Shown here in pieces: positions 1 through 37,336 of a stretch of 37,336 nt of DNA (position 1 is the first letter of the stretch; each line of letters opens with the position of its first letter). The translations under genes were made by a program, and so were the position numbers. Source of the stretch: Cochliopodium minus (taxonomy: Eukaryota; Discosea; Himatismenida; Cochliopodiidae); the NCBI GenBank assembly GCA_024220525.1, contig JAMYWO010000348.1:1-37336 (forward strand), written 5' to 3'. The notes under the pieces are model-generated. The model had not been told where the DNA came from, did no database searches, and saw nothing but the letters and a program-made list of their open reading frames with translations.

Positions 1-356
1 TAAATTATTCATTATGTTTTTTTGGATTCAATTTCTTCTTTCAATAAAATATTTTCATAATTACTTTAAACACAAAAGGAAATTTTATCTAATCATTTAT
101 CCAAAACAATTACTATTCAATGGATTTATAGAAATATGTGCCCAAATATAAAAATTATTTATTTTTGAAACAAAAATTGTCCATTTTATTTTAATATTTA
201 GATATTGATTTGTTGTATATTGCCATTTGGTTTATTAAATTATGATAATTTGTATAAACATAAGATAATAATTAATTATTCTGTTTGGATGAAGTATTTG
301 ATCATATCGTAATATTTAACAACTTATCAATTTGTACTTGTACCCTTGAAAGATTC
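1..356. other. AT-rich intergenic sequence, nothing recognised
   Basis: I see no reading frame, RNA gene or repeat that I can support here. The stretch is AT-rich like the other intergenic regions of the window and lies 3' of the minus-strand gene remnant. Confidence 0.5.
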
Positions 357-1052
357 CTAAATCTTTTTCTTATTGAATATGACCATATCATTTACAAATG
401 AATTGGAATCTAATAAATTCTCATTTAGGAAATATCTCTTGGATTTTTTGAGTTCGTCTTTGCTCACTATCCCAAATTTGAAATCTGAAACATATGCATG
501 CAAATTGAGAATTTATCTGTCATCTTTCTAGCTTGGTAAACCCCCATTGTTTCTTCAACCCAACTTTCCTGTAAAGAAACTTGGAGGCCTCCTTTTTCTG
601 TTTTTGGGTAGATTGTGGCAATTCCATATGTCTTTTACGTATAAGTTCCTTGATTTGAGCAACACTTTGAGTTTTTCCTCAAATCTTGGTCTGACAATGG
701 GGAAGTACGGTTGTAATATTTCGCAGGAGAAGCTAGCAAAAATCTTTGTAATCTTTTAATACAAGTCCCTATGTTGTTGAGAGTATCTCTTCTTCTGATA
801 AAATTAAAAATCATTTAAATTTTAATTATAAAGTTTATTTATTTTATTTATTGTTTCAAAAGTGAAATTTAGAATTTTTCATCATTTAATGGTTTTTTTC
901 TTTAAAGCACTCTCGGGAGGTTGGTTTTGTAGAGAAGACCTTTTTCTCTTGTGGAAATTCGGGGTGAAGGAGAAAGATTTTTAGTGCTTCTAGTAGAACG
1001 CTAAGGAACCTCTTTCTTTTCGGAAACTTCTTCGATTCCTTGTGGGAATTTC
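357..1052 (-). pseudogene. Remnant of a spliced minus-strand gene, 5'-truncated and frameshifted
   Basis: Three stretches with coding character read on the minus strand. They are about 1051-931 (open without a Met, containing FLSVLLEALKIFLLHPEF), about 757-541 (containing ILQPYFPIVRPRFEEKLKVL, then an apparent 41-nt GT-AG intron and KFLYRKVGLKKQW), and 484-357 (FKFGIVSKDELKKSKRYF to a TAG stop). Splice-like GT/AG borders separate them. The join at the five-C run 541-545 is one nucleotide out of frame, and no start codon exists before the divergent ankyrin gene begins at 1085. It is more GC-rich than its surroundings, as exons here are. I do not recognise the family. It is either a decayed gene, or a real gene with a homopolymer error and an unseen first exon. 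Confidence 0.38.
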
Positions 1053-1084
1053 TTAAAGGAAAATTATATGATTAAAAAAAAAAA

Positions 1085-3312
1085 ATGAATCAAATCATAG
1101 ATTTAATGCATGATTTTTCCCTCTTCGAAGATAAAATCAATCAACATCCAAATCTTATAGTGCTCATTAAATCACATGATTTGTTTCATTTAATCTGCCA
1201 AAATTCTTTTCTCTCGGAAAGACATATAAATCTCTTGCTCTCTAAACAATTGGATGTTAATTTGACAAATAAAAATAAAGATAATGTATTGCATGTGGCT
1301 ATAAGGAATGATAATATTACATTGGATATGTTGAAGCTCATGATAAATAGGTAAAAAAAAGATAAATTTATTTTATAAAGAATCTCACATAAGAACAATC
1401 TGCCCTTTCCCTTTTTTTTTTTAAATTTTTGAGAATTTGAAGCCAAGAATTGATAAATTAACATCTTCACCAATTTCTTTCTTATAAACGAACAAATTTA
1501 AAAAATTGCAATATTTGTTGATATCTTCAATAATACTTTATAAATTGAAATATGATATCTATTACCTGTAATTTTATCTCGAGAATATAAAAATTAATCC
1601 ATGCAGATTAAATAATAAATTTAAAAAGTAAAGGAAATATAAACATGCAAGGAAATAACAAAAAGTCATTGCTTCATTACGCCTCCGAAAAAAAAAAAAT
1701 GGATGATGAAATCTTGAAATTTCTTCTATCCAACTCAGAGAATGTAAACCAAGTGGACGAGTTTGGGAAAACTTGCATCTTTTATGCGCTCAGCCAAGTG
1801 AACTATCCTCCTTCCAAAATAGAGATTTTCATAAATTATAAGCTGGATCTTAGCATAAAAGAAAAGCACCACAAAAAAACTGTTTTACATTCGTACCTCC
1901 AAAACATGGAAGTCAATAACGAAATTTTGGGTTTTATAATTTCTTTTTTTTTTATTTACTATTTCTTAAAGGAGTTTCCTTTTTTTGCAAAATAGAAATT
2001 TTGCTCAAAAACAATGCTGATCCTAATCTTCTGGACCATACACATACAACACCATTTTTATATGCTTCCAACAAAGTGGATTTCGAAACGATCAAACTTA
2101 TACTTAAATATAAAGGCAAAAAATAAATAAATAAAAATAAAATAAATAAAATGAAATTTTAGATCTAAATTCTTTTTACCGAATATTTAGGAGACCCTTT
2201 TTTGGTTGATCGATATTATAGGTACAGTGTGATTGAAAGTATTTGCATGAAACCCTATTTTAACAAAGAGATTTTCGTGTATTTGCTCGAAATAAAAGCA
2301 GATATGAACAGAAAAGGGAAGATAAATAATAAAACTCCTCTTTTGTATTATTGCAACAAGAACCCAGTTTTTTCTTTTGAAATATTAAAGGCAATCTGAT
2401 TGTTTTTTTATAATAAGTTTTTTTAAATAAAATTCTCAATTAATTTTTTTTTAAAAGATGTTTATAGAGAATAAATCACAAATTAACGTTAAAGATAACG
2501 AAAACAACACGTTCGCTCACTATCTTTTCCAAAGAGACAATGATGAGAAAATCACAAGCGAAGTGTACTCCTACATCATTGAAAACAAGATTGACGTTGA
2601 CATTAAGAACAGTTCCAAACAGACTATCTTACATCTTTATTGCTCTAACAGCGTAGAAAAAAACATGAATATTTTCAAAACATTAGTTTCAGAAATTACA
2701 AATTTGAACAGCAAAGACTATTACAATGAGACTTACCTTCATCTTTGTATTAAGAATCCTAAAATCGAAAACCAAATGATCAAATTTTTATTAGATAAGA
2801 AAGCTGACGTTAACAAATCAAAGTAAAAGTTTTATTTTTAAAAATTTACACTTTATTTTTTATTTCTTATGTTTTCAAAAGTAATCATAATCTTACCCCT
2901 ATATTTGTTTCTATTGCCAAAAACCGAAAAGAAACTGTTCTTTCTCTTCTCTTACACAAAGCAAACCTGAAAGAAACTAAAAAAATAGATTACAATTTAC
3001 ATACTCCACTTTCCTACTCAGAACAAAAGGGTTACACCGAAATAATCAAATTAATAGAGGATTTCAGTGTAAAAATAAATCTTTAAAAAAAAATTATTTT
3101 TTATTTTCATTTTATTTAACAAAAAGAAAAACATCGTAACTTGGACCAAAGAAATTCATTATGCCTTTCCTCTCGAAATACATTCCAAAATATTCACCAC
3201 CCTTCTAAGTTTAAAAGTTTTCATGAAGACCCTCAAATCCATCTTCCCTAAGCCCCTCACTCATTTAGTCTTTGAACTTTTTGTCAAATTTTATTATAAA
3301 TCTTCCAAATGA
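1085..3312 (+). CDS. Ankyrin-repeat protein, 7 exons, about 541 aa
   Basis: Exons are 1085-1350, 1629-1930, 1996-2115, 2191-2390, 2458-2822, 2882-3068 and 3127-3312. They join in frame to one protein. It is almost entirely degenerate ankyrin repeats: LLHYAS-like helices, N-x-x-D loops, and phrases such as ILLKNNADPN and FLLDKKADVN that repeat about every 33 residues and run across the exon joints. The last exon encodes a non-ankyrin C-terminal segment of about 60 aa (WTKEIHYAFPLEIHSKIFTTL). The start sits in an A-rich leader, as for most genes here. Introns 3 and 4 begin with GC rather than GT. No signal peptide or membrane segment is visible. Ankyrin proteins usually mediate protein binding; no specific partner can be named. 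Confidence 0.85.
2116..2190 (+). other. GC-AG intron in the ankyrin gene
   Basis: The donor is AAAG|GCAAAA and the acceptor TTTAG. Removing exactly this segment restores the ankyrin frame (ILKYKG then DPFLVDRYY). No GT lies at the join. Confidence 0.75.
2391..2457 (+). other. Second GC-AG intron in the ankyrin gene
   Basis: The donor is AAAG|GCAATC and the acceptor AAAAG. Splicing joins FEILK to MFIENKSQINVKDNEN, a continuous ankyrin repeat. Confidence 0.75.
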
Positions 3313-3400
3313 ATAAACTCTTTTTTAAAATATTTGTATTGGGTTTTTGATTCTTTCATCAAATGTAGTCGGTTATGTTTCTTTTTGTTCACATATTCAT

Positions 3401-3721
3401 TTAAAAAAAAAAAAAAAATGAAGAATCATGATGATGAAGAAACAAGAGATCGAACATTGATTCTTTGAGCTTGTAGGGATCGACCAAGTGGACGAAACAC
3501 TCCAAGATGTTTGTTTTGTGATGGTACTCTGTTTTGGGCAGCTGATTGGTCTTTGGATCGAAATTGATTTTGATGATATCTATTCTCAATTTGTTTTCGC
3601 TGTTTTGTGTTTCGAATTGGAAGAGAGATTCAAATATTGATGTGATTTCTATTCCTATCGAATTTTCTTTATATCTTTGATTGAATGAACGAAAAGGAAA
3701 GTAGAATAAATGATGAATCAT
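3401..3721 (-). other. Antisense open frame in the 3313-3684 gap, possibly a gene remnant
   Basis: The 372-nt gap between the ankyrin and Sel1 genes contains a minus-strand open frame of about 106 codons. Its central part (ENSIGIEITSIFESLFQFE, then KLRIDIIKINFDPKTNQ) has the base composition of an exon, not an intron. It starts inside the first codons of the Sel1 gene on the other strand and ends in a poly-Phe run made by a T tract. No family is recognised. A small decayed exon is the best guess; chance cannot be excluded. Confidence 0.22.
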
Positions 3722-4915
3722 CTGATCTCTATTTTACAGCTTTGGAGTATCTTGATGGAAATAATGGGAACAAAAATATTGACAAGGCACTTGAATGCCT
3801 TGAAGAATCTGCCAATAAAAAAAATGTGGAGGCAATGATCATGTTGGGAGTATTATATTTCAACCAAGAAGTTATTGAAAGAGATTTGGACAAAGCCATC
3901 AAGTATTTGGAGATGGCAATAAAATTGGAAAGGAATCCTTTGGGATCATTCTATTTGGGGAACATCTTCATGGATGTCGAAGATAGAGGTAATTTTTTCT
4001 TTCGCATTAACAATTAAGAATAATAAATGACATGGAGATGTTTAATCTCATCTTATAAAATAATTAAAAAAATTTTTGAAACCTTTGGCTTTAATGATTT
4101 AAATTTTTTTTTGTCCAGGCACCCACAAAGATTTGCAAAAAGGAATATCACATATGGAAGAAGCAGCTAATGGTGGAATAGCTCAAGCACATTTTTATGT
4201 TGGGACGTATTACAAAATGTTGGGTGGCAAAAGGAATGTTAAAAAGGCAGTGAGATTTTTAGAGGGTAAAAAAAAAAAATTCAAAAAAAGTTTTTCAAAT
4301 ACATAAAGATTAAAATTAATAATTTTAAAAAGTATTGGCAAATAATGGAGATGTTTATGCTTGCTTTCATTTGGGAGAGATTTTTTACACGGTGGAGGGA
4401 TTCAAAAATTATAAGAAAGCGGTAAACTATTTTGTTGTTTGTTCTCAAAAAGAATATTGTCCTGGAATAGTATGTTTAGGAATGATTTATTTCGAAGGGG
4501 GATATGGTATTTTTTTTAAATAAAAAAGAAAATATATTCTTATTAAAAAAGAAAATATATTCTTATCAAAAAAAAAATAAAATTTCTCGTTTTTCCCTTT
4601 TAAGGAGTAGAAAAAGACTTGCAAGTATCTAAGATTTATATGGAAAAAGCATCTTCCCTCGGAGACTTAATGGCCAAACAATTCTGCGAAACTCATTTCA
4701 ACACCTCCCAACAAAAACTCTTTAATCAACTGGGCATAGAGGTTGAGCAACCTTTCAAAAACTCAACTCCTTCTGACAACCTTTCTGTTTCTTGTTCTAA
4801 TTGTGAGTCATCTCCTCTCGATTTGAAAGTTTGTTCCAAGTGTAAAAAAGTCAAGTATTGCAACAGGGAATGTCAATTAGAGCATTGGAAAATCCATAAA
4901 AATTTTTGCAAATAA
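3685..4915 (+). CDS. Sel1-repeat protein with C-terminal MYND zinc finger, 4 exons, 311 aa
   Basis: Exons are 3685-3988, 4119-4265, 4333-4506 and 4605-4915, with all introns in phase 1. Residues about 15-220 are Sel1-like TPR repeats of about 36 residues: KALECLEESANKKNVEAMIMLGVLYF, KAIKYLEMAIKLERNPLGSFYLGNIF, and GISHMEEAANGGIAQAHFYVGTYY. The last 45 residues form a MYND finger with Cys pairs at SCSNC, CSKC and YCNREC, then H-x-x-x-H and a final Cys (HWKIHKNFCK). Sel1 repeats are scaffolds, and MYND fingers bind proline-rich peptides, so an adaptor role is inferred. A stop codon directly upstream fixes the ATG. Confidence 0.88.
4522..4567 (+). repeat. Two tandem 23-bp units inside an intron
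   Basis: The unit runs AAAAAAGAAAATATATTCTT then AT plus T or C, at 4522-4544 and 4545-4567, identical except for the last base. It lies inside the last intron of the Sel1/MYND gene, so it is probably replication slippage. Confidence 0.85.
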
Positions 4916-5029
4916 ATATTTTCAAAAAATTGAATAATTAAAAACCCCAAATAAATCTTAATTTTGAGGCAATCTCACTTGAAATCGAATTTCATGGAAT
5001 TACGTCACATTAAAATAAAAAAAAAATAG

Positions 5030-6943
5030 ATGGACTCAAAAACTAAAAATACTATTTTCATTACGAGGTAATATTTATTCTATTTCTCCATAATTCATGA
5101 TCATCTAATTAGTCTTGATATGAACCTCACAGACATGGAAAAAGGAGTAAATTATTTAATAAATATGATAAATTTCATTTTCCTCTAACATCATCTCAGT
5201 TGATTCCTATGATGGAGAATGGTTTTTGAATAATCCTCAAAATATAACTTGCCCAAGGAACTCAAGTAAAATGTTTAATAAATTTGGATCAATTCAATGA
5301 TTATATGATCAATATTTAACATTTATACAATGATAATATGATAATTTGGTTATCATTGATCCAAATTGCAAATGATTTTCCCATAAAAAATATCCACATT
5401 AAAATAGTCAAATAAAAAATAAAAAATAAATCATCAAAGATTTAAAAAATGTTTTATATAAACAGGGAAAACACCTTCATCCTCCATATTTTTCCAAAAA
5501 CATTTTATTTTGAAATTATTTGAATCTATAAAAACAATTTAAAAAATTTTAAAGATTGGAAAGAAATGAAATGGAATCCATACCTTGGATTGAAGGGAGA
5601 ATATCAAGCGAAATTGTTAGGGAAAAGGATGAAAAACTACGGAATCAAAGTGATTTTCTGCTCTCCCGCCTTCAGGTGCCAACAAACTGCCAACATAATC
5701 TCACAGGAGCTCGGAGTCAAGTTTTGTGTGGTGAATGGTTTGTATGAATGGTTCCGAGAGAACAACTTGCTTGCTGATTTTGCTTTGCAGACTTATGGAA
5801 AAGATTCCCATGTTGATTTTTTTACTCCTCAGGAGATCAGTGAGGTTTACAACATGAATGTCGATGTGGATTATCAAGATTACTCACCCAAGTAAAAAAT
5901 TTTAATAAATAAAACAAGGATAATATAGGATAAAATAAAATTTTGAAAAATAAAATACAATATTTAATGGAAAATATTTAATTTGAATTTTAAATTTTTA
6001 TTTTGAAATTATTTCAAAAAATTTTTTATTAAGACCAAAAATATGGGAATCTGCAGACGAATTTTGCCAAAGAACAAAAGCTACAGTGTTTCACCTTGTT
6101 GACAATTTTGAAAATTTTTTGATAGTAGGACATCAAGTTTCCCAAAAACTTATCTCAAAGTACATTCAGTGCAGGAGTGAGGATAATAAGTCGAAGAATG
6201 ATTTGGAGGAATTGGAGAGGGATGTTGAGGAATGTTCTTTGACGAAAATGGTAAGGAATAAAAATAAAAAATAAAAAATAAAAAAAAATAAAACATAAAA
6301 CATAAAACATAAAACATAAAAAAGAATAAAAATAAAATAAAAATCAAATTAATATTTAATTAAAAAGGTGAACAATTCTGGTTGGGATGTAAGTTACACT
6401 GCGGATACAGAACATTTCATCATTCCCATCTTGTTCTACCACCATTATGATTTCTTCGCCGAGGAAGCCAAAAAATTCATCGAGAACATGATGGGAACCT
6501 TTTTGGTCATCGTTTGCTCCAAAGAAGAAAAAAATATCATCACTTCTTCTTTGCTCACTCATAAGAGTCCAAATTGTTTAACTAATTTTGAATCTTATGA
6601 TGTTCTGTTCGTCCCAAAGTTTACTCTCGTTTCGGAAACTTATTATCACATAGCCCAAATTCTTTCCGAGAAAAATCTTTACAACAAACCTTTTACATTT
6701 CATATTTTTGTTCCAAACAGTATAAAGTCCTTCATGTCAAGATTGTATCAACGCATTTTGAAGGAATACCACAAAAAATACACCATTCCTTTTTGCCATC
6801 TCATCCCTCATATTTCCTCTTACAATTTTCAGGCTACAGTTTTTAAGGATGAAGAAGTTTCTTATAAAAACGAGAAAAAATTTCTCAAAAATTGGGATTG
6901 CTATCAACCTCCCAATATAAAACAATATTTTCAAATAAACTAA
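5030..6943 (+). CDS. Histidine-phosphatase-superfamily protein with an extra C-terminal domain, 6 exons, 415 aa
   Basis: Exons are 5030-5067, 5133-5146 (14 nt), 5200-5265, 5555-5891, 6034-6250 and 6368-6943. The catalytic RHG motif (ITRHGKRIDSYDGEW) is assembled across three exons, with the microexon supplying H-G-K-R. Family landmarks follow in order: LGLKGEYQAKLLGKRM, IFCSPAFRCQQTANII (the second arginine motif) and LIVGHQVSQ (the second catalytic His). This matches the UBASH3/TFC7-like branch of phosphoglycerate-mutase-fold phosphatases. The typical domain ends near residue 225. The last exon adds about 190 residues (from VNNSGWDVSYTADTEHFIIP) that I do not recognise. The substrate is unknown; a phosphatase role is inferred from the conserved R-H-G, R and H residues. 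Confidence 0.85.
5266..5554 (+). other. Long phosphatase intron with nested inverted repeats
   Basis: Within this 289-nt intron, TTTGGATCAAT near 5283 pairs with ATTGATCCAAA near 5355, and CAATGATAA near 5328 pairs with TTATCATTG near 5348, so a hairpin can form in the pre-mRNA. No coding potential is seen. Confidence 0.45.
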
Positions 6944-6971
6944 TTTATCAAAAAAAAATTTTTCTTGTTTT

Positions 6972-8260
6972 TCATCCATATATGCTCACTGAGTACATCA
7001 AATTCGCTTCTGCTGTCACAACAAACAAATTTGAAAAAGGACTAACCAAAACAGAGCAAGAAGGATTAGAAGATTTAATGTTCCACAAAGTATTTCCATT
7101 TTTGTCGAAACAGTAAAATCCTCCCCAATTAACACTGACTATCATGTTTAAGTTTGCATCCACTATAACTTGGTTTGTATTTGCCCAACCAGGAATTGTT
7201 TGGTTCCATATGGAAGAACCTGTGTTGGCATTAAGAGTTGCAATTTTTTGACTCAAAGAATTTGTAATAACAATCATACTTTCGGAAATTACTATTAAAA
7301 AAAAAAATATAAATTTTAAAGTTAAAATAAAATAAAAAAATATTAACCTTGGGGTGTATTTGTCCCTCTTGTATTGAATACTTCGACATTCCACATTAAA
7401 GTACCAGTACTTGTAAAACAAGCAACATTTCTTTCACTTGGAAAATAAACAAAATTCCCACTTGAATCAATGGAGGGGCTACCCTCAGGAAATCTCCAAT
7501 TAAAAGAATTAAAAGTGTGATTCCACAAGACTTTTCCACTAACAATCTATTATCAATTATTATTTTTCACCAAAGCTTTTAAAAAGTTTTTTACATCAAT
7601 TTTGTTACAAGTAGTATTCCCGAAATTTCCATGAGAATAGTAAGCATATTTTCCGTCAGGTGAAAAAGAGGGTCCGGAAAAAAAACTTTCACTCTTTAAT
7701 TTCCAATTTACAACTGCCAAATCAGGTGAGAGAGAAATCAATTGGGAAGATGAGTTAACTATTTTGAATGTAAAAATGAAAACTTTATTTATAATGATTA
7801 TATACCTTTGCATGTCAAGTAAATGTCTCCTGTTGGTCCTGTCACAAAATCTGAGACACTACATCCTTCGTAATCTTGTTTATAGATCAATTTGTTAGTT
7901 ACAGAATTTGGATTTGAATCATCTTTGAAACAAGACAAATTAGTTGTAAATAATTTGATTTCTTAAAAACTAGTAAATAAACTATTAACCCAAGTCATAA
8001 GCTACCAAAACATTATCTCCGCAATTCCCATAGAGATATCCATTGTAAGTAGAGTATCTCAAAGTATTGAAGATGGAATCAGGACACAAACCCTCAAAAT
8101 AAATCAAAGAGAGGCTTTGGTTGTAGATCTGCACACAAGTACCAAAAGATATTAAGAGATTTCCATTCTTACTCAATATCACATCGTTATATCCCAGTCC
8201 GTTCCCATTGCATTCTGTTATTTCTACTTGCTTGATGAGTTTGGGAAGGGATCTAGGCAT
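6972..8260 (-). CDS. PQQ/YVTN-type beta-propeller protein, 5 exons, 356 aa
   Basis: Minus-strand exons are 8260-7990, 7922-7806, 7758-7595, 7546-7348 and 7291-6972. The product is a string of beta-propeller blades with repeating 'decision' strands: NGNLLISFGTCVQIYNQSL, PTGDIYLTCK, SFSPDGKYAYYSHG, IDIVSGKVLWNHTF, SSGNFVYFPSE, TGTLMWNVEVF, ANTGSSIWNQTIPGW and KNGNTLWNIKSS. The G-x-x-x-W-N pattern is typical of PQQ/quinoprotein-like blades. No signal peptide is visible at the first Met, and an in-frame stop lies upstream. It ends 28 bp from the convergent phosphatase gene. Enzyme or scaffold function cannot be told from sequence. Confidence 0.8.
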
Positions 8261-8628
8261 AGTTAAATTTGTTTTTCCAGAGTTCTGGAAATCATGCTTT
8301 TTTTTTTGAATGGGGAATTAATTCATAATTTTAAATTTTAAAATTCTTAAGAAAACTCAAAAAATAATTTTTTTATAGATTCAGTTCTGAATATTAAGAC
8401 GAGTGTAATCAAATTTTGATATTTAATCACATCGATCTTGTTTTAAAAATTTATTATTTATCATATAATTTAAGATTTGATGATACCAAATCAAATGGCC
8501 AATACCCAATGTCAGATTGAATGGAATTCTCTATTTTGAAGAAAAATATTAAAACAATCAGCCAAAATAATTTGGATTTCATTTTTTTTATTAATAAAAT
8601 TCAAAATTTTTAAAAACTTGAAAAAAAG
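8261..8628. other. Intergenic gap between the PARP4-like gene and the propeller gene
   Basis: This AT-rich stretch of 368 bp holds the 3' flank of the PARP4-like gene and the promoter region of the propeller gene, both on the minus strand. I see no gene or repeat. Confidence 0.5.
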
Positions 8629-11600
8629 TTATTTCATCTTCTTGCTGTGCTCGCTCAAAAAAATTCTGGAAGAAGGGATCCAGAAGGAATCAAGGTCGAA
8701 ATAAAATTTGAATGTGGAATAGTCATTGCGCAGCTTCAAGGAAGACAAGTAGGAGACCACAGAGTCGAGATAGTCGAACCAAGCCCCAGAAAATTTGGAA
8801 TAAATGCAGAATAAAGACCATTGCTCCTCTGTAAACAAAGATTGGATCTTAACAGAAAAAAAAAAAAATTTCATAAATAAAAAAAAAAATAAAATTTAAA
8901 ATAATATAAAAAAAATACCCAAGCAATAATAAGACTAGTTGCAAGCATCTTTTCAAAGAGAGGTATATGTTCAGAGTTTTTATGATAAAAAGAAGCGCCG
9001 AGCTTGCTCTTTAGATGGAGGGTACACTTGAGCTTCGAGAGCCCCACAGTGGATAACACGGCGTTGTCAAGCTCAAAGAGACACCCACCTGATTTCGGAA
9101 GAAGAGAAAGAGCTTTATGTACTGACTTATCATCTATTTCGTGATTTACTAGATCCGAATTTAAAAAAATAAATAAAATTAAAATTAAAAAATATAAATA
9201 AAAATAAAATTATAACACTTAAAATTAAAATTAAAAAAATACCTTTTTCTTTTTCTTTCTCATTAAAAAAAATTTTTTCTTGTTCTTCAAGACAATTCTC
9301 ATCTTGAAAATATCCATATTCACCTTTTTTTTCCAAAGATTAAAAAATCAGATGAAATGATTATAAAACTTTACCTTCTCCTTCTGTGTACTCGTATTCA
9401 TATTCGCCTTTAAAAAAGTGAAAAAGAAAATTAATAAAAAAATAATAAAAAAAAAAAATAAAAATAAAAAAAAATAAAAAAAATAAAAAATTTAATTTAA
9501 CCTTCTCCCTCTGTGTACTCCCCTTCATCCTCTCCATAGTAATTGAGATTTCCTCCATGAAATGAATAATCTCCATTATTGGTTGTTTTCGAAAAAACTG
9601 ATACGCTGGACTGAGCTGAGGAAATCTCTTCCAAAAATTTTCCTGATATAAAAAAAACATAAAAAATAATCAAACATTAAAAAAAATGAATTAAATAATG
9701 AGAAAATGTTGTGTTTGAATGAATATTCCCCAGATAAATATGCGAGATAGACAGTGTAGAATGAGAAAATGTTTTAACCAGTTTCAACGTCAATTCCTAC
9801 AATGTGAGACTTTGCATGACCATGTTTTCCTGTCTTAGAGTTACGAACATCCGACTAATGTTGACAACAAAAAAAAATTAAAAATAAAAAAAAGAAATTT
9901 AATTAAAATTACCACTTTACAGAGTCTTCCCTTTATCATCACCAAATTATTTTTCTTTAACTGTGAGTACGTGGTTTCCTCTGAATTTAGTTCACTTGTA
10001 GGCAGTGTATCCTTGCCTCCGAAAACACTTTGACCATTATGATCCTCATAAACTTTAAAAAATAATTTTAAAAAAATATAATAAAGAGAATTGTTTACCT
10101 TTTTCTTTATCTTTCTCAATCTGCTTCCACCCAGTTGATTTTCTGGCAGTCTGTTTTGTTCTTCCTATTCTTAGGGGTTCTACCAACTCAGGTGATTCTT
10201 TCTTTTCAATAAAAGAAAAATCAAAACTTGGATTTTCTCCTTTCGTGAAAAAACATATTTAAAATTAAAAAAAATTTAAATAATCTTGAAAAAAGAAAAA
10301 TCAAAAAAAAAAATACCAAGAAATTTTAAAGATGATTTAGATTCATTTTCTACTAAAACACTCTCAAAAATATTGCTTTCTTTCTCAAATTGCTTCCTAG
10401 GAGCTTTTCCACCAGTTGATTTTCTGGCAGTCTGTTTTGTTCTTCCTATTCTTAGGGGTTCTACCAACTCAGGTGATTCTTTCTTTTCAATAAAAGAAAA
10501 ATCAAAACTTGGATTTTCTCCTTTCGTGAAAAAACATATTTAAAATTAAAAAAAATTTAAATAATCTTGAAAAAAAAAAATAAAGTTATACCACTATAAT
10601 CAAAAAATGGTTCGTTGATATCGTTTTCAATTGAAGCTTTGTCTTCTTTTTCTTTTTGTTGTCGAGTTGAAGAGAGTGGAGCTGATCCCCCTGTTGAGAG
10701 ACCAGCCGTTTGTTTGGTTCTTCCTTTCCTGACTGTCCCAAAGACAGACAAATCTTCAATCTTCTCGCCACTCAAAAAATTGAAACTTGGTTTATCTATT
10801 TTTTATTGTCAAAAAATGAGATTAAAATAAAAAATAATAAAAAAATTTGCCATATTCTTTTTCTTCATCTTTCTCAAATTGCTTCCTTGGAGCTTTTCCT
10901 CCAGTTGATTTTCTGGCAGTCTGTTTGGTTCTTCCCCCCTTTCTTAGGGGTTCTATCAACTCAGTTGATTCTTTCTTCTCAAATAAATCAAAACTTTGTT
11001 CTTCCATTGTTCATGAAAAAATAATTTAAAACAAAAAAACTTAAAATAATCTTAAAAATTACCCAAAAATGATTCATCGACTTTAAGTTTTTTTTCATCC
11101 TCTCCACCTTCTAGCTGATTAAAAGGTGATTCCACTACCTTTCTTCCAAAACCTTCTTTAAATGATTGCTCATCACCTAATGTAGGTTTTTTCCTTCTTC
11201 CTTTTTCCCTAAAACAAAATTCTTTAAAAATTTAAATTAATAAATTTTAAAATTTTTGGACCTCTCTAACTTTTCTTGATTTCTTTTGATTTTTAAAAGC
11301 TCCAAATAACTTTTTTGATTCAAAGTGTCACCTCCTTTGGGCGAGCCAACAAGTTTCTGCCTTTCTCTCTCGTGCATTCTCGACTCTTCTTCTTCCCTCT
11401 TCATGGCGAAATCTGATTTCCTCTTCTCCTCGCAAAGCTCCGAAAAATTGATAAACTGATCATGACTCTTTTCTATTAAAGCATCAATGCAAAGTTGTTC
11501 GTCGTTAGTCACGTCCAAAGAAGATCCAACCCTTTCTATTTCCTGCAAAACTTCTTCGCTTGGTTGCTTACCGTGGAATTGGCTGATTTTAAACTTGTTT

Positions 11601-14600
11601 TTGTAAAGCATAAAGTTTATCAGAGAGGTGGCTCTATCTTTATCAAGTTTGCTCCAGATATCGATCAGTTGATTATCATCAATTATCAATTCATCCTTCC
11701 AATTCATATAAGATCTTTTAGAAGAGAAATAAAAATGAAAAAATAGTTTAAATTAAATAATTCATACAAAATATCAATGTCTGTTTGATCAATCAACTCA
11801 CTAATTTTCCTTATCTTAGATTGATCTATATGTTCGTTTTGTTTTCTCTCTTCGATGGCAATAAAAGAAGTGTAAGGAGTAACCAAGTTGTACTGTATTC
11901 CAAGCCTGATTGCTTCTTCCTTGAAATTCTTCTTTTTGAGCTGAGTTTCAATCTTGTCGAGATCTCCATACACAGAATCATCATTATCCTTCTCCCTTAT
12001 GATCGCCTTGGCGCACAAAGTATGGAGAATGTTTCCATTTCTAAACAGGAGCTCAGATGTGCTCACTCCATGTTCAATAACCTCCGAACCTATCTTTGAG
12101 TACAAAGTTGCTCTCGTACAATGATCGATAAATCCTGATAATGTTTTAGAAGTTAAATTTTTTTAAAAAATAAATTTTACCATAAACCATCTGCCTATTT
12201 CCACTAAATAATGAACTAAACTGTTCGGGAGATTGCTGTACTTTCAATTTTTCGTTTTCTATGTGCCAGATTACGTTAATATCAGTCAAGACGGGTTGTT
12301 GAGATTTCTCAATAAACTCCTTTAAATGAAACAAACAATTAATCAAAAGAAAAACAATCAAAATTCTTATATTTTTTACATTGACTTTTGAGATCACTTG
12401 GGTGTCATTTGGAGCGATGTAAGAATGCAGACCTCCACCTAAAACTGCCATTTTTTTAATCATGTATCTATTTATAGAACTTCCTACTCCCAAAGTGAAT
12501 AATCTTGTGTGAGAAACATTCTCTTTAATCAAATTGAACACGTATGATTCATTGGAGACTTGTCCATCACTCAATAGAATGACATTTCTCAAAACACTAT
12601 TTCCCTTGCATTCTCCAATCTTGTAAATGGGTTTTAAGGCTGTCCAAAGATCACTTTTAAAAATAAATAAATTTAAATCAATTAAAAATTGAAATCTTTT
12701 ACGATCCTCCATAATTTGCTTTGATAGAATCAACATGAGAAATAGCTTTTTGTTTGGAGATTTGATCATCAATAGATACGGATTCACGGAATAGCCAAGA
12801 AATCGTGGATCCAAATTCCACAATGTTAAAAACACAACCAAAGGGAAGATTGTTGATGAAATATTTCAAGATGAGCTTGAGATCGCCCAAACTCTGTCCT
12901 TTCATCGAAGAACTTCTGTCAACCAAAAAGATAATCTCTCCCCCTTCTTTCTCATACTGAAAATTAGGACAAAAAGATAACATTCCACAATGGCTGCCTT
13001 TCTCGTTAACTTCAACCCACATCCTAGGCTCATAAGGGTTTTCTATTTTAATTTGGAGAACAAAATCAACCTCTAGAGGCTCGTTTTGATCTTTGAGTTC
13101 AAGAAAAGCCACTGTCTCAGTCTTTTTGATTCTGATGTGATGAGAATGAGATTGGATCGTTTGTATTTTGTAAGGCATTTCAACAGAAACTTGCAATGAC
13201 AAGCCAGGCTTTTCTTTTATCTTGATTGTATCCATCTGATTCTGAGTAATCTCGTTTAGCGAGCTTTCACAAGAAGGAGGGTAAACAGTGGAAGGCAAAG
13301 TCCAGGAAATTTCCCCTCCCAAGAAGTTCAACTCAGTGACATAGGTTATCTTGATAAGAACCTCGGAACCAGCAGGGAGGTTTCCAACCGATACAGTAAA
13401 AATGTCCTTGTTGTCTTCGCTTTCATCCATCAAATAAGCACCATGACCTATAAGTAAGTCAAACATTAGAAAACGTTTAAATGAAAAAAATGCTTTACCT
13501 TTGGATATAGCATCTTTATATTCTTTCCTTGCTTCTTCTTTTTCTTTGACTTTTCCAATTATGTGCTTCCCATTGATAAAAGCTTCAAATCCACAAACAG
13601 AGCTCATTTCATCAAGAGGGAACACGTACTTGGCTTCTATAGGAACACTCTCTTCATTTTTGTAATGCTGAAAGATCACTATCTCTCCAATCATGTCCAA
13701 CAACTTTGATTTGACAAAAACAGATTTTAGAGGCAATGGTCTCCCACTTGTTGTCCTCAAACCACTCTCTACTTTTTTTGGTTCTTTCTTAACTTCTTGG
13801 ATTAGATTTAAATTGAGTCCTGACAATTGATCTATATCCTCTTCTCTGTTAGAAAAAATGTTGGGAGGTATTTCTAATTTTACTTGGTTATCCCCTTCTA
13901 AAGTGAACTCTATAAGATGCCCGATGTATTGTTGGTTTTGATTGTAAATGACAAACTCATCATCTTTGAAATCACTTCCTCTTACTCCCTGAACAGAATG
14001 GAAAGAAGGAGGAGCATCTTTAAAAAAAATTGTTAATAAAAAAATTAAAGACAACAAAAAAAAAACAAAATTAAAGACATATGTTGTAGTTACCTTCAAG
14101 ATGAGGTTGTTGTTTCCAAAATTGTTTCGTATTTCCCAAAGCAACATTACATGCGAACATGAATCTAGTTCCTCTATTTCCTGTGTTAGTATAAATTGCG
14201 CTGGTGGAAGCTTCAGGAGCAAAATAGATTCCTGCACCAAGGAACCCATAATCTGTTCTCTTTACCCCCAAGTTGACAACAGACTTTGGCAGAAGTATTC
14301 CTATTTAAATTAAATTTAAATTTTAAATAATTAAATTATTTGAAGGATCTACCTCTACTTAAGATTCCAACCATGTAACCAGTTTTGGATCCATGAAAAA
14401 GAATTTTTTGGTTGTTGATGTCTGATCTGAAAACATTTCTCTCAAGATGTCTATTCACAGAAAAAATCCTCTTTATTTTGATCGATTTATCTTTGACGAG
14501 ATCAGAAACAGACTGAAACTCATGAGAGTTTCTTGCCAAAGATTCCAAACTGCACCTCAAAGATCTGTACTTAAGTTCGACAGGTGACATCAAAGATCCC

Positions 14601-16108
14601 CTAGTGACTTCACCAACATTCAAGATGTCCTTCAACAGTTGTACAAGCTCTTGTTGTTCGTCATACTTTTGGGAGTCATCGATAACAAGTTTGTTGGTTT
14701 GAGGAATAGTATTGTAGTATTGGGAAGAAAGAGAAACAAGTTTGCTTTCCTTTTCTATCTCATCTCCCTTTATGGTTTGCCCTATCTCAAGTAAGATCAC
14801 TTGTCCTTTTTCCACTTGTGGAAGGGAAAGTGTCCCCAGGGGTGTTTTGATGATCCCTTCCGACACCAACTGCCCTTGGATCTTTTGAGAAAGAACGTGA
14901 TTGGCCTCGTAGAAGATATAATCGACGAGATCAGCGACATCTTGATCCAGATTGGATATTTTTTGATTGGTGTTGATCAATAGCTCTGATTTCAGCTTTT
15001 CAGATCCCATCTTCTTCAATGATAACTCCATCACTTGATATCTGCTTTGGATCTTTTGTTCATATAGAATGGAATACAATACCTCGCCTTCTTCAATGGT
15101 GGTTATTTCCCTGCATTGCTTGGATCCTTCATAATCCTTTTGCTCAAGCAAATCCACTGATCCTTCTTGTGTGAATACACGAAATTTAAAGGTTTTATTT
15201 CCATCTTGCATTGATTCTCCCACATGCAATTCAATTACATAAAAAGATTGATTATTCTGAAGAATATCGTTTCTTATAATTTCATATTTTTCTTCTGGAA
15301 ACTCGTTGGGAAAATCATTTGTTGGAGAATATTCCAGTATTGGTATATTTTCCAATGATAATTTTGGTTTCTTTATTACATATGGTTTTGGAACTGCCAA
15401 AATGATTATTATAACGAATAAATCAATATTAATCAAATTATCTTACCTGATATACATCCAAACATTATATTTTTCTTGATGATTTCATATTGTTCTTTCT
15501 CATCTCTCATGTTTGTATCTATCATCAAAATATACCCTCCAAAATTCAATATTTGCTTCATTTGTGAACAATCTTCTATATAATCAGATTTGAGAAGAGG
15601 GATTCTATATTGTTTAGCCAAATTGATATTTATAGATTCATAATCATTTGATTCTGTGATATAATGGGTTGTCTAAAAAGAAAATTTTTAAAATTATAAG
15701 ATTAAATTAATATTATTATACCCTTTTGGTGAGGACATGTGATAGTTTTCCTCCATTCCTCTTGATGCATTTTTTCAAATTTTTTTTTTTCTTTATATTT
15801 TTTAATTCCAAGAAAATCTTGAAGCCATTGAATAAGTTGGATTGATTATTTGGAGATGAAGATAGATTTTGCATATTTGAATTGAGGATCTTTGAAACAT
15901 CAACCTTGAAATTTTTTTCGCTTTCATATTTATCAACGGGCAACAATTTACTCATGAATTTGTTGATATCAATTTCTTTATCAATGGTTGTCTCCGATAT
16001 ATTTTCAAATTCTTGGATATTAATTCCTCCCTTATAATATTGATATAGTGAATTAATAGAATCCTCATTTAATCTATTTCTTTCATCAAAAATGAGAGGT
16101 TGTTTCAT
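8629..16108 (-). CDS. PARP4: PARP4-like ADP-ribosyltransferase (BRCT-WGR-PARP-VIT-vWA) with H3-tail repeats and an eIF5A domain, 22 exons, about 2040 aa
   Basis: Exons: 16108-15722, 15672-15447, 15393-14353, 14300-14094, 14017-13499, 13447-12703, 12653-12380, 12319-12181, 12134-11768, 11714-11262, 11208-11063, 11000-10851, 10795-10592, 10520-10317, 10239-10099, 10052-9913, 9854-9779, 9642-9502, 9407-9375, 9323-9243, 9148-8919, 8847-8629. They sum to 6123 nt without a stop. Domains: BRCT (about 100-180), WGR-like region (about 255-340), PARP regulatory helices, and catalytic domain with H538 (LFHGS), Y577 (GIYFAPEAS) and E641 (EFVIYNQ), the full H-Y-E triad. Then VIT (about 690-830) and vWA (about 930-1130; MIDAS DRSSS, LLSDGQ). 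This order is that of vault PARP (PARP4). Residues about 1500-1890 carry four H3-tail peptides, an eIF5A-like domain and an acidic tract. The last 120 residues match the usual C-terminal domain of VIT/vWA proteins. Exon 21 could also start at 9126 in the same frame. Confidence 0.88.
9300..9541 (-). other. Acidic Glu/Gly/Tyr tract resembling a tubulin C-terminal tail (PARP4-like gene, exons 18-20)
   Basis: Across three exons the protein reads YYGEDEGEYTEGEG, then EYEYEYTEGEGEYGYF. Exon 19 is only 33 nt (11 codons) and repeats the YTEGEGEY unit of exon 18. The E-G-E-G-E and EEY-like pattern resembles the poly-modified tails of alpha- and beta-tubulin. The resemblance is compositional, and this is a suggestion only. 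Confidence 0.4.
9593..9975 (-). other. eIF5A N-terminal (hypusination) domain embedded in the PARP4-like protein
   Basis: Exons 16-18 encode LKKNNLVMIKGRLCKV, SDVRNSKTGKHGHAKSHIV, and GIDVETGKFLEEI. This is the eIF5A SH3-like domain almost residue for residue, including the hypusine loop S-K-T-G-K-H-G-H-A-K. The lysine that would be hypusinated is at about residue 1791 (codon 9827-9825). The C-terminal OB-fold of eIF5A is absent and exon 16 has no start codon, so this is not a stand-alone eIF5A gene. Introns interrupt it right before the loop (9912-9855) and after GIDVET (9778-9643). Confidence 0.9.
9697..9773. mobile_element. Short inserted segment with 14-bp flanking direct repeats, inside PARP4-like intron 17
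   Basis: AATGAGAAAATGTT occurs at 9697-9710 and again at 9760-9773. Between them lies GTGTTTGAATGAATATTCCC, continuing to GACAGTGT (9711-9757). Nearly the same 47-51 nt occur at 37267-37317. The flanking repeats look like a target-site duplication. No poly(A) tail is evident. Confidence 0.6.
10121..10165 (-). other. H3-tail copy 4 (truncated), exon 15 of the PARP4-like gene
   Basis: It reads GRTKQTARKSTGWKQIEKD: H3 residues 2-12 are intact, then an in-frame deletion relative to copy 3 removes the K14-A-P-R stretch. The preceding spacer (ENPSFDFSFIEKKESPELV) is identical to that of copy 3. Confidence 0.9.
10131..10294 (-). repeat. 164-bp direct repeat, copy A (matches 10412-10575)
   Basis: Positions 10131-10294 and 10412-10575 appear identical over 164 bp, offset by 281 bp. 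Each contains most of an H3-tail exon, its acceptor site and part of the upstream intron, so an exon-plus-intron block was duplicated recently. Confidence 0.92.
10387..10446 (-). other. H3-tail copy 3 (intact), exon 14 of the PARP4-like gene
   Basis: It reads GRTKQTARKSTGGKAPRKQF. This equals histone H3 residues 1-20 except Ala1 to Gly and Leu20 to Phe, so K4, R8, K9, S10, T11, K14, R17 and K18 are all present. Confidence 0.95.
10412..10575 (-). repeat. 164-bp direct repeat, copy B (matches 10131-10294)
   Basis: This is the partner of the preceding repeat. Beyond the exact block, homology continues into the H3-tail coding part but with the 12-nt in-frame difference that truncates copy 4. Confidence 0.92.
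10665..10724 (-). other. H3-tail copy 2 (degenerate), exon 13 of the PARP4-like gene
   Basis: It reads GRTKQTAGLSTGGSAPLSST. R2-T3-K4-Q5-T6-A7 are kept, but R8-K9 became G-L, K14 became S and R17-K18 became L-S. Only the K4 half remains modifiable in the H3 manner; S10 and T11 remain. Confidence 0.9.
10796..10850 (-). other. GC-AG intron between H3-tail exons 12 and 13
   Basis: On the minus strand the donor is TATG|GCAAAT and the acceptor AAATAG. It is the third GC-AG intron of the window and keeps phase 1, joining EKDEEKEY to DKPSFNFLSG. Confidence 0.7.
10876..10935 (-). other. H3-tail copy 1 (intact), exon 12 of the PARP4-like gene
   Basis: It reads GRTKQTARKSTGGKAPRKQF, identical in protein to copy 3 but with several synonymous DNA differences. 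It is preceded by EQSFDLFEKKESTELIEPLR, a variant of the spacer before copies 3 and 4. Confidence 0.95.
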
Positions 16109-16208
16109 TTGCTTTTTTATTTTAATTTTATTTTTCAATTTTTATTTTTTATGGAATTTTCTAAATTTTGAAAAAAAGTTTGGTATTCAAAAATAATTTA
16201 ATTTAATT

Positions 16209-18940
16209 TTAAATTCCCAATCTCTTCAAGAAAGCTTTTTGATTAAAATCCCTCCCCAAAAAGTCCAATATCATCTTTGATAGAAAAAAAAATAAAATTT
16301 TCATGATTTTAAAGAAATTTTAATACCTGATTTCCTTCTTCCAAACAACTTTTTTCAAGAACAAATTTTCTAAATTTGAGACCTACTTGCTGGTTCAAAA
16401 TTCCTTCACTTTCAAACAAAGAAAAGACATCCTAAAAGTTGATAAAAAAAAAAGAGTAAATGGAAAAAAGTTTTTTTTTAACTTACTTGAGCAATGACCT
16501 CAGAATAGAGGTAAGAGTAGTACCCTTACAAAAAAAAATAAACATTTTTATATTTATTTTAATAAATTTGGAAATAATACCAGCGTTGTATCTAATAAGA
16601 TTTAAAATTAACAAAAAATATTAAAATTAAAACAAAACTTTACCCAGTTGTAAGATGCATGAAACTAGAATATGGCTGTGTTCCAGCGAGAGGAGAAATA
16701 GTGCTGTACTTGGTGAAATATTTTTGCCAGTTAGATTCTAGGTCTTGAAGATGTCCATCAACACCGTGAATACATAAATCAAACATACTCATTCCTATTA
16801 ATCTTCTCCAACCATAACCTTCATTACTTTTAAAAATAAATACTTTATCAAAAAAAAAAAACTTTTTTTTTTACGCAACTGCAGAAGCTGAAAGATTTTC
16901 AATGATACTCTTTGGAAGTGGTTCTCCAGATTTGTAATGAGAGGAACATTTGACCAGTACTTCCTCCTTAAAACTCCAATTCTCAAAAGACATGGAAGGA
17001 ACTTCCAAAAAGTCATGTTCGACTTTAAAAAAATTGAAAAAAAAACTAATAAAATGGTTAAGTCTTTTATAAAAAATATACCACTATCCCAAGCCCAATT
17101 ACATCTCTCGTATTTTGATTTACAAAGTACAGAGTGCATCTATAAAAATTTGGTAATTTAAATTAATTTTTATAGATGATTTTTTCCTTACAACATGACC
17201 AAACTCGTGAAAAAAAGTTTGAACCTCGCTGAATCTTAAAAGTGAAGGAAGGTTAGAAGTTGGAGGAGAAAAGTTAGTGACCATGGCGGAGGAAGTATAA
17301 ACCGGTTCATCATCATCGATTTGTCCTTTTAAGAAAGTTAAACTTTAAAAATATCTTTAAAAAAAGAATTGATCCATTTACTTTTGGTTACTGGCCAACA
17401 AGCAGCATGGCTGTATTTTCCTATGAAAGATTGATAAGGATAGAAAGAAAAATAAAAAGACTAACCATCTCTAGGAAAAAGATCCAAATAAAAATTTCCA
17501 AGATACTCTTTATTCTCTGAATCAAAAACAGAATAACACTAAGAGACAAATGTTTATTTTTTAAAGAATTAATAAAAATTAAATAAAAAAAAATTACCAA
17601 AACTTCTTTGTGCCAAACATCAGCATTTTCTTGCTTGACAAATGAAAGACGCAAAACACTCTCGTAAACAGAAAATACTCCCTGAATGACCTTGTCAAAA
17701 GGGAAATACTCTCTGATCACCTCGTCGTCAATATTATATTTCTCTTTTAGCCTTCTCTTTTGGTAATAGTTTATGTCATACAAGTTTATCTTCCCGTCAA
17801 ACTCTTCTTTCCTTTCCTTTGTTTCTTCTTCTTTGAGCTTTAACATATGTTGCATTTCTTCCTTTAAAATAGGTTCTAATAACTGGCTTGTTTGCTCTAA
17901 AAATTTGATGGCATTTTCGGGTGTTTTTACAAGCTTTTCATTTCCAAAAAAAAAATAAGCAATTTTTAAATGATGATTAAAAAAATATAATACTTTGATA
18001 TCCAACATAAAATGTGAATCAGATTTAAACCCCAACAACTTTGCAGCTGCAAAAAAAAAATAATATTTGCTGAATATAAAAATTAAATTGAAAAGCTTCT
18101 CACCTTCATTTCTCAATTTCAGGACTTCTTTCAAAGTGTCAACATTATTTTTATCTACGCATTTATTACCTGCAGTTTCTAGCATTTTCTTCCTTGTGGA
18201 AGAGATTTTGCACTGTTCCAAAATTGGGAAAAGATGTGGATATCTCAGTGTAACTTTTTAAGAATATATGAGTATGTTTGAGAAATATTAATTGTTACCA
18301 TCATATTTTCCATCTTTTAATTCGAGCGAATCAAGAAATGAGGAAGGCATACCTTCCAATTCTTCTTTGTTTAATTGAACTGTGGTGGTATCATCATTCA
18401 CATTTTTGTTGAATTGTAGGCTCAATTCATTTATTTTGAGCCTCAATTTGCTTACTTCTTCTCTCTTTTCCTTTTCCAAATTCAATCCTAATCTCAAGAA
18501 ATCTTGATGATATTTCTTGAATAGAACTTGATCTTCTTTATCCAAATCCTCAATTTTGTTATGTGACTTGAATTCTTCTAATACATTGAATATTTCAAGA
18601 TTGGATGCATTATTCAAGATTGTTTTCTCAAATAATTTTTTAGCTTCACTATATGGAATACAAATTTAATTATTAAAAAGTTATTCAGCTGATACCTTGA
18701 TGACTCTCTTATTTCTTTATCTGGTGAAACAAGTGATAAAAAGGAGATGGGATTGCATCTATTGAATAGTCTGGCGTTAGTTTTTTGTAATGCACGGACT
18801 GTATTCTGAAAATTTCTCTGATTGGGCTTTATCTTAATTATTTTCTTTATATCATCTTGATTCTCGATGATATATTTGTTGATTAATGTTTTAATTTCAG
18901 ATTCCTTCTTTATGAATGAAGGCAAATTTGTTTTTGACAT
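16209..18940 (-). CDS. M3-family metallopeptidase (thimet oligopeptidase/saccharolysin type), 15 exons, 662 aa
   Basis: Exons: 18940-18696, 18648-18299, 18253-18104, 18046-17994, 17933-17598, 17538-17466, 17420-17382, 17325-17192, 17139-17082, 17022-16875, 16826-16644, 16591-16581 (11 nt), 16524-16487, 16431-16327, 16274-16209. The zinc motif HEFGH lies in FFHEFGHVMH, with the third ligand region in EHDFLEVPSMSFENW. Other family landmarks are INLYDINYYQKR, FYLDLFPRDGKYSHAACW and GYNAGYYSYLYSEV (the substrate-binding Gly/Tyr loop, whose GYNAG piece is supplied by the microexon). Length is close to human THOP1 (about 690). No targeting peptide is obvious, so cytosolic degradation of short peptides is the expected role. 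Confidence 0.93.
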
Positions 18941-19233
18941 TTTTTTCTTTTGTCAAAACTATATTTTTTGACGTTTATTTTTAGAATTAAAATTGCTTGG
19001 AGAATGAATTTAAAAAGAGATAGTCATGGTAAATGGTTTTCTTTTATCTTTACGAAAAATTTTTTTTTTGTTGATCAATTTTTAAAGGTAAAAATTTGTA
19101 TCTAATAACAAAATCTAAGAAATGGTCAATATAGATAGATCATTTGGAGTTTATAATATGAAAATATTAAAATTAATTTTTTGATGTAAATTTCTTAATT
19201 TCAATATATTTATAAAAATAATTTAAAAAAAAT
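18941..19233. promoter_or_regulatory. Shared upstream region of two divergent genes
   Basis: These 293 bp separate the starts of the M3 peptidase (-) and the C2/ankyrin gene (+). The stretch is AT-rich with A- or T-runs next to both ATGs. No specific element can be named. Confidence 0.4.
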
Positions 19234-22200
19234 ATGATTGAAGATTCAACAGAAACTTCACCAAATCTACCACTCAAAAAAACTCCAAATCTTCCCCCAA
19301 AGCCCTCTCAAACATGGCAAAGGACAACTCCAACTATACCACCAAAGCCCTCGACTAAAATCAATCTGCCAAATAATAATTCTGAGAATGATAATAGAAT
19401 AGGCAATCAAACATCAAATGATACATCATTGAATAATAAATCAGAAGAAATAACAAAAACATATACATCTTTGACAACACAAAGATCATCTCCTAATTTG
19501 CAGATACAAAAGTCAGCTAATAATGATAAACCAATGGTAACCTATTCACCCAAAAAAAATAACGTATCAAACGAGGGATTGCTTACAACAAGAAATAATA
19601 ATATAAATATTAATAATTTCCAAAATGAATCAGATGGTGGATTGAGTAAAGCATCTTCAACATCAAGGGAGGATATAAAGATATCCAAAAAGGAATATCA
19701 AGAATTATTAATTTGCAAAGAGAATCTTCAAAAGATGAGAAATTTGATGATTTCAACGAAAGATAGAGTGAATGAACTAGAAAGTATAATTTCAAAAAGC
19801 AAAAGAGAGATGAATAGATTTATTGAAGAGATAGATGAAAGAGATTCAAAGCTAATTGAGAATGTACAAGCGGAAGATAAAGAAAATAAACTGAGAATAC
19901 ACCAGTTGGAATCAAAATATAAATTAAACGAGAAATTATACAACACATTGATTCTATTGATCAAAAAAACGGGAACAGAGAATCAGCAGAGACAAGCAGA
20001 ACAATTGGTCAAGCTGGTTACAGAGAAAGAAGAAGAGAAATCTTTTGAATATGAGCCAAAGGAATATGCACACCAGAATATCCAAGAAGGAAATGATTTG
20101 AGAGAAGTATTGGAGAAGATGGATGAGAAATGCCAAGATTTGAGAAAGATGGAAAGGGAGATAGAACAAATGACCAAAAAGAAAGAATCAGAGAGAAAGG
20201 GTACGGAAAGGAATGCACAAAAATCAAGCTCTTCTATCTTCATACCTCAGTTACAACAACAAAAGATCGATTTGGTGGAAACAGAGGAGAAAGTGGACAA
20301 GGAAGATCAGTTGCCAGAGTTGGTCAAATGTGATCCAGGAGAGGAAAACATCCTAAATATAACTGTCATAAGCTTGGAGAACTTCAAGCTGATAGAGGAT
20401 AGAGTCTGCTCGATCATAGTAGACTTTGACGGATCTAAAAAGAGAACGAACAAAGCATTTCTTTCGGATCCAAAGTGGAATCAGATTTTTATATACAGAA
20501 TCAACGGAAGATGGTTTCCAAACTCTTTTGTTACTTTTACCCTCAAGTTTTGGGGAAATACAGAATACAGTGGAACGATGAATCTAAATCAGTTTGTACA
20601 AAACAAGACTTGTCTACTTTCAGGTGGGAAGGACCTGGACTTTGGAAATGTGGTTTATAAATTCAAACTTTCCAAGAGGGTTAAACAAGTTGACATGAAA
20701 CTTGAAAAATGCATTTTGAAAAACCCTGTCAAAGAAACGAACCTTTCCCTAGCAGTTACTTTCAAAAACAAAATGGAGACTTTCTACAAGCAGCAAGTCA
20801 CCAATCGTAAAGAAGAACAAAATAAACGAGATCCTAACAAGATCACCGAAGATAACGTTTTGGACGAAGCCAACCAAGACTACCCAGATCTCGAATTTAT
20901 CGAAACCGAGATCATGAATGGATACAACAAAAACTGGAAAAATGTGAAGGGACAAAGTTTGGTTCATCTTATGTGCATTTATGGATCTGTGGATGCTCTC
21001 AAAAAACTTTTGCCTTCTCTGAGTGACCATAATTCCCCCGATATTTATGGATGTCTCCCCATTTTCTACGCTTGCATGTTTGAGCACGCAAACATGGTCG
21101 ATTTTTTAATTGCTAATAACTTTGAAGACAAGAATATTCCTCCATGGGGTACTTCCATTCACATTGCTTGTTTTACAGGTAAAAAATTAAAACTATTAAA
21201 TTTTATTAATTTTAATTAAAACTATTAATTTAATTATTAATAAAAAAGATTCAATTGATAATTTTAATCTTAATCAATTATAAATAATTTTCCATTCAGA
21301 TTTGTTTTAACTAATTTTTAAAAGGAAATCTCAATGTGATGGAAAAGTTAATGCTCAAGTATAACTCTTGTGATGCCAGAACTGCAATGGGAATCACCCC
21401 ACTTTTTATTGCAGTCGTCAAAAACCACCCTGACATGGTTTCTTTCTTGTTAGATTTCCACGCCAACGTCAACGAGCAGGATATGACTGGAAATACCCCC
21501 CTCTTGTCTCTCCTTTCTACTAACAAAGAAGAGAGTAAAATAATTTAATGTTTTCGTTCATTTTATAACTTTAAAAGTTTTAATTATTTAATTTTTAAAA
21601 TTTCATTATTCTAATTTATTTATTTTATTTTTTTCTGTTTTTAAAAATTTTAAGATTTAGTTTTTTGAATATTTGAATTATTAATTTTTCTTTTTACATT
21701 TTTAATTTATTAATTTTGATTTTATATTGTTTTTGTTTTTCATTCTCTTTTCATTCTCTTTTTTTTTTCCAAAATCAAAAAAAGTTAGCGCTCCCATTTT
21801 GGAAAGGATATTAAGAGACAGCAAATTAAACCCAAACGTGGAAAACAACTGTGGAGAAAACGCCATGTGGTTTTGCATCAAAAAAAACAACTTGAAGCTG
21901 ATGGAACACCTCTACAAAACCCTCCAGCTCAGCCTAGACGCTCCTTTGGGTGCCTATAAATGGTCTCTTTTGATGCGCGTCATTGTTCATTTGCCATCTG
22001 AGATGACTTTAACTTATGTCCAGTTCCTTTTGGACAATGGTGCGAATGTCAACTATAAAAACGTAATAAAAATAAATAATAATTTTTTGGTTTTTTTTTT
22101 TGTTTGATTTTAAATTAATTTTTTTATTTTTATTCATTATTATTATTTTTTTATTTTAAATATTTTTGATTTATGTTTATTTTATTTTTTTTCATTTAAA

Positions 22201-23000
22201 TATCACGATTTTTACTTTTTCATTATTTTTATTTTAAACTAAAAGTTGGAAGGTAAAACTGCCTTGTTCTATGCTGTTGCACTGTGCAACGAGAAGATAG
22301 TGGATATTTTGATTGACGCAGGTGCTGACATCAATGTCCAAGATCAAAATCACAACTCTATTTTGCATTTTTGTATTAGCAGCGAAATAGCAGACAGGCT
22401 CCTAAATGCGGGTAAAAAATATTTGTTTTATTTTATTTTTCATTTTTTAAAAAATTTGTTTTAAAATTAATTTTAAATTTCGTTTTTATTTTTATTTTTA
22501 TTTTTTTATTTTTATTTTTTTATTATTATTTTTATTTTTTTTATTATTGTCTTTATTTTTATTAATCTAGATTAAATTTTATCAATTTTGATTTTAATCC
22601 AGGTGCTCACCTAAAAGTTAATAGCTTGAATCATGATGGCTATTCACCAATGCACGTCGCCCAAGCTCTCAACTGCAGCGACGTGGCGGAAGTTTTCTCC
22701 GCATGGGGCGGCAAAAGTAGCATCAAAAACAAGAATGGGAACTCCCCTGGTGAACTCATCAACTATCCCCACCCCGAAGACAAATGGGGAATTTATTTTC
22801 CATATGACAATGCTGATGATACTAATAAATTCGAAACTGATTCAAAGTATGGGTTAATCATTAATGACCTTCCTAAGGACAAGCTTGGCGATCAGATCAT
22901 CAATGATGTCCGCAACAAGTTTCGTGATGTCAAGAGGAAGATTGGCTCCACCATCCGCAAAATCAAGGTCAAGAACTCTTCTGGCGAAAATAATAAGTGA
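19234..23000 (+). CDS. Proline-rich/coiled-coil/C2/ankyrin scaffold protein, 5 exons, 998 aa
   Basis: Exons are 19234-21178, 21325-21534, 21785-22062, 22246-22411 and 22603-23000. Residues 1-50 are proline-rich with SH3-ligand-like motifs (NLPPKPSQTWQ, TIPPKPST), followed by an Asn/Ser-rich linker. Residues about 150-340 are coiled coil. Residues about 370-490 form a C2-like beta-sandwich (NILNITVISLENFKLIEDRV, DPKWNQIFIYRI, FVTFTLKFWG); the usual calcium-binding Asp cluster is weak. Residues about 555-890 are ankyrin repeats (GITPLFIAVVKNHPDMVSFLLDFHANVN, GKTALFYAVALCNEKIVDILIDAGADIN). A basic tail follows (KFRDVKRKIGSTIRKIKVK). A membrane-proximal signalling scaffold is a reasonable inference. 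Confidence 0.88.
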
Positions 23001-23458
23001 TGAATGATACATTGATTCATTGAGTTTTTGGTGTTTTTTCATTTGTTATTCATCAAATTTTTGTTTTTTAGAATATTTATAATAAATTTTTTGACAACCC
23101 AATGAAATTAAAAAGTTTTTGATTGGACTTTAACATTCAATCAAGATAGGGGTTAAAAATTTTTTTTCTTTGAAAATTTTTTTTTCAATAAAATAAATTA
23201 AAAAGGAAGTTGTTAATCTGACATTGAAGAAAAAAAATTCTTTCACTTCCTTTTCACTGATTTCAACGAGAGTAAAATAAATTTTGGTTAAGTAAAAATA
23301 AAAAATATAAAATATAAATTTACAATTTTATAAAGTATTCTTAAAGACTATGTTCAAAGGATCTGTTCTGAAATAATGGATATAAAATGATTTGGAAAAA
23401 AAAATTGTGAATAAAAACTTTTTTAATTTAAATTAAACTTTTTGTGTGACAAATCTAA
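23001..23458. other. Convergent intergenic region, nothing recognised
   Basis: These 458 bp lie between the stops of the C2/ankyrin gene (+) and the CH/coiled-coil gene (-). I see AT-rich sequence only, with no open frame or RNA signature that I can support. Confidence 0.5.
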
Positions 23459-26400
23459 TTATTTTTTTTTCAAAATAAAATAAATCAAAACACCCAAAAG
23501 AATCAAAGAAATGATGATCAAAATAAAGATGGAAACCTTGTAGCAGCAACTGCGATCCTTAGGAGCATCATAGCTGAAACCAACACTAGAGTCATTACTA
23601 TTGACACCCATGTCATCGATTTGGATTCGAGTTTCCCTCAAAGAAGAAAGTTCTTTCTTGCCATGATCCAATTCGATCTCCTTCTTCTTAAGGCTCTCTT
23701 CAAGAGAACCAATGTTTTTTCTTAAAGAGTTGATGGTGTTTTCTTTTTCTTGGAGAAGTTTCTCGTTCTCACCACTGTTGTTCTTCTCCTCTTTGAGTTG
23801 CGAGATGATCTTTTGATGACTTTCGATCTCGGTGTTGAGTTTGAGGAGATATTGTTCGTACTCGAGCTTTTGCTTGTTCAAAGCCTCCTGAGCTTGGGAC
23901 TTGATCAAATCTCTCTCGTTCTCTGCTCTTTTGTAGTTAGATTGTAAATTATTGACGTTGAGATCGTACTTGTTCTTCTCATCAGAAAACTCCTTGTTGG
24001 ACTTGTTATAATCTTGTTGGAGCTTGGCATATTCTTGTTTTCTCTTCTCCTCTTCTTCACGAGATTTCTGAAGCTCCAATTCAAGCTGTTTTCTCTTCTT
24101 CTCCTCTTCGGTGAAGCGGTTTCTTTCACTTTCAAGGAGTTTGCTATTTTCCTCGTTGCTTCCAGATCGATTCTTAAGATCTACAGTCAAATTTTCGACT
24201 TTCTTTTGAAGATCCTCAATCTGAACAATTTTTTTCTTATCTTCTTCGCGGAGATTTTGGTGATCTATCTCCAACTGTTTTCTTTTCTTCTCCTCTTCAG
24301 TGAAGCGGTTTCTTTCTTTCTCGAGTTGCTTGTTGGTCTCCTCATTGCTTCCAGATCGATTCTTAAGATCTACAGTCAAATTTTCGACTTTCTTTTGAAG
24401 ATCCTCAATCTGAACAATTTTTTTCTTTTCTTCTTCGCGGAGATTTTCAAGTTCGACTTCCAACTGTTTTCTTTTCTTCTCCTCTTCGGTGAAGCGGTTT
24501 CTTTCTTTCTCGAGTTGCTTACTGCTTTCTTCGTTGCTTCCAGACTTGTTCTTGAGATCTTCAGAAAGTTGGTCCAATTTTTTGTTGAGATCCTCAATCT
24601 CCTTTACTTTGTTTTCTACATCATTACGGACTTGTTGGAGTTCCAATTCGAGCTTTTTTCTTGTCTTTTCTTCTTCAGCGGAGTGATTCTTTTCTTTTTC
24701 GAGTTGTTTGTTGCTTTCTTCGAGTTTTAAAGATTCTTTTTTGAGATCCTCGCTTAGACTGGTGACTATTTTCTTTTGGTTCTCGTTTTCTTCGTTAAGG
24801 GAGCTGTACAAGGTACGCTTGATATAAATATGTTCGTCAAAAGGAAGGGTTTTGATCTCCTCTTCTCTTTTTTGGCCTTGTTCTTTCAATAAACGTTTTT
24901 GCTCTTCGCTCTTTTGTTTGTTTTCTTCTTCTTCCTTTTGTCTTTGAACATCTTCCTCTTCTTTTATTCTCACGAGATTGAAGTAGACTCTCATAGGAAG
25001 AATGAGAGTGTGGCACAAGGTGAAGGAGATGTGTTTGCTTTTTTCGTGGTTTTTTCTCCATTCACTGACAGTGTAACGAGTGGAAAGAGGATTGTGGCTG
25101 TTTGAAAACAAAATCACTTCTTTCGGGTTTGACAAAACATAAATATCCTTCTCTCCAATTACCAATTCGTCATTAATCAAGATATCATTTGCATATGTCT
25201 TCTTTAAGACGAATCTGTCAGGGTCAACAACTAATGAGAAATAAAATTAACAAAAAAAAATGTTTTAAACTAAAAAAAGTTTCTTTACCTTTGTATAAAT
25301 CCAAGTGGGGTTCTTCATAAACTACCATTGGATCAAGATAGTCATAGTACTCTGGTGTTTCGTTACCCTCTAAGAAATGAATATTACAAAAAATTGATTG
25401 GTAATCATTTTAAAGTAATAAAACAAAAAGTATACCTTCTGCTACAACGACCACGTTGTTCTTTCCGAGAGTTTTTTTTAGTTTATCAGCATATTTGAGA
25501 GCACATTTTTTGTCTTCGTCCTTTGAGTCTTTTCCCAATCTTACAAATATAGCGGAGTTTTCTTTTTCTCCACGTACCATTGCGCAACCTTTGATGGAAA
25601 GATGTGGGTGAGTATAAATGGAAGAATTTTAGAATAAAATTTACCCACGGTACAATAAGATTCCTTTGAGTTAAATCTGAATCTGCTGTGCTCATCTTTT
25701 TCATCTTTATGATAAAACTTTGGTTTTTCATCATGTTTGATTTCCCAACAACTTCCTAAAATTATTTTCAGAAATTTAATATCAGATGATGTTCAATATT
25801 GAATTCAATGAATCATACCTATATTCTTCAGGGATATATATGTTTCAAAATCTGTTTGATATTCAAGATATTTTGGCATATTTTCAACTTTATGATGGTT
25901 TATTTTGGGATCATAGATATTCTGGAAATTAGACTCTTTGAATTTCAACATCAACTATAAGAAAAAAAGAAGAAAAAAAAAATAAAATCAAATTATTCAA
26001 TATTTTTGCACCAAACGAGTAAAAAAAAAATAGAAACCTTCCAAAAAAATTCGTACACTTTCACTCTATTAATTCCTTCTTCACCTTTTTCGTCTTTTTG
26101 GAAATCATCAGCGTTTATATCAGAATTATATCCTCCCTTTTTCAAGATGGTCTTTGCTGTTTCTATATTTTCTTTTTCATCAGAATGATGCTTCTATAAT
26201 GGTGTATATGTTTAAAAAATTTGTGAGGAGATTTAAATTTAAAAAGCAATAAAAAAAAATATATATTTTGAAATTGTGATTTTACAGGCTTCTTATTGAA
26301 TTCAGTAGTTTTATCATTTGAAATAGCCTTTGCGATATAACATAATTTGGTTCCATCTCTCAAGTCCTTATCGAGATTTTTGATTTTGATCCCTGATTCT

Positions 26401-26462
26401 TTGAGATTAAATTTGCACCATTTTAAGATGACAGTCTCATAAAGCAATATATTTTCCTCCAT
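23459..26462 (-). CDS. Calponin-homology, coiled-coil, tail-anchored membrane protein, 7 exons, 861 aa
   Basis: Exons are 26462-26286, 26193-26038, 25954-25819, 25755-25645, 25588-25436, 25369-25289 and 25230-23459. The N-terminus is a CH-like domain (ETVILKWCKFNLKESGIKIK, DLRDGTKLCYIAKAI), the fold that binds actin or microtubules. Residues about 110-345 are a cysteine-containing region I do not recognise. From about 345 to 800 it is Glu/Lys-rich coiled coil with three near-identical 63-residue units (QLEKERNRFTEEEKKRKQLE; IVQIEDLQKKVENLTVDLKN). The C-terminus is one hydrophobic helix (VSIFILIIISLILLGVLIYF) followed by KKK, preceded by two cysteines: a tail anchor. A cytoskeleton-membrane tether, of giantin or nesprin style, is inferred. 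Confidence 0.85.
24083..24540 (-). repeat. 189-bp tandem coding repeat in the coiled-coil gene
   Basis: The block TCCAGATCGATTCTTAAGAT and the roughly 78 bp around it recur exactly at 24161 and 24350, and in diverged form at 24539. The period is 189 bp, or 63 residues, which equals nine heptads and so keeps the coiled-coil register. Confidence 0.85.
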
Positions 26463-26631
26463 TTGTATTTTAGAAATTATAGGGAAATTAAAAAATAATA
26501 ATTTTAATTTTTTTTTATAATTTTATCAAATCTATTGTAAAAAAAAAAAATCTAATTGAGTTCTATTTAAGTTCTCAATTTGAAAATAGCATGCTCATTT
26601 GGGTATGAAAAATATACATTCAGGATTATTT

Positions 26632-29034
26632 TCAATTATCATTTTGCTGTTGAGAAAAAAATCTCCCGATTTTGAATAGATTGAAGATATAAGAAAAAGA
26701 AGAAGCGATGAAGGAGATAAAAGGAATTGAAGATTCTGAGGAATCATCCTCAAGTGGTTGAGGATTATCAAAGTCTATCAATTCATCATGTTGTGAAGAT
26801 GAAATTTTATTCGATATAGGATGGGAAGGAGTAATATCCATCTGGGAATACATCATCAAACCTAATTTGAAAAGATTTTCAACATTGAAATCATTCAAAG
26901 AAGAGATATTAATCAAGGGCAAAGAATTTGAAGAACAAAAATGAGTGGCAGATTGAAGGATTTGGTTATCATTGGGAAGATCTGATTTGGTGGATACAAA
27001 AATAGATACGTGGGAGCTTTTGGATGTAAGGTTGTTGAAGAGATTGATAGCATCATTGAGACTCTTCTCTTCTGAAGATGAAAAAGCAAAGATGCAAGCA
27101 TCAAATCGATTTTCATTGAGAGATTGCACATCATTAGACTCAGCAAGCTCAATCGAAATTGATTTTTGATGCAAATCAGAGATATAAATATTGAACAAAC
27201 GTTTGTTAGTGCCAAAAGAAAGTTTAGAACTATGCCCAAAGTAGTCAAAGAGAAATCTTTGTATCAGTTTTGTTTTTCCCGATCCTTTCCCTTGGAGACA
27301 TAGTTTTTGAATATTAAATTTTTTTTTCGAATAAAAGAAAAGAAAAATATTAAACCTCCCAAAATGCAAACTTTGAAATCTTCTAAACTCTCTATTTTCT
27401 TATTGTACACATACCCAAAAGGAATCACATTTCCACTCTTATAAAATTGAAAATAGTTTTTGAGAGCGTACCTAAAGACATTCTTTAAAGACTCATTAGC
27501 GCCAAATTTCATCAATAACTCTGGGGTTTTTTCAATTTCAGGATATTTCCTCTTAAGTTTGTATCTCCATATTTTGTCATCGTTGAAAATTTTTAGAAAT
27601 TTTTTGTTGGTTTGGGATAATTTGCACACTTCAGAAACACCGAGAAACTTGGAGATCAAATAGCAATAAGAGGAGTTTATTTCAAGAAAACAGATCTTTT
27701 TGGAGGTTTTTAGGTTGTATCCAAAAATGTTAAGATCAGGGAGAATTTTTTTGTTTTGAGAGATCCCACCAAAGATAAACAACTTTTTTTAAAATCAGAA
27801 ATGTTAATTTTGAAAAAAAAGTGAAATTAAACATTAGAAGATTTCACAAAAAAAAAAATTTCACCTTATTATTAAACACATCAAAGGAATGAGACGTTCT
27901 TGGCGCAGGAGAATAATCACCAATCTTTGTAGGTAAACTTTGAAAGCCACCATCTAATTTGTTTAAGTTCCATACCGAGAAATCAAGTGTAGAATGTGTA
28001 TTATCGTTCTCCCCTCCAAATACTATCATGAGGGAGTCTTTCCAATTTATTGCTTTATGTCCCTTTCTGCTTTTGGCTTTGGTTTTGATTATCTGATAAT
28101 CATCGAGAGTGTATCTGTTGGGAAAGACGATGATATCGCTCGAAATTTTCTTGCCATCATCACCTCCAAAGATTATCAACTAAATAAACAATTTATAAAA
28201 CTAGATCATTTCCAATCATTCGATATATAATCTTTGATTGATGTCTATCAATTATTATATTCCTTTTTTTTTATAGAAGTATAGATAATAAAAGAAATAT
28301 ACTTTTGTTTTGGTTTTGATCAAGGATGCGTCTGATATAGGAAATAATTTTCTTTGAGTTATTTTATATGTGTTTAAATCTATCAACAATAAATCATCTA
28401 ATACTTCTCTATTTCTATCTTTTTGTATATATCCGCCTATTATCACCAATTGGTTGGTCCTCTCGTTAATATATGCAGAATGATGTGATCTCTCCAGATT
28501 CAATTGTTGATCAGTCGATTCCAAATCGATTTTCTTCCAATATCCCTTTGTGATGAAGTATACCCAAAGATCACCAAGACATTTATCTTTGTGAAAACCA
28601 CCTGTATTCATTTATGGTATGGATAGACGTAAATTTAGCAATAAGGATTTTTCTTACCAAATAAATAAATTTTATCGTTATATTCTGTCAATGTTGAAAA
28701 TGATCTTGAAGATGGACTTTCAAATAATGTTCCATTCTTTATCCACTTTCCATTTTTCAAGCCCCAGAATTGATCACATTGATGAATATAGTAATCTTGG
28801 AGATATTCACCTCCATATACATATAAAATTCCATTTCTATCAAATGTGGTTGAATGACCTAAAAATTAAATCAGTTTGATCATACTATAGACTTGATTTT
28901 TAAATAGAAAGGAATTGAAGTGAGAAAGTTTACTTTGCAATAGTAATTAAACCATATAACTTATTGGGAAGATTATCATTGATGCAAATCCATTCAAAAT
29001 TGAGGAATATTTCCTTCAGGGAAGAATTAATCAT
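26632..29034 (-). CDS. Kelch/F-box/Ras-like GTPase fusion protein, 6 exons, 660 aa
   Basis: Exons are 29034-28953, 28858-28658, 28601-28303, 28179-27865, 27782-27356 and 27290-26632. Kelch blades cover residues about 30-310 (YGHSTTF...ILYVYGG, KIYLFGGFHKDKCLGDLWVY, LVIIGG, LIIFGGDD, LMIVFGG, LFIFGG). An F-box-like segment follows (EINSSYCYLISKFLGVSEVC...IWRYKLKRKYPE). A small-GTPase domain begins at about 437: P-loop ILGGKGSGKTKL, base-recognition STKSDL, and G5-like INISSL. The switch II DxxG motif is replaced by ELAESND, so hydrolysis may be altered. The C-terminus has a hydrophobic stretch (IPFISFIASSFSYIFNLF). Exon 1 ends at the GTTTAA donor that restores the Kelch frame. F-box plus Kelch suggests an SCF substrate receptor; coupling to a GTPase in one chain is unusual. 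Confidence 0.85.
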
Positions 29035-29163
29035 TCAGATTTTTTTTTTTAATCAAAAATGAACAACACAATTAAATTAATTTTAAATATGATTGGTCAA
29101 GGATCATATTTGTTTATTTGGGAAAGGATTGATTAAAAATAATAATTGAAATTGAAAAAAAAA
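29035..29163. promoter_or_regulatory. Compact bidirectional promoter region
   Basis: Only 129 bp separate the divergent starts of the Kelch/F-box/GTPase gene (-) and the aminotransferase gene (+), so both promoters must lie here or overlap. A T10 run marks the minus-side leader and an A-run the plus-side leader. Confidence 0.5.
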
Positions 29164-31864
29164 ATGGAGAATGAAAGCTTATTGAGCAAACAATCACACA
29201 AAAAGAACAAATGGAGATTCATATTCCTCATCATTTTCATCATCTTGATCGTTGCCTTGGCCTTATTCTTAGGCATCTATTTTGGACTCAAAGATAAAGA
29301 TGCTGTGCCCAAATTTGGAAAGGATATGAAGAAATGGTTCTTCTTGGATAAGTATTCGATAAACATCCTCATCCAATCAATACCCTTTTATTTTTTTTAT
29401 TCAGAGATTGCTTGTATTTGAATCACGGTTCATATGGTAAGAAAATATTAAAGATGGATTGATTAATCAATTGATATTGAGATTCATTCTACTAATGTTT
29501 CATAGGAGCTACGCCAAAAAAAGTTGTAGTGTAAAAAAAATAAAAAAATATAAAATTAATAAATTTATATAATTCCACATATTTAATTAAATAATAGAAA
29601 TGTTATTTGTTGAATCCCAATGCCATCCTTGGAAAAATTTATCATTATTTTATTAATTAAAAATTAAATTTTCTTTTTTTAAAAATTTAAGATCAGAACA
29701 AAAAGCAAGAGACGAAATGAGAACAAACCCACAAAGTTGGTTCAGCAACAAACTTAGAGGAGGACTGAGACAAGTGATACAAAAGGTAGCCACCTACGTC
29801 AAAGCAGAGGCGCAAGACATCGTGCTAGTGGAGAATGCCTCGACAGGTGTCAATGCGGTACTAAGGTCTTTGAATTTTGAGGAGGGAGATAAAGTTTTGA
29901 GATTGTCCATTGAGTATCCCATGACCAAAAACACCATTGATTTCGTTGTCAACAGATTTGTAAAAAAAAATTTAAAATTTTTTTCATAAATTTTTTGTTA
30001 TTAGTAAAAAGTAAAATAAAAAACATAAATATAAAAAAACTAATCAATTAATCAATTTTTGGAAATTAATTTAAATTAAAATAAATACTAATAAATAATA
30101 TATATATATTAACGAAAAATTAAATAAAAATTATTTAATAAATAAAAATTATTTAATAAATAAAAATTAATTTAAAAATAAACAATAAAATAAATGTATG
30201 AAATAAATTTTAATTATTTTAAAAAATAAATTTTTTTTTGATTACTAAAAAATTGGGTATTAAATTGTTTTCTAAAGAAAGCAGAGCTTGTAGAACTAGA
30301 GTTGGGATTTCCCACTACTCACGACCAATTCATAGAGCTTATCAGCGATACGGTCTCCAATGCCACTCTCATGGAAAATGTCAAACTCTTTGTTTTCGAT
30401 CATATTTCGTAATACATTTTATTTTTTTTATTTAAAAATCTCATTAATTTTAAATATTGATTTTTTATTTTTTTATTTAATTTTTTTTTAATTTATTATT
30501 TATTATTTTTTATTTTTTATTTTTTATTTTTTATTTTTTATTTTTTATTTTACATTTTATTTTTTATTTTTTATTTTATTTTTTATTTTTTATTTTTTAT
30601 TTTTTATTTTTTCTTTTTTATTTTTATTAAAAAAGGTCTGTTCCAGCCATGATTTTTCCTATCAAAGAAATGATATCTATTATAAAAACACACAACTCAA
30701 ATATTTCTGTTTTAATTGGTATTTTTTTTTTAAAGTTATTTTTTATTTTATTTTTTTTCAAAAATTTTTTTTTTTTTAAATTTTTTTTTTTAATTTTAAG
30801 ATGGTGCACATGCTGTCGGACAAATAGATCTCAACATTCCAGATTATGGTTGCGATTATTATTTAAGTGTAACAAAAATAAAATTTAAATTTAATACAAA
30901 TTTGTATTAATTTTTTTTTTTACTTTTTATTTTTTTTATTTAAAAATCTCATTAATTTTATTTTAAAGAACGGACATAAATGGTTGTTAAGTTCCTCTGG
31001 TTCTGCATTCTTGTTTGTGAAAAGGGATAAACAAAATTTGTATTTTTTTTTTATTAATTTTTTTTCAAATTTTTTTATTTATTTTTATTTTTTTATTTTT
31101 TTTATTATTTTTTTGATTTTTTTTAATTAAAAATTTTTTTTCTTGATGTTTTATTTCAATTAATTTTATTTTGAATTTTTTTTTTTCTTTGGAGAATCCA
31201 CCCAACAGTGATAAGCAACTCTTTCAATTTAACAGGAGGAAATTTCCAAGGAGAGTTTTTGTTCACAGGGACGAGAGACTACTCTCCTTTCTTTTCTTTG
31301 AGTGGTGCTTTGGATTTCAGAAATTTGTTGACAGAAGAAAAGGTGCACAACTACAATAACCAACTTTGTGTTGATGGTACATTTTAAATATTATTATTTT
31401 ATTTTTTTATTTTTTATTTTTTATTTTTTATTTATTTTTAAAATTTTTTTAAAAATTTTTTTTTTGATAGTGGCTACCATGTTCTCGAAGAGATGGAACC
31501 ACCCTATCCCGATTTCCCTTAACATGACTGCTTCTTGCATCAATGTACAGCTTTACTGTCCCAAAGTCGGCGACTGCAACAACTACGATCTCAACAAAGT
31601 CAACAGTGAGTTGCAAAATATGAATACTTGGTAAAAAAAATTATTAATTTAAAAATAAAATAATTTTTAATTATTTTTTAAATTAAATTAAATTTTTATA
31701 ATTATTTTTTAAAAAAAATAAAATTGTTTAGGGTATCTCTTTATGAGTTTAATAATATCCGTTATATCAGAGTTAGTTGCCAAATTTATAATTATATGGA
31801 AGAATACGAGAAATTTGCAGAACAATTTGAAGATCTTGTCAACAACAACACAATAACCAAATAA
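29164..31864 (+). CDS. Membrane-anchored class V PLP aminotransferase (isopenicillin-N-epimerase/cysteine-desulfurase-like), 11 exons, 446 aa
   Basis: Exons: 29164-29351, 29405-29436, 29506-29530 (25 nt), 29692-29959, 30278-30408, 30636-30718, 30801-30868, 30969-31039, 31195-31376, 31471-31630, 31732-31864. Residues about 19-42 are a single hydrophobic helix after a basic stretch (KKNKWRF), with no cleavage site: a type II signal anchor. The rest is a class V fold: YLNHGSYGATPKKV, VENASTGVNAVLRSL (cofactor phosphate loop), FDHISSVPAMIFPIKE, GAHAVGQIDLNI (Asp pairing to the PLP ring) and NGHKWLLSSSG (the PLP lysine). Many protists and fungi carry such epimerase-like proteins of unknown substrate. 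The anchor puts the enzyme in the ER or Golgi lumen or outside the cell. Confidence 0.9.
30500..30612. repeat. (ATTTTTT)n-type microsatellite in an aminotransferase intron
   Basis: A heptanucleotide-like array of TATTTTT units fills most of the intron 30409-30635. Similar A/T arrays occur in many introns of the window. Confidence 0.8.
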
Positions 31865-31937
31865 ATAAAAGATTTTTTTTTATTGAACAAGTTGTCGAGT
31901 TTATATTGTTTTTTTTTTTCAAATGAATAAATTTAAT

Positions 31938-33974
31938 TTATTTGTTATCCAATAAATTGTTAATGATGGTAAGAAACTCCTCCTTCAACTTGTTTCTCTC
32001 TTCATTACCAATGAAACAATGATCCAAAGAAGCCAAAGAAAGATCGGCCAATTGTTTCTGAGACAAATTCCAAGTATTGGCAGCAATTGAGTACTCTTTA
32101 GAGTTAGTAGTAGAAAAAACACCTCTGTCATCACAACACAAAACGATAGGATGTTTGTTTTTCCAATAAAAATCAAAATGATGATTGTCCAAGTGTTGGT
32201 AGGTGTTGGAGATGATGTTGCTGGTCAAACAAATTTCTATGGGGATCTTGTTTTTGATGACAAATTTCTTTTGTTCCTCGTTCAAGAAGCAAGCGTGGCC
32301 GAGTCTGTGTGGCATCATTTCGAGCATCGCTTGATTTTCCTCGAAGGTGTTGGGTAATTCTGCAATGTGGAGTGATACAAAGAGTCCGCCTAAGTGAAAT
32401 AAAAAATTGAAAATAAAAAATAATTGAAAAATCAAAAAAATTAAAAATAAAAAATCAAAAAAATTGAATATAGAAAAAATAGAAAAATAAATCCATTCAA
32501 ACCTTCTTTTGCTTTGATTAAACTAGGAAGAAAGTCTTTTTGTATGTTTCCAAGATTGGGATTACCACACAACCTATTTAAACATAGATTTATTATAAAT
32601 TAAAAATTAATAAAAATTAAAAAAAAAAAAATAAAAATAAAAAAATAAAAAAATAAAAAAATAAAAACAAAAAATAAAATTATTACTCCACACCAACCAA
32701 GTTTGGATCAATTTTATTATACTTTAGAGCCAATTCAACAGACTTTTCCACCTCTTCCTTGCTCTCTGATCTATTGACACTAAGAAGGTATTTGACAGAA
32801 GGGCTCCATCCAAATTTTTTCTCGCAAAGAGATTTTCCTAATATTGACAAATTATTATTTAGTTTTTGAAAAATTTTCTATTATGCTTGTAAAATTTTTT
32901 TTAATTTATTTTCTATTTCATTTTTATTTTATTTTTTATTTTCTTATTTTATTTTTTTATTTTTTATTTTTTATTTTCTTATTTTTTATTAATTTTTTTA
33001 AAAAATTTTTTCATTTTATTCTCTTCACATTTTTTATTTTTTTTATTTTTTTTTTGTTTATTTTTATTTTTTTATTTTTAAAAACCTTCTTTAATAGACT
33101 TCAAAACAGACTCAATGTAATGAGACTTAAGATAGGAAGAGGAAAGATTTTTGGGGGTGGATCTGATTTCGAGGTATCTCACATTCTCCGCACAGTGGTC
33201 CTCCACCATTTCTATTGCTATTCTCTCCACTATTTTTGGGTCGTTGGTAATTTCCAATATCACGTCGAATACTTTGAAACCTAAAAAAATAAAAAAAAAT
33301 AAAAAAAATAAAAAAAAATAAAAAAAAATAAATATTAAAAATATTAAAAAATATTAAAAAATAATAAAAAAAATAAAAAAATAAAAAATAAAATAAAAAT
33401 TGAAATGAAAATTTTTAAAATAAAAATAAATATTGAATTAAAAATAATTAAAATAAAATTCTGAAAGCTTAAATAAGAAAAAAAAATTATAAAATGTAAA
33501 AAAAAAAGAAATATGTTCAAAAAAAAAAAAAAAAACAAATAAAGAAAGGTGTAGAAATTGAGCAAATTAGTTTAAAATTTATTGAAAAATTAAAAAAAAA
33601 AATGAGTTTTAAAATAGATGGGATTGATAGTTATAATGTTCCTCAGAGAAAAAAAAAAATATCATCTTCCTTACATTCATTGAAGGTCAATGTATTCCCC
33701 TCTGGTAATTTGGTATCCATCAATTTTTGGGGAAAATCTTTCTGTTTCTTTCTCAATTCATATAATTCCTTCATTGTCGAATCCCTTACGCTTCCTATTT
33801 TGATATATGACAATCATAATAAAGGTGCGAATAGAGAATTTTATTATTTTCGTGGCATACCATTCAAATGAGCATGTAATTCCTAGGATATCAAATATGA
33901 AGAATATTCTCTTTGAAGAAAAATGATATATTTAATTTTACGGTTTTGGGTAATAACTTGCAAAAATTCTCCAT
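31938..33974 (-). CDS. ADAL: Adenosine/N6-methyl-AMP deaminase-like protein (ADAL/MAPDA type), 7 exons, 347 aa
   Basis: Exons are 33974-33942, 33882-33861 (22 nt), 33794-33675, 33280-33086, 32837-32687, 32573-32503 and 32389-31938. The start reads MENFCKLLPKTELHAHLNGS. HAH is the first zinc pair, built across exons 1-3. It is followed by VRYLEIRSTPK, SLHIAEL (His and catalytic Glu), MPHRLGHACF, and LCCDDRGVFST (the catalytic and zinc Asp pair). All residues needed for metal-dependent deamination are present. Length fits human ADAL (about 355). It most likely acts on N6-methyl-AMP or adenosine in nucleotide salvage. The 394-nt intron 33674-33281 is simple A/T sequence. It ends 73 bp from the convergent aminotransferase gene. 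Confidence 0.92.
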
Positions 33975-34143
33975 GTTTATACAAAGATCAATTTTTTTTT
34001 TTATTATTTTTTATTTGAGAATTAATTGTTGTCTGCATTTGAAAAAAAAAATTTTTATTTGAGGCCAATTAGAAATGCTTCAATTTTCTAAAGGAATCTA
34101 TTGTAAAACCAATTTTTTTAATTTAATTTTAAAATTTGATGTA

Positions 34144-35335
34144 TTGTCGTTTTAATTCAAGTTTGTCACCATGCGCAAAATAATGCAAATTATCAGAAAT
34201 AACCGGAAATAATCAAAAAACTGAAAATTATCGAAAATTATCAATAAAAATGAGTTTTATTTAAGAATTTTATTAAAGTGAATAAAAAAGAAATTATTAA
34301 TAGAAATAGCGCTGATCTCGAGGGAGATTCTGCAAGAATAATTTATGGTATTAGAAGGGTAATTTCAACTGAGCACAAAAATTAAACCCATCCTCTTGTT
34401 CACATCTTTCTTCACCAATCCTTTCACTATTAAAATAGAAAAATTGTTAATTTTAATATCACAACAGATAAAAAAAGATATACAAATATCTTTTATATCG
34501 TTATATAAATATATTCTTAAGAAAATAATACCATCTCAAAGGGATTTAATTCTAAGTGGGATTTATTGAAAAATTGGTGTCTTCATTCAATGCTCTTTAA
34601 AGCATGTCATTTAATAATCTTGTTTTAAATCTTTTGGTGTTTGAATCATCACAAACACTTTACATTTTTTTTTTTTTTATGTCCCTTGAGAAAATTTAAA
34701 AAAAAAAAAAAAAATATTGAGTTTGAACGTAACGGTTTATAAATGATTTATTTACAGTAATCAAGTTGGCTCTGAAGATGATTATAGATAATACATAGAA
34801 ATAGAATTGTAGAGATTTGAAGAGAAAATACAAATAAATTCTTTCCAAAGAAGTCGAGATAGAAGGGAATTCAAATTGTAAATAGAAAAGAATACCTGAG
34901 TCAAGAACATTCAAAAAATATGATAGAATATCACCAGGAAAAGAAAGGAAGATCTTTCTGATTTTTGTAAACAAACGAAGATAAAATACAATAAGAGTCT
35001 TGCAAACACAAATCAAAAGATTTGAACCAAAATTCCTTCCAAAAACCATCTATAACTAAAAACTAGAATTCTGATTTGGATCACCTCCAATAAGAATACC
35101 CTCAAAGTCATATAATCACTACGAAATCACTTGGGCAACTTCCAATATAATAGTAGAAAATGAGAAACCATTTTCTGACTCTTTCCCTAACGATTATAAT
35201 AATTAATCTTTAAAAAAAGTTAATTAAATTCATTTTTGATTTTTTCTGATTATTATTGATTATTTTGGATTTTCTCATTTTTTCCAGAATTTTCATTATT
35301 TTGCGCATGGTGACAAACTTGAATTTAAACGACAA
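34144..35335. mobile_element. Non-autonomous Tc1/mariner-type DNA transposon (MITE), 1192 bp
   Basis: The 42-bp terminal inverted repeats, TTGTCGTTT(T/A)AATTCAAGTT to ATGCGCAAAATAATG, lie at 34144-34185 and 35294-35335 and differ at one position. TA flanks both ends (34142-34143 and 35336-35337), as expected for Tc1/mariner target-site duplication. The interior has no transposase I can recognise. The only long frame (34696-35049, minus strand) is Phe/Leu/Ile-rich and has no family look. Confidence 0.85.
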
Positions 35336-35467
35336 TAAATGAGTTGAAAAATCTTTTTTTTTTGAATGTATTTATCTTACAACGAAGAAATTTCGTTAAA
35401 ACGAATAAATAAAAAAGTTTTTAGAAAGTTTAATGGATGAAAAAAAAAGTTTTTTTATTTTTCTTTT

Positions 35468-37255
35468 TCAATAATTTTTTCTTTTCTTGGGATTTTCGTA
35501 AGGGGTATCAAGAATATGCTGAAGTAGCTTGGAAGCCTCAAGCCTATCATTCTCATCGGAAGTGTGCTCCTTCTTCTGAAAAACCCAGATGGGTCTATGT
35601 TTTCCCTGGCTCTCCGTGCCAACAGAAGAAACGACCCCGCAGTAATGAGAATTCTCGAGTTTAGAAAAAATGTAAAGGTTCATAGCTTCACAACACTTGA
35701 CATTAAAAACATCGGTGATGTGAATAGCGAGGTGCCCCCCTACAGTTAGGACTTCCCAACACTTCTTTAGACAGACAAAGAGGAACTTTTCTATCCAGTC
35801 TTTGAGGAGAGGGAAACTTTTGGTGGACTGCCCCTCGATGTCGGTGTAGATTTCAAAGTCGAAGAAAGGCGGGCTTGTGAAGACGAGATCAGCTTGGAAA
35901 TCTTCTGGAATTTTGGCGGTTTGGAAGGGTTCATAAATGATCTGGAATCTTCAAATGAAAAATAAAATAAAAAAAATTATTGGACCATTATACATTAAAA
36001 AATAATTAATTTTGAACTAATTTATGTAATTAATTTAAACTTTTTTGGTGACTTTGATCATCTTTTTTTTTTACCTTTGTTTGTCTCCTTTTCCAAACTT
36101 GTCGATGATCTCATCATGACCAGGCTTCAATGAAAGATTGGGATCAAAAGAAAGGTACCTTTGGACATCATAAGCAATGGCAGCGATCAACCTGTCTCCC
36201 CAACCAGCGGAAAAGTCCAAGATGCTGGTAGCTTTAAAGAGTTGGTAGCAAGAAAAAGCGAGGGAACTCTTAAATTGAGTGCATTCCTTAGAGTTTTTAT
36301 AGATGGACTCCCTCAACTGATGGGTGTCAATAGGAAACACTCTGGCATTGAAAACATGTTCGAAAATCTTTTTGATGAAGAGCGGATCTTTCCATGAGTC
36401 ACAAACGCTCGCCTCGGAGTCCTTTCTCTTCGCGGTCAGTCTCTGCTTCTCCGTGAAGTAATCCGTGATTGTGTCGATTTGGTAGTAATCCTCCAGAGAC
36501 GAAATGAAAGAGAAGTAGTTCTGGTTGAAGGTGAACGGAAATTTTTTCTGAGAGAATGGCGAGAATTTGATGTTGTTCACGTAAAAAGACTTGTTGGCTG
36601 TGACGGGTTTGAAACTCTTCAAGTTTTCGAACATATTATTCACCATTACCTCTTTCATTGAATCTCTTTTTAGTGGCAACTTTATTTTTCTCCCCAAGCA
36701 TACCAACCTTTGCAGCGCTTCTACCACCGTCTCGTATCTGAACTCTCTTTCATACGTTTGGAACTCCTCTTTCTCCATTCTCAGCTGTTTTCCTTTCACG
36801 TTGTTTCTCTCTATCATTCTTGTGCAGATTATCTTTCCTATTTCTTTCAGTAGCCATTCGTTATCTGTTGATCTTCTCACGCTGCCCAATAATGATCTTA
36901 CTCTATCGAAATATTTCAATATATCTGCATATATCTCCTTCATTTTCGGCATCTTCTCTTCTATATGCTCCTTATATCCCTTATTATTCTCATTTCTATC
37001 TATTTTCTTCGCTTTTTTGTATTTCTGTTTTATATTCATCCCTTCATTAAAAGCATTCTTTATATCTTCCACCACATTTCTTGTTTGTGTGAGATGGAAC
37101 AATTTCTCTTGTATTTGCAACAAATATTCAAATGAATCATTCAGATTGCTCAAAGTTTGGTTATATTCCAATTCCACATTATTCAAGAATTTTTTTGTTT
37201 CTGAAAAAAATTTTTCTGTCTCAACACCATATTTATCCAATGAATAATTATTCAT
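35468..37255 (-). CDS. SAM-dependent methyltransferase with TSPPFF motif (DNA or RNA N-methyltransferase-like), 2 exons, 553 aa
   Basis: Exons are 37255-36075 and 35948-35468. Residues 1-240 are charged and helical. From about 250 the catalytic part follows: FPFTFNQNYFSFISSLEDYYQ; ILDFSAGWGDRLIAAIAY (motif I, binding AdoMet); LSFDPNLSL (motif II acidic residue); and in exon 2 DLVFTSPPFFDFEIY (motif IV, of the TSPPY type used by N4-cytosine and related amino-methyltransferases). VGGHLAIHITDVF and HRPIWVFQKK complete the fold. The start at 37255 is preferred over the in-frame Met at 37291 because it follows the A-run seen before other genes here. The D-x-SAGWGDRL plus SPPFF combination is one I associate with giant-virus and protist methyltransferases, so lateral transfer is possible. 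The target is unknown. Confidence 0.82.
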
Positions 37256-37266
37256 TTTTTTTTTTT

Positions 37267-37317
37267 GTGTTTGAATGAATATATTCCCCATATAAATATG
37301 CGAGATATAGACAGTGT
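37267..37317. repeat. Second copy of the 47-51-nt dispersed sequence, in the methyltransferase leader
   Basis: GTGTTTGAATGAATATATTC continues to GATATAGACAGTGT. It differs from 9711-9757 by two TA insertions and one substitution. It begins 11 bp upstream of the proposed methyltransferase ATG and lies in the same orientation relative to minus-strand transcription as the PARP4-like intron copy. Confidence 0.75.
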
Positions 37318-37336
37318 TTTAATTATCAGTTCAAAA

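Follow-up and report, generated by a model that had tools for sequence, protein, structure and literature searches.

A PARP4-type gene of Cochliopodium minus with histone H3 tails and an eIF5A N-terminal domain in the linker of its predicted protein

The window analysed here, a stretch of 37,336 nucleotides from Cochliopodium minus with 70.7% A+T, contains a gene of the PARP4 type (vault PARP), whose predicted protein holds histone H3 tails and the N-terminal domain of eIF5A in its linker. The gene (8629..16108, minus strand; locus C344) was modelled by hand with 22 exons, which are read in a single frame and encode 2040 residues. The H3-tail sequence in this predicted non-histone protein is beyond chance.

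The first-pass annotation had described the gene as PARP4-like, and the domain searches agree with this. Exons 1-2 (15447..16108; all features of the gene are on the minus strand) encode a BRCT domain (aa 89-164; Pfam 5.2e-13), followed in exons 3-5 (13499..15393) by the PARP regulatory domain (PARP_reg, 2e-13), the ADP-ribosyltransferase (ART) domain (PARP, 9.8e-26), and the start of the VIT domain. The remainder of VIT (2.5e-34) and the vWA domain (VWA_3, 1.4e-20) are encoded by exons 6-7 (12380..13447), the post-vWA region and a charged linker by exons 8-11 (11063..12319), and four copies of the H3 N-terminus by exons 12-15 (11000-10099). The eIF5A N-terminal domain and then an acidic stretch occupy exons 16-18 (9502..10052; 10052-9913, 9854-9779, and 9642-9502), and exons 19-20 (9243..9407) encode acidic EGEY repeats and a charged stretch. 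Finally, exons 21-22 (8629..9148) encode a C-terminal domain, located where PARP4 has its MVP-interacting domain.

The order BRCT, PARP_reg, PARP, VIT, vWA is that of PARP4, and all of these domains exceed their Pfam cut-offs. The ART domain matched PARP4 best in the PDB search (8.4e-29, versus 7.1e-9 for PARP1), and the H, Y, and E of the catalytic triad are in place at positions aligned to PARP4. A WGR domain was reported by Pfam neither in the PARP4-like protein (E<=1) nor in a fish relative (E<=0.01). This fish protein, named poly(ADP-ribose) polymerase and having the BRCT-PARP-VIT-vWA layout, was the sole match at E<=1e-3 (31% identity over 60% of the query) among 8000 scored candidates, which were those of a 5.8-billion-protein set with most words in common with the full protein. 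The C-terminal domain is common to the paralogs C111 and C293, with 38% identity to each, and similarity to the fish PARP tail and to PDB chains was undetectable. The acidic EGEY exons 19-20 gave no PDB match. The EGEY/EYTEGEG repeats lie directly 3' of the eIF5A domain (9642-9243, exons 18-20) and resemble tubulin tails.

The four H3 copies were resolved individually. Copy A (GRTKQTARKSTGGKAPRKQF, 10876..10935) lies in exon 12 (11000-10851), copy B (GRTKQTAGLSTGGSAPLS, 10665..10724) in exon 13 (10795-10592), and copy C (GRTKQTARKSTGGKAPRKQF, 10387..10446) in exon 14 (10520-10317), whereas copy D (GRTKQTARKSTG, 10130..10165) in exon 15 (10239-10099) then becomes divergent and lacks the GGKAPR stretch. 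The two H3-like peptides noticed at first were found where they had been placed (10935-10876 and 10446-10387). Both are identical to canonical H3 from R2 to Q19 and match it at 18 of 20 residues overall, or 17 of 20 when compared with the organism's own H3 (ARTKQTARKSTGGKAPRKSV). The broader claim that each of the exons matches H3 held for copies A and C, exact over residues 2-19, but only in part for the others, since copy B matched at 12 of 17 positions (2-18) and copy D only at residues 2-12, diverging after G12. T3, T6, S10, and T11 were retained in all four copies, K14 and a lysine at 22 are present in copies A and C, and the GGKAPR stretch is intact in two of the four, residues 2-7 being the best preserved. 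In every copy G replaces A1 and the N-terminus is not free; readers that need a free H3 N-terminus are therefore excluded.

Chance was excluded as the origin of the array because only 6.8e-15 copies of the 17-residue string are expected in the genome, assuming uniform residues. The genome protein search with the H3 tail (E<=10) resulted in eight matches: four in this window, three true H3 genes, and one other gene. The DNA pattern for TKQTA was found 25 times versus 16 for the reversed control, which is too weak to inform, and eight of the 25 were places already given by the protein search. The RTKQTARKSTG pattern was not found in viral contigs. In prokaryote contigs it occurred at seven loci, all starting as ordinary H3 (three complete, two without the last part, and two short), and these are most likely eukaryotic contamination. 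No core-histone Pfam family matched the PARP4-like protein at E<=1, the histone-like family PAF scored 0.029, under its cut-off, and none of the five matches of a genome search with the H3 core fell within the window. The three H3 genes found in the genome all have S19 and V20, while copies A and C carry the canonical Q19. Another H3 gene was considered as donor; a Q19 donor was not found, only the three S19 genes and a divergent CenH3-like gene that lacks the ARTKQT tail. The presence of Q19 in the copies and of S19 in the organism's own H3 genes hints that the insertion is old and was kept intact.

An artefact, in which wrong exon joining or a chimeric assembly placed H3 pieces in a PARP gene, is extremely improbable in our assessment. 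The H3 tails had been proposed to be built into the PARP, and in the gene model exons 12-15 indeed share one frame with the PARP exons, have phase-1 boundaries, and lie between the PARP/VIT/vWA exons and the C-terminal domain. A chimera at the array, which the first-pass annotation had raised against its own proposal, is unlikely because of the frame, the matching phases, and the exon/intron composition (GC of 23-42% in exons and 5-24% in introns). In addition, the array is flanked on both sides by parts common to the paralogs, the four copies are separated by introns, with A to C mutually diverged, and a paralog has a 14-3-3 at the same place. On the other side, the model requires one GC-AG intron, after exon 12 (the other 20 of 21 donors are GT), and the protein-set search returned no transcript-derived product of the gene. 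Neither the PARP4-like protein nor a long linker-sharing protein was returned from the 5.8-billion-protein set (for the latter, 0 of 4752 candidates at E<=1e-3), and a second H3-bearing protein of this genome, the H3-PBZ protein described below (C247), was likewise not returned. The set seems to include a transcriptome of the same or a very close organism, and one of its proteins, P0003, reads identical by eye along long stretches of the C247 array.

Codon comparisons were used to describe how the copies have changed; the resulting counts, including those for eIF5A below, are low and in part a consequence of constraint on true H3 and eIF5A. The organism's own H3 (C65) and copy A differ over codons 2-18 by eight synonymous and no nonsynonymous changes, and copies A and C differ over codons 1-18 by three synonymous and no nonsynonymous changes. 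Within residues 2-18, copy B is changed only at R8, K9, K14, R17, and K18, that is, at five of the seven basic positions, while the ten non-basic ones are all unchanged (p 0.0034 for randomly placed changes, in a post hoc test). Each of these five codons has two or three base changes relative to copy A, whereas the remaining 12 codons have five synonymous and no protein changes. Copy D equals copy C over the first 109 exon bases and at 59 of the 60 preceding intron bases, and for this reason we take it to be a recent partial duplicate of copy C.

The module in exons 16-18 (aa 1763-1816) was identified as IF5A-like_N by Pfam (2.1e-19; 69.5 bits versus a cut-off of 27.1), and its PDB match was eIF5A at 1e-15. 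It aligns without gaps to the genome's eIF5A (C50) over 58 residues, with 16 identical codons, 18 synonymous changes, and 24 amino-acid changes. The hypusination loop SKTGKHGHAK is intact, its ten codons showing six synonymous and no amino-acid changes relative to C50. From 27 columns invariant across three eIF5As (C50, C137, and one PDB row), nine of nine were kept in the loop, compared with 10 of 18 in the rest of the domain (Fisher p 0.026). After aa 1816, Pfam gave no match to the eIF5A C-terminal OB domain. To our knowledge, hypusination is otherwise known from eIF5A alone, and the module might be a substrate for it outside eIF5A. According to PMC10042821, the eIF5A loop inserts into the DHS active site, and almost the entire N-terminal domain is required for effective deoxyhypusination; the eight invariant residues lost outside the loop count against the module as a hypusination substrate. 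A separate eIF5A paralog in the genome (C111:26914-27066) has its hypusination loop altered to SKTSKWGRAK.

H3 and eIF5A are abundant proteins, and pieces of such abundant genes may have been caught passively, as phase-1 exons with little function, in a permissive disordered linker. The recent duplication relating copies C and D, the truncation of D, the alteration of B, and the erosion of the eIF5A module outside the loop are all in line with passive capture. Nevertheless, we consider it distinctly unlikely, as H3 codons 2-18 (copy A versus own H3) and the hypusination loop show synonymous change only, the changes of copy B are confined to basic residues, and the canonical Q19 may point to an old insertion that has stayed intact.

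A genome search with the VIT-vWA part and a PARP family search together gave four further loci matched by both (C52, C111, C164, and C293). The linker of C111 (C111:119015-122090) contains an essentially complete 14-3-3 of 227 aa (PDB E 2.9e-73, residues 3-227 aligned), which is in frame with the preceding linker and the following C-terminal domain, its last stretch sharing an ORF with the latter. The genome search found one other place with a 14-3-3, at C201. The C293 linker had no Pfam or PDB match and no recognisable module, and at C164 the contig ends ahead of the linker. Of the three linkers that could be followed as far as the C-terminal domain (C344, C111, and C293), two hold recognisable modules. 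Major vault protein (MVP) is represented by four separate loci in the genome, at C525, C68, C270, and C15. Downstream of the PARP4 paralog at C52 (C52:118600-128500), a RADX/RPA-like sequence was detected (9.9e-10), with an N in the sequence there; C52 is possibly a nuclear, single-strand-binding PARP4 variant, provided that the RADX-like sequence belongs to the same gene.

The only other non-histone match of the genome H3-tail protein search was a gene at C247:54638-56719. Its protein carries MARTKQTARKSTGGTAPRKK at the true N-terminus, with T in place of K14, and ends in a PAR-binding PBZ finger (Pfam 2.4e-13). The body of the protein was unmatched in the Pfam copy used, and its relatives carry PF26128 according to a precomputed list. 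The fusion belongs to a tandemly arranged family whose proteins end in PBZ, and the two neighbouring paralogs with a visible start both lack the H3 start. The genome contains 23 matches to the PARP family and 28 to PBZ, 24 of the latter above the cut-off; both H3 fusions thus fall in ADP-ribose genes, a small class, although this is a post hoc observation on two cases. Given the eIF5A domain, the 14-3-3 of the paralog, and this second H3 fusion, none of which the first-pass annotation had noted, the question shifts from a single H3-bearing PARP to PARP4 linkers taking up modules.

The explanation that we favour, tentatively and with somewhat less than an even chance of being right, is that the linker modules are baits, which would keep partners of H3 and eIF5A, or clients of 14-3-3, close to the ADP-ribosyltransferase. 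In this view, the segment from vWA to the C-terminal domain would serve as a docking arm. Its modules would attract the usual binders and modifiers of H3 tails and eIF5A, and the 14-3-3 of the C111 paralog would attract phospho-clients. Captured partners would be placed beside the ADP-ribosyltransferase, probably in or at the vault, and then sequestered or modified. H3 copies differing in K9, K14, and K18 content may bind different sets of H3 partners, and S10-phosphorylated copies could bind the 14-3-3 of the paralog; as stated in PMC2880557, 14-3-3 binding to H3 requires H3 phosphorylation. We favour bait modules because the constrained-looking parts are the surfaces read by partners. The H3 array adjoins the eIF5A module and both lie between PARP4 parts, the 14-3-3 occupies the equivalent linker place in C111, four MVP loci are present, the second H3 fusion is on a PBZ protein, change in H3 codons 2-18 and in the eIF5A loop is synonymous only, and copy B has changed at basic positions alone within residues 2-18. 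Against the bait explanation, the truncated copy D and the altered copy B are also expected from decay, the eIF5A module has lost, beyond its loop, eight of 18 residues that are otherwise invariant, the C293 linker has no recognisable module, and the copies lack the free N-terminus and A1 of H3. According to PMC10711553 and PMC13174449, PARP4 is placed inside vaults via its C-terminal MVP-interacting domain; here a vault location is no more than probable, because the C-terminal domain has no detectable likeness to the vertebrate vault-binding domain.

A more elaborate version of the bait explanation, which we consider rather unlikely, would make the linker an interchangeable rack (the H3 array with the eIF5A hypusination domain, 14-3-3, and possibly others) that traps clients or pathogen enzymes beside the ADP-ribosyltransferase in vaults. 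The H3 copies would be graded in their lysines, and the H3- and 14-3-3-bearing paralogs could be linked via S10 phosphorylation. The function of vaults and PARP4 is still unsettled, and identifiable baits in a PARP4 linker would offer a direct handle, as the bound proteins would name the clients. The H3 array also provides built-in variants, namely copy B without R8, K9, K14, R17, and K18, and copy D without GGKAPR.

Plant NLRs contain integrated decoys, conserved hub domains that have been inserted into members of a receptor family and exchanged among its paralogs. Here, too, hub domains are fused and exchanged between paralogs; the chassis is a vault PARP and no effector is known. Vault PARPs may be immune sensors, with modules that imitate host hubs hit by effectors of intracellular bacteria or of viruses, and modification of the bait would trigger the ADP-ribosyltransferase. 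Among the alternatives, this defence function is the most daring, and we judge it unlikely. The linkers hold unrelated conserved hub proteins that differ between paralogs, and the vault NADase TEP1 is reported, in a 2026 preprint (PMC13174449), to have a domain in common with antiphage defence proteins, which makes a possible defence role topical. However, no pathogen or effector is known for the organism, a PARP4 decoy precedent is absent among the literature matches listed, and the binding surfaces are kept, as in plain adaptors.

HPF1 directs serine ADP-ribosylation, and the first-pass annotation had proposed that the PARP could automodify its own H3 tails, with S10 as a possible acceptor. 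The retention of T3, T6, S10, and T11 in the four copies and the presence of the catalytic residues are compatible with modification in cis. However, PMC10711553 describes PARP4 as without the structural features for HPF1 binding, which makes S10 ADP-ribosylation in cis less likely. Copy B also lacks K9 before S10, and the eIF5A domain and the 14-3-3 of the paralog are left unexplained, so that this proposal is now less supported and appears improbable. The genome search for HPF1 gave no matches, with control queries also silent.

Transport is a further, very improbable explanation, in which the H3 tails would direct import into the nucleus and the eIF5A domain would be the cargo signal recognised by the eIF5A export receptor. 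H3 1-28 is a Kap123 import signal, read at K14 and a second, further lysine, according to PMC5677370, and copies A and C, with K14 and the lysine at 22, could fit the Kap123 consensus; eIF5A is bound by the exportin Xpo4 (PMC10042821). However, the Kap123 structure shows no order for the first 11 residues of H3, whereas preservation here is highest at residues 2-7, and Xpo4 touches both eIF5A domains, only one of which is present. The GGKAPR stretch is found in only two of the four copies, and nuclear import is disfavoured as the cause of H3-copy conservation.

The arrangement had been considered novel, and this is consistent with the literature matches listed, whose titles and abstract openings, with subscription journals thinly covered, mention no PARP that carries H3 tails, eIF5A, or 14-3-3. 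The gene resembles PARP4 in its BRCT, PARP regulatory, ART, VIT, and vWA order and in the presence of MVP loci in the genome, but differs in the linker with the H3 array and eIF5A N-domain and in a C-terminal domain that is not detectably vertebrate-like. ATF7IP, a G9a/GLP substrate, and influenza NS1 are reportedly histone mimics, likewise non-histone proteins with a short peptide resembling H3, whereas the array here has an exact stretch of 18 residues and four tandem copies encoded by separate exons, and its carrier is an ADP-ribosyltransferase. BAZ2B has a histone-mimicking linker in a multidomain protein (PMC5663869); however, it is itself a histone reader and not an ADP-ribosyltransferase. 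The eIF5A module corresponds to eIF5A in its gapless N-terminal domain with the SKTGKHGHAK loop, but it is embedded in a PARP and no OB domain was found by Pfam. Upstream of the PARP4-type gene, on the same strand, lies an M3-family oligopeptidase gene (18940-16209), and the window also holds ankyrin, Ras-like, and adenosine deaminase ORFs.
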